A DNA stretch of 64,000 nt. It comes from Echinarachnius parma. Its lineage: Eukaryota > Echinodermata > Echinoidea > Clypeasteroida > Echinarachniidae. The stretch lies in assembly GCA_037951105.1 (NCBI GenBank), contig JBAMJV010002943.1:62001-126000 (forward strand), given 5' to 3'. The notes under the pieces were generated by a model. The model was not told the origin of the DNA. It did not search any database and worked only from the letters and a program-made list of their open reading frames with translations. Shown piece by piece: positions 1 through 64,000 of this stretch. Both the position numbers and the translations under genes were made by a program. The stretch's first letter is position 1. Each line of letters begins with the position of its first letter.

Positions 1-873
1 CTGTTTGACCGTAAAATGATTTATATCATGTGTTTGAATTGTGAGCCCTTCACATATTTGATTGCAGTTGTTGTATTTATTGTAGTAATACATCTCGCGA
101 TAAACCCCAAATATAAAGACATTTCTCCAGATGTAAATTCGCATTGTGAAATGATTTTCGGACTATCGATTTTGGTATGTTCTAAAACTGTTATTTTGTG
201 CTATATACACATTTGTAAAAGTAGGGAACCATGGTAACTTGCTGTTTCCAAATAAATACATACATCGAGTATTCTACCGTTTTCGAATACCACATATCTT
301 TACAATTTTGAGTGGTAAAATACAATTATTGGAGAGGTATGTAAATATAGAGAGGAATTATAAATCATCCTTATGTCACGCGTTTGGAAAATCAAAAGTA
401 TAGTTAAATGACTATATGCACACTTTCTCCAGATAATATAACAATAAGTAATACATCGACAAAGCAAAAGAATAATTTTGAGAAGCCAGTATGTTTTAAC
501 TATTCAAAATACGTTGCTGTACTCATGGTAGAGTATAGGCTATCAATGTGATTGTTGTATGTCTTAAATTACATTTAAGAATTTAGCTGAATTTAGCTGA
601 AGTATGTGGGGAGCATTACAGTAGGTGCTACAGTGTATATCACGTGCACTCATTCATGTAAAGCATGTAAAGTGTCAGATATTGCACAAAGTTGTATTTG
701 AGACTTAGATCTTATATCAACATTATTGTAAAATACAATTATAAGATTTGTGAAGTTTGAAAGAAAACGTCCACTGTTTACCTAGTAAAAACAAAAAATT
801 GAGGTCATATTTTTTCACCGAATACTGATGGCCTGCCGTAGATTTGTTGCAGTAATAATAGTCAGTTTGATGA
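1..873. other. AT-rich stretch without recognisable gene
   Basis: No exon with good splice sites, no RNA gene and no inverted repeat could be supported. The short open frames here lack any family signature. Confidence 0.5.
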
Positions 874-1095
874 ATTCCGCACCCGTGTATACAGACGATA
901 CAGACTTTCCGTGTGCTCAGCCCGGCCAATGACAATGAAGTCTGGCCCGCGGAGCAGCCAAAATCATCGGTAACACGACGCGTCGTGCTTCTGAAGGCCC
1001 CGGCCAACCCGCAGGCCAGAGCCCGCTATCGCGTGGCGCGCCACCGGCCGCGGCCGGGCGTATTCAACTACGAAAATTGTACGTTTATCCAATAG
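874..1095 (+). other. GC-rich islet with a 73-codon open frame
   Basis: About 160 bp (902-1065) is markedly GC-rich inside AT-rich flanks. On the + strand it is open for about 73 codons and is rich in Arg, Pro and Ala; the opposite strand is also largely open. I recognise no domain. It ends just before the Penelope-like element begins, so it may be an exon cut by that insertion, a CpG-island fragment or part of another repeat. No ATG and no convincing splice pair was found, so it is not called as a gene. Confidence 0.3.
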
Positions 1096-1104
1096 CAATA
1101 TCCA

Positions 1105-4100
1105 ATACCCCGATCACCACATATGACAACCTTCCCCGCGAAGAACGCAAAGCTCTCACTTCTCTTTGAACCCGCATTTCCTTGGATATCAATGTACTCT
1201 TCGTTTGTTTATCATTCTCTGCATTGTTATGTTACATTGACACCATGTCTGACCATCTATCATTATTAATTTTCATAAACTCAGGAAAACAATGATCAAG
1301 GCCCTTAACTACCATTTTCACTAGGATAACTACAGATGTTACTCTCTTAGTCGCATCATAACCACAGGTCTCCTACTCAAGTGCAACCCCTCTCTCGGCA
1401 CACTCCCACTCGAACTGCAGAAACGTTGGAACCAGACCCTATTTGGAGCATCTGTCCAGTTGATTAACATACTCTCTCAACATTGTGCATCCTCTCTTGA
1501 TTAATTTGCAGTTGACATCACCAGACTGGAAAATGACCTACGCTATTGCTGTACCGATGCCCAGTGGCTCAAATACAATGATGAAATTGAATCTTGCCTT
1601 TCTACCCATAGGTCTGAACTCCTCCAACGCCGGAACCGGAAAATTGGCAATCTCATCAGGAAACGCTAAGGGACCGGCAGATTCACACAGCGCACCAGCA
1701 ACACAGACGTTTCTCCCACTCCCCAGCATAATCCTCTCTTCTTTCCAAAGGTCTCATGTTCTGCCCCACCCCACATGAAGTCCTCCAGATCGAACTCAAC
1801 CATGATCTCTCCACCTTCTACCGTACAATTCGCCTCAAGGAGTTCTTCGTCGATGAACCCCCTTCTGAACCTGAACCTTTCCGACAGAAAAGTAGCTGGG
1901 TTCCTCCCAAGAATAGAGTCCGGGCACTTAAAACCTACGTACAAGCAGTTAACTCACAAGTTCTCTCCTCAGATACTCACATCACCACACATGATAACCT
2001 CCACCGCGAAGAACGCAAAGCTCTCACTTCTCTCAAGAATAGGTCCGACATCGTCACCAAGCCAGCAGACAAAGGCTCAGCCGTCGTTGTCATGGACCAC
2101 CAACAGTATATCGATGAAGCCATGAAGCACCTTGACAACCGTTCGCACTACACACCACTTGATTCTGACCCCACCTCTGATTTCTCTCAACAGATCCAAC
2201 TGACTCTATAGACGATATGAAGGTTCGTGAGCATCACTCCGTCAAAGGACACAAATTTCTTTCTCCCACTAATGCCAAACCTGCCAGATTCTACCTTCTC
2301 CCCAAGATTCACAAACCAGGTAATCGAGGCCGCCTGATCCTTTCTGGTAACGGTTCACACACAGAGAACATCTCACTCTTTGTTGACCATCACATCAAAC
2401 CTCATGTCCCCTTAGCACCTTCATACATTCATGACACCCCTGACTTTTTTAGGAAACTTGAGGACATCAAGGAACAGATACCCGAGACTGCGATCATTGG
2501 CACTTTTGATGTTTCCTCTTTGTACACCAACATCCCCTTCGACGAAGGTATCACCGCATCATGCGAAGCCTTGGCTCAGAGTGGTCACACCAATCCCCCC
2601 ATCTCTGACATCAAATCTCTCATGTCCCATGTACTAACCAAAAACAACTTCACATTCTCTGACAGGCACTATCTACAGATATTTGGAACAGCCATGGGTC
2701 CCCGCATGGCCCTCTCATGTGCATGTCTCTTCATGCCCAAGCTGGAGCAGCAAATGTAAGACTCATCACCTTGCCGACCATGGATTTGGTGGCGCTACAT
2801 TGACGATGTCTTCTTCATCTGGACCAGCGATGAAGAGAGCCTACACACATTCATTGGCCACATTAATTCCTTCCACAGAACCATAAAGTTCACTTCTGAT
2901 TTCTCTCTAGACGAAACCCACTTCCTTGATGTCACCATCAAGAAGGAGAACGGCCAGATCGCCACCAGTCTCTACACCAAACCCACAGACACCCACCAGT
3001 ACCTCCATTCATCTAGCTGTCACCCCCGCCACTGCAAAACAGGTATTGCCTACAGCCAAGCCCTTCGACTCCGCCGCATCTGCTCCAAGGACCCTGACTT
3101 TTCCCTCCATGCCAGAAATCTCAAGACACACCTCACAGCCAGGGCCACAGTGCCAAAGCGGTTCATCTATCCATTAACAAAGTTCGTTTTCTCCCTAGAT
3201 CCGAGGTTCTAAAGGAGAAGACTCCCAACCAGAGCACCACTGTTGTCACACCCCTAGTAACCAACTTTTATCCCAACTTACCTCCCATCCGCCGCATCTT
3301 GACCAACAATCACCACATTCTTCACACTTCTGATCGCCTCCAACAGGCTGTCCCTGATGCTCCCATCCTAGCCTACATACGCCCTCGCAACCTAAAGGAC
3401 ATCATTGTTCGAGCTGAACTTCCCACCCCCATCAACAACCATTATCCCATACAGCAGGCACCTTAAAGTGCACCGCCGACAGATGCATTGTGTGTCAGAC
3501 ACATATCCATCAGGATGATACCTTCACCAGCCACTCATCTCTCACCATACCAAGGGCCACATCACTTGCACCACCACCAATGTTGTATATCGTATCACGT
3601 GCAGAGCCTGCGGCATCAAGTACGTAGGTGAAACTAGGAATACCCTCAAGAGACCCGTTTACGGACACAGATCTACCATTCACACCTCCAAACATGACAC
3701 TCCAGTGGGCAACCACTTCAACCTACCTAATCACTCCATTTCTGACATGATTCTACAGGGAATAGAATCTCTAGCTAACCGCCCGGACACACTCCGCTCC
3801 AGCAGAGAGAAGTATTGAATAAGACGTCTCTGCACTATTCATCCCCGTGGTCTTAACATCCAAGAAGGCAGTGATTAACCTTTGCTTCTCTCCCCTTCAT
3901 TGTCTGCACCACCATTTGTTTTGTTTTTACCCCCATATCGACACTTTACTTTGTTCTGCATACTATTTATGTTCTTATTTCCCATTTTATTTTCCCCATA
4001 TATCCATTTTGGTTTTCTTTGAGATCACATTATTTACACTGTCTCCTTACAACACACTGTCACCATTCATACACATAATTATGTTTATTTATAAATATGT

Positions 4101-4256
4101 TATAATTTTTGCATTCAATTTCTCTCGATAGCTACACTGTCCATAGACATGGTCTTATTAATATACATCCATATTCTCATCATGCATAGTTCCACCTCTA
4201 TTTTGAGCATATTGTTCCACCCCCTCTCATTTGTCTCTCCACCTCACCTCTGATGG
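1105..4256 (+). mobile_element. Penelope-like retroelement, degenerate copy 1
   Basis: A + strand element with a PLE N-terminal region, reverse transcriptase, GIY-YIG endonuclease and a long pyrimidine-rich 3' UTR. It is colinear with the two copies at 19.3-24.4 kb from about 2420 to the 3' UTR but extends further 5'. Positions about 1111-1170 are a shifted partial copy of the coding stretch at about 1980-2036, so the 5' part is rearranged. The 3' end is cut at about 4256, where the other copies continue for several hundred bases, and is replaced by poly-C repeats. Confidence 0.85.
1290..3878 (+). pseudogene. Broken PLE polyprotein (RT plus GIY-YIG)
   Basis: Homology runs through several frames. 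At 1300-1680 is a basic N-terminal region. At 1756-2211 comes the early RT block with a KPADKGSAVVV motif, ending in a TAG. From 2217 the frame holds FYLLPKIHKPG, motif A (FDVSSLYTNIP) and the motif B region, then a TAA at 2757-2759 where the other copies have Leu. YIDD follows at about 2797. A one-base loss near 3142 shifts the frame, about 10 bases are missing near 3535, and a Trp codon is TGA at 3815-3817 inside the GIY-YIG part. The last stop is at 3876-3878. PLE proteins of this type copy RNA and cut target DNA; this copy cannot be functional. Confidence 0.85.
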
Positions 4257-4440
4257 CTTATGCCGAAAGGGTGGGTAGCGTCGCGTCGCCCCCCCCCCCC
4301 CCCCCCCGGTTTTGCCGAAAGGGTGCGTTGGGAACGTCGCGTCGCGTCGCGTTCACTGGAACGCGACCTTTCGTCCAAAGCCCCCCCCCCCCCGGTTTTG
4401 CGGAAAGGGTGTGTTAAAAAAAAAAAGATCGTACTGTTAG
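4257..4440. repeat. Poly-C/CCGGTTTTGCCGAAAGGG tandem pair
   Basis: Two to three copies of a unit ending in CCGAAAGGGTG are separated by poly-C runs of about 18 and 14 and by CGTCG-rich sequence. The base composition is unlike both neighbours. It sits exactly where PLE copy 1 is truncated. Confidence 0.6.
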
Positions 4441-4462
4441 GTTGCTTGAACTATTTTTTTTG

Positions 4463-5330
4463 CCAGTGGTAAAAATGCCAGAAGTAAAAATGCCAGAGGT
4501 AAAAGTGCCAGAGGAAAAAAACGCCAGAGGAAATATTACAGTGTAAAAGACTCCAAATCTATTTTTTCTCATCAAGATTATGGTACATGCCCCCCCCCCC
4601 CCCCCCCCCCCAAAAAAAAGAAGCTTTCCTTTGCCCAGGATAAAACTTATTTCGTAGACAGACTTTGTATTCGCATACACTATACATTTTATAATTCATC
4701 TTCGATTGAGAGGGAGGGAGGGGGGGGGGGGGGGGGGGGGGGGCGAAGGGAGGGGGCATTATTTCACTGATTCAATGGTGAGAGAGCCAAAAGGCCCACA
4801 TTGACATGCCCAGAGGGTAAAGAGTGGGGGGAGGGGGGGGGGGGGGGGGGCAATGGTTGCAGGCGGCAGCAGAAAATATTTTTCAATCAACACCCCAAGA
4901 AGCATTTTGGGATATAGCCATTAATTACTTTCGAAGATGACTTATATATACATAGTGTATACAAATACAAAGTCCGTTTACAAAACCAAGTTTTATCCTG
5001 GGCAAATTAAAGCATTTTAATCGTTTGAAGCAATGAATGTTTTTTTGTTTTTTTTTTTTGGGGGGGGGGGCATGTACCATAATCTTGATGAGAAAAAAAA
5101 AGAGATTTGCAGTCTTTTACACTGTTATATTTCCTCTGGCATTTTTACTTCTGGCATTTTTACCACTGGCATTTCTACCGCTGGCATTTTTTGTCACTGG
5201 CATTTTTACCACTGGCATTTTTGTCACTGGCATTTTTGTTACTGGCATTTTTGCCACTGGCATTTTTACCACTGGCATTTTTTCCTCTGGCATTTTTTCC
5301 ACTGGCATTTTTTCCAATGGCTTTATTACA
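4463..5330. repeat. Long inverted repeat (foldback) with GGCATTTTT tandem arrays
   Basis: Left arm 4463-4613 and right arm 5058-5330 are reverse complements: short units of about 15-17 bp around TGGCATTTTT(A/G)CCAC, then a common stretch reading TCATCAAGATTATGGTAC, then poly-C in one arm and poly-G in the other. The inner parts (4620-4690 and 4900-5010) also match in inverted orientation, including TTTGCCCAGGATAAAACTT. The right arm has about twelve short units and the left about four, so the tandem expanded after the inversion. The centre near 4720-4850 holds two poly-G tracts. Confidence 0.8.
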
Positions 5331-5708
5331 TGTAGCCTAAATAAAAACATACAAAAACACACATGCATAGACCAAGGAGGTATACATGTACAAGACGAGT
5401 ACTAGTAGGCCTACTATCCATGCACACACCTACAACCACACCCACACACACGGCAAACGACACATTTTCATTTTACTGTTTTTTTCTATTTGCCGAATTA
5501 AATGAACTTTGTAAATAAATATTGAGTTTTCTTACGTGTCGTAAAACAAATTCTGCTTGAACTGCCATTCCACTGGGAAGTAAAAATCTGACTGCACGAT
5601 GGACACTTTGCCCGGCCCTGTCATTATCTTTACGTTTGGTTTATAAAAGCTTCTGACCCTTCGGGCAATGATAATTAAGGGGTTTTAGGGACGAGCACCG
5701 TACTAGGG
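5331..5708. other. No recognisable feature
   Basis: AT-rich sequence with a short CA-rich patch at about 5410-5450. No exon or inverted repeat was supported. Confidence 0.4.
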
Positions 5709-5783
5709 TTTTATATAGCTCAGTCGGAAGAGCACCGGTCTATCAATCCGGATGTATCGGGTTAGAATCCCGTTGGAATTCCA
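5709..5783 (+). tRNA. tRNA-Asp-like relic or SINE head (anticodon ATC)
   Basis: The D-arm (GCTC/GAGC), A-box region, a four-pair anticodon stem with loop CTATCAA, and a four-pair T-stem with loop TTAGAAT are all in correct spacing, followed by CCA at 5781-5783. The acceptor stem is mostly mispaired and the conserved T-loop C is A, so this is a decayed tRNA pseudogene or the head of a tRNA-derived SINE. A DNA-encoded CCA suggests an RNA-mediated origin. Confidence 0.55.
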
Positions 5784-8180
5784 TCTTTGCCCTATTTTAA
5801 TCACAATATATTTCTGGTCAGTTTCTTTATAATCATGTTTGAATTAATCTTTACTTTTGGCAAGAGGAATACCAAGAAAAGCTTTATTTGAAGTTGAAAT
5901 GATCCATAATTTAGGTAGTTTCAAACTAATGTTCACATTCACATGTGGGACAATGACGTGCCACAAATGGCGTGTACACAAACTAACACGGGTTTGTGGA
6001 AACATCCAAAACAAACACATACACACACAAATGTACATTGAAATAAATCATTTTTGTTAAAGGACATTTTGAACGTTTAGAGGCTGTTTTTATTGTATTC
6101 ATGACCAGACTGCATGAGGCTGTGCGAGACGCGTACATCTTTCCATGACAAAGTAATGTTAATAAATTTATCGTGTGTTACCGAGTCTGAAATGAACTTT
6201 GTTTCAGTAACAAATCAAAAACAAATTACATTTTTGAAAATTACGTTGCCATGAAATCGCTCCTGTCAGATTTTTAAAAATGCATGCTTCTTTTTCTTAG
6301 GTGAATGGAAAGGCAAGATGGAACAGAGTATGAGCGTTGTGACTTATTCCATCGCCAACCTCTGGTGTATATTTACACACTTTGTCACAATCAACGTTAA
6401 ATTCTAACAGTCAACAAATGAACATCAACGTATTCGACGATCATTCGTCGATCGATTGTCTATTTTTATATGAGCATGTATTGATTAGTACATTTTTATG
6501 TTGGCTTGGACCCCTTTGAAAAACAGCATGTAGCTGACAAGGGCAATCCATCCCATTAGTGGAGAATAAATAGATAAAGTATAAACACTACTTCAAATTA
6601 CCTATCTCATTAAAAAAATCAATCATCTTCTCAGATGAAAAAAAATGTATTTGTAGAATGTGGAGACCAAGTACTTAAATTAATACGGCTAGGTTCCGAT
6701 TTCAAGGCTCATATCGGACATACTATTGCCTTCGAAGTGATGCACATTTGTGACATTTTCATTTTTGACAGCATTTTTCTTATAATATGTGATAGAATAG
6801 AAACTAATTAATATAAATGATAAAAGGCTTTCATGGTTAAATCAGGAAGATTAGCAAAGCATTGGCACAAAACAAGAACATTTAAGCAATGATTTTGAGT
6901 CATTAATCAGCGTAACAAAAACATACAACATTGGAGGCAAAAGTAAACATCTGGTTATGAATCTCAAAGAAAATTATATTTACCCCATTTAACAAGTGGT
7001 TACATGATTAAATCAGCAAGACATTTCGGGAAATGCTGCAGTCCTCGGCTGCATTTTCATGGGCCACCCTGTACAATAATTCCACCAATATATCATGTCA
7101 ATCAAGATTTTCCTGATCTAGTATGATCACTGTCCTGATGATCTCGTGAAATATGTTAATCCCAATATAAAAAGTAAACAAAATCGTCTTGTTTGGAGAC
7201 CGGAAATAATTTTGCAGGCGTTCTATGACTTTTGACCACAACTGTAAGGCATTTCCATCAGTCACAATAATTTACTCTTAAAAATGCATACTGGTAATAA
7301 CTTTGATAAAATAGAATAAATAAAGTAAACAAGTAAACAGCAACAATTCAAAAAGAACACCAATACATGAACACAACTCAACTTAATATAATGTAGACAA
7401 GATATTTAGGCAGGAAGTTGGAACAGCTAATTTTCATCTTTTAAAACAGCAGAACTCAACAAATTCAAATTATGCCCCTCTTCTTATCTGATGTTTTGAT
7501 TCAAATACATAATTTAGCATGTAACGTATGTCAGGTATCGTCAGGTGTTTTCCACTCATAAGTTTAGTGAGATTTAAACTGGTAATCTATCACAATCATG
7601 ACCTTAAAAATGCGTTCAGACTGGTAATTGCCATTTCACTCTTTTTTGTTAAGTACATTGAGTCTTCCACAAGTGCAAAAGAAAGTTAAAGAAAGAAGAA
7701 AAAAAAAAAAAAAAAAAACTGCCATAATCTCCAGAGTATATATCTCCCTTGTGTCAGTTCATAAATGCTACATGTATGTATAGGTACTTGAAACAATTAC
7801 TGATGGCAAAGAAACTTACAGTTCTTCCCATTCTATTAAGTGTTTTACTTCCATTAATGTATTAATGATTGTTATTTTTTTTTAAGATCAACTACCCTCA
7901 ACATCGCAGAAAATATACAGTTTGGTTGCATGGCAATTCCCAGCAGTTCATAGCATCATAGACAAAGAGACAGACAGATGAAGTGTAGAACGTCCTCCTC
8001 CCTTTGTGGTAGATCACATTACAATTATCTAAAATACAAAGCCTTAACATTGTGAACCTGATGAAATTCATGTTGTTCTTTGAAAGTTAGGGGTATCCTT
8101 GTGCTTATAGTATTTACGCACTAGTGTATACTTCCTGCTGTCCCCAATATCCTCGCAGGATCCAACATTGTCATCCTTAT
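5784..8180. other. AT-rich non-coding stretch
   Basis: No exon is supported. A poly-A run lies at about 7699-7719. The last few hundred bases are probably the 3' UTR and downstream region of the minus-strand gene ending at 8181. Confidence 0.4.
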
Positions 8181-11100
8181 CTATGGTGATCTCACTTTTG
8201 GCCCTACTGGGTTTTGGTATTTCCCAGTTTCATCACATGTCAGATCTTCTTTAAAGCGAAGTTGAGAAGAATCTATCAAGAAGCACAATTCTTGGTCACA
8301 ACCAACTGGTAAAGAGTTGTTCACTTGTACTGATGGGAACAGTAGTGTCTTTGCTATCCGCTTACTGTCTTTGAAGTAGGTATTTTCTTCTTTGAAGGCA
8401 TGCCACTTGTGCCTGTATAATGCTGGTCCAACATTACTGGAGTGGTGATTTTCCTCGTCTGATGAATCACTTGAGATTACAGCCTCCTCAAGCTTTGGTC
8501 GCTTGAAAGTGCTGGACCCTTCACGAAAAGCTGTAGGCCCACCTGCCATGAAGACTTCATCTGGATTTCTGAAGAATGAAAAGTAATAAAAACAAAAATA
8601 CACTTGTTAAATTGTAAAAATAATACAGTGCAATTCCCACAAATTGACCACAAAAATAAGTTGTGCACATTACACATCAACAGTTCATACCAATTTTGTT
8701 TTATTTGGTCAATGTATGGTTAATTTGATTTCTGTGGTCAGTGATGCACACCCTGAAGATTCAAGTGCATTCATTTAATGTTTGATATAGCAACTGAGAC
8801 AATAACCATTATGGCTCACTTTACAGGATGTTTGGAGTGCTGCATTCATTATCTGTAACACCCAACTAAAAGGGTGCATTTGGAGAGTAAAGGTTGTCTC
8901 ATTTTGATACATTTAGGTTATCAATCCATGGGAGGGGGGGGGGGGGAGATGGGTAGATGAGGGGGCTTTTATCTAATGATATTTTCCTGTGTTGCAATTA
9001 GGAGTATGTCATCAATAACAAAATAACAACTGTGAAACCCTACTGCGATATGGATTTATAAGATGCCATCGAAGCACACACCAACCACATGTACCATGCA
9101 AATGGATGAACCATTTTTATTCCTAAATTTAGCGTTCGATCAGGTAAAATAAAAATACAACCCCCATTTGTTCTGTTCTTCAGTTTGCAGTGACGATCAG
9201 AGTACATTGATATATTATAGCTGTGTGATCGATGTGTCGTGGTATAGCTAAAAGCAGTCTCTAGTCCTGCTATGCTTTGTGTTTGTTTTGTTTTTATACA
9301 GTGCGAGTCAAAAAAAAACGAAACCGGACTTTGATAGCTTATCAATCCACAAATCTAGAGGTATAAATGTTGATATTGGTATCATGTATCAGTTTGCAGT
9401 GTTCTTGTTTTGTGAATGGTTGCATCTGTTGTTTGATTTTCAAAGATAACTTCATCCTTATCATGTCCTATTCAGGGCCCCTGCCTCTAAACAATGGGGC
9501 TGCTGATGGGAGGACAGTGGGGGATCCCCTTCAACACTGATTAACATGATGAACATTGGCAACCAGCTGGCATTTGTTTTGATTCACCAAAGGATATTCT
9601 TGAAATGTTCTTTTGAAAAAACGGTAAACAAACGCATTCATTTATGATAAAAACAACAAAAAAGTCCCCCCTAATCAAAATATCGTAACTTGTTGACAAA
9701 AAGGTTTTGAGCAAAATAACTTGGCAGGATTGTTTCTACACTTATTTACTAACTTATGTGTGAAAATGAAAGTGGTCCTCGTATTCATGCATGAGTGAGT
9801 ACACAATAAAGATAAAATTGTCACTTTTCAAAAGTCACGTGACTCTTGTGACTTTTAAAAAGTGACAATTTTGTCTTTAATGTGTGCTCACTCATTCAGG
9901 ACTCGACGGATAAATATCATTTTCACACAGAGGTGGGTCAATAAGTGTAGAAACAATCCTGCTAAGGTATTTTGCCCCAAATCTTTTCGTTAAAAAGTTA
10001 ACCTATTTTAATTAGGGGGGACTTACTTTTTTTTGTGTGTTTAGAACAAGACAACGGCAAACTTGGACACGGGTAGTTTTTGCATGACTTTGGATAATAA
10101 GTTCGCGTTCGATGAAGCGTAAAGTGATCAAAATGTATGATGTATCATTTTAAAGGCAATTACCCAAGCTTTAATCTGATACCAATATCAACATATATAT
10201 AATTAAAATTGTGGATTTATAAGCTATCAAAGTCCGGTTTCGTTTTTTTTACTCGCACTGTATATTGGAGGCATGGGCGTAGATCTGTCATTGATACCCA
10301 TTCAACAGTGAGGGAGAATAGGTATTACGTAAGTATCTACGCCCATGGTTGGAGGAGGAGTAGAGGAGTCATGCTGGAAGTGTTAAATGCTTCAAAGTAT
10401 GTGCATGCATATAATTTACCTCATGCCATTTCCAACAAAGGGAAATATTGAATTAGGCTAGACAAGGAACACATATACAACTACATGCATTGAAGGTATA
10501 GTCTAAATTTGCTTGCACCAACTGATTAGTTGGTGTCTTCCAGCATGATCGGCTCTCAGACAGAGAAACAACAGTACAAGAAATTTATCATTCTTTGCCA
10601 TGACAAGTTACTCTTGATTGAATGAAAAACAAATGCTTAAAACAGTTATTTTTGGGTCAAAGGCCGCAGGTGGGGGGAGGGGGGGGGGGGGGGGGTTCAA
10701 CCCGCCAAACCCCCATCTACAAATGTATGTTTTGGTTGAACCTCCCCCCCCCCCCCCCCCCACCCGCCCCCCAACCCCCTCCCCCAGTATGCCTATGCTT
10801 GTGGGGGGATGCCGGGGAAAACATGTTATGAATAAATGTGTCATTTAATCCATCATGAACACATGACGCAAAAATTGACACTTTTTTGTATCACATCTGG
10901 CCGAACTATTATTACCCACAAGCTACCTCACTAGTCGCCCCGGAAAATTAGAGATTGCTTGAATGTTGTCAAATTGAAAGATTAAACGAGAACTTGTTTG
11001 AGATTTAATCTCAATTATATAAGTAATAATAATGAGGGTTTACGTTCATATGAGACCCCGTCAGTGCGCATGCGCTAATCCGCAATATTCGTAGATAGCC

Positions 11101-14100
11101 GAGGATGTGCCTGCTGAACCAAGGCAGGAAGATAACGAGAACTGTGATTAGTAATAAGACCCAACATTAGGGAGGGTAAGGGAGGGAACGTAAACCCTCA
11201 TTATTATTACTTATATAATTGAGATTAAATCTCAAACAAGTTCTCGTTTAATCTTTCAATTATACTACGTAATACCATTTCGGGATTACGTTCATATGAG
11301 ATTTTGAAGCTCACCAGGTACTTCCGATTCTGACCACAATATAATGTACAAATACATTTATTGAATGTAGGTATGGCCGGCAGACAACAAGACCGTTTTA
11401 CTGACAAACCTTTTTGCCTAACTGACATTAGAGGTGTCTTGAAATCACTCCTGGCCATGTCCATTTGTGTCCATGAAGGACTTATGAGTGCACCTGTACA
11501 TTTTATGCTCCTGTGTGTGCACCTGTGAAGTAAATGTTCCTGTTCTTCACTGATTTCATGTATATTAAGCGTAGGATTACCTTCCGTAGACCAGCCTGCC
11601 CATTGGGCCAGAACTCAATAGGAACAATATAAATATAAACTATATATTTTCTACAAAATTTATTCCAGCTCTTTAGTCAAGTTAACATGTGCGTGAGGTA
11701 CTAGTACTGTCCGTTACCCCCACTGTCTTTGTTCTGCGTAAGAGATATCGCAGGTAACTAAATACACATGAGCCTCCTATTCAGTGGGTGTGCCTTCATT
11801 AGATAGTGGAAGTTCCACATATACCCCGGATCCTTTTCGGTAGGAGGTCCACTGCACTATTATATGTCCAAAATATAAACAATTCAGTGACTAGACCCCC
11901 TGGGTCGACATAGAAAGGTGTGCAAATTATCAAAGTCTAAGTCAAGCGTGAGGCGAAGAACTATGATAACACCCTAAACCTCCTTTAACCTCAGGAGGGC
12001 GTAATTAAAGACATCCTCGTACGACATAAAAGGGTGTTTATTTACTGGGCCTAATACCAGATACGCTGATAATGAGCTGCATGCCAGTAATCAATGACTC
12101 CGAGATCAAGCTTTCGTTTTCCGAAAGTCTGCCTGCAACCCAACAATGTGTATACATCCTCCTCTATAGATAGTCTAGGCCTCGTGGCTCATATTCAATT
12201 GATTGAGCAAGTAAGTCTAGTCGTATGGGTTATTGGGTTAAAACCAATATCCAGGGGAGGGCACCTCAGTTGATTAAGCCTAATAGAACTATGAGCAGAC
12301 CAGCTGCATCTCATCATACAGATTGTCCCAAAATGATAACAAAGGATGGGAATTTGGAGAAACTCAAATCGACAGTGAATGCCCCAATTAGGTAATAATC
12401 CATTTTACATATATCCACCCAAATAAGGCTAGTTCTGGGGACCAATTTCAAACAATTTCACTGAATGAATATGTATTCAGCACCTTAAAGTGCCTGTACA
12501 TTCGGTCTGCCTCCGAGTTATTTTCCCATCAAACGGGCAACCAACATATCGTTGAACACATGTTTACTCGTACATAATTCACATTGAATGCTGTATGCTG
12601 CCTCGTCGCTATATATGACGGCTTGCATCAATCATATCAATACAAGGTAGTACATGTACATTGTCCACATTAATTACAAAGGATAGAATGTCACATTACC
12701 CAGCAGCTACCGTTCGTTAAAGGTAGTTTATGCCGTAAAATGTAGTTATGATATAGGCCATTCTATTTCTATCAGCAACCTGAGCATAATTAGACTGAGA
12801 TTGATAATGTAGCACCCAGCCATTCCCACTAGCATGCATGGACGCAACTCGAGCTCCGGTTTCGGTCTTCTCATGGGGGCGAGTAAAGATATCACATGGT
12901 TGGAACAACCAACCAAAAAAGTTCCCCTCGAGACATAATCATTATTTTACAAATAATGACTTACATTGAATGTCGCTTTACTGGGAGAAATGTATTCTCT
13001 CTCTCTAAATAGATGACAATCGACGAGAGGTCCACACATTCGCCTGCTGGAGAATCGAAAAGATCTTCCAGATAACCTTGGCACCATGCCTTAGCCGAGC
13101 GATCCGAAATGATAATGCATATCTTCAAAGGCATTCTATTTAGAGCGCTTTGCATTATAAAGGTCTAAATATCATAGTTCTATATTCAAAAAGAAGTCAA
13201 TGAATATAATTTCTTTTAGTGGGATGGGTGCTGATTTCCCAGGGTGAATAAAACCCAAGATGCACAAGAATGTCAGAAGTAGCTATTAGCTCCCTTGAGT
13301 TGTTTTAATCCACTCCAATAATCAGGAGTGTATCATCCAGATATCCTGACCCGACTTAATTAAGTATAGTGCATAGACCTGGTGATGTATCAGGGCCATA
13401 GAATAGGGCTATGAGTTGTCAGCATAAATCATAGCAATTCAATCCGAGGTATAAATTATCCTCATGGGTAGTTCGACAATATACAATATGCGTCACGGGG
13501 ATTGCTAGACAATTTTCAGGGAATACACAGTCCAGCACCATGTGCATGCATGTAGCCCGTATGGAATATCCATTATGTCAATGCAAATGACATGAAATTA
13601 GTCAACTCAGAAAGAGTCCTTGAGAATTAAGGCGTACCCCATTCTGTATTGGTCTAATAGTAATACAATATTAGATATGAATTCGCCCACTTATATCTTG
13701 GCAGGGCTCAATACCATTCAATTATAGACTAGAGGCTACTGATAAACCCATGTGTGCATTCAGCATCACATGTGACGCTTTCTATAATGAGCGTTCATGT
13801 AAGGATTGAATTATTTCCACGCCGGAAACTCATAGCATCCCATGACAGGCCTAATAACATTAAGGTCCGTAATTCTAGCCAGTTTTCTGACAACCTCAAT
13901 CGACCCAAAAAACTTGGGATTATTACAAATATTAAATATTAGCATTAGGCAAATCGAGTTCATTGAATAGATTCAGAGTAATCCACTTGCCTTGTCTGAA
14001 TTTGGAGTTCTATTTACTCCTCTGCTTGTTGGCCTACGGGCTCATCTCTTGGCACCTGGCACTAGCATCTGAGACTGGCTTAACTTTAGCCTGTCATGAT

Positions 14101-16028
14101 TGAGCGTGTGGAGGTAGTCAGTCCCTCCTTTCTGAGTGTACCCTAACACAGGGGCTATACTGCGATCACTACACTCCTGACATAGGCCTGGACTACACGG
14201 CCGGCAGTGGGCTGGGCTCTACGAGTCCAAGCGGATATTCCAATCGCATAAATAGTGGGTTATAGTCTACGTCCCCGGTGGGGATGGCGAGGCGGTATTT
14301 AAATTACCTCTCATGCTCATGTAGCAGGAAATGTACGTTGCAAAGTACGTAAACCTTGCATTCAAGTCAGGGTGCATTATTTCTTATTGCAGATATTTGA
14401 GTTATAAGTATAAATTGCCATTGGCTTAGCAATTCAATGCCTGTAATACATAGGGCCATCTAATCGATGTACCAGTACACCGCCCATATAAATGGAGCGT
14501 CTCACTCATACAAGTCATATAGTCATAGGCAGCCTTTGGCTCCAAGATTGAAGCCGAAAGGAAACATAGATAATTTCCATTCTGTTTAAGAAAGGAGTCA
14601 TTCAATTTTGCTAAAAAGGATTTATAATATAAGCATTGGCGCCCATTGTCGCCGCTAATAATAGTATAGATACATATTTGTACTCTATAAATTCGAGTCA
14701 CGACATTCGTGGCTTTATATCTGTATATTAATGACTCTATAATCAGACTGACAATATCAAGTTCAGTTGTATTCTATATGCACTTGCTTGTATCTGGATA
14801 ATTAGCGGAGAATCCTCAAGAAACAGTGTCACTGTCACCTCTAATATTAGGTGCGACATAAAGTAAGCGTAGACAACTACTTCTTATTCAATAAAATACA
14901 ATAGATTCTCAAATATATCCAATGCGAATTGCCATTGCAAATTTTGCGGCGATAGAGAGAATGACAAATTGATCAGGTTGCCTGAAATGTACCAACTTAT
15001 AAGCCCGGTGGGCGGTATGTCATTCATAATAGCTCGAAATAGATATTTATCTTTGACGCGCGCTAACCCCCGTGGGGCAGCGGACGGGGGTGTGAGCAGC
15101 CGTAGCATCGGCAGCGGCCAATTAATTAGGTCTGCATAATTCACGCTTACAATAACTACTAAGTACTAGTATATAGCGCTTCCATATCCAGTCTAGTATT
15201 ACTGAACGGAGATAAGGAATCACAGATTACGGCTTTAAAATAGAGCCAGTCTATTTCACTGTCTCGCTCATAGTTACTCATAGCCTTTGGCTTCGAGTTT
15301 GAATACGATCAACTTTCCTAAACCCACTCTTGGCGACTGAGTCACCAGCGGCCGTGCCGCAAGAGTAGGATATCTCGACCCCCGTCAGAGTCCGTGGCTC
15401 CTGCGCTAGGCTGTGCCTAACATGCAGACGGGGGACGGACTCGCTCGATCATTGCCTTTGGCATCGAGTCTGACTTAGATAACTTTCCCCGCCCACTCTT
15501 GCCAACTGTGTCGGCAGCAGCTTTGCCGCTAGAGTGGGGAACTCTCCCCCCGTACGAGCCCGTGGCTCCGGCGCTAGGCTGAGCCTAATACGCATGGGGA
15601 ATATGCAGCCGAGCTGCAATCCATTCTACGAGATGATCAAATCCGGCCTAAAATAACACTTGGAAAACAAGATTTGATACAAATAAACGTCTCAAAAGAA
15701 CGAGAGAATATCAAATATAATCTAGAAACGATTTGTTACCTTCAAAAAGCGGGGATTGAGCGGATAAAATTGCATATATTCTAGAGATCGAAAGGTGTCC
15801 TTTCGCTCAGAATGCACGCGTAACCAACGAATTGCGGATTAGCGCATGCGCACTGACGGGGTCTCATATGAACGTAATCCCGAAATGGTATTACGTAGTA
15901 TAATGTGTTTAGTGGGGACAATATGTATACACAACAAAATTATAATCACTTTGCCAACTTACTCTCCATGAGCCGTGACCTCAGATGCTCCTTCTCCTTC
16001 CTCCTCCTCAGAAGAGATGAATATTACC
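8181..16028 (-). CDS. 3' part of a gene with SUMO-interaction-like motifs (2 exons)
   Basis: Two minus-strand exons fit exactly. Exon 16028-15963 (66 nt) has an acceptor ending TTAG and donor GA|GTAAGT. Exon 8568-8181 has acceptor TTCATTCTTCAG and stop TAG. Both junction phases are 2, giving a Glu codon across the splice. The first exon reads VIFISSEEEEGEG, a hydrophobic core followed by Ser and acidic residues, as in SUMO-interacting motifs. The second has KRPKLEE and VISSDSSDEE, a similar acidic cluster beside a short basic stretch, then about 90 residues without a domain I recognise. I infer a nuclear, SUMO-linked protein; the family is unknown. The 7.4-kb intron carries several transposons. 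Upstream exons (beyond 16.03 kb) were not identified; a weak candidate donor lies near 17510. Confidence 0.65.
8569..9297. other. Intron sequence
   Basis: Intron of the 8.2-16.0 kb gene. It contains a poly-G run near 8934-8946 but no other recognisable element. Confidence 0.4.
9298..10262. mobile_element. Tc1/mariner-type MITE with TIRs of about 52 bp
   Basis: The ends are inverted copies: CAGTGCGAGTCAAAAAAAA at the left and AAAAAACG-type sequence ending ACTCGCACTG at the right, each continuing through a shared GAAACCGGACTTTGATAGCT block. TA flanks both sides, the usual target duplication of Tc1/mariner elements. There is no transposase frame, so it is non-autonomous. Confidence 0.8.
9655..10036. 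repeat. Nested palindrome of about 380 bp inside the MITE
   Basis: The sequence from AAAAAAGTCCCCCCTAAT to the centre near 9843 pairs with the sequence ending ATTAGGGGGGACTTAC. Both halves contain a GGCAGGATTGTTTCTACAC-like stretch and its complement. The centre reads AAAGTCACGTGACTCTTG. The same foldback family recurs in part at 52545-52880 and 56830-57050, and a relative lies at 30456-31052. Confidence 0.75.
10270..10351. mobile_element. Short MITE with ATGGGCGTAGAT termini
   Basis: About 80 bp with inverted ends CATGGGCGTAGAT and ATCTACGCCCATG. A second copy of about 105 bp lies at 52916-53018. In both places it sits just downstream of a member of the 380-bp foldback family. Confidence 0.65.
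10660..10815. repeat. Paired poly-G and poly-C tracts (hairpin)
   Basis: A G-rich block at about 10670-10695, containing a run of about 17, is followed after about 50 bp by a C-rich block of about 17. Beside the runs are inverted GGTTCAACC and GGTTGAACC. Open frames here are Pro/Gly shadows of the homopolymers. Confidence 0.6.
10972..11261. mobile_element. MITE with a perfect 76-bp terminal inverted repeat
   Basis: 10972-11047 and 11186-11261 are exact reverse complements over 76 bases by my reading. The central 138 bp has no ORF. The subterminal block 11042-11086 (CGTTCATATGAGACCCCGTC and on through GTGCGCATGCGC) also occurs, inverted, at the right end of the adjoining 4.65-kb element, so the two families share ends. 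Confidence 0.8.
11259..15904. mobile_element. 4.65-kb TIR element without coding capacity
   Basis: 11259-11301 and 15862-15904 form a 43-bp inverted repeat starting ATTATACTACGTAATACC. The right end continues through ACCCCGTCAGTGCGCATGCG, shared with the neighbouring MITE. No frame longer than about 95 codons exists inside and none resembles a transposase. The interior is unlike its flanks: I see no homopolymer run of 8 or more and no microsatellite, although both abound outside. Structured tandem repeats lie near the right end. It sits in an intron, its right end 53 bp from the 5' splice site at 15962. It could be a large non-autonomous DNA transposon or captured foreign DNA; the superfamily is not assigned. 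Confidence 0.65.
15255..15612. repeat. Two imperfect tandem units of about 175 bp with internal dyads
   Basis: Unit 1 is about 15275-15450 and unit 2 about 15451-15605. Both run through GCCTTTGGC, a CCCACTCTTG block, a GCCGC-containing arm, an AGAGT block, a CCCCCGT arm, CCGTGGCTCC, GCGCTAGGCTG and a GGGGA-type arm. Each unit contains complementary pairs (CCCACTCT with AGAGTGGG in unit 2; CCCCCGTC with GACGGGGG in unit 1), so each can fold into two hairpins. A fainter GCCTTTGGC copy lies at 14528. Confidence 0.6.
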
Positions 16029-16404
16029 CTAACATAAAATGAAAGAGAGGTGACTTTAGTACACTGTGGATAAAAAGCAATAAAAAAGCAATGCAAAATA
16101 TGAAACAAAATTAGGCTGACATTTCTTTCTATCTATAGAACTAAAACAGAGAGATCTGTTGGTTTGTTTATTTGTCCCTCCAGCTATGCAAATCACCATG
16201 CCTTAACGTATGACCCTCATCAATTACATCAAACGGAAGTTGTTTTTTTTTACTTTTTGTGCCTAAAAAAAGACCACCCTTGCATTGCCAGCTATTCAAA
16301 GCCGAACTCAAATAGTTTGTGACGTGTGCACAAGATGCATAACTAAGTTTCGTGTGCACATCAGAAGGATACGACTGCACTGATTGTCCATTCATAAACC
16401 AATG

Positions 16405-16450
16405 GAGGCGAGATAGCTGAGTCAGTAGAGCATTAGACTATGACGGGACC
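16405..16450 (+). repeat. Possible 5' half of a tRNA-like SINE
   Basis: GATAGCTGAGTCAGTAGAGCA resembles a D-arm and A-box, but no T-arm or B-box follows. It is probably a truncated SINE head. Confidence 0.3.
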
Positions 16451-16534
16451 ATCGGACCATGTTTGGTTTTGTTTAAGTCGGGAATAGCCAGTGTTTTTCA
16501 TAATCACGATATGGAATGGAATGGCATGATTTGT

Positions 16535-16912
16535 TAATAATAATAATAATGTTTTGACTTATATAGCGCCTAATATGATTGATAATCATCTCTTAAGCGC
16601 TTTACAATGATATTATTACCCCGGTCATAGGATACAATGCAAACCAGCACACATCGTGTGTACCATCTCCACTCCCTGGGGAGCATCCCTTCCAAGTGGC
16701 TCATGGGCATTGAGAAGATCATTCACATAATAAAGGCTTTCACCTCCTACGTGCCAGGTCCCCATTTATACACCTGGGTAGACATGGTAGAGAGCAGCAA
16801 TGTGGATTAATTGTCTTGCTGAAGGACAAATGGGACGGGCATACACTGGGTTCGAACTCGGGATCTCACGATTGGAAAGCGTGTGCTCTACCAATCTTGC
16901 CACACCACATCC
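16535..16912 (-). mobile_element. tRNA-derived SINE
   Basis: Read on the minus strand, an A-box (TGGCAAGATTGGTAGAGC, 16902-16885) is followed by a B-box (GAGTTCGAACCC, 16859-16848), then a body of about 300 bp ending GCGCTATATAAG-like and a (TTA)n tail at 16535-16550. Fragments of the same 3' end occur at 32405-32466 (+), 60025-60075 (+) and 62120-62165 (-). Confidence 0.8.
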
Positions 16913-18300
16913 GTCATGACGTTTTGAGAGCTTTGCATTTTTATGTTCAAACATTATTTGAAATCTACAAATGTATGCTTGGGAACCTGTCAGTGTGGAT
17001 GTGTTTTGTAGACACGGGTCCTATAGTCAGCTTAAAGGTATACTTTTAGTCAATTTGCAAGTGATCAGAATTAATACCTTTCTTCAGCAAACAAGATTCT
17101 GACAAAATAAATATAACTAGAAAGTTTCAGATCATCTTGTTAGTTTTAGAAACAAAACTTTCTGTAGAATTTCTATAAATTTCTCTGTTTCATGATATAG
17201 AGCAATAATATGCCTACATAAGCCATGCTATTTTACAGATTGAATAGCCTGGTGTTTTTGTTTGTTGTTGTTGTTGTTGTATTTTTAAAACCTAGAATAC
17301 TTTCTATTCTATTCTGTTTCCAGTCTAAGCATGCATGAGTGATCTGTACTGGCATGGTTGCCAAAATGTTTCTTTTGGGTTCTTGTGCATTTTTGTATCA
17401 TTGAAAAGTATAATTCTGCATGTGGCAAGACTGTCAACATGGTCAAAGTGAAGAATGGAGAGCTTGACTGGATAATTCACATCTAGCCAAGCATTTCACC
17501 ATAAAACTGACAAAACTTACTCAGTTGCCATAAGGTACTTGAAGTTGGTATGCTCTCAGGAAATCAGATCATGCACATGCTCGGGTAGATCCCCTATAGT
17601 AGGCTGTAGCACATCTAAGAGTAAGACTAAGTGGACATCAAACTCGGTCGGGCTGTTTTCACCGCTCTAGTTGAATGAAGAATCTAATAGGAAATACAAT
17701 TGAATAAGACAATGCATGAATTTTAGAACACGAACATCAAAGTGACATTACCCTTTTTAAATAATTATGTAACGCATTATCATATAAACCGAAGTTTGTA
17801 ACTAATCGTAACAACTATATATACGACTTGTACATTTATATGAAATGTGCAGTAATGAATAAATGCCGAGAAGGAGAAAGAAAGACAAAAATCATGGAAG
17901 CCGAAGAACAGCGTATGCCACAAAACTTTGTCATCCAATCACACATTTTTGAAATAATATCCTCAAGAAAGTGATAAATTAAGCTCACCACCTGACCGTT
18001 AAACCTCCTATGTATAGCTTAGGCCTTTATAGATTTCCCCACCCATTTTCGTCACCTCTTCATTCTATTTCTAAAAATTTGCTTTCAATTCCAACGTAGG
18101 CCTTTATATAGGACACGATCATTTGGACACCATTCTTCCCGCCCTTCACTGGTAAGGGGGTCAGGGCGGATCCAGGGGGTGGGCGGGGATGGGTGAGAGG
18201 TCAGCAAATAAATATTCTGCTGATTTTTTAAACATATTAAACAGGTGGTAAGCTGTTCTAACTGACATGTACCAGCTCCTGTCATTAGTTGTTGATGTTT
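16913..18300. other. No recognisable gene
   Basis: AT-rich sequence with a short GTT repeat at about 17262-17282. A minus-strand GTAAGT near 17512 could be the donor of a small exon, but no acceptor or frame supports it firmly. Confidence 0.35.
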
Positions 18301-18317
18301 TATTGGTTTGTATATTC

Positions 18318-18650
18318 ATCCTCCACCATCATCATAATCACCACCCCCATCATCATCATCATCACCACCACCACCACCACCACCATTATCATCATCATCA
18401 CCATCATTACCACTACCACCATCATCATCACCACCAGCACCATCATCTTCATTGTTATCATCTTCATCCTCATCACAATATGTCATCATCATCATCATCA
18501 CCATTATCACCACCACCACCACCATCATGATCATCATTATTGCATCACGGTCACCATCATCATCACCACCACCACCATCATCATCAACACCATCACCACT
18601 CCCACCATCATCATCATCATCATCATCTTCATCATCATTCCTTCTCATTT
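18318..18650. repeat. CAT/CAC trinucleotide microsatellite
   Basis: About 330 bp of interleaved CAT, CAC and CCA triplets. The His, Ile, Ser or Asp-rich open frames on both strands come from the repeat and are not genes. Confidence 0.95.
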
Positions 18651-18659
18651 ATTAAAAGG

Positions 18660-19147
18660 AGTTTGTTTCTAAGTTTGTCTGTTTACAGGTGAAAATTTCC
18701 AAGAAATATTTAATAGTAGACATGCAGAATCCACATTCACGTACAAGTTTCTTTGCTTGCTGTTAAAAAAGAACTCATGTACATCATCAGGATTGTTGCT
18801 GTTACCTGTGTCATGGTTTGAAATCAAAATATAACTTTTATTTGAATACCTCTTTTCTCTTTATATGAAGAATTGTTGTTAACAAGAGTGTCACATCCGA
18901 AACACAAGCATTTTGTTAACTGCGGCACATCGGAAATGCGATGCCTCAAAAAGTCATGCAGGAAATCTGGTTCCTCTTTTCACTTTAATTCGCAGATTAA
19001 AACATAATGTTCACTTCTCATTTTCTATGCAAAAAACTACAGAAAATTGTTTAAAAAAAGATTCGAGGATTTGGAAATTTTCATCTTTGTTGACAAATTT
19101 GCTCAAAAAGCAGAAATATAAAAAAAAACAAGTGTGCCTTATGTCTG
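18660..19147. other. No recognisable feature
   Basis: AT-rich sequence. No exon, RNA gene or inverted repeat was supported. Confidence 0.35.
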
Positions 19148-19346
19148 CATATATTTCAAGTTCATACTTCTAGTAATCTAAATCCTGATATTTCATTTCA
19201 TTCACCATGGATACATAAATATGAAATATTAACTTTTATGTGAAAATGTTATAAATCAAACTAGGGACAAAACATTAATGAAATTAACTCCTGTCCATGT
19301 GGATATCAGGATTAGATTACTAGAAGTATGAACTTGAAAATATATG
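19148..19346. repeat. Inverted repeat of the target flank at the PLE junction
   Basis: 19148-19192 reappears almost exactly, reverse-complemented, at 19302-19346, with about 110 bp between. Both contain CTTCTAGTAATCTA and its complement. The second arm ends where the PLE terminus begins. Confidence 0.75.
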
Positions 19347-20253
19347 AGAGTCGTATACAGCCTAGCTTTCGATCCTAGCAGAATCTTCGTCAGGGCACAA
19401 ATGACAGTAACTACAGAAAAAACACAGAATATATACCAACATAAACACATGTATGGAAGGGGGGCTGGAAAGAGGAAAGGAGGCGGAGACACAAACCAAT
19501 GAAAGCAACTGTGAGTGGGTGAGTGTCGAGACTGCTTGACCAATCAGGTAAAAACAGGCATTGGTGGGTCCTTAAGTGGCTGCAGTCAAAGAAAATGTGA
19601 TGAGAGTGTAAGGCTTAGAGAAGAATAGAGGTAGGGAGGATCAAAGAAATAAATCAAGAAATGGAAAGAGACATGTGAACAAAAGACAGTTGATCAGGTG
19701 TGGGAGTGCACTGGGGCATTGAGAGGGGAGGAACAATAGAGGGGATTATGAGTGTAGGGGATGGGAGGAGAGGATTAGGACAAAGAAAGTGAAGTGAAGT
19801 GTGTTGCAGGATCGGATGAATAGGATAGGCGAGATCAAAGGACAGGGAGTTAAAAAGAGATAAAGAGATAGTGAACAAAAGGAAGCCTAAATAGGTAGGT
19901 GATCAGAGGGAAGGTGGAGAGACAAATGAGGGTGGAACAATATGATCAAAATGGAGGTGGAACTGTGCATGATGAGAATGTGGATGTATATGAATAAGCC
20001 CATGTCTATGGACAGTGTACCTATAGAGAGAAATTAAATGCAAAAAGTATAACATATTAATAAACTAACATGATTATGTGTATGAATGGTGACAGTGTAT
20101 ATAACGTAATCTCAAAGAAAACTAAAATGAATATATGGGGAAAATAAAATGAGAAATAAGAATATGAATAGTATGTGGAACAAAGTAAAGTGTCGATATG
20201 GGGGGTGAAAACAAACAAATGGTGGTGCAGACGATGAAGGGGAGATGCAAAGG

Positions 20254-21726
20254 TTAATCACTGCCTTCTTGAATGTTGAGACCACGGGGACGAATGGTGC
20301 AGAGACGTCTTATCCAATACTTTTCTCTGCTGGAGCGGAGTGTGTCCGGGCGGTTACCTAGAGATTCTATTCCCTGTAGAATCATGTCAGAAATGGAGTG
20401 ATTAGGTAGGTTGAAGTGGTTGCCGACTGGGGCGTCATGTTTGGAGGTGTGGATGGTGGATCTGTGTCCGTAAAAGCGTCTCTTGAGGGTGTTCCTGGTT
20501 TCGCCTACGTACTGCATGCCACAGACTCTGCACGTGATAAGATATACAACATTGGTGGTGGTGCATGTGATGTGGCCCTTGGTATGGTGAGAGATGTTGT
20601 TGGAGTGGCTGGTGAAGGTTTCATCCTGATGGATATGTACCTGACACACAATGCATCTGTCGGCGGTGCACTTAAAGGTGCCTTGCTGTATGGGAGAGGG
20701 GTTGTTATTGGGGGTGGGAAGTTTAGCTCGAACAATGTGGTCCTTGAGGTTGCGAGGGCGTCTGTAGGCTAGGATGGGGGCATCAGGGACAGCCTGTTGG
20801 AGGCGATCAGAAGTGTGAAGAATGTGGTGATTGTTAGTCAATATGCGACGGAGGGGAGGTAAGTTGGGATGAAAGGTGGTCACTAGGGGTGTGACAACAG
20901 TGGTGTTCTGGTTGGGAGTCTTCTTCTTCAGAACCTCGGATCTGGGGAGAGAACGAACTTTGTTAATGGATAGATGAACTGCTTTGGCACTGTGGCCCCT
21001 GGCAGTGAGGTGTGTCTTGAGATTTCTGGCATGGAGGGAAAAGTCAGAGTCCTTGGAGCAGATGCGGCGGAGTCGAAGGGCTTGGCTGTAAGCAATACCT
21101 GTTTTGCAGTGGCGGGGGTGACAGCTAGATGAATGGAGGTACTGGTGGGTGTCTGTGGGCTTGGTGTAGAGACTGGTGGTGATCTGGCTGTTCTCCTTCT
21201 TGATGGTGACATCAAGGAAGTGGGTTTCATCTAGGGAGAAGTCAGAAGTGAACTTTATGGTTCTGTGGAAGGAATTCATGTGGTCAATGAATGTGTGTAG
21301 GCTCTCTTCATTGCTGGTCCAGATGAAGAAGACATCGTCAATGTAGCGCCACCAAATCCATGGGCGGCAAGGTGCTGAGTCTAACATTTGCTGCTCCAGC
21401 TTGGTCATGAAGAGACATGCAAATGAGGGTGCCATGCGGGTACCCATGGCTGTTCCAAATATCTGTAGATAGTGCCTGTCAGAGAATGTGAAGTTGTTTT
21501 TGGTTAGTACATGGGACATGAGAGATTTGATGTCAGAGATGGGAGGATTGGTGTGACCACTCTGAGCCAAGGCTTCGCATGATGCGGTGATACCTTCGTC
21601 GAAGGGGATGTTGGTGTACAAAGAGGAAACATCAAAAGTTCCAATGATCGCAGTCTCAGGTGTCTGTTCCTTAATGTCCTCGAGTTTCCTAAGAAAGTCA
21701 GGGGTGTCAGGGGTGTCATGAATGTA
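20254..21726 (-). CDS. PLE reverse transcriptase / GIY-YIG endonuclease, 5'-truncated (left arm)
   Basis: An open frame of about 490 codons. RT motif A (FDVSSLYTNIP, about residue 36), motif B (AMGTRMAPSFACLF, about 100) and the catalytic YIDD (about 132) come first. A Cys/His linker (CTADRCIVC, then H and C residues, about 355-395) follows. Last is a GIY-YIG domain (VVYLITC, QYVGETRNTLKRRFYGHRS, about 396-450, with HFNLPNH). The N-terminal RT blocks seen in copy 1 (DKG, LPKIHKP) are absent because the element stops at the palindrome centre, so enzyme activity is unlikely. The nominal ATG lies within the palindrome and is fortuitous. Proteins of this family prime on nicked target DNA and insert retroelements. 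Confidence 0.9.
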   Translation of the reverse strand, partial: YIHDTPDTPDFLRKLEDIKEQTPETAIIGTFDVSSLYTNIPFDEGITASCEALAQSGHTNPPISDIKSLMSHVLTKNNFTFSDRHYLQIFGTAMGTRMAPSFACLFMTKLEQQMLDSAPCRPWIWWRYIDDVFFIWTSNEESLHTFIDHMNSFHRTIKFTSDFSLDETHFLDVTIKKENSQITTSLYTKPTDTHQYLHSSSCHPRHCKTGIAYSQALRLRRICSKDSDFSLHARNLKTHLTARGHSAKAVHLSINKVRSLPRSEVLKKKTPNQNTTVVTPLVTTFHPNLPPLRRILTNNHHILHTSDRLQQAVPDAPILAYRRPRNLKDHIVRAKLPTPNNNPSPIQQGTFKCTADRCIVCQVHIHQDETFTSHSNNISHHTKGHITCTTTNVVYLITCRVCGMQYVGETRNTLKRRFYGHRSTIHTSKHDAPVGNHFNLPNHSISDMILQGIESLGNRPDTLRSSREKYWIRRLCTIRPRGLNIQEGSD

Positions 21727-23190
21727 TACATTCATGACACCCCTGACTTTCTTAGGAAACTCGAGGACATTAAGGAACAGACACCTGAGACTGCGATCAT
21801 TGGAACTTTTGATGTTTCCTCTTTGTACACCAACATCCCCTTCGACGAAGGTATCACCGCATCATGCGAAGCGTTGGCTCAGAGTGGTCACACCAATCCC
21901 CCCATCTCTGACATCAAATCTCTCATGTCCCATGTACTAACCAAAAACAACTTCACATTCTCTGACAGGCACTATCTACAGATATTTGGAACAGCCATGG
22001 GTACCCGCATGGCACTCTCATTTGCATGTCTCTTCATGACCAAGCTGGAGCAGCAAATGTTAGACTCAGCACCTTGCCGCCCATGGATTTGGTGGCGCTA
22101 CATTGACGATGTCTTCTTCATCTGGACCAGCGATGAAGAGAGCCTACACACATTCATTGACCACATGAATTCCTTCCACAGAACCATAAAGTTCACTTCT
22201 GACTTCTCCCTAGATGAAACCCACTTCCTTGATGTCACCATCAAGAAGGAGAACAGCCAGATCACCACTAGTCTATACACCAAGCCCACAGACACCCACC
22301 AGTACCTCCATTCATCTAGCTGTCACCCCCGCCACTGCAAAACAGGTATTGCTTACAGCCAAGCCCTTCGACTCCGCCGCATCTGCTCCAAGGACTCTGA
22401 CTTTTCCCTCCATGCCAGAAATCTCAAGACACACCTCACTGCCAGGGGCCACAGTGCCGAATCAGTTCATCTATCCATTAACAAAGTTCGTTCTCTCCCC
22501 AGATCCGAGGTTCTGAAGAAGAAGACTCCCAACCAGAGCACCACTGTTGTCACACCCCTAGTGACCACCTTTCATCCCAACTTACCTCCCCTCCGTCGCA
22601 TATTGACTAACAATCACCACATTCTTCACACTTCTGATCGCCTCCAACAGGCTGTCCCTGATGCCCCCATCCTAGCCTACAGACGCCCTCGCAACCTCAA
22701 GGACCACATTGTTCGAGCTGAACTTCCCACCCCCAATAACAACCCCTCTCCCATACAGCAAGGCACCTTTAAGTGCACCGCCGACAGATGCATTGTGTGT
22801 CAGGTACATATCCATCAGGATGAAACCTTCACCAGCCACTCCAACAACATCTCTCACCATACCAAGGGCCACATCACATGCACCACCACCAATGTTGTAT
22901 ATCTTATCACGTGCAGAGTCCGTGGCATGCAGTACGTAGGCGAAACCAGGAACACCCTCAAGAGACGCTTTTACGGACACAGATCCACCATCCACACCTC
23001 CAAACATGACGCCCCAGTCGGCAACCACTTCAACCTACCTAATCACTCCATTTCTGACATGATTCTACAGGGAATAGAATCTCTAGGTAACCGCCCGGAC
23101 ACACTCCGCTCCAGCAGAGAAAAGTATTGGATAAGACGTCTCTGCACCATTCATCCCCGTGGTCTCAACATTCAAGAAGGCAGTGATTAA
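21727..23190 (+). CDS. PLE reverse transcriptase / GIY-YIG endonuclease, 5'-truncated (right arm)
   Basis: The mirror partner of the left arm: same domain order, also uninterrupted to the stop at 23188-23190. Differences I can read include Leu for Pro in motif B (GTRMALSF) and Arg for the second Cys of CRVCGMQYVG in the GIY-YIG core. The catalytic YIDD is intact. The RT N terminus is missing as in the other arm. Two open frames this long and this similar suggest the palindrome is fairly young. Confidence 0.9.
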   Translation, partial: YIHDTPDFLRKLEDIKEQTPETAIIGTFDVSSLYTNIPFDEGITASCEALAQSGHTNPPISDIKSLMSHVLTKNNFTFSDRHYLQIFGTAMGTRMALSFACLFMTKLEQQMLDSAPCRPWIWWRYIDDVFFIWTSDEESLHTFIDHMNSFHRTIKFTSDFSLDETHFLDVTIKKENSQITTSLYTKPTDTHQYLHSSSCHPRHCKTGIAYSQALRLRRICSKDSDFSLHARNLKTHLTARGHSAESVHLSINKVRSLPRSEVLKKKTPNQSTTVVTPLVTTFHPNLPPLRRILTNNHHILHTSDRLQQAVPDAPILAYRRPRNLKDHIVRAELPTPNNNPSPIQQGTFKCTADRCIVCQVHIHQDETFTSHSNNISHHTKGHITCTTTNVVYLITCRVRGMQYVGETRNTLKRRFYGHRSTIHTSKHDAPVGNHFNLPNHSISDMILQGIESLGNRPDTLRSSREKYWIRRLCTIHPRGLNIQEGSD

Positions 23191-24388
23191 CCTTTGCATC
23201 TCCCCTTCATCGTCTGCACCACCATTTGTTTGTTTTGACCCCCCCCCCCCCCCCCCCCCCATATCGACACTTTACTTTGTTCCACATACTATTCATATTC
23301 TTATTTCCCATTTTAGTTTCCTTTGAGATTACGTTATATACACTGTCACCATTCATACACATAATCATGTTAGTTTATTAATATGTTATACTTTTTGCAT
23401 TTAATTTCTCTTTATAGGTACACTGTCCATAGACATGGGCTTATTCATATACATCCACATTCTCATCATGCACAGTTCCACCTCCATTTTGATCATATTG
23501 TTCCACCCTCATTTGTCTCTCCACCTTCCCTCTGATCACCTACCTATTTAGGCTTCCTTTTGTTCACTATCTATTTATCTCTTTTTAACTCCCTGTCCTT
23601 TGATCTCGCCTATCCTATTCATCCGATCCTGCAACACACTTCACTTCACCTTCTTTGTCCTAATCCTCTCCTCCCATCCCCTACACTCATAATCCCCTCT
23701 ATTGTTCCTCCCATCTCAATGCCCCAGTGCACTCCCACACCTGATCAACTGTCTTTTGTTCACATGTCTCTTTCCATTTCTTGATTTATTTCTTTGATCC
23801 TCCCTACTTCCTGTTCCATTCATTTGTCCCTGTTGCTTTCCCACTGATCGCCTCATCACCCACATGTCTTCATCCTTTTCACCTTCTCCTTTGAACTCGC
23901 ATATCCTATTCATCGGATCCTGCAACACACACCACTTCACTTTCTTTGTCCTAATCCACTCATTCCCATCCCTCACACTGATAATCCACCTCTATTGTTC
24001 TCCCCTCTCAGTGCCCCAGTGCACTCCCACACCTCATTAACTGTCTTTTGTTTACATGTCGCTTTCCAGGCCTTGATTTCCTTCTTTGATACTGCCTACC
24101 TCTATTCTTCTCTAAGCCTTTCACTCTCATCACATTTCCTCTGACTGCAGCCAATCAAGGACCCATCTTTGCCTGTTTGACCTGATTGGTCAAGCAGTCT
24201 TGACACTCTCCCACTCACAGCTGCTTTCATTCTGTTGTGTCTCCGCATCCTTTCCTCCCCCAGCCCCCCATCCACACATGTGTTAATGTTGGTATATATT
24301 CTGTGTTTTTTTTGGTAGAACTGTCATATTGCCCTGACGAAGATCCTGCTAGGATTGAAAGCTAGGCTGTATACGACTCTCATTTTAC

Positions 24389-24840
24389 CTCATTGGCGAT
24401 TTTGTATTTTTCAAATTTATGCAATAGCGTTAGCTAACGCTTTTGAAATAATGATTTTCGATGATAGTTATCTTCATACCGAAGGGACATTTGAAAAAAG
24501 GGTAACCCTATTGTATTCTTCTCTTACCATAAGCTAAACAACACAGCAGAAGAGAACTGAGGAAGCTCTAAGTAATTTTCGTGGAGTTAGACACTTTACA
24601 TGGATGTTTTTAAGTTTCCATATTGTACATGGGCGGGTTGCAGCAATATGCATCAAGTGACCTAATGATTAAATGTTTGCCCGTATGCAATATAATTTTG
24701 CCCTAGTATGACGTACTTTGCCCAAATAATATATTTTGCCCGAATATCCTCGGTCGAGAAAGAATAGGGCGCTAAGTTATTTGTTTATACTCAGGAGATA
24801 ACCATGTTTTATACTTGCGAACCATATTCTATATTCCAAA
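24389..24840. other. No recognisable feature
   Basis: AT-rich flank of the PLE palindrome. No exon or repeat was supported. Confidence 0.35.
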
Positions 24841-24844
24841 TTCA

Positions 24845-26135
24845 GATCTCATTTACCCTGATAAGTCTTTTTTACATTATATATGTTTGTTTTGGTGTTC
24901 AAAATAGTTGAAGTATAGTAAGAAATATAATAAACAACACAACAATAAAATACATCAGTTAAAAAAGAACAGAGAAATACATGAGAAATTATGAAAACAA
25001 TATAATACATAAGGAAGAACCTGGCTTTTTCACAATTTTTGTCGTATTATTATTCCAAATGTTCCTAAGATGGTGGGCATTTCCACGGGAATGTGGACAT
25101 GAAATGAAAAACACAATTGGCTCTATTTCAAATCCTACTTAGTTTGTCTGCATTATTATTTCATGAAACGTGATCCTATAATTATATCTTTCAGTTCACA
25201 TGTTTTGTTTAATTTTCGGCTGTCTCCTTATAGGGGAAACGGAAACCATACGCGAAACTCCACATATGGGACTGACCTGTGCAAATTTTAGGAAAATCTT
25301 CATAATATTTTGTATATTTTCTGGCATTTGAATTATTTAAGGGACAAAATTGGATGTCTGATAGTCAAGGAACATGTTCATAATAAAATGTTAGTATTTG
25401 TATTGCTCTAAAGTATATTTTGTTAGGAATCAAAACTTCTGGACAACCCTTAACGTGAGTTACCGATGTTTCTGCATCGAACAGTTGTTCCATTATTGTT
25501 TGTAAATTTGTTCAATACTGACTCATAGAACACATACAAATGTCACATTAGCATACAATATTTGGGTAGGATCAATATATAGATGATGCTTTTCACATTA
25601 AAGTGGTTACTGAATTTTGGCCATGTCTTTTTTGTTTGTAACGCGAGTTACCGAATAGGATTCTTAATCAAAGGTTCTTAAAGATGGCTCTGAAATTTGT
25701 TGGTGTGTGTGTTTTCTAGTTAGTACACATCTACTTAATCCTTAGTAGTACAAGTAGCCTACAGTTCTATAGAATAACGGAGTTACAACACAATGAAGTA
25801 GTCAATGTCACCGTGGAATTGCCCATATATGTAAACAAACAAAACACACTGTTTACTTATGGAGAATATATGATTTATGTGTAAACATATTAGTTGTATG
25901 ACCTTATTTGCATCAATGACCATAATTATGCAAATTAATGAAATTTGCACAAACTAAGAATCACCATTGTATTATATACATTTCACTTATCATGCGTAAT
26001 TGTGTACCGCGATCGGCAGAGATCTTATATGGGGGGGGGGGGGGGGGGGGGGGCATAATGCCATCAGCCCCGCACCCCCGCCGCCCCCCCCCCCCCCCCC
26101 CCCTTACCCGGCCGTAGGAAGCCATAAATACTTTG
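24845..26135 (-). mobile_element. Inverted copy of the element at 28.98-29.78 kb
   Basis: Matches the right-hand copy in reverse: 24890-25080 with 29290-29480 and 25860-26130 with about 29005-29250, including CACTTATCATGCG against CGCATGATAAGTG and GGCCGTAGGAAG against CTTCCTACGGCC. It carries a poly-G of about 22 and a poly-C of about 20. 25090-25860 is extra relative to the other copy. Confidence 0.65.
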
Positions 26136-26424
26136 TCGTTTGTAATTGTGTATACCCTTCGAGCATGGTAAAGGTATTACTATTATTTTGTACCGTAATC
26201 GTAATGGTGCGGGTTTGGGGTAATACATTTCAGTTTGACCAATACTCAACTATTCCTTTAATGTTATGATATATATTTCATACATGCCTGTACGGAAACT
26301 TACTTAGGTAATGGATAGACGTAACGTCCTTCTTTCACGATGATAATGTAAAATGTTGTAATATTGTAGATGTATTTCCCGAATTAGACGTTCTTAATAG
26401 CTAACGTTTACTTTTCCTCCACAG

Positions 26425-26708
26425 TTGGTGATGTGTCGCTGATTTATGAAACACGCGGATGTGGATTCAACGAGAATCGCTGCATAGGGGGCAGCGAACT
26501 TTCTTCCAACGTGGATGACACGGGAGCATCTTTAGCTGACCTGGTGGCTACATATTACCCGGCCGTGGGATTGAGCTTCACTAGTGGAGAAGGCAGCGTG
26601 TGCATCTGCAACAGTGATCTGTGCAACAGTGGTGCGCGCGTGCGAGCCCCGATCCTGTGCTCGCTTATCCTTGCTCTCGTGTCCGTCGGGTTCGCGCGAC
26701 TCGCTTAA
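26425..26708 (+). CDS. Last exon of a Ly6/LU-domain, probably GPI-anchored protein
   Basis: Acceptor CTTTTCCTCCACAG, then a phase-1 exon running to TAA at 26706-26708. The reading (V)GDVSLIYETRGCGF continues to CICNSDLCN, the C-x-C...CN ending of Ly6/uPAR (three-finger) domains, then a hydrophobic tail of about 20 residues (ILCSLILALVSVGF) typical of a GPI-attachment signal. It aligns with the last exon of the Ly6 gene at 33.1-36.7 kb: same phase, same VG start and equivalent cysteines. I found no exon carrying the first half of the domain or a signal peptide on this strand upstream, so it is either an orphaned exon or the end of a gene with very long introns. GPI-anchored Ly6 proteins act at the outer cell surface. 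Confidence 0.7.
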
Positions 26709-27355
26709 AGAACGCCAACACTGGCACATTAATTAATTTGGATGCCCTAAATGAAATAGGAGCTCAATGCATTAGCGGAGTAATATTAAAGTTTGTTATT
26801 AAAGCAACAGTGATCAAGGAATGAAAAATACCAATAGCGAGAGTTAAATGTTTGACAGAAAATGTTAACCAAAAGAAAATTTTGCTCCTCTGTTTTGGCC
26901 TGTTACTCGTAAAACAATTGAATTACTATTCTTCTTTTTCTTTATGTTATATTAAATTATTATAACCAATTTAACAAATTGTACTTAAAAAAGTTGATTA
27001 ATCCCTTGAAGCAAAAACCTTGTTTGGCGTCTCCATTTGAGTTATTGTCAGGCAAATGTCTTACATATTAAATGTAGCACACACGTAATAAGTCAAGCTC
27101 TACAAGACAAGTAAAATCACAATATTTGGTGACAATCGGCCAAGATTGTTGAGTCGCCAATAACAAAATGTGGCAAGGGGCATAAGCTGTCCCCTTTAAC
27201 TTTATCGGGTTAGTTTTACTTTTGAAGGTATTAATAGGATGTGCCTTATTTACTTGTAAGGAACCTTTCGGTAAATCTAAACGTTTTTCTACTTTATTTG
27301 CGTAGACTTCGACTTAGGATGCTAATAATTGTGATTATTACAAAATATTACTATG
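26709..27355. other. Probable 3' UTR and AT-rich flank
   Basis: No coding signal. A short motif, GTCAAGCTCTACAAG, occurs near 27093 and again near 29847; a looser variant lies near 28186. Confidence 0.4.
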
Positions 27356-27835
27356 GTATTAAAGGGGCAGTTTAGTTCGGGTATAGAGGGTGATGCACGA
27401 AGTATTTTTTTGTGAAATAATGAAACAAACTGAGTGTACAATTTGAAACAGCTTACAATTTTAATGACAAAATAAATCTTTGATCAAAATCGATTCAGAT
27501 TTATTTGATAATTACGTTTTAAGATATACAAAATTATCATACAAAAATGTTCAAAAGAATGTTAAAATAGTTGATGGTCTTTTTCTATTTCTTCATTATT
27601 TCCACAAAACATTACATGACTAAAATTGTTGAAAGAATATTTTTTTAGAGAGCGCCCACTTGTGTTTGAATGGCTCTTTGTTAATGATAACGGGGTTTTT
27701 ATTTAGTAGTTTGTAATTTGCTATACCTTTCAAGCGTGGTGGGTTTATTACTTTTAGTTTTTTATGTTAGTGTACGGGTGCTGGTTACTAAAGCTCAGCC
27801 TTACCAAAACTGTGCTACCCCAATAACATTTTGCA
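27356..27835. mobile_element. MITE with AGGGG(T/C)AGTTTAG termini
   Basis: The left end AAAGGGGCAGTTTAG and the right end CCAAAACTGTGCTACCCC are diverged inverted ends of the same family as 35584-36126, here in opposite orientation. Both copies share GCCCTCTTG- and CTTTCAAGCGTGGTGG-type inner segments. Confidence 0.6.
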
Positions 27836-28983
27836 AAAAGGTATCTCGTTTATATTATTCCATACAGAGATTTTAGAGTATAGAGGCCCATTTCCTTTTA
27901 CTGTATTGACCATGCGTGTGTATTACTGCGTCTCGGGACGTGCACTCCATCTCCAATAGCGTTTGTAATCACTCGGAGTTGAAAAGTGTATGATATTCTC
28001 TCGCCCGCAGGTTATCGTTTAATTATATTCATGTGCGTGTTTCGGTATTTAAAGTTTCATTAATTGCATAAAGTTGCATACATTTATTTGGCATTCCCAG
28101 GCCTAAGGGGGATGTGGCTCATAGCCCTCCCCCCTTTCTAATTTATTATTATTCAATCAACCACTTTCATATTTGGCACAGGTGTCAAGCAGGTCAAGCA
28201 CTACAAGTAGCAATCATAAACATGTGTTAAGGTCACCATATGAGGGCGTTATTTACGATAATTATATGATGATAAACATAGAAAATGTCAGAATGTTTAA
28301 GTTTTGGAGCTGTTTTCGACAAATGGACTGTTATCAAGTAGGCAAATTTTACTTTTTAACATATTTATGTAATATTACATATTCTGGAACATAGATCATG
28401 ACATTTCTGTTTTAGAGGCCCATTTGTTCCACAAAGTCATTTCTGGTGGTGACCTTCACACGACTTATCAGAAACAGTACACTTCATGATAACTTACGTA
28501 TACAATTTCATCAATGTGTACACTATAAACTTAAACCCAATTGATTTGTATCATATCAAAATATTGTAGACATCATAAAAAGCCCATTAGCATATTTGAA
28601 TCAAAAAAGATATCATAAAAATAGATCAAAACTATATTTGATTTAATTCTTATTATATTCAGTGTGTTGCGTCATTGTCTTTAAAAACAAAGACAAACAT
28701 ACAAAATCTCCATGAAACAGTAACACACCCAAACTTCACTTATTTACTAAAAGAAGAAAGAAATTAAAAATAATGAAAAGCATGCCCTACAGTTTATGGT
28801 ACCCATTGCAACACGAAGTGGCCAATCTAGTTAAAATTTATACCAAAATGTTTGCAATAAGATTTGAGCAAAAGCCACTAAATTTGTTGACAATCAAATG
28901 AAAATTGTGGAGGGGTGATAGAAATGGGGGAAAGGGGGCTAAATGAGCCTCTCCCCCCCCCCCCCCCCCCCTTGGGCTTGACA
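27836..28983. other. No recognisable gene
   Basis: AT-rich, with a poly-C of about 18 near 28953. About 80 bp near 28795-28870 resembles 29895-29970, so these are copies of an undefined repeat. Confidence 0.35.
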
Positions 28984-29776
28984 TTTAACCCTAAAAAGGC
29001 CGGGCTATTTGAGGTCTTCCTACGGCCGGGGGGGGGGGGGGGCATTATGGCCCCCCCCCCCCCCCCCCCTTAGATCTCGGCCGCGGAGCGGCCGATCGCC
29101 GTAAAATTGTGCACGCATGATAAGTGAAGTGTGTAGAATACAATGGTAATTTGTAAAAATTTTGACAAATTCATTAATTTGCATATTTATGGTAATTTAT
29201 GCAAATAAGTCATGAAATTCATATTTTTACCCATAAATCATATATTCTTTATTATTTAACTCTGGTTTTCACTAAATATTTTCTTTAGCGCATTTGGAAT
29301 GATAATACGACAACAAAATTTGGAAGAGCCCGATTCTTCCTTATGTTTTCTATTGTTTTGTTAATTTCTTATGTATTTTTTATTTTTTTACTTATGTATT
29401 TTATTGTTTTTGTTTCTATTTTATTTCTAACTATAATTTAACTATTTTGAACCCCCAAACCAACATATAAAATGTTAACAACACCAAATAACTAATGATA
29501 CATCTCATTTTAGGAAAATTGATATTTCCATATGTTTTGTACACAAATCACGAAATTGGGCGATTTTCGGGCTGACATGCATAGACAAAAGGTCACGTGA
29601 CCTTGTAACGGTATGTCCGATTTTCAAAATTTTTGTTTTAAAATGTGCGCAAGACCCAAAAGAAAATAGTAACCAAGCAGTGGCGCGTCATCTTACAGCG
29701 TTTTGGAGCAATACAAAAAATCGCGAAGGGGGGGGGGCATTATGCCCCCCCCCCCCCGGCCTTATTAGGGTTAAAG
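28984..29776 (+). mobile_element. TIR element with CCCTAA..AAGGCCGGG ends and G/C runs
   Basis: The left end TTAACCCTAAAAAGGCCGGG is mirrored by CCCGGCCTTATTAGGGTTAA at 29756-29776. Inside both ends, poly-G and poly-C tracts flank a CATTATGGC-type centre. It has no ORF. An inverted relative occupies 24845-26135. Confidence 0.7.
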
Positions 29777-30455
29777 CTCAAGCTATATCGCCGTACCCGA
29801 GCCCGATGGTATCAAATATAGGTGAGTGTGTTAATCATGCATAGCAAGTCAAGCTCTACAAGCTTGAGTTTACACACATTTCGAAAAATCGGTTAACGGT
29901 TACCTTGGCAACAGGAAGTGGACAATGCGTTAAGATTTGTATCAGAATGAACCCAGAAAGATTGTGTAGAAAGAATTTTGTGAAAATAGACCAAAAAATG
30001 TAAAAGTTTGGTTTGGGACACATTGGCAGAGCTCCTTTTGACTTAAATTGATCTATTAACTTCATAAGAATTTCTCAAAAGAGATAATTGGTACTTTAAT
30101 CATATAGTCATATCATTTCAGATTCTCTCGAAAGGCGATATTTTAATAGAAAAGAATAAAATAAACCTAGGATTTTTGTTATAAATTTGCCAAACTTTAT
30201 CTCCGCAAAGTGTCCTATTTCGGATACTATAAACGATCGATGTGTTGAAATTCAGATATGTCTGACCAAAAAACGTTCAATAAAGTTTTTTGTTTTATTT
30301 AATCTCAATTATTATCTCTAATTCCACATAAATCTTGAACAACATAAAGGAATTTCCAATACACAAACAGCAAGGTATTCAATAAGGCTGTAAAAGGTCT
30401 AAGAGGTTTTGATAGAATGTTTTAAAAGTAATGGATTACTATTCACTTTTATATA
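29777..30455. other. No recognisable gene
   Basis: AT-rich sequence with fragments of undefined repeats (see 28795-28870). Confidence 0.3.
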
Positions 30456-31052
30456 TACCGAACACAAAAAGTAACTTCACCCCTAAGCAATTGCCCATAA
30501 TTTCATAACCAAGAATCGTTTCAAGATTTCGTCTTGCTAATATATCCATATGGTAGTTAGGAAAACAATGTGTAAAAATAAGAGGTAACCATTAATACAT
30601 GGTTGAGTGAGCACACATTACAGAAAAATAGTCATATTTCAAAATTCGCAAAAGTATTATCATCATTACAAATTATTGAGAGTTGGAAAATAAAAAAATG
30701 CACTGTTTTACAATTGCAATTAATGCATTTTACCACATGTGCCATACAAAAATTAAAATGAATGGAACATCAAACAGCATTGTTTCATAAACCATCAATG
30801 CATTCCGCCACATGTGCGGATTCTCAACAATGTACAGACAGGCACGCGCAATACCTTGTGACTTTTGAATTGGGCCATTTTGTCTTTAATCTGTGCTCAT
30901 TTAGCCATAAAGTAATGAATATCTCTGATTTTCGCACATATCGAACATAACAACTGTGCCAATATTGTGGTAAGATGACATCGTGAAACAATAATCGGTT
31001 ATGAAATGATGAGCAATTGCTTAGGGGTGAAGTTACTTTTTGTGTTCGGTTT
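30456..31052. mobile_element. MITE with TIRs of about 55 bp (CCGAACACAAAAAGTAACTT)
   Basis: 30459-30515 and about 30995-31050 are inverted copies starting CCGAACACAAAAAGTAACTT and continuing through CACCCCTAAGCAATTGC. TA flanks both ends, suggesting a Tc1/mariner type. Its interior has the same GTGAGCACACATTA / TAATCTGTGCTCA arrangement as the palindrome at 9655-10036. Confidence 0.8.
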
Positions 31053-31291
31053 ATAATAGACAACTGGTAATCATGTGGATAATTAGTAAGGACTAAGAGG
31101 CAATCTACACCCACATACCCTACACGCAACTGCGAATCGCAGCGAATAAATGAATACAAAAAAACACGATATCATCGCAGCACGAATATCACACTTAATT
31201 ATCAGCAATCATGATTAACGAAACACGTATCTATAGTATTATTTGTTTAGTTTCCAGCATGTATTGACCAGTCGCTCGTAATTTCAAAGCA

Positions 31292-31732
31292 TATGTGACC
31301 TTACACCACAAAACAACCAATAAGTCTGGGAAAATGATTATGCTGATTCTCACATGACATCAAAGTAGAAGTCATTACCTTTAAAATGGTATATGATTTG
31401 CCATATTCAGACAAGGCAAACCCTCTGAAAATGAGCGCCAAAGAATTTAAAAATGGCTGAAGAAGTTTTCAAACAAGGGAGAAACGGGCCACTTCAAAGA
31501 TCGGCATCCATTGAAGCGCTGTTATCTGATAATTTGTATTCGATGAAAAAACATACTTAAAGATGATTTCTGATGATCAAAATTTCACAGAAGGTAGATT
31601 AAGATACCTTCATTCAGGAAATACAAAAATCCTAAATCTCATACTTTTGACCAAATTTGACTATTTCAGCTAATAACAGAGAAACTATATCTGCGACATA
31701 ACGGTCGTTTTGTGGTGTGAGGTCACATATTA
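31292..31732. mobile_element. MITE with ATGTGACCTTACACCACAAA termini
   Basis: The left end ATGTGACCTTACACCACAAA and the right end ending TTTGTGGTGTGAGGTCACAT form TIRs of about 28 bp. The interior is non-coding, about 440 bp in total. Confidence 0.75.
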
Positions 31733-32013
31733 TGTGTTGTAATCTTTAATTTGTAGTTAATTGTAAAGTACGTTTAGGTTAAATGTTGTTGTTTTGCATG
31801 GTCAACGGTTTTTGTATTTTTGTTCCAAGCAACGAATAAATTAGAGCTTCAAAAAAAGTTTCAATGAGTAATTCGATTTGTGTTTTGTTCTTCAGTGTTG
31901 TTCAGCAAACAAAATAAGAATACAACAAAATAAGAAATAAGAAATACGTACGAGCACTTATAACAATACATTTACAGAGCAACATCCCCACAAACACAAG
32001 CACAAACATTACC

Positions 32014-32046
32014 ACACACGCACGCACACACACACACACACACACA
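32014..32046. repeat. CA dinucleotide microsatellite
   Basis: A run of CA, read as TG on the other strand, with CACG interruptions. A second tract of GT followed by poly-G lies at 32185-32217, and a poly-C at about 32289-32305. Confidence 0.85.
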
Positions 32047-32184
32047 AATATAACCACCCACACACAGGCATACGCGTACATAATGAACACACATACATGT
32101 TAATATCCTCTGATTACGTCATCGTGAAGACTGACGCTAAATGGTAAAATCGCACTAACATTTGTATATTTAGTGGGGAGGGGT

Positions 32185-32215
<31 letters not shown>

Positions 32216-32404
32216 TGTAGCGGTCGGGGGAGGGTGGAGTTCCTCATGTATATTGCCAATATGCAACATTTACACCGTAAATCCCTAGCCCCCCCCCCCC
32301 CCCCCACCCCCCCTTAAGCATCCAGTATCTTGCCATGCTGTGGGCATTTGTTAGTACTTGGATACTTTAGGAAAATTGTCCTTGTTCATACATGACTTTC
32401 GTCG

Positions 32405-32466
32405 CTTGGAGATGATTATCAATCATATTAGGCGCTATATAAATCGAGGTTATTATTATTATTATT
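32405..32466 (+). mobile_element. SINE 3' end fragment
   Basis: ATCAATCATATTAGGCGCTATATAAATCGAG (read 32420-32450) followed by an ATT tail matches the 3' end of the SINE at 16535-16912. Confidence 0.65.
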
Positions 32467-32837
32467 ACATGTATAACAATTTAAAAACTCACTGTAAGCA
32501 TGGTCTTTAAATATTTCCAGGCTTCTACAACTGTCCAAATCTTTGATCACTTTCTGTGGCCCCAACAAGTCAACATATTTTTGATAATATAAAAACAATA
32601 CTTATAAAGCCTCACACAGTCGACAATATACAAGAGTCTCTTTAAAATTGTTGTTAATAATCTCTCTTTTGGATCCTTATTTCTACCAACCATCGCAGTA
32701 ACAATGATGGTAATACAAAGATGAAATTTCAAGTGTGTAATACATAATACATGTTTGGAAGCCAAAGGGCTGATATCTACAGGCGTGTTCACACCAAGAT
32801 TAATGATTACAATTACAATCACTTGTATATGAAAAAC

Positions 32838-33094
32838 CTAGTTCCAAAAGGCGGTAAATCCACTTTCCATGACACAGAATGAGTTAACGATATAATTCAG
32901 TACATTAATAAGCTAAGTAGCTAGCTAGAAATTCAAATTTTAGGACACATTACACGATCAAAATCAAAGTATGGAACGTTCCATTTTCATATTCCCATAG
33001 GCATGTGTACAAAGTAGGAGAAATAACCCTGTATTTCTCATAAGTTAAACATGAGTGGATTTATCGCCTTTTGGAATGAAGCTCTTCATATATA
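32838..33094. mobile_element. MITE family Z (GAAGAGCTTAGTTCC ends), copy 1
   Basis: TIRs of the form ATGAAGAGCTTAGTTCCAAA followed by AGGCGNTAAATCCAC, with a central GGAACGTTCCAT motif. It lies about 40 bp downstream of the stop codon of the minus-strand Ly6 gene. Other copies or fragments are at 36360-36640, 39570-39795, 53830-53878 and 61890-62025. Confidence 0.75.
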
Positions 33095-33130
33095 AAATTA
33101 TAATTATGGGGTGTGGGGTGTGGCTAAGCT

Positions 33131-36100
33131 TCAATTCCAATACTTTGCCAATGCGGTCGCAAACAGCGCAGCGAGGAGAACCGCGTAGCTAGTCTCACAC
33201 CCAGGCGTCGCTCCGTTGCCTCGGCCGTTGCCTCGTCGGTCGCCCCGGTTGTCCTGGTTGTTATCGTTGCACAGTGAATCTTTGCAGGTGCAGTAGGAGC
33301 CGTCGATCAGATTGTTGAAGCGGATGTCGGGGTCCATCAAGCGGTCTTGCACGAGGTCGGTCAAGGCAGTAGGAGAAGTGAAGAGAGAATCCACGAAGTA
33401 CTCGCTCCCTCTCTCGCACCCTGAGCGTTCCATGCTACACGAACGTCGCACAGCCGACAACCGGAAGTTTCCAACTGAGAGGTGTAAATAAAGTCTTAGG
33501 ATGGTGAAGAAAGTACAAATGCATATATCAAGATACACGATTTAAGGAAATACATACCCTTTCAAATGTATAAATAAAGTCATGGGAGTATAAAGAAAAA
33601 AACAGCTGCAAACATATTTAGTATTACACATTTGGCAGCGCAATGCAAAGGGGTAAATAATTAACAACTTGCAAAATAGCAGCATGGACTTGTCTACTAT
33701 GAATTATAAAGATACATGAATATACAAACGAAAATGTGGCGGAGACACATAACAATGCAATTACATGAACCATTACGATAACTGTTTTAGATGATTGCTT
33801 GTATCTGCAAACATACATAATGACACTTCATTTCAGTTTTCCAACTTGTCTAGAAGGGAAACCAATCAAACCTGCAGAAAGTTAAAAATGGCGGACATTT
33901 TGGACGCCATCTTGGATGATAGAAAACGCATATTCAGCTTGTTTAAAAAAAAAGATGTACGCACACATAGCCGACTTGACCCGATCCGACTGGCTGTTAG
34001 TTGGTACAGCTCAGTATACGTTGCCTCAGGACTCATGTTTTGCCGGTCAAGAGCCAGTCGGAGATCATTCAAGGCCGATTCAACATGTTAAATCTGCGAA
34101 ACCGACTCCAAAACACTTGCAATTTGTGTAAGTGTCAAATTATTGTAACTGTTTGACCAACATCCAATCAGCATGGAGCACTACAGCTGTTGCCATAGTA
34201 GTTACAATATTTGGACACTAACTACAATTGCAAGTGTTTTATGAAATGGGCTAAAGGTCGAGTCTACTCTGTGAGCGGAGGGCTGAAAGTTAACAGTCAA
34301 AACTCACCAGCCGGACGAGACATGTTCAGGGTGAATGTCTCCGTACTGCAGCCCGTGCTCTCCTCCGGGCACTCGATAGTCCCGCCGTAGTTGTCCTCCG
34401 TGCAGTCGCCTGGAGCAGGAGCGGAGGGGTCAAGCTCGTCGTACAGCGCGATGGACAGGGCTGACTTCAAGGTATCTGGAGCTAAGCTGACCTGGGCCAA
34501 GTATGCCTGACCTTCTGTCATCGTGACGCAGTGGTAGCACTCAATATGATGGTGATCGCCTACATGCGCGTTGCCTGTTTAGGAGAAGTGTACATTATTT
34601 TGTATGTAATGCTTTATCACAGTTGTAGTTTTTATCTACAATAGAAGCATGGGACACGTGTCGGTTTTTTCGAATTTTCTTACAGTTAAAAGATGTTTAC
34701 GATTGAAGTGTTTATATATGTTAAGCTATATCAAATGGATAGTAACCGTGTACAAGTCAGTGCATTGAGTTAGTGTATTTAACTGAACATTTCTGCTCAT
34801 TACTCGGCCATTATAATGTCCATGTAACCTTAAATACCCAGTGGACATATCAGACAATAACAATACACATTATATTAACCATTCATCACTTTTTGCACAT
34901 GTTCCCAAAGTTACTTCGTCCCTTTAATAATATTTACAATAGTAACTGCGACCGTTGGCTCTTACTCATTGATGTCAGTATAATGCTGGAATGACAATAG
35001 TTAAACACAGCGTAGCCAGGCACACATTTCAATCGTCACTCATTCAATTTGGAAATGTTATCCACGCATATCTAGAGATCAGTGGAACTAGGGCAAGTCC
35101 TTTTGTTACGGTCGAGCTCTCGCCCCTCGGGATGTTGTTTACAAAGATTATAATGGTACTTGGATCTAGTAACTTTGGTAACACAAATGTACAAATGGTT
35201 GATACAATGTGTATTTTTGCACTTGCCAACAAAGTTAATTTATCCTTTTAAAGGGAATAAGTAACATTGTCCAATTCTGCAAAACTGACTTGGAACGTAA
35301 GTGGTTCTCTTATATCTTATCATACATATTAACAATGAAAGCACGGGAAACGTTTCGGATTTTTCAATTTCCCAATCGTTTAAAAAATATTTACAATTGA
35401 AGTGTTCATAATTTGTATAAGAAATTGCCTTTGGAAAATTGTATGCCGTTTACCAAAGATACAACAAGTTATTAATGAATATCACTTTGCATTTGTGTGC
35501 ATATCTCAGAAAAAATCCTATTAACGTAAAATGTTCACACATTACTTTCCGGACATATCAGATTATTCCAAATACACATTTCATTAAAGGGGTAGTTTAG
35601 TTTTGGTAAGGCTGAACTTTAGTAGCCAAAACCTGCACAGTAACATTATAAACTAATAGTTATAACTCCACCGTGCTCGAAAGGTATACAAAATTACAAA
35701 CGACCAAGTAAAACGCCTGTTATCATTCAAAAAGAGCCATTAAAACACAAGAGGGCGCTTTTTTAAAAGGCATTGGTTTCAAGCATTTTCAACCAAAATT
35801 ATGCATGTGATGTTTTGTTGATATAATGATTAAATAGCGAGATCATCAACAACCATTTAAAATACGCTTTTGAAATTTGTTGAAAAAGTGCAAGCATTTT
35901 TTTTATTTTTTCAAAAAATTATCTAATTATTTGGGCCCCAAATAATTATAAGATCAGATATATTTATTGATATTTCAGCCGTTTCTGGGTCGATTTTGAC
36001 CAAATAAAGTTTATTCTGCCATTAAAATTGCATGTTCTCTCAAATTCGACACTCAGTTTTTCATTACCTCACAAAAAAATTGCGATGTGCAGCGCCCTCT

Positions 36101-36702
36101 CTACCAAAACTAAACTACCCCTTTAATGACTCATTCCTTTTTGAACTTGTCAAGAAAGTTACTAGATCCCTAGGTCAGTGAGTATACGAGCATACTCACA
36201 TTAGTTTGAAAGGAACTAACACCCATAAATATTCACGTATTATACCATGAATACATTTTGTATAAACCACAACTTCGTTTCGGCATAAAGTACGGTTTTA
36301 CAAATCATATTCCATATTCATAAGGTAGCGTGGCATATAGTGAATTGCATCAATGGTCTCTATTATAAAGAGCTTAATTCCAAAAGGCAATAAATCCACG
36401 CTTCCAACTTTTAGAAAAGCAGGTTTCTATGTCAAACTTTGTACACATCAACACATGCCTATGGAAATATGAACATGGAACGTTCCATTTGTTTTATTTC
36501 GATTGTGTAATTGTGTCCTAAACTGTTAAATATTGTGTTGATACCTACTTTATTAGCTTGTTAATATACTAATATCGCTTACTAGGTTTTAACAGAATGT
36601 GTGTTTGGCGCCTTTTGGAACTACGCTCTTCATATCCAGGGAGTACTCACCTAGGGCAGCCACGCTTGAAAGGAGCAGAATTATGGACCATGCAATTTCC
36701 AT
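33131..36702 (-). CDS. Ly6/LU-domain GPI-anchored protein, complete 3-exon coding region
   Basis: Exon 1 (36702-36651) encodes a signal peptide, MEIAWSIILLLSSVAAL, ending at GTGAGT. Exon 2 (34574-34308), after acceptor TCCTAAACAG, opens with HIECYHCVT, the usual LU-domain start. Exon 3 (33474-33131), after acceptor CACCTCTCAG, ends the domain with CTCKDSLCN, followed by a Gly/Arg/Asn-rich linker and a hydrophobic tail (YAVLLAALFATALA), a likely GPI signal. Phases are 1 at both junctions and the spliced frame is 220 codons plus TGA. The Cys pattern is long for a Ly6 domain because of an acidic insert in exon 2. Role inferred: secretory route to the cell surface. A MITE ends about 10 bp from the exon 1 donor, and TTTGTATTTCAG just 5' of the ATG (36720) implies a 5'-UTR intron. 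Confidence 0.85.
33957..34110. mobile_element. Partial copy of the Harbinger-like MITE, inside the Ly6 intron
   Basis: GACTTGACCCGATCCGACTGG, GTTGCCTCAGGACTC and AAGAGCCAGTCGGAG-type stretches match the complete element at 51811-52033. The right terminus is missing, replaced by another small MITE. Confidence 0.65.
34108..34242. mobile_element. Short MITE with AAAACACTTGCAATT ends
   Basis: AAACACTTGCAATT at the left and AATTGCAAGTGTTTT at the right are inverted ends. Inside, GTGTCAAATTATTGTAAC pairs with GTTACAATATTTGGACAC. Confidence 0.7.
34607..34928 (-). mobile_element. MITE family X copy in the Ly6 intron
   Basis: Contains CATGGGACACGTGTCGGTTTTT, GATTGAAGTG, CATTACTCGGCC and the end AAAGTTACTTCGTCCCTTTA, in the reverse order of the copy at 54166-54556. 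Confidence 0.6.
35248..36178. mobile_element. MITE family X copy interrupted by a second MITE
   Basis: The ends AAAGGGAATAAGTAACATTG and AAAGTTACTAGATCCC define the outer copy. 35584-36126 is an inserted element, so the two halves (35248-35583 and 36127-36178) belong together. Confidence 0.55.
35584..36126. mobile_element. MITE with TTAA-flanked AGGGGTAGTTTAG termini
   Basis: AGGGGTAGTTTAGTTTTGGTA and its inverse TACCAAAACTAAACTACCCCT lie between TTAA sequences, the target site preferred by piggyBac-type elements. The element is about 540 bp and non-coding. A relative lies at 27356-27835 and an inner fragment at 61540-61630. Confidence 0.8.
36360..36640. mobile_element. MITE family Z, copy 2, abutting the Ly6 signal exon
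   Basis: The left end AAGAGCTTAATTCCAAAAGG and the right end GGCGCCTTTTGGAACTACGC followed by TCTTCATAT are inverted termini; a central GGAACGTTCCAT is present. The right end stops next to the GTGAGT donor at 36650-36645. Confidence 0.8.
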
Positions 36703-36720
36703 CGTTGTTGATCTCTGAAA

Positions 36721-38130
36721 TACAAAAGAATAGTGTTATGCAGGCTGATCGGATTCGTATAGAAGATGCGCGGGGTGCCACCTTATAACGCCTTGCGCAC
36801 GGCGCGAAATACACACAAGCACAGTGTTCAAGGGTGCGTGCAAATTTGTCGAGTTCAAATGGCGACCAGCGGTGTAGCATCCGCGCGCATGGCCACCTTT
36901 AAGATACCCTTCATGTATTCTAACGAATTCTGGCTTGAATCAGTCCTTTTGAATTTACCAATGAAATATTATCGTACAAAGGCGTGTATTAATAACAAAA
37001 TGGTACCATCTTTTTGACCGCCCGCGTGGGGTTATTCAAGAGTCATAAACTGCATTAACAATACTCATTTTTACTCCATCCATGGATAGTACTAGATTAT
37101 GCTCCACCTGTATTAGGTCAGTTAGAACACGATATAAATTACTCCCAGTATAGTCACGTATCTATAAAACCGTTTGAGATAGAATAGTTGGTATCGTATG
37201 TGATATTATGCAGTTTGAGCTTTATTGATAGTGGGATACATTTTGCCAAAATATGGCCAACCATATGGATTACATTTGTATTAAGCCTCTGCTTAACCGT
37301 GCCCAAAATTTCTTTCATTCGTAACTTATCAATACAACACTTTTTAATGTTTGTTTTTGGTAAATTGTTATCAAACAAAATGGAAGCACAAACTACCACT
37401 AACGCATACAGCAACCCCCTTAGAATCTTAATATCCACTATTGCTGCTCTATACCCAGGGGTACCTCAAATGTGGACACGCGGTTCATTACGATCGTTTT
37501 CCCCAGGTGACAGACTTGAATACCCCCTTAGGGAGATGAAAATGTGCACATTGTGTGCAGGAAAGATCGCAGTGTGTACCCGATGACTGTTGAAGTTATA
37601 TTGAAGAGCGTGTAGAGCATCCATATAGCGCTGTAATATAACCGTTAGCTAAATCGCTTTTGGGGGATTTGAAAGGAACTTATTGGAAAAGCATAATGTC
37701 ATTCGCCTGAAGATTATGGTGTGCACAAAACAATAGAGCTACTTATGTATACAATGCCACCACATAATACAATGGGTATGGTCAAGTGTTTTCGTACCCA
37801 TTGCGTGTAATAATAGACGTGGCATCTACATAGTAGTTTCAATCCAAGATCTTAGTACATTAGATGATAACCTGTTTAGGCCCCGTTGCAGGAAAAAAAG
37901 ATACAATCTATTGGACAAGTGCAATCAATTGTAAGTCAGATCATGGGAGCAAAAAAACGCAGATCTGATGTTTAACAATCAAAAGTACCTTACAATCGAT
38001 TGCTGCGACGGGGACTCAGGACTGAGTGATTGTCTTAAACATGCATTCTCCATAGATCCAAATCCAAGTAGGGCCCATTAGGATGATTAGTCGTTTACTT
38101 GTGGAGGCCAAATAACGGTATTGAGAAACA
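36721..38130. other. Probable 5'-UTR intron of the Ly6 gene
   Basis: No exon is supported. The acceptor at 36714-36721 and the donor near 39266 suggest that the whole stretch is intron. Confidence 0.4.
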
Positions 38131-38134
38131 CCTC

Positions 38135-38990
38135 ACAAACAACACATTACAAATATGATTGTTTCATCTACTATACCACGTGAAGGAATATATTTAGGAT
38201 GTTGATGAAAAGATGCTGACAAAAAAAAATGTTTTGTAATTGAATAATTGAGCACTAAATGATCTGTGAGGCAGATCAATTTAACAGCGAAACGCTGCGT
38301 GCAAAATATTATGCTAGCGCACATGTTCACTGTATACAGGTTGTCGATATATCCAGCCCACCGCTAGCGTAGCAGACAATTGCGAACCGGGGGGTAAATT
38401 TAGGCCAAAATTCACTGGTGTGCATTGCATTGACTTCAGGATTTTTAAATATTTTAATGGAAAATGCCCCACACGCAAACAAATTAAAATATGCTTTCAT
38501 CAACTACCACATGAACAAATAGATCATAACTTATTATGTTGATGTACAAATATGGACAGAAATGCTTTGAAATTTACTAATTGAGCATTAATTGGTTCCA
38601 ATACGAAAACAATAATTGTAAAAGTACGATTTAACCGCGAGCTATATCGTGCATACGCTACGTGCAGACGACCATGCGGTCTGTGGTATAGGGCTTGATA
38701 TTTCTCCAGCTCAGCGCTATTATGGCACGGACAGTTGCACGGATAGGCCATGGATTTAGGCAACATTTCACGGGTGGCCAGGCATTGGATTTCTTGCAAT
38801 ATTTCTGCATACTAACGGTTACCCCATAAGCCCTTTTTATAATTATTCAACACTATTGATCAAATCGTTTGCCTAATATAGATGTTTATGGTTACTTTCA
38901 CAACACTGTCATACAAAGGTTTAGTTTTTTACCACATAATCCAGGCCTTTTTTTTTTCTACATGTACCTGTTCAACAATATTAATACAAT
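38135..38990. repeat. Diverged local tandem duplication of about 400 bp
   Basis: 38220-38420 and 38570-38790 share, in order, AATTGAGCA, a TAACxGCGAxC block, CTACGTGCAG-like sequence, CCAGC and CATTGCATTGACTTC-like or GCATTGGATTTC blocks. Related fragments occur near 44290-44440. Confidence 0.45.
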
Positions 38991-39266
38991 AGTTTGCCCA
39001 ACATAGCTGTTTTCGGTAACTTTCCCAGTACTGTCATTAGGCTAGTACAACATAATATCTGCTTCTAAGTTCCAATATCAAATTGTCTATACTAATTCAC
39101 CAATACATTGGTATTGCCATTTGTTTATTACAGAACAGCTGAAGAAGCTGAAAATAAGTTTGCTCAAAAACCACACGGTATTTACTGCTAAAGATAAAGT
39201 GTTAAAGGTTAAAGTGTTTAGAATAATTGTGATAAATAATCAAGTGAGATTGACGTAGTAACTCAC

Positions 39267-39395
39267 CGGATACGGATTTAGTCTAGGAACAGGAAGATGA
39301 TCTGCGACGAAATGGCTCGGAATCGGTGAATTTGGAATCGAAGAATGGCCTTCCCAGTTTGGTAGATAGATGCTGATTCCGTTAGACGGTATTAA
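39267..39395 (-). other. Candidate 5'-UTR exon of the Ly6 gene
   Basis: On the minus strand a stretch of higher GC ends in CCG|GTGAGT (donor 39266-39261). Together with the UTR acceptor at 36721 it would make a spliced leader exon and place the promoter near 39.4 kb. There is no transcript evidence. Confidence 0.4.
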
Positions 39396-39569
39396 AACCT
39401 AGATGGCAAACAGTTACAGGCTCCGAGCAATGGTTAACAGACATCAGTTTGAATCGAATTATTTAAATTTGTGATCACATCTAGACGTGGCGCTGTAACG
39501 ATAACAATAAAGGATGGTATCATGCGTGTCGATCAATTACATTGGGGTGGCATAATAAAGCATCAAATA

Positions 39570-39795
39570 ATGACCTTAGTTCCAAAAGGCGCTAAATCCC
39601 CTTTTCCTAACAACTTTTGCTTACGATAACAGTACACTACATAGCTATCTATAACTACCACAATCAAAATGAAACATATATAACGGTCCATTCTCATATT
39701 TCCATTGGCATGTGTACAGATTTGGACAAACCCGTTTATCTCCAGAATCGGACGAGTGGAATAAGCGCCATTTAGAGTCTGTCACACCTTGCGTT
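39570..39795. mobile_element. MITE family Z, copy 3
   Basis: TTAGTTCCAAAAGGCGCTAA at the left and TAAGCGCCATTTAGAG at the right (diverged); a middle GTCCATTCTCATATTTCC stretch matches the other copies. Confidence 0.65.
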
Positions 39796-40204
39796 GCTTA
39801 TGAACCTTGAACCTGCCCGAGGTCTGTCTTTCCTGTATATAAGCGGGTTCACGTTGATTCATTCAACCATTTATTCATTTAATTTGATTTTGTCCCACGA
39901 AAAGGGGGGAAACGATTTGGCAAGCTTCACAACGGTTAAAAAACATCTAGGATAAAAGCATTTAAATGTACAAAACAATAACATATGAATATATAGCTTT
40001 ATACATAAATGGAATTCTCCTAACAATCAACCCCAAAGTACAATTTAATTCGATTATTATTGCACTTTATGAAAGAAAGCCATATACCAAACATAAAGGG
40101 GTGACGAGATTTAAAAGAGGGAAAAATGATAGGATAAGAAGAGGAACGGATGGAATCGGCGCCGGTGCCAGCTATACATTGTAAACAGTCATTTTGTGGT
40201 CAAA

Positions 40205-40275
40205 GTGTGGGGGGGGGGGGGGGGGGGGGAGGGATTAACCCCACAAACACCTCCCCCCCCCCCCCTGCACCTAGG
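40205..40275. repeat. Paired poly-G/poly-C hairpin
   Basis: A G-run of about 20 and a C-run of about 13 are separated by about 25 bp. The flanks resemble the pair at 10660-10815. Confidence 0.55.
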
Positions 40276-40933
40276 TACGCCTACTCATTGACATACACAT
40301 TTATCATAACTTGAACATTCAACACAATAATATAATTGGCAAGTGAATTCAAGGAAAAGGTGAAACATACAATGCTTTTGTACTATTGCCTTACTACAAA
40401 CAGGAAAGCTAGACAAAACAAGAACAACATATAGATGCAAATGAATTATAACAAATATACAAGAATAAGGATAATAAGTCATACGAGTTAATAAAGTTTA
40501 AATTGTAACTTACACTCGATTGTATTTTTGTCTGCAAGGTGACCCATAGTGACCGAATTATGACCAATTTTCAAGCGAGATCATTCGTATAAACTGCCAA
40601 TTAAAGTACATTATTGTATAATTATTGTTAAAGTTATATCGTGCTCATTATTAGAACTGATGATCAATCATAAAAGCCACAATGTGCATGGCATTAATAT
40701 AGCAGAAGTTGAATATAGGGTGAATGGTTGCCTTTCGATCGTGTTTTCTCTTTGCGTGGCTTTATCGATAATTATAAATAATTTACATGGATGTCTTTAT
40801 TGAAATATGTCGTACACAATCGTGGATTGATGATCAATCGACTAATGTACGAATACATATTACTTGATATGATGGCCTGATTTTGTGTTAAATTGTTTTA
40901 CGATTAGGGAGAGCAATGTTGGTGCATCCATAG

Positions 40934-41470
40934 CCGGGGGGGGGGGGGGGGGGGGTCTGTCCTCATTGAAAGGGGGGTATCATGCGTGACCAAGAAAACG
41001 AGTAATTAGGGTGGTTTTTCACGATCAGGCGAGATACTCGAGTATCTCGTTTAGGGTCTCAAAATCACCCAAAATCTGGAAATAGGGTATCTATTTTAGG
41101 CTGATGAATTACTCGTTTAGGGTATCAAAAAGATGAATTACTCGTTTAGGGTCTCAAAAACTCAGCTTACTTGCTTAGGGTATCAAAAATAGTTATCACT
41201 TGCTTTTAATAGGGGTTTACAAAAACAAGATTACTTGCTTAGGGTATCAAATATAGTTATAACTTGCTTATAGGGGGTTACAAAAAAGTTGATTACTTGC
41301 TTAGGGGTTTACAAAAAAATTATTACTTGCTTAGGGTATCAAATTACCGATAATCGTACTTACTTAGGGTGTATTTTTTGCACCGCGCAAATACTCGTTT
41401 AGGGTGCTTTTGGCAAGTCCTTGGTCACCCATGATACCCCCCCTTTCTATGAGGACAGACCCCCCCCGGG
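40934..41470. mobile_element. TIR element carrying a TTAGGGTATCAAAAA minisatellite
   Basis: The ends are inverted: poly-G then GGTCTGTCCTCATTGAAAG and TATCATGCGTGACCAAG at the left, their complements at the right. An 8-bp direct repeat ATCCATAG flanks it (40926-40933 and 41471-41478), as for hAT-type target duplications. The interior is a degenerate minisatellite of about 30-40 bp units around ACTTGCTTAGGGTATCAAA. A second copy begins at 63653. Confidence 0.8.
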
Positions 41471-41664
41471 ATCCATAGATCGTTATCAGAGTAGATAATT
41501 GATCAACTAATGTACGATTATGATTGATGTGATGGCGTGATGGAGATGTTTATTCATCGTTTTTGTTTTTTGAAAGGGTTTAACAATTACAGTTATCTCC
41601 TGAGTTGGCGCATCCATAATCCATTATCAGAGTCGATCATCAATCAACTAATGTACGATTAATC

Positions 41665-41878
41665 TGCGTTTCCATTAGAGCGAATTTCCACGGCGAATTT
41701 CCGCTGCGAACATTCGCACCGACCAAATCAGTGTTATTCATAAATATTATTCATATTACATTGCGAATTTTTACAAGCGAACTTTTTAAATCGCTCCTCA
41801 TAGTATTTGTTTTAAATAATTCGCTGCGAAAAAAAAATCCCCCGCTGAAATGCGCTCAAATGGAAATGCAGCTTTACG
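41665..41878. mobile_element. MITE with TGCGTTTCCATTAGAGCG ends
   Basis: TGCGTTTCCATTAGAGCGAA at the left and CGCTCAAATGGAAATGCA at the right are inverted, with TTCGC motifs inside. In copy B of the duplication only the left 18 bp remain (about 45153). Confidence 0.7.
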
Positions 41879-42093
41879 ATTGATGTGATGCCGTGATGGT
41901 GGTAGTGTGTCAACTTATCGATTTTATAATTATTGATAAATGTAACAATCAGGGATAAAACTCTCTCTGAGATGGGGCATCCATATAGGTTGCCGCGGAA
42001 GTCCAATACAAAATGCATTCATTATTGAGACAAAAAAAAAAGCGGGTAACAGTCAACTAAAATATAAATCTTGATACCCCTAATGTTTTTTTA

Positions 42094-43090
42094 GGGTGTG
42101 CAAGACACATTTTGTGTAAATGTTAGATAAGGCATTGCCATGGTAACCATGATTTGCACCAAAAATATGAACATCTTCTGGAGCGAACTACTTCCACAGT
42201 TTTGAGCAATTTTGATGAACATTAATACACTTAATGCTCTCGAGGTAAAGGTGTGCGAGGCACATTATTGTTTGTAAAAGTTAGATATAGCGTTGCCAAA
42301 ACCACAATATTGCACCAAAAATATGAAAATGTTGTGGAGCGAACTACTGCCACAGATTTTGAGCAATTTTGATGCAACTTGGTAGATTTAATGTTAAGGT
42401 GAGCGTGTGCAAGACATATGTGTGTGTCTTTTGGATAAGGTGTTGCCATGGTTAAAGGGGACCAACAGGCAAAGGACAACACATTATAATATGTTTTGGT
42501 ACCGTTTTGTGATATCAAGTAGATACCCTACATTTTTCAAAGGGTTGTGTAATTCATAAACAAAGCAATTAATTTCCACCACTTACGGAACCACTGCTAT
42601 TTCTTGGTTCCACACAGGCCAAGCATTTGCGAGTGCGCCAATGCTTTCACGCATACGTCAATATAACTCCGGATGATTCGTTCGCTCTGCACAGGAGCGG
42701 TCTGGCTATATATGCACACATATAGTCTACACAATTCAGACCACATGAACGCATGGTCGAGAATGGTGATGCGTTTTCCAATGATATATTTGTTTCTGAA
42801 AACATATTTTGGTGAACTTGTTGAAGGAATGGAATACTGAAGATGTTACCTTTCTATAATAAGCATATTATTTTGGGGTGGTGTTACCCTTTAATCACAA
42901 TTTTGCAACAACAAAATATAATTTTGTTATAAACCTTTTGGTGCAAACTACTTCTGCATTTTGTTTAGCTTTTCTAATACAACTTGGTTCATTTGATGTT
43001 TTTGAGGTGATCCTGAGCAAGAACATATGTTGTGGATAAGGCGTTGCCATGGTATCCACAAATTTGATCCAAAAATATCATTGCACCATA
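42094..43090. repeat. Four tandem units of about 153 bp, the third interrupted by a MITE
   Basis: Units begin near 42094, 42250, 42405 and 43012, each reading GTGxGCAAGACAxAT, GGATAAGGCGTTGCCATGGT, CACCAAAAATAT, GxGCGAACTACT, GAGCAATTTTGATGCAACTTGG and TTTAATGTT. Unit 3 is split at 42452 and resumes at about 42895. Confidence 0.75.
42453..42895. mobile_element. TTAA-flanked MITE (AGGGGACCAACAGG) inserted in the tandem array
   Basis: The ends AGGGGACCAACAGGCAAAGG and GGTGGTGTTACCCT lie between TTAA duplications. A left-end relative is at 52366-52545 (shared GTTTTGGTACCGTTTTGTGA). Confidence 0.7.
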
Positions 43091-43849
43091 CAATGTGGAT
43101 TCATCACTTAATAATCATTGTTTCATTCTACTCGTAAACAAGTACTGCAGCAGCGGGGGTATTAATCACATTCAGTGATATTTATAGCATATTTAGACCA
43201 AGTTCCTTGACCTTCGGCGGATCTCGCCCACAATCTAATTAGTTCATCTACTTCTTAATATGGTGCACCCCAGTTCCACGTTTGATTAAAAACGACCTAG
43301 GAGTTCTTCAGATTACGAGTTAATGAGGTAAAACTAGCATATTTAGACAAAGTTTATTTGAATTTTACTACCAGGAATCCATTCATTATAGCCAAAAAAT
43401 GCAAACATTGGGTTTCGCGCCTGTCATCTTCAACAACAAAAAACTCAGCGATGCGTTACATTGCTGATTCAGGAAATGAATCAAATTAAAGCGGAAAGGT
43501 AACTCTTTACGTCCAGGTGTAAACATTATATGATTTTGAAATTGAAATGGAAATTAATTGAACTTTGAACTTCGATTACCTTTTTTGTATACGCAAATCT
43601 CTGAATCTTTCAATGAACGTTTCATCCCATTAATTCACGTCACTCACAGTGCGTACAAACAAAATGCGATTTGTTCCGGGATCGGGATTTAGAGCGCAAT
43701 ATGGATATAATAAACACCAATATGGATGTATATATAACATAATACCATAACGGCATGTTACCGCCTCATTTTCAAACAAAGGTGAGTTTTTACCATGTTC
43801 ATATCGAAACGATTTACTTTCAGTACGCGAGGTGCGAAATATGAGACCA
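43091..43849. other. No recognisable feature
   Basis: AT-rich sequence between the tandem array and duplication copy B. No exon was supported. Confidence 0.3.
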
Positions 43850-45340
43850 TGATGACTAATTTATTAGCGCATTTCAAACGAAATCATGCTTACAAATTGC
43901 CAATTAAAGTACATAATGTTGATATATTTATATCGTACTCATTATTGGAACTAGTGATCAATCATAAAACCCACGATACATGACATGAATTTAGCATTAG
44001 CTGCATATAAATAGGGTAAGTAGTTATCGATAATTATGAATAATTTACATCGATGTCTTTTTTCGAAATAGGCCGTTCACAACTTTGGGTTATTACCATC
44101 ATTTGTAAAAGTTTAAAGGTAAAGGCAAGTTTTGGAAACGCCCCCCCCCCCCCCCCGCCCCTCTCCAAAAAATGAAATGGAAGCTCTTATTACCAATAAT
44201 GTGACAGAATATAATTATACTAATAATTATAGGATCATCCAAATTTGGCCAAGAAACCGCCTACTAATTGATATATTTGCAAAATTATATATTTATTCCA
44301 GTGAGATAGATATCGCCAACGAGAATCGCCCATACGCTACGTGTATTACGACCACGTGGTTTTCTTCCGATATTTCTGTATTTAACGATGCTTAGGTTCG
44401 GATTTTACCACAGTCCTATTTCAATACATTTTTAACAATAGTGATGAATAGATGTATTCGGCTACTTTCCCGAAACTGGTCTTGGGCTTTAAGACCACCC
44501 TTCCAAAATTAAAAAAAACACAAAAAGTTAAACATTCATTTTTCAGACACACTTTTATTTTCAACCCATAACCTTTATATCACACTTGAACTGCTGGGCT
44601 TATACCATTACCAGCGACAAAAAACACGGGGGCGGCGGGCGAATTCGCCCCCGAAATGCCCAAATTCGCCCTCGAAAAAAAAATTCGCCCCCGAAATTTT
44701 GTTTTATAAATGTTTTAATTTTGTTGGACTTTCGGGATTTTTTGTGGGATGTTTCTGTTTGGATTGTGATCAAATGCTTATGAAATACCCACAAATTCCC
44801 AGGTGGTCTTAAACTTTTGCAAACGATAGTATATGTGGGTTATAATGATCAATCAACTAATGTACGAATATACATTACTTGATATGATGGCCTGATTGGT
44901 TTTGTTCGTCTTTAATATTGTGTTTAATCGTTTTTAATATTAGGGAGAGCAATGTTGGCGCATCGTTATCAGAGTAGATAATTGATCAACTAATTTACGA
45001 TAATGATTGATGTGATGGCGCGATGATCATGTTTTGTCATTGGATTTGTTCTTGAAAGGGTTTAACAATTATATATCCAATTATCTCGGGAGTTAACGCA
45101 TCCATAATCGTTATCAGAGTCGATTATCAATCAACTAATGTACGATTAATATGCGTTTCCATTAGAGCTGTGATGGTGGCAATGTCTCGACTCATTAATT
45201 TTATATTGATATAATGTAACAAAGAGAGACACTCTCTGAGATGGGGCATCCATATTAGGTGATAGATTGCAGCGGAAGTCCAATAAAAATGCATTCATTA
45301 TTGAGACGAAAAATCAAGCGGATAACAGGCAATTGATATA
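43850..45340 (+). repeat. Segmental duplication, copy B
   Basis: Partner of 40560-42060. At the position of the 537-bp element of copy A it reads GTTGGCGCATCGTTATCAGA, an empty site that also lacks the 8-bp target sequence. It has its own insert at about 44100-44840, with a poly-C run and an AATTCGCCC-rich block. Confidence 0.75.
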
Positions 45341-45839
45341 TAAACGCGTGTACTCGAAAAGGATCCTTACTCCCTCTCGCACTTTTTACAAAGATCATCT
45401 GTCTGGTATATCAGTATCATTACCTTTTTGCAACACCACTCACTTCGGTTCATTCTTTAAGCTTTATATAAAGCAAACAGTTTTCTGAAAATTACGGAAA
45501 ACATCCGTATTAGCCAGCCTAATACACCAATATTGTTGAAATGGTATAACAGAGGGTTTCTAACACAATTGGAATCTTCAACCCGTTGAAAACAGACATT
45601 CAACTTGAAAATTTCATATATACACCCCGCTGAGATTTTGCGAAAATTTGACAGCTTGTTCGCCCGTCTTCACCGGCTATATGTACCTGTGGCTTCAAGC
45701 AAGAATTCGCGATTGGCGTAGTTTGCACGTGGTGTGCCCATGGTGCATTTGTGGATAAATTGAATCTGTCATTTCGTTTTGACCATTTTATTGCTCAGTA
45801 GTCAATTTGTAAATCGTTGAATTAACCCTTTTACCAGAT

Positions 45840-46012
45840 CCGTGTGATCTACGAAATGTGTTCAAGTAGTGGTCGTTTACAAGATACAGTGCGTTTAACA
45901 AAAGGGACAATTGAAACGGAAACTGTCGAGATTCACTGCAGCTAACTTCTTGGCGTAGGTGCCTTAATATCCTCCGACAGTACGACGACAGTACAATGGT
46001 AAGTCCTTTAAT
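45840..46012 (+). other. Candidate first exon of the EGF-lectin gene
   Basis: Ends in CAATG|GTAAGT (donor 46013). It shares GACTGCAGCTA/CACTGCAGCTA and a CAG.AGTAC...ATG|GTAAGT ending with 63340-63411, and more weakly with 58390-58490. All three lie upstream of lectin-locus sequence, so I read them as paralogous first exons, mostly 5' UTR with the ATG at the very end. The next exon of this copy (expected to encode the signal peptide) was not found. Confidence 0.45.
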
Positions 46013-46139
46013 AAAGACTGTAATAATCTGGATAACTTCGTGATTTGTTTAGGTAAACATAATTTACATTGTATTCTGCCCCTATTTCATTTTTCTTCCT
46101 TACTTTCCTTAACTTGTACTTCTGCTCCTTTTTCTTTCT

Positions 46140-46215
46140 GTTTTGTTCTTCTTCCTTTTCTTTTTTTACTTCTTCATCGTATCTTATTATTCTTATTTTT
46201 GTTGTTCTTCTTGTT

Positions 46216-46248
<33 letters not shown>

Positions 46249-46299
46249 TTTCTTCTTCTTCTTCTTCTCCTTCTCCTTCTTCTTCTTGTTTTACTTATT

Positions 46300-46331
<32 letters not shown>

Positions 46332-46509
46332 CCTTCTTCTTCTTGTTTTACTTCTTTTACTTCTTCTTCTTCTTCTTTTTCTTCTTCTTCTTCTTCTTCT
46401 TCTTCTTCTTCTTCTTCTTCTTCTTCTTCTTCTTCTTCTTCTTCTTCTTCTTCTTCTTCTTCTTCTTCTTCTTCATCTCCTTCTCCTTCTTCTTCTTGTT
46501 TTACTTCTT

Positions 46510-46570
<61 letters not shown>

Positions 46571-46620
46571 TTCTTCTTCTTCTTCTCCATCTTCTTCTTG
46601 TTTTACTTCTTTTTCTTCTT

Positions 46621-46653
<33 letters not shown>

Positions 46654-46862
46654 CTTCTTCTTCTTCTTCTTCTTCTTCTTCTTCTTCTCCTTCTTCTTCT
46701 TGTTTTACTTCTTTTTCTTCTTCTTCTTCTTCTTCTTCTTCTTCTTCTTCTTCTTCTTCTTCTTCTTCTTCTTCTTCTTCTTCTTCTTCTTCTTCTTCTT
46801 CTTCTTCTTCTTCTTCTTCTTCTTCTTCTTCTTCTTCTTCTTCTTCTTCTTCTTCTTCTTGT
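46140..46862. repeat. CTT trinucleotide microsatellite, about 650 bp
   Basis: Nearly pure CTT with periodic CTTGTTTTACTTCTTTTACT interruptions. The Phe, Leu and Ser homopolymer frames are artefacts. A small CTT patch recurs at 47040-47080. Confidence 0.95.
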
Positions 46863-47155
46863 TTTAGAGTTCCATCTACCTTATGTAGGTGTGTTTGCTA
46901 TTATGATGTATTGATTTTTATATTTATCTTTGTAGAAGCATTGTAAACAAACTGTATTGGTGTATAATTATGTATTATTGTAAACCTCTGAATTCGATTT
47001 ATAGTTTGTAATAAAGATATCCTTTTGAAAAGTCAAACAAGTCTTCTTCTTCTTCTTCTTTTTCTTCTTCATCTTCTTCTTCTAAACAGACTCTGATATT
47101 AAAGCTGCATTTGAACTTTAAGCTCTGACGTTAAACTTACATTGTTGTATTGGTT

Positions 47156-48072
47156 ACAGTCCGTTATTCCGAAGGTTAGTTATTCCGAATGTTCAGTTAT
47201 TCCGAAGGTTCGTTATTCCGAAGGTTCGTTATTCCGAATGTTCGTTATTCCGAGGGTTCGTTATTCCGAAGGTTCCTTATTCCGAAGGTTCGTTATTCCG
47301 AATGTTCAGTTATTCCCAAGGTTCGTTATTCCGAAGGTTCATTATTCCGAATGTTCGTTATTTCGAGAGTTCGTTATTCCGAAGGTTCGTTATTCCGAAG
47401 GTTCGTTATTCCGAGGTTTCGTTATTCCGAAGGTTCGCTGTTCCTAAAACGAAATCGGGTTCGCTATTCCGAAGGTTCGTTTATCCGAGAAAAATAATCA
47501 GGTTAGTTATCCCAAAGGTTCATTAGTCCGAAAATAAAAAAATTGGGTTCGTTAATCAGAAAATTAAATCGGGTTTGTTATATAACTATAATGTGTGTTT
47601 TGTTTATTTCATTTACAGCCTGCATTAAGCATACCCCTCCCCCTTTCCCTCCCTTGGCAAGACCAATCAAACATGTACATTTTAAAAATATATATTTGAT
47701 CTCTTTATATGAAACTATAGCATTATAACAAACCCAAATTAATTTTCGGATTAACGAACCCGATTTCATTTTAGGAATATCGAACCTTCGGAATAACAAA
47801 CCCTCGGAATAACGGACCTTCGGAATAACGAACCTTCGGAATAGCGAAACCGATTTTATTTTCGGACTAACGAACCTTCGGAATAACGAACATGATTTTA
47901 TTTTAGGAAAAGCGAACCTTCGGAATAATGCAACAAATGTTCGGATTAACGAACCCTATTTCGTTTTTGAATAAACAAACCCCATTTCGTTTTCGGATTA
48001 ACGTACCCTCAGGTATACGAAATTTGCGTGTTCGGAATAACGAACCATCGGAATAACGAACCGCACCTATAT
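47156..48072. repeat. Inverted arrays of a 16-bp satellite (GTTATTCCGAAGGTTC)
   Basis: The left array 47159-47480 has about twenty units reading GTTATTCCGAAGGTTC. The right array 47770-48065 has the same unit inverted (GAACCTTCGGAATAAC). Between them, GAAATCGGGTT-type spacers are also mirrored, with a central loop at about 47590-47710. Because 16 is not a multiple of 3, all three frames stay open and read the same 16-residue repeat; these are not genes. Confidence 0.9.
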
Positions 48073-48239
48073 GTGTTAGGTTTTCTGTCATAAAATCTTT
48101 CCCCCACCAAGTTGCAGCCTGTATGCTGCCCTCTATACAGACACACCCTATGATACATACAATGTTAGAGAAGTTTTAGAGGGGTGCCTGGGATCGCATC
48201 CTTCACACTAGACTATAACCACATAAACACATAAAACGC

Positions 48240-48425
48240 GAAAGTGTTCAACAACTGTGACCGACGAATTTGATTTGCAATTGACGAAAATGTGTGCCTA
48301 ATGACTAAATTGTGTGAACTTTGACGAAATTGAATGACGAAAGACGAAATTGAAGTTGGGATTTCCGCTCTGGTGGTTCCTCGGGACGAATTTGAATGAC
48401 GAATTAATGAAATTGAATGACAATA
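48240..48425. repeat. Degenerate GACGAAATTGAATGAC repeat
   Basis: Several loosely spaced copies of GACGAAxTTGAATGACGAA. Boundaries are unclear. Confidence 0.5.
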
Positions 48426-48464
48426 GTGTTAAAATGAATGGGAAAACCTATATTTGTTACTACT

Positions 48465-48665
48465 ATTGGTATTGTTATTAATTATATTTATATTCTTATT
48501 TGTATTATTATCATCATTATTATTATTATTAATATTAGTAGTATTATTAATATTAATATTATTTATAGTACTATTAGTATTACTTATAATATTATTATCA
48601 ATATAACTATTATTTGTTATTATTATTAATATCATTATCATTATTAATGTTATCATTATGATCAT
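48465..48665. repeat. ATT/TTA-rich microsatellite
   Basis: Irregular ATT, TTA and ATC triplets. The homologous block at 60640-60720 carries a similar tract. Confidence 0.8.
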
Positions 48666-48770
48666 TATAAGTAGAATTGAATATCTGATTATTGTTTCTT
48701 GGGTTATATAATGTAGTTGAAGTATAATTTATCATGCAGCACAATACCCCTTTTTTCGTTTACGTTCCAG

Positions 48771-51700
48771 CATGCCTGGCCCATCCCTGTCTCAATGGAG
48801 CAACCTGTAAGGAAATCACAACTGGTTACAAATGTGTTTGTGCGGTCGGCTTCACCGGGTTCGACTGTGAGACTAGTAAGCATGGTAAGTTCCGTATCAG
48901 ACTGGACAGTGTAATGTCAAAATATTAATAAATGCAAGTTTCTTCATAGGATTTTCCGCTTGTTAACATGTATGTGTCACAAAAATGCCTTTTTAAAATA
49001 TTTAAGTGAGTTCTTTAATAACGGTACTACGATAAAGAATATCATTCTTTTTTGGGGATACTGTAGTCCTGAACAGAACTTTGGTAGTCCTGGAAATATA
49101 TTCTGGCATTGCCTCTTTCGCCTTTAGCCCTGAAAATAACTACAACTCGGGTTAACCGTATTGCGAACTAAATGTTCAAATGTTCACCCCTATAGGTTAA
49201 AACAATTGAACCATATAGCAGCGCCTAACAAGGTGTAATTCGGCACATATGTTTCATGTTTTTTTTTTCTTCATCAAATCATAGGCGGCACGTGCCCCCC
49301 CCCCCCCCCCCCCCCCGGTTGCTACCCGGCTGTACTATCATATTACAAATACAATCCCTTTTCTATACAGATTCCGAAACGAAGGATGCTCAGAAAATAA
49401 CCAGTTATGATACCTAATATTAAAATTAAGGCTGACATTTTTATAATAAATAGATATGACATGAGACTCATTCTGAGACACTTGGTCACTTATTTAAAAA
49501 GAAGGCCGAACCAGGAACTTATTTTTTGTTTATAAACGCAGATAAGCTGCTACCAGAATCAGTCAAGATACAAACATTATTACAAAAATCGAGTATGGCG
49601 CTCATGTGTTCAACTCTCGTGTAATTATTTTTATGTAAAGAGGACGGCTAAATAAATAGACGAATAAATAAATGAACCGCTGGCTGGCAGCATACTCCCC
49701 CGTGGAGTTGATACATACACCGTATTGACGTTGTTTAGCGTAGTTGCTTCCGTAGTCTACCGTTCTCAAGCGTAGTCAGACGTACCACACCGTACCTGTC
49801 CGTGAGCGAGCTGCACCCGCATTACCGAAGTCTAGCGTAGTGTAGCGTAGTGTATGGTACTTGAACGTAGTTTAACCTAGTTTAAAGTACTTACACGACG
49901 TCTGACCCACATGTATTTACCCTTCTTCTTGCGTATGAGGCAGCACAGCTTCTACGCGACATCACGAACATTTTGAAGCCAATTAATGGTGTCGGGGTCC
50001 AAGTAGGTTAAATCTGGGTTTGGGTGGCCAGGTGGGCGAAGGATTGGGCACTCTTCAATGATGTTGGAGGCAGTCTGCTCGGGTGCTCCGCATGTACAGG
50101 CCAGAGAAGGTCTGAGTCCCCACCGGTGCATGCTGCCGTTGAACCTGCCGACCCCTGTGCGGAGCCTGTTGAGGGTGACCCAGTCCTTTCGGGGTAGATC
50201 CGCACCTGGTGGTAGTTTTGTGTATGGGGTTACTGTGAATTGAGGGGGTCTGGGGTCTCCTGCCAGCTGTCCTTCCATGCGGTGAGGGTATTGTCGGTGC
50301 CTTCCCCCAGGGTGTCAGCATGGCGACTGAACGGTATGCGTGACCGTAGACGTTGGCAGACCGGTTGTGTGTTCTGGGTGGTACGGTGTAGAGGGTGTGT
50401 TCGGTCTTGGAGGGCCTTGTTGACTAGCTGTTGGGCATATTGTTCTCTGCGGAGGGCGGGAGTGCGATGCCAGCGAGCACTCGTAAGAGGTCAGTTGGTG
50501 TGGGTCTGAGGCATCCTGTGATGATCCTCATAGTTTCGTTTAGGGTGGTATCCAGTTTGGGCGTGTGTGAGCTGCGGCACCACGCAGGGCAGCATACTCG
50601 GCAGCACTGTAGAGTGTGGGAGTTTGTAGCACCCCAGGTGGTGCCCGCAAGGGGGCGGAGTAGGTTGTTCCTAGATGAAACTTTGGCTCGGAGTGAATCT
50701 AGATGTGGTTTGTAGGTCAGCTGTCTGTCTAGCTTTACTCCATGGTATGTTGGGGTGGGGGTGTAGGGCAGTGGGTTCCCGTTGACTTTGACTGTGAGCT
50801 GGCGGTTTGCTTCTTTGGTGTTGAGGTGGAAGGCAGTTCCAGTTGTTTTTGCAGCGCTCAGCTTTAGTCTCCAGGTCTTCAGGTAGTTCGCGATCTTAGC
50901 CATGTCAGATGTTAGGACGTCTTCACCTTTTGACCAGATTTTGTCCGAGTGGAAGAGAGCAAGGTTGTCTGCTTAGCCTTACAGTTGTGCGGCAGTCTTG
51001 GGCATATCACTGATGTAAATGTTGAAGAGCGTTGGTGCCATGACTGAACCTTGGCATGCTTGAGGGAGTCCGTTTCTGAGACGTCGGGGGCGACTGGACT
51101 GTCCGTCGCTGGTCTTCAAGACAAAGCTGCGGTTGGATAGGATGTTGGTAATAAATCCTACTAGATCACTACGTCCACTACCGCAAGTAGGACCGCCTAC
51201 AATGATATAATTTAAATGACAACAAAAATAACTCAATTAAATGTTACTAATTGTACTGCTACCACTTTTATTTTATTTTCTCTTTGTTTCTCAGAGTGGC
51301 AGTGTTACGATGACAAATGTTATCGTATGGGCCCGCATCCAATGAACTGGACAAGCGCACGCGACTTCTGCCGCGGTCTCGGCCCGATCACCGTCAACGC
51401 AACTGCGCGCAACGTATCACTTGTATTTCCAAGCTCTGTGAACGCGACCAGCGACGTCATACAATTCTGCCGCCCAACCTCTGATAACAATCAGGGATGT
51501 AGCGCGCTGAATGATTTCGGTTATGAAGTGCTCGCGTGGATCAACTGTCATCGCCTGGTAGACGGAGGGGAAGTCGTGTGTGAGGCCGATGGCAGTGGGA
51601 CGATCTCTGATTACAGAGGTGAGGCATCCTCGTTCAGAAATTGTCTTGGATTACCCACATTGCTAATGGCTGGCGAGAATTTGTTTTCTCTCACGAACGA

Positions 51701-53388
51701 TACTGATTATTGTGTCACTAACATTATCTATTTTGCTTGCATTTGTTCTAATGATACAAATATACTTTGCAATGACATCTTTGACTTTCACTGACTGTGA
51801 CCAAGTCTAAAGCCCAGCGCAGACAGACCCGACTCGACCCGATCCGACTGGTTTTCAGCCTGATTATCTCGGTGCGCGTTGCCTCAGGACTCCGGTTTTG
51901 TCAGGCAAGAGCCAGTCGGAGGTCAATCGATGATGATTCAACATGTTGAATCGGCTTCGACTGAGCGAAACTGACTCAAGCCTCATTGAACACCAGTCGG
52001 ATTGGGTCTAGTCGGCTCTGTCTGCGCCGGGCTTAAGTTGTGCTGCAACGCACCCACTGCAGATCCCACTGAAATCCAGTCAGATATTACTGGACACGTA
52101 TAATTTTTCGTTGGTGTAGTTTTTGGAACAGCAAATAAGCTAATCTACTTAAATTACTAAAACAACGACGCTATATAAAATCACCGGGGATCTGCAAGGG
52201 ATAAAAAACAAAAAAACAAAAACACACACAACTGATTGGAAATGTAATTCTCCGGCGGGCATCCGTTTCAAGTGATGTGTGACCGAGCCTCTAGTTTGTA
52301 CCACTCTTTTCGTAGTAAACGATTGATTCCTTAATGCTGATCATAATTTGAATAGTATACCTTGAAGGGGACCACCAGGCAAAGGAAAACACATTATTAT
52401 ATGTTTTGGTACCGTTTTGTGATATCAAATAGATACCCAACATTTTGCAAAGCGTTGTGTAATTCATTAACAAATCAATTAATTTCAACCAGTTACGGAA
52501 TCACTGCTATATTCTGGTTCCATAGGGGCCAAGCATTTTAACGAAAACGTTTTGAGCAAAATAACTCGGCAGGATTGTTCCTACCTTTATTGTCTAACTT
52601 ATGCGTGAAAATGAAATTTGTCCGTCGAGTCATGGATGAGTGACCACACATCAAAGGCAGAATTTTTACTTTTTTACTCTTGTGACTTTCGAAAAGTGAC
52701 ATTTTCCTTTAATGTGTGCTCACTCATGCATGGCATGGCGGATCAAATTAATTTTCACAGAAACGTTAGCCAATCATTTTAGAAACATTTCTGCCAAGTT
52801 ATGTTGCTCAAACCAAATTCGTTAAAAAGTTACGCCATTTTGCTTAGGGGGGGGGGGGGGGGGGTTACTTTTTTTTGTTGTGTTTATATAATTTCATATC
52901 CGAACACTTCAATCATGGGCGTAAATACTAATGTAATACCTATTTATCAGGGCGGATGAATGAATATATCACCCCTCCCCCCTGTTGAATGGGTATCACT
53001 GACATATTTACGCCCATGACTTCAATCATAAATATATTTTTAATGAATTTGAAAAACCCAAATAAAACTAGGTATAAAGGAACCGCTAAAATTGAAATAG
53101 GATTTTGAGGATTTGGAAGTTCCCTTTAAAGCTTCCGTTTATTCCATTTCGTACATAAACTCTTTGAATTAACACTGTTTTTATGTGTGATTAACCCATG
53201 TATTTTACGTAATGAACTATTATTATTTTCCCTGTGTACTCAACTTCACAGCATGGCAAGAGGGTGAACCAACAGTGTACTTCGAAGGTATTCCTGCAAA
53301 TTGTATCCTTTTGCTGGATGACGGCTGGCATGATATCCCCTGCGATTTAGATATCAGGATGGCGGCCATCTGTCAACTTGTGTTGTAG
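48771..53388 (+). CDS. Secreted EGF plus C-type lectin-like protein (3 exons seen)
   Basis: Exon 48771-48884 encodes one six-Cys EGF-like domain (CLAHPCLNGATC, then YKCVCAVGFTGFDCE). Exon 51295-51618 encodes the first part of a long-form C-type lectin-like domain (ECYDDKC-type extra Cys pair, NWTSARDFCRGLG, AWINCHR). Exon 53252-53388 encodes the end (W..GEP, ANCILLLDDGWHDIPC, AAICQL) and stop TAG. All junctions are phase 1 with good GT/AG signals (GTAAGT; GTGAGG; CTTTGTTTCTCAG; CAACTTCACAG). The usual EPN and WND calcium/sugar motifs read EPT and WHD, so calcium-dependent sugar binding is uncertain. Four N-glycosylation sequons lie in exon 51295-51618. The signal exon was not found; the gene probably starts near 45.9 kb. 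A LINE lies antisense in intron 48885-51294. Confidence 0.85.
48885..49715. other. Lectin-gene intron, paralogous to 60.84-61.50 kb
   Basis: Colinear with 60840-61500 (see there). It contains a poly-C of about 22 at 49296-49317 that the paralogue lacks. Confidence 0.6.
49721..49910. repeat. Degenerate 10-bp tandem array (CGTAG + variable pentamer)
   Basis: From 49751 the sequence divides into decamers CGTAGTCTAC, CGTTCTCAAG, CGTAGTCAGA, CGTACCACAC, CGTACCTGTC, CGTGAGCGAG and so on. After a 5-bp phase shift near 49821 it resumes as TCTAGCGTAG, TGTAGCGTAG and TTTAACCTAG. The first pentamer is conserved and the second varies. It lies at the 3' side of the antisense LINE and is probably its tail. 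Confidence 0.75.
49930..51200 (-). mobile_element. 5'-truncated, decayed LINE (non-LTR retrotransposon)
   Basis: On the minus strand, 51236-50979 reads an RT block with NGLPQ..GSVMAPTLFNIYISDMP, 50903-50424 continues the RT thumb region (LTYKPHLDSLRAKV, LRPLAGTTWG), and 50278-49952 is a C-terminal tail with the CTCG..EQT..NIIEECP Cys/His pattern. PQGS has three extra residues (ACQ). The expected YADD is destroyed: Tyr is a stop and the second Asp is Asn (about 50965). A Jockey/CR1-like group fits best by motif memory, but the clade is not certain. Confidence 0.8.
51811..52033. mobile_element. Harbinger-like MITE, complete, TAA-flanked
   Basis: The ends AGCCCAGCGCAGACAGACCC and inverse GTCTGCGCCGGGCT, extended by GACCCGATCCGACTGG against CCAGTCGGATTGGGTC. 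TAA duplications lie at 51808-51810 and 52034-52036, matching the TWA target of PIF/Harbinger elements. It lies in the lectin-gene intron; a partial copy is in the Ly6 intron at 33957. Confidence 0.8.
52366..52885. mobile_element. Composite of TTAA-MITE left end and foldback family
   Basis: 52366-52540 matches 42453-42620. 52545-52880 matches the 380-bp foldback at 9655-10036 (GTTTTGAGCAAAATAACT, GCAGGATTGTT, GTGTGCTCACTCAT, TTAGGGGG...TTACTTTTTTTT) and carries a poly-G of about 16. Confidence 0.6.
52916..53018. mobile_element. Short MITE with ATGGGCGTAAAT ends, copy 2
   Basis: ATGGGCGTAAATAC and TATTTACGCCCATGA are inverted. It shares GTTGAATGGGTATCA with the copy at 10270-10351. Confidence 0.7.
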
Positions 53389-53706
53389 ACAGCAGGGTCG
53401 TAGCCAGGGATGAGGAGGCCGGTGGGGGGGGGGGGGGGGGATGCGTTGTATGGTTACACACCCCTCTCTCACCAACCAACAACAACAACAAAACATGAAG
53501 AAAGGAAATCGGTTTCGGCCATTTAACCAGTGAATTTGGGCAACAATCGGTCTTGTTGACACCCCCCCCCCCCCCCCCCCCCAAATGACCGAGTGGTCTT
53601 GGTTTCGGTCCCGTTTTTGTAAATAACGCTCCCCCTGTCAACACGTTCGTTTTAGACAGCAGGCCTGTATGAAGGGCTGAGAGGCTTGGGGTGCGTTGTA
53701 TGCCTA
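53383..53706. repeat. Direct repeat over the lectin stop codon with G/C-run insert
   Basis: TAGACAGCAGGGTCGTAGCC at 53386 and TAGACAGCAGGCCTGTATG at 53655 begin a shared stretch ending TGCGTTGTATG. Between them are a poly-G (about 53427-53441) and a poly-C (53562-53581). Confidence 0.55.
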
Positions 53707-53829
53707 TGTGGACATTGACATTGAACGTTACATGTTTTCATTCTAATTCAGTAAAATCGTCGTTTAATTTGGATATTTAGATAGCTACGTAGCGTATTAA
53801 TAAACCGATATCGTTAGATCAATTATGTA

Positions 53830-53878
53830 TGGAAAGTGGATCTAGCGCCTTTTGCAACTAAGTTCTTCATATCTTCAG
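53830..53878. mobile_element. MITE family Z, right end only
   Basis: GTGGATCTAGCGCCTTTTGC followed by AACTAAGTTCTTCATATC. Confidence 0.55.
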
Positions 53879-54165
53879 ATAAACTACTCATTTTGTTAGC
53901 CTTTCTGTTTCAGTAGCAAATAAATTATAATCACCTGCAAACTTTCTAAAGTAATATCCACGTATTTGTAAAAATGCATTATAATGTTATTTTTCCTTTT
54001 ATATGAGTATTCAAATTAGGTTCAAGCACGTAGTTATCCTTCATATAAACATTTGTATTATTATAAGATTGCTTGAAAGTGGATACAATACATAAGTAAA
54101 TACTTACATACATGGAATTCAATATAATTTTTATTATACTTATCGTTTATGTTTTAATATTCATT

Positions 54166-54558
54166 TAAAGGGATTAAGTAACTTTGTTGATCATGCAAAA
54201 AGTGATAATTAGTTGATACATAGTATATTGTTGTTATCTAATATTTCCACATGGTATTGTGTGAAATTTTAAGTCAAATGGACGTTAAATTATGGCCGAG
54301 TAATGAGCACAAATGCAAAGTGATATTCACAAACTCAATGCACTCACTTTGAACACGTTTCTCGCGATCCGTTGGATTATCTAATATCTGAAAACTTCAA
54401 TCATAAATGTCTTTTTAACGAAAGGGAAACTTGAAAAACCGAAACCTGTCCCATGATTTTATTGTTAATACGAATACAACAAGCTATAAGGGAACCGCTA
54501 GAATTGTAATTGTATATTTAGGATGTGGACAATGTTAGTAAGTCCCTTTACGCCTGCA
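54166..54558. mobile_element. MITE family X, most complete copy
   Basis: The ends AAAGGGATTAAGTAACTTTG and AATGTTAGTAAGTCCCTTTA are imperfect TIRs. It contains CTCATTACTCGGCC in reverse, CTTCAATCATAAATGTC and ACCGAAACCTGTCCCATG. The right half recurs at 53030-53135 and a diverged copy at 61650-61820. Confidence 0.65.
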
Positions 54559-55160
54559 TATGTTTTAATTCACGTAAAATTCATCAGGTCATGAATATCT
54601 TAGTTTATACATTGCCTAATAGAGCATGTAAATAAGCTACGAAATAAAGGCATGTACATTTAATAGTAAAGTATTGATTGTTTTTGTATACAGTTCAAAC
54701 TGATCAGCAGCAGTGCTTAAAAGGATTAGTGTACATTGAACATCAAAACATACATAGTATAAAACAATACAATATATAGCAATTGTTACATTCGAATTCA
54801 AATGAATTGGAACATTAATGTTAAGTACAAAATTTACAGAAGTAAATCACTATAAGATAAACAAAGCAACACTACACAAATAAAAATAAATAAAATCATT
54901 GTGCATAATCGCTAATTAATCACATTTACAACAGTGAATTGTATACAGTAATTCATAACTATATAAGTAATATAAAGTAATTCACAATTGGAACTGTTCT
55001 AAATTATTAATCACCAGACAATTAGTTAGTTACAGTAGAAGTAGTTAAAGTGTAAACACAAATAGCTGTATAATTTCTCTTTGATTGTATGCATAGTTAG
55101 TATAAACCTAAAATAATGAAAAAACAAATAACTGCGTCGAATTCGTACGTTTTCTGGTGC
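54559..55160. other. AT-rich, no recognisable feature
   Basis: About 70% or more A+T, with no exon or inverted repeat seen. Confidence 0.35.
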
Positions 55161-55164
55161 GTAC

Positions 55165-55365
55165 CACTAATAGTGTGTGTATGCGCGCGCGTGTGTGGGC
55201 GTAAGTGAGTGTATGTATGTAATGTGTGTATGTGCGCATTCTTGTTTGTGAGCGTGTATGTCCGTTTTCGTTTATGCATTTCATGTGTGCATTCATGTGT
55301 GTATGTGTGCGTGTATGTGTGGATGTGTGTATGTGTGGGTTTGTGTATGTATTTATTTGTCTATC
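55165..55365. repeat. TG-rich degenerate microsatellite
   Basis: GTGTGTATGTG-type repeats with irregular interruptions. Confidence 0.75.
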
Positions 55366-55742
55366 TGTATGTTTTGCGGCGAGATCGAATCATATCGGTG
55401 GTTGATTACCCATCACAGTTGGGCATTTAATTGACAGTAAAGCTGCAAGGCTTCTCCGTACACAATAATGAATTCTTGACTATCAATAGCGTATTATGAT
55501 GTTCCGAAACCATTGTCATGTACTAGTTAGGAAGGGGGGGGGGGGGGTGGATCCCCGAGTGATTAAACAAGTAGGCAACCCGTTATCGAACTAAACAAAT
55601 AATCAATAATACATTTCTTAGCTAAAAAGACAAGCAATGCAACTGCAAATTTATATTATCGGGGGAAGATTATTATTTGTAGGCAACGAGCAATCGTATG
55701 TGGGCAAACGGCCCCCTCCCGCGGAGACAAGTCTCCCGTATA

Positions 55743-55947
55743 CCCATGGGCAGTGGCGTAGCTACGGGGGGGGGGGGGGGGCCTGTGCCCCCCAATAATT
55801 TTGAAAAAAACAATATAAAACATAAGGGGCCTTTTAAAAAAATAAACAAAGAATTACATAAGGTGTGCCCCCCAATAATGTTGCGTGCCCCCCACCCCCC
55901 CCCCCCCCCCACAATCAGTCCGACCACGCTACGCCACTGCCCATGGG
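55743..55947. mobile_element. MITE with CCCATGGGCAGTGGCGTAGC termini and G/C runs
   Basis: A 20-bp perfect inverted repeat at both ends, with poly-G just inside the left and poly-C just inside the right. GTGCCCCCCAATAAT occurs twice inside. CAGTGGCGTAGC-type ends are widespread in animal DNA transposons. Confidence 0.8.
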
Positions 55948-56239
55948 GACAATAATAATTACCTTGATTTGCTTCCTGTTCCAGCTGAGAAGCTACGTCT
56001 TTCGAAGGTTTCCTATATCATACATTTCCATCGTTTAGTGACATTAAAACGGTCTTTGTAACATAAACGTAAAATTAACAATAAAGTTGATGTCAAACTT
56101 GCTAATTAACTTCTGCTGATACATTTTCATCAAATTAAGTGCTGTCACTCTATGGTGATAAATAATGATTAATACATTATCTTATAGAGTTGGTTTATTA
56201 AACAGATAAAGCAACAAAGCAACCACGTAAATACTGATC

Positions 56240-56467
56240 AAGTACCGTAGAACACCATCGTCAAGCACCCCCAAGCACCAATATGTATCTTGCTTTTAAA
56301 GAGCGCCCGCTCTCTGTCCAAACGGGAAACTTTAATCAAGAATGCAAATAATGGTGAGGAATATTCATGAGGATAATAATGGAGGTGAATCTCATGGAAA
56401 CGTCTTTAAAAGCAAGATGCGTATAGGTGCTTGGGGGTGCTTGACGATGGTGTTCTACGGTATCAGT
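56240..56467. mobile_element. MITE with near-perfect TIRs of about 60 bp
   Basis: TACCGTAGAACACCATCGTC at the left and its inverse at the right continue through AAGCACCCCCAAGCACC and ATCTTGCTTTTAAAG-type blocks. The loop is about 100 bp. The near identity of the arms suggests recent activity. Confidence 0.8.
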
Positions 56468-56539
56468 GGAAAGAACATCATCACTCTAATTTATGGCATA
56501 ATTAATGAGCTCTTGATTTATACTGTGCAAAGGACATAG

Positions 56540-56790
56540 CTAAGAAAGGGGAGGAGGGGGGGGGGGGCTCATTTAACCCAATAAAAAATGTGCCTATTGT
56601 AACCTGGGGGGGGGGGGGGGGTACACCTTCCTTACTTCACATATTAGATTAATTGTATATACGGGAACATGGGGATGGGGAGGGGGGGGGGGGGGGGTGG
56701 GGTTGATGCAACTTTCTTACTTCACCCTATTAATTCAAAGTGTATGGGAGCTTGGGGGGGGGGGGCGGCCGGGATAGAGGGAACATTCCT
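56540..56790. repeat. Tandem G-run repeat of about 90 bp
   Basis: Three poly-G blocks (about 56606, 56681, 56753) alternate with CTTACTTCACATATTA / CTTACTTCACCCTATTA / CTAACTTAATTG segments. Confidence 0.55.
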
Positions 56791-57082
56791 AACTTAATTG
56801 TCTTTAAAAACATGGGTGCCGAGCTATTTCGCTCAAAACATTTTTGTTGAAAAGTTATCTTAATCTAATCAGAAGCAGACCTACTTTTTGGTTGAGTTTT
56901 TTCCAACAATACTGATCAATTAAACTCAACACAAAAACAAAGTCACCCTTAATTAAATAACATAACTCTTTAACAAAAATGTTTTGAGTAAAATAACTGG
57001 GCAGGTTTGATTCTACATTTATTGCCTAACTTATGTGTGAAAAAATGTGTCTGAATTGCATATTTACAATCATCATGATAAT

Positions 57083-57123
57083 ACTACTACTACAACTACT
57101 ACTACTACTACTACTACTACTAT

Positions 57124-57178
<55 letters not shown>
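57083..57178. repeat. ACT trinucleotide microsatellite
   Basis: About 30 ACT triplets with few interruptions. Confidence 0.95.
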
Positions 57179-57179
<1 letters not shown>

Positions 57180-57339
57180 ATATTGATAATAATAACAATG
57201 ACAGTAAACAATAATAACCCTCCCCCTTGCTTAATCCCCCTCCACCCTACTTTTCAAAACAGATCCACGCCAAGAGCATGCGTAGTGGGTTAGTAGGAAT
57301 CGCACTGAGTGTGTTCAACTACTTGCGTACATGGTATAG

Positions 57340-57522
57340 GATCGCACAGAGCGTGGCGAGAGCGTGGTGAGAGCGAAGCGAGATCGTAGAGTTTACGGCC
57401 TCGTTTCATTGTTCTGAGCTATTGTTACATATACACGGAGCGTGCATAGTGAATAGCTCGGAAAGCGTGGCGAAAGCGTACGGAGAGCGTAGTAAGATCG
57501 TGGTAAGAGCGTGAACGAGCTA
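57340..57522. repeat. Two clusters of an 11-bp repeat (AGCGTGGCGAG)
   Basis: Cluster 1 near 57350-57390: AGCGTGGCGAG, AGCGTGGTGAG, AGCGAAGCGAG, ATCGTAGAGTT. Cluster 2 near 57463-57520: AGCGTGGCGAA, AGCGTACGGAG, AGCGTAGTAAG, ATCGTGGTAAG, AGCGTGAACGA. Both run in the same order, so the cluster itself is duplicated. Confidence 0.7.
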
Positions 57523-57529
57523 CCATTGT

Positions 57530-58380
57530 GTCATTAATCGCTCGATTTGTCTGCGCTTCCCCTGCGCTTTGATACAAAAAATAAAAATTCTTCTAAGTAC
57601 GAGCACGCAGAAGAAACGTGGCTTGGGTGTGACGGCACCATTAGCGGTTCGAAAATGATGTAATGTGAAAACATAACTTGTAGGGAACTGGGGATGTCTG
57701 TACCATCGATATAATGATGTATATCGATGGTCAATGTATGAACATCGTGGTTTTGCGACCGGGTTTTTTTTTAGGGGGGGGGGGGGGTACATGTTGGGAA
57801 CGTGTCGCCGAGATTGCGGACAAAACAATTATAATTTGCGGGAAATCTGTGTTCGTAATGCATACATATGGTGTGCGTATGTCCCCATTAATTGGAGCCT
57901 CATATACGTTTTATGCCGCCATACCACGTTTTTGCCAGAAATTTAGTTTCCCCCAAATGTATTTTTTCCCGGAAAACGCGGACAAATTGGGAAATTAATA
58001 CACGCCTTTATATTGCTTCTGTTCCATCTGAGATGCCACGCTGTTCCCCAGGGTCCTGACCCTGACTCGTTTAGTGCAACTACGAAATGTTCATGTAATA
58101 TTCACGCGATGATCACTTTAATCTTCGAACTCGATGGTGATGAATATTAAATGCAACATTATACGTGAATTTGGTATTTTTTGATATTCGACGTCGAATC
58201 GGACCATAATTAGTTAAACGTTAGTAATTATGGATTTCATCACCCAATAAAGTGATCTCACGCGTCTTCGTTTTATGTTACGTTTTGTTATTAGAAGTAT
58301 CAAATTAATCATTGTTTCGCATTCATCGACCCTAAGGATTTTGTTGAAGTGCTGGTTGACTAATCAAGCTTTGTTTAGAG
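57530..58380. other. No recognisable gene
   Basis: Contains a poly-G run near 57775. No exon is supported. It would be the upstream region of the decayed lectin copy. Confidence 0.3.
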
Positions 58381-58389
58381 ACACTTTAT

Positions 58390-58490
58390 ACTGATGCTGA
58401 CGCGGTTGACTGCAGTTTATTTTTGTGCCTGGTTTTCTAGAATCGCTCCATCCTTTCAGCAGTAAATCAATCGATATAGTAGTTTTGAGT
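58390..58490 (+). pseudogene. Decayed paralogous first exon of the lectin locus
   Basis: GCTGACGCGGTTGACTGCAG and CAGCAGTAAATCAATC parallel GCTGACGCGATTGACTGCAG and CAGCAGTACATCAATC at 63343-63400, but the ATG|GTAAGT end is lost. Confidence 0.5.
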
Positions 58491-59626
58491 ATTTGAGCAA
58501 TAATTATACAACTTGTTTATGCCATTGCTATTAATACATGATTGTACAAAGTAATGTTTAAACGTGTAAGTGAGTGTATAATTGTTTCTTCCTGCATAGT
58601 TGTGACAGTGTGAGTGTTTTGCTTTTAAACGGAAGAACAATACGGGAACACTCGGAGTTCCGGAAGCTTGGTGCTCCGGATGAGAACAGTATACATGCTT
58701 TGTTTTTCAGATATATTCTTTTTTTTTTAATGTATTTATTTTGATTAATGTACTCCTTTTTTCCATAAATATATAGTAATTATTTGCAAATTCATTTGAT
58801 TTATAATTTTATTTGTATGTGTATATCTACGTGTCGGAGAATGCGATTGCATTTCAAAATAAATATGATACAAAATTATAAATGTATTATGACAAAAAAA
58901 AGGTCTATGGCAAAAATTAAACATTTTGAGAAAAGCTATATACAAAGTGATATCGGGGGGGGGGGGGGGGGGGGGATTTGGTGAAAAAAGGAATTGATAC
59001 ATTGTGAAAAATCACAGTTTTGTGTAAGAAAAAATACATTAGGAAAAAGCTACCTTTATAATTAATTTATGCTTATTTGGGGGGGAGGGAGAATTTGGTT
59101 TAAACAAAACATGAATGCATTTGAGAAAGGATCCCTGTTCGTGAAATAATAATATAAGGGAACATTTTTGAAGAAAAAAGTGTAGATAAACAAAATGTGG
59201 AACAAAATTGATAAACAAAATGAATAAAATGAAGAAAAAAAGTCAATTCCGGGGCGTCATTTTTTGTTGTTGTTGATACATTATGTTTCATGTCTCTTCC
59301 GGAGCTCCGTAAAACAAAAAACAAGTAGATGTTGCGGATTTTAACAATGTTACATCAAAATTGTTGGTTACATCACTGAAATGTTTAAGCTATTATATTT
59401 ATAGCGAACTTACTAGCAGTATTTATATTTTATTTCAATGGTTAATTTGTGACTTTATGTATTATGTATTTCAATGGCTTAAAAAGATAACTTTAAAAAT
59501 AAAACAACTTGCAGTTATCTATTTTCCTCCCTTTTCTTATCTTTCATACAAACACTTTTACAATCATGAAATCGATATAAATTATAATTATAACCTCTTT
59601 TAATGAATATCAAATGTTTCACAGGA

Positions 59627-59688
59627 TTCATGTTGGAGTTTGTTCTTTCGACTTGTTGTCATCACTACAGTGATTATTACAATTGGTA
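59627..59688 (+). pseudogene. Candidate signal-peptide exon of the decayed lectin copy
   Basis: After acceptor AAATGTTTCACAG, phase-0 reading gives DSCWSLFFRLVVITTVIITI and a phase-1 junction at G|GTACAT. A hydrophobic leader leaving in phase 1 is what the EGF exon of the lectin gene would need, and an ATG-only first exon would supply phase 0. The donor is weak. If the donor is ignored the frame stays open to 59831, giving a single-span peptide. Confidence 0.3.
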
Positions 59689-60126
59689 CATATTATGCAT
59701 TAGGTGGTATATCTTTACAAGTGGCAACGTCTTTCGAGAAAAAAAACCTATCATATACTACATGTATTTACGACCAATCTCTTACTATTTTTTCCGATCA
59801 TTTATGCCTAAATCACAATAATGATTGTTAGGTTTTAATGTGCTGCTCATTTTGGTCAGTAATCATTCGCAATGTTCATGTACCAGGGACAACAAGTTCT
59901 CATCGAAGGAGAATGGGCAAACATATCCCTCATATTATTAAACATTTTTTGGAAGATGCAACTACGATTATAACACAACTTAATGACATAATCAAATAGT
60001 AACATAATTGTAAAGCAATGAAATATGATGATCAATCATAATTATTAGGCGCTATATAAATCGAGTATATTATTTTACTATATTAGAAAAACTCGCTTCC
60101 AAACTCCTTTCTCGCTCGCTTTTTGG

Positions 60127-60333
60127 CACATATATCATCTATTGTAGCTCGGGTCGATCGCGCTCATGAACATCACAGGGGGACAGGGGTTCACCGATTC
60201 TATCCCTGAGGATGAGTTTTGTAGGAAGATCCCAGACGGGAGAGGTGAGGTGATACAACCAGTCGTGAAGGTGAAGACCATGAGCCCAACCGTGCTGCCG
60301 GGGATGAGACACTTCTCTTGTGAAATTCCAGGT
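60127..60333 (+). other. Candidate exon of unknown family
   Basis: Acceptor ATCTATTGTAG, phase-0 open reading LGSIALMNITGGQG, ..PEDEFCRKIPDGRG.., PGMRHFSCEIP, then G|GTGATA. Base composition is higher in GC than its flanks. Two cysteines and the FSCE ending recall the end of a C-type lectin domain, but spacing does not fit well. An alternative donor, GAGAG|GTGAGG (about 60244), copies the donor context of the real lectin exon. Confidence 0.35.
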
Positions 60334-60499
60334 GATATAATCTCTCTAGTTCTTCTCCTTGACTTTAATCGTCATCCCCATCAGTGAATTTAAGCTTTTA
60401 AATATTCTGACCGGCTTAGACATGGGAAAAAAGATACTAAAAGCAAATTAAAAATGCCACGATATTGTACAAAGAGTTTTAACAACTGTCCATGTTAAG

Positions 60500-61505
60500 G
60501 CAAATAGATAGCTAAGTGTTTAGCTTTAGGTTGTTGTCGTTTTTTCATAATGCATTACGTAATTCCCATTTCGAATAATATTGTTTGTTGTCTACTAATT
60601 AGTAGCAGTCCCATTGGCGATTTATTGTGATTATTACTATCATAACTTATATTATTACTGTCATCATTATTATTGTATTATTATTGTTATTATCATCATT
60701 TATGTTAATAATATTATTTTGTTTGAATTATCATTGAAATTGTTATGATCAATATCATTAGTAGTATAATCATTTTGTATTATAGTGTGTATGATTATTG
60801 TTCCTTGGATGATGTATTTGAAGTATCCTTTTAATAGTATAGTGAGTTTTATATTAACGGTTTACTACGATATAGAATTTGAGAGTTGATATGACATTCT
60901 TTCTTGGATAGTGCTGACTAGAACTGTGGTAGTCCTGAAGAAAAGTTATGGCATCACTTATTTCGCTTTTAGCCCTAAACATTACTACTCGGTTATAATA
61001 ATAATCGTACCACAAACTAAATGTTCAATCTGCAACGATATCATAGGTGAAAACTAGTATGAAAAATAGGGTGTAGTTTTTCACCCTTAAGGGTGCAACT
61101 AGCAAAAAATGACTCATTCCTGTATCCGAAAATAAAGAATTCTCAGAAAAGAGCCATTCGTGATACTTATATAAATCTGAATTAAGGCTGACATTTTCCG
61201 AATAAATAGATGACCTATGTTTGCATCAAATTTAACAAAGTTGACAATTTGACAAGGAATTATTTTCGGCCCCTTACACTGATATGCACTGATAACGTAT
61301 TGCAACTCATGATGCACAATAAGATAATTCACTTATTACAACAAATTTAAAAAGGCCACCAATTTGACTAACAAGAAAGCCGAATCCGGAACGATTTTTT
61401 TTTTGTTAGAAAAGAAGACAAGTTGTTACCAGAATCAGTAAAGCTCAAATGAATATTTGAACATCAAGTAGGAGGCTTATTTTGTTTACCTTTCGTGTAT
61501 TACGT
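60500..61505 (+). repeat. Diverged paralogue of 48.45-49.63 kb (lectin intron), EGF exon missing
   Basis: Colinear blocks include GATTATTGTTxCTTGG, TTGAAGTAT, TAACGGTxTACTACGATA, GGTAGTCCTG, TTTCGCxTTTAGCCCT, AACTAAATGTTCAA, AATTAAGGCTGACATTTT, AATAAATAGAT, GCTxCCAGAATCAGT-like and AAAGCCGAA. The EGF exon and about 150 bp around it are absent between 60830 and 60850. Confidence 0.75.
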
Positions 61506-61539
61506 TTTTTTAAATTTATTACGACCAAATATATATATT

Positions 61540-62165
61540 GTTATTTCAGCCATTTCTGAACCGATTTTTACCAAATAAAGTTTATTCTGCCATTAAAATG
61601 GCATGGTCTGTCGAATTCGAACCTCAGAAACAAACTTTGGTGTGCACTATTACCACTTTAATCGTAAATATATTTGTAATGAAATGAACATTTGAATAAT
61701 CGAAACCTATTAAGTGTATATATTCTAAATATGAATATGACAATGTGTGAGAAAACCATTAGAGTTGAAACAAGTTTTTAGGATTTGAACACATTACGAA
61801 AGTCTCTTTAAAAGCACTGACAAAATATACGCTCCGATACGGTCCAGTGTTTGCCCTCCGATAATTGATAGCATTCAAATTTTACAACAAATAACTTACT
61901 ACAAATCAAAAAATAGAAATTTCAATATTCACATACGCACGTGTACAAAGTGGGACAAAAAAACCTGTTTTATTTTGAAGTTGAAAAGGTGGATTTAGCG
62001 CTTTTTGGATGAAAGCTCTTTAAATAACAACTGAAAACAAAAATTGTGCTGCCCCCATCTTCCTCTCTTCTTCATGTTATTATAAGCAATGAATCTAATG
62101 CAAAATGCATGACAATAATATACTCGATTTATATAGCGCCTAATATGATTGATACTCATCTCATA
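61540..62165. repeat. Cluster of MITE and SINE fragments
   Basis: 61540-61630 is an inner piece of the TTAA-MITE (AAATAAAGTTTATTCTGCC). 61650-61820 is a MITE X piece. 61890-62025 is a MITE Z right end (GTGGATTTAGCGCTTTTTGG). 62120-62165 is a minus-strand SINE 3' end (TTTATATAGCGCCTAATATG). Confidence 0.6.
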
Positions 62166-62840
62166 ACCATTTAATGACAACAGTGTGACGTATAAACAGG
62201 AGGTTCAATGTAGGTAGCTAAAGTCACTCTTATTGTTTTACTATGGCCATGAAATTGTCATCAAGTATAGTTTTGGTAATTTGTGATATCTTCATACGAA
62301 TAATAATAAGTGCATGACAAATTTGGGTATATTTTCAGATCTATTGTGTTTGAAAACTCGTGCCCAACGATATATTAAGAATAAAAGAAAAACGTTATTT
62401 GTTTAACAAATATATTCAAATGAGATCTTATGTCGGTGACTACTGCTAAAAGTGATCCTGTAAATTCAACCAAAATCACTTGGGCTTGTACAGTTCTGTT
62501 GTATCTTGTTGTTTGTCTTACGTGCTAAATGTCAATAATATTATTTGCAATCCAAAACAAACTAATTTTGTTTTAATAAATATTCGAGATAGATATATAT
62601 CCAAGAAAATTGTTCTGTGCTATATTTAGCACATTTAAAAATGACCAATTATTAATAGAAATATACTTATTTGTATTTTTTTAATACTGATACAATGATC
62701 TTTGGTGTATAACTGGACCCGGGACACTGGCATACCTAAGACGGGATATCGTTGCCACCAATCGTTCTAATAAAAGCAACAAATACTATAGCGAGGTAAT
62801 TGAACGAAAACTCAACTTAATATCAAAAACAAAAATAATA
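62166..62840. other. AT-rich, no recognisable feature
   Basis: No exon or inverted repeat was supported. Confidence 0.3.
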
Positions 62841-62849
62841 ATAAATGTT

Positions 62850-63045
62850 GTGGTGCGCATGCGCATTACATTCACTTGTATTGGATATTGGACGAAAACT
62901 GTCTACATATCAACTTTACATTTGACGGTGTGCATGCGCATTACGTCCACTGACATTGAATATTGGAAGAAAACTCAACTACATATCAATTTACATTTGG
63001 CGGTGCGCATGCGCATTACGTCCCCTAGTATTGGATTCACGCACC
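62850..63045. promoter_or_regulatory. Tandem repeat with three NRF1-like palindromes
   Basis: Two and a half units of about 75 bp. Each begins with GTGCGCATGCGCATTACGT or a close variant (about 62853, 62930, 63003); GCGCATGCGC is the core of the NRF1 consensus. They lie 300-500 bp upstream of the candidate first exon at 63340-63411. The open frame across the array is an effect of the 75-bp period (25 codons). Confidence 0.55.
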
Positions 63046-63339
63046 TGTATATAAATGATGTGCAATCAACTAGAGTTCTTATAATTCGTCGCATTTATTT
63101 CAATGATTCGAAATATGTCTGAAAACCACGTCGTTTCACCCTGGCTGCATCACTACTGGAGAAAGGGATGACATTAGTTAGATAAAGTCCCCTGACGTAG
63201 CACCGGATAATCTTGAATTCCATAACAACGATGGTTGGTTGAATATTAGCATCGAATTACTCATTGTTTTACATGTTTATACTCTAAAGACTGTGTTAAA
63301 AAGGCCCATTAAGATTTTTATTTTTTAAACAATTAAATC

Positions 63340-63411
63340 ACATGCTGACGCGATTGACTGCAGCTATTTGCATAGTTTTCTCATCAGCAGTACATCAATC
63401 CAAGTAATGGT
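63340..63411 (+). other. Candidate first exon of a third lectin-locus copy
   Basis: GCTGACGCGATTGACTGCAG, then ATCAGCAGTACATCAATCC, ending GTAATG|GTAAGT. It is paralogous to 58390-58490 and has the same ATG|GTAAGT end as 45840-46012. The rest of this gene would lie beyond the window. Confidence 0.45.
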
Positions 63412-63550
63412 AAGTTATTAAAACAATTGAGCAGTAAGACAAATTACTGATAACATTGTTCTTATTACATGTTTATATTAATTGTATCATTTTGATAGTA
63501 TTATTTACTTTTATATTAGTGTTTTTATTTTCTAAGCATATTCGTTGTCC

Positions 63551-63597
63551 TTCTTCTTCTTCTTCTTCTTCTTCGTCTTCTTCTTCTAGTAGTACGT

Positions 63598-63652
<55 letters not shown>
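63551..63652. repeat. CTT and TAG microsatellites, adjoining
   Basis: 63551-63588 is CTT-rich, then 63586-63652 is pure TAG apart from a GTACGTG break. Confidence 0.95.
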
Positions 63653-64000
63653 CCTGGAGGGTCTGTCCTCATAGAAAAGGGGTATCATGCGTGACCAAGG
63701 ACTTGCCAAAAGCACTCTAAACATGTATTTGCGTGGTGCCAAAAATACACCCTTAGTCATGTTAGTAGTAAGTATGATTATCTGTAATTTGCTACCCTAA
63801 GTAAGTACCGGTAATCAATTTGTTTGTAAACCCCTAAGCAAATTATAACTATTTTTGATACCCTAAGCAAGTAATAAATTTTGGGTAAACCCCTAAGCAA
63901 GTTATAACTATTTGTGATAGCCTAAGCAAGTCATATTATTTTCATTGCATGAGGCCCTTGATGAATAATGTAAAAAGGTTTTTTTTTTCAACCTATGAGC
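63653..64000. mobile_element. Second copy of the minisatellite-bearing TIR element, cut by the window end
   Basis: GGGTCTGTCCTCATAG, TATCATGCGTGACCAAGGAC and then CCCTAAGCAAGTTATAACTA-type units, in inverted orientation relative to the inner repeats of 40934-41470. Confidence 0.75.

Follow-up and report, generated by a model that had tools for sequence, protein, structure and literature searches.

The two inverted arms of a Penelope-like element (PLE) that form a palindrome in the window are best explained by one insertion, a reading supported by the relatives of the element and by the arms themselves. The window is the whole 64,000-nucleotide stretch that was analysed, contig C2942:62001-126000 in the 1.2-Gb host genome surveyed, and position 1 is its first letter. 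The shorter inverted repeat directly outside the left arm belongs, on the evidence of other genomic copies, to a palindromic foldback transposon. Neither the palindrome nor the flank inverted repeat is a chance match.

Geometry of the palindrome and its composite right arm

The PLE locus comprises the following parts.

19345..21726, minus strand: left PLE arm, subfamily A; 3′ end complete without a tail, 5′-truncated, encoding the C-terminal part of RT and GIY-YIG
21701..21718: 9-bp tandem duplication (GGGGTGTCA twice) in the left arm beside the axis, missing from contig C807
21706..21747: perfect dyad at the join of the arms, with 2 bp (AT) common to the native sequences
21727..23807, plus strand: right PLE arm, subfamily A, from the same source as the left arm and without its own last ~280 nt
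23805..23807: TAC, common to the A and B sequences at their junction (from comparison of A with B)
23805..24382, plus strand: 3′ end of a different and most simply older PLE copy (B), 5′-truncated, recognised from separate A and B matches elsewhere and from private substitutions
24383..24417, plus strand: decayed tail of the B copy, with ~26 nt missing inside; right limit approximate
24416..24613, plus strand: piece of a further dispersed repeat, starting at the PLE tail partway into the repeat, since other copies reach further upstream

Two 5′-truncated PLE copies do meet head to head at a perfect dyad, as the preliminary description had reported, and the 24 bp given there for the dyad proved too short, the perfect match extending over 42 bp (21 nt in each arm, with zero spacer or loop). 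The palindrome is thus real, but its right arm combines two PLE copies. Compared over 2060 sites, the arms are 20 substitutions apart; they also differ by the 9-bp duplication, a gap of 22 bp and a C-run, and their identity of ~99% holds to about 23807. Here the simple mirror symmetry of the right arm ends, and 23805-24383 is ~88% identical to the outer end of the left arm at an offset of ~290 bp. The native sequence at the join point reads CCTTCATACATTC in two genomic copies and CCTTCAAACATTC in a third; the window arms are joined between native ...CCTTC and ATAC, with the bases AT common to both (a 2-bp overlap), and both stop at the identical base. Among 40 loci scored of 104 candidates, the dyad was matched in full length only at the window locus, and partly at C807. 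An assembly or whole-read fold-back artefact is unlikely, as the arms differ from each other, the outer flanks are not mirrored, and C807 concurs apart from its own changes. An Rfam scan gave five sub-threshold matches only, four of which were hairpin microRNA models at the dyad, and a protein search with the peptide read through the dyad returned four candidates, none of which was scored.

On the left, 10.8 kb of that second contig, C807, match the window at 99.5% identity, and on the right 3.2 kb match at 99.6%. The contig has the same foldback fragment, left arm, B piece and both outer ends, as well as part of the dyad. It is probably the other haplotype, though it may be a recent duplication. 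It lacks the 9-bp duplication and, from the part of the right arm nearest the axis, ~1.07 kb; 21 bp of palindrome are left, and here too the dyad is loop-free. Because the left-right divergence of the window arms is alike on both sides of the C807 breakpoint (10/1080 and 10/980 sites), the right-arm loss appears to be a derived change, of the kind that an unstable palindrome should undergo; the same figures argue against C807 as the ancestral state. At window positions 25974-25977 (L010), C807 carries an insert of ~1.67 kb with 4 bp matching on both sides.

The join of A to B was located with the query 23700-23960. Of 566 candidates 40 loci were scored, and only the window and C807 matched this query end to end; elsewhere each half has separate matches of its own, in the subfamilies named A and B. 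Of 502 sites in the B piece, 34 (6.8%) carry private substitutions; the range in the 39 other 3′ segments compared is 0-1.8%, with the left arm at 0.8%. Most simply, B would be an older resident PLE copy, although its high divergence could instead reflect a PLE subfamily missing from the sample. The right arm's own A end is lost, and no target duplication was found at the window, where the longest string common to the outer flanks is 4 nt; the ends at this site therefore cannot by themselves demonstrate one insertion.

Two further features of the window were noted. Positions 2417-4254 hold a further PLE copy with about 90-92% identity to the arms, and positions 26388-26705 hold an open frame without a Pfam match, whose CxCxxxxCN ending is reminiscent of three-finger (Ly6-type) proteins.

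Same-source arms and other head-to-head pairs

The arms belong to an EN-containing PLE. Pfam RVT_1 was matched in the two arms with E values of 1.2e-5 and 1.3e-7, the first of which is below the curated cut-off (25.6 vs 29.6 bits), and GIY-YIG was above its cut-off in both. PLE-type relatives of the arm proteins reach 86% identity, and the closest among those with a named source come from echinoderms (Lytechinus variegatus, Apostichopus japonicus and Diadema antillarum, among others), so that the host is probably an echinoderm. In 15 of the 16 aligned relatives that reach this position, a serine directly precedes the initial tyrosine of the arms; scans of viral_contigs found no relatives. Along with RT and the C-terminal GIY-YIG, the family has tandem (C3373) and inverted partial copies and, elsewhere in the genome, an optional ~60-nt 3′ tail and flank strings of 13-15 nt in common. 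Other PLEs are reported to have a hammerhead ribozyme in the pLTR; here Rfam gave no hammerhead at E<=1 and the ends folded no better than shuffles, and a CTGACGA...GAAA core is visible by eye.

The window arms come from the same source. They have six private substitutions in common and no site at which they split between variants known from other copies, and each of their 20 differences is private to one arm (6 left, 14 right). Partners at other loci likewise share private substitutions (four at C2768, three at C4477, one at C2472 and two at the tandem C3373) and show no splitting sites. In 342 non-partner comparisons, which are not mutually independent, none had three or more private sites in common and nine had at least one, with a splitting site in 256 and none in 86. 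Gene conversion between the arms could mimic part of the shared-change signal. In the B-type pairs C6561 and C12745/C8697 the partners are not clearly closest to each other, and the same-source claim therefore rests on the A-type pairs. Two independent A insertions were rejected on the shared private changes together with the common stop. From the arm length, the chance that two independent stops fall on one base is estimated at about 1 in 2,000, and a common cause such as one broken RNA is therefore likely.

Elsewhere in the genome, head-to-head PLE pairs lie at C6561, C12745/C8697, C4477, C2472 and C2768. C12745 and C8697 share a flank string and were therefore counted as one, giving five independent pairs with the window excluded; the window was also left out of the tally of tails, its tail belonging to B. 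These pairs are the products of single events: in all five, both 3′ ends point outward, exactly one end has a tail of ~60 nt, and 13-15 nt are common to the outer flanks, compared with 3-7 nt in 30 mismatched flank pairings that served as a control. An extra short tail-like match lies ~1 kb outside the pair at C8697. Joins were inspected at five loci, with a 2-bp overlap at the window and C2472, ~1 bp at C12745, a 7-nt filler at C2768, and one extra base with a 12-bp repeat at C4477. The arms of C2768, at about 2.24 and 2.04 kb, are near the window arms in length and stop 176 nt apart.

Fourteen A loci that were newly fetched yielded one head-to-head pair, one tandem and 12 copies that look single within the stretch read, with a tail in some and not in others. 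The tandem (C3373:335950-341000, L058) consists of a long PLE and a short 5′-truncated copy in the same orientation, ~1.5 kb apart, and from their two common private substitutions direct partners too may share one source. Another arrangement was seen at L026, L027 and L033, which have the same 3′ flank. Two pairs of inverted repeats, of ~120 and ~170 bp, span the PLE there as P Q PLE P′ Q′, a layout that is not a simple palindrome.

Foldback origin of the flank inverted repeat

Outside the left PLE arm, three features make up the flank.

18650..19346, minus strand: fragment of a palindromic foldback element of ~1.6 kb, corresponding to positions 1426 to 722 of the L021 copy and cut at the PLE edge (from 40 scored host loci and 12 fetched contiguous copies)
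19148..19192, plus strand: left member of the flank inverted repeat, the inner end of one foldback arm
19302..19346, minus strand: right-hand member of the same repeat, formed by the inner end of the second foldback arm, with a 2-nt overlap with the PLE terminus

The inverted repeat described earlier outside the left terminus is real, with 45 columns, no substitutions, two 1-bp indels and an E value of about 1e-13 within the window. We searched the host genome with positions 18950-19343 and scored 40 loci of 257 candidates, and the 45-bp inverted repeat was present in all 40. In every one of the 38 copies other than the window and C807, the second arm runs further and abuts the first (read from coordinates). 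Twelve copies were fetched, of which 11 are single palindromes of ~1.5-1.7 kb and the twelfth, L022, carries ~0.4 kb of inserted sequence in one arm; none of the 12 contained a PLE match. Intact copies begin with CAAAGACACTACAAGGGG and finish in its inverse, and several are flanked by 7-bp target duplications, for example GTAACAG and GTAATGT (read by eye). Relative to the L021 copy, the window fragment is shorter by 206 bp on one side and by 721 bp on the opposite side, where its edge is the PLE junction. A CAT-type trinucleotide array (18312-18649) abuts the start of the fragment at 18650, where the outer foldback end is missing.

Judged from these copies, what had been presumed to be host target flank is a dispersed repeat, namely the inner ends of the foldback's own arms, and it predates the PLE insertion, because the 38 other scored copies all carry the same repeat with abutting arms. 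The proposed link between the two inversions therefore falls, and with it the claim that the insertion had inverted and duplicated its target flank. The inverted flank copy also lies on the same side as the flank, not past the other PLE arm. That the flank repeat occurs without a PLE was found at paralogous sites (12/12 fetched foldback copies), not in an empty allele; no allele without the PLE at the window site was found in the host genome. What stands of the single event put forward in the preliminary description is its application to the two PLE arms, through the target duplications and tails of their relatives, the shared private changes and the common stop; it does not extend to the flank repeat.

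Galileo, in the part of its description cited here, is a foldback-like member of the P superfamily whose terminal inverted repeats are very long and whose target duplications mostly measure 7 bp (PMC4168063). The element here has long terminal inverted repeats, as 1.5-1.7 kb palindromes in 11/12 fetched copies, with 7-bp duplications read by eye, and we liken it to Galileo in these two features without claiming membership.

Inverted copying of target flanks at a PLE junction seems to have occurred in this genome, at C7365 and not at the window, as far as comparison among repeat copies can tell. At C7365:15034-17646 (L028; L051:1035-1280), a 5′-truncated PLE lies between two copies of TTGTTTTATAAAT, a 13-nt target duplication, and at its 5′ junction, between the left copy and the PLE, lie an inverted right flank (58 bp) and an inverted left flank (55 bp), both ~98% identical to their sources. 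These inverted flanks were absent from the 39 other scored copies of the host sequence. The host sequence is a dispersed repeat, so that these comparisons use paralogous copies: the right-flank segment lies directly downstream in plain orientation in 33 of 39 other scored places, every match of the left-flank segment is at its normal place (36 matches, as read), and C7365 alone matched the query end to end, against the 39 other scored places.

Course of events and its alternatives

The course of events that we consider probable is a single insertion of A into the foldback element, two joined cDNAs, and a later deletion that fused A to B. A subfamily A PLE would have inserted once, into one arm of the resident palindromic foldback transposon, giving two minus-strand cDNAs. 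Each would have been primed from its own end of the cut, and a join between their element-5′ ends would have linked the two, as in the other pairs of the genome. Both cDNAs would derive from the same source and stop at one base. The simplest cause would be a single broken template RNA whose 5′ end both had reached, and on joining this common stop would produce an exact palindrome with a 2-bp overlap and no loop. Later, a deletion with 3-bp microhomology would have fused the 3′UTR of the right arm to the nearby older B copy. What remained of the foldback arm would have gone with it, together with the terminal part of the right arm and whatever target duplication there was; this one deletion would explain all three losses as well as the out-of-register PLE junction. 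A point against this course is that in other pairs the two stops differ, as at C2768.

Two stops at the same base could also stem from a hairpin or from a later event at the DNA level. Under self-priming, a single template would fold back and be copied as a hairpin to give the palindrome, and the product would then be joined to the resident B. Same-source arms and a common stop are what such a hairpin would leave, and it would also yield the unequal arm lengths of the other pairs. For EN-containing Penelope elements of Adineta vaga with inverted pLTRs, self-priming on an antisense template is the explanation preferred in the portion of the publication cited here, which offers it as the origin of head-to-head PLE repeats (PMC3846280). 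However, the dyad is loop-free in both the window and C807, and a hairpin copy should have the same 3′ end on both sides, whereas the tail is one-sided in 5/5 other pairs; we consider self-priming unlikely.

A later inverted duplication of DNA would start from a single A already in place, of which repair or replication made an inverted copy that became joined to B. One break would then account for the missing duplication as well as for the dyad and the composite nature of the right arm. This course is quite improbable, as the break would have to fall exactly on the 5′ edge of the element, and the step is superfluous where head-to-head pairs with target duplications already arise as insertion products of the PLE.

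In a further course, A and B RNAs would have been used in one insertion, with B copied first at the right end before the enzyme jumped to A, and the B fragment would be a simultaneous partner. A tailed B on the right and an untailed A on the left would amount to one tail, like the other pairs, and 3 bp are common at the A/B junction. Given the count of private substitutions, which with the decayed tail makes B look older than the left arm, and with no target duplication found, we regard this course as very unlikely. Least tenable, and almost certainly wrong, is the earlier model in which template switching or hairpin priming made the PLE palindrome and the inverted flank in one event. In its favour, the two inversions are real and adjacent, and at C7365 the PLE junction does carry both flanks in inverted copy; against it, the abutting inverted repeat is present in all the other scored foldback copies and, in the fetched ones, without a PLE.

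The single insertion with two joined cDNAs also bears comparison with known systems. The Adineta vaga elements, as presented in the section of that study cited here, resemble those described here in having RT and GIY-YIG, a head-to-head inverted partner, palindromes at inverted junctions, an optional tail on one inverted pLTR and short target duplications (PMC3846280). The window differs from that description in its arms of ~2.1 kb of ORF and 3′UTR, their same-base ends and shared private changes, and the fusion of its outer right end to an older copy. PAc, a purified PLE protein from Anolis, extends both target strands and starts reverse transcription at two adjacent RNA sites (PMC11167929), which fits the model of two cDNAs, and two such internal starts offer a source for one tailed and one untailed end. 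That system differs in being a purified protein on short templates in vitro, and inverted pairs are not its subject in the part cited here.

More generally, PLE insertion may be two-ended. Both ends of a staggered cut would prime a cDNA each, starting at the two sites where RT initiates on one RNA, so that one tailed and one untailed end result, and the converging cDNAs would be end-joined. A shared 5′ end of the RNA would give an exact, loop-free palindrome, as in the window, and a growing end could switch to flanking DNA and leave inverted copies of both flanks, as at C7365. Two cDNAs, each primed at its own cut end, fit the one-tail rule, the duplications and the joins; on the full generalisation our judgement is evenly balanced.

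Head-to-head PLE insertions are a known kind, of which a loop-free exact palindrome with same-source evidence is a useful variant. The locus also carries a caution, in that an inverted repeat beside an insertion may not have been made by the insertion, as the target can be a foldback element. For the origin of inverted PLE pairs, the same-source arms, the one-tail pairs with target duplications and the loop-free palindrome suit two initiations from one RNA better than a hairpin.
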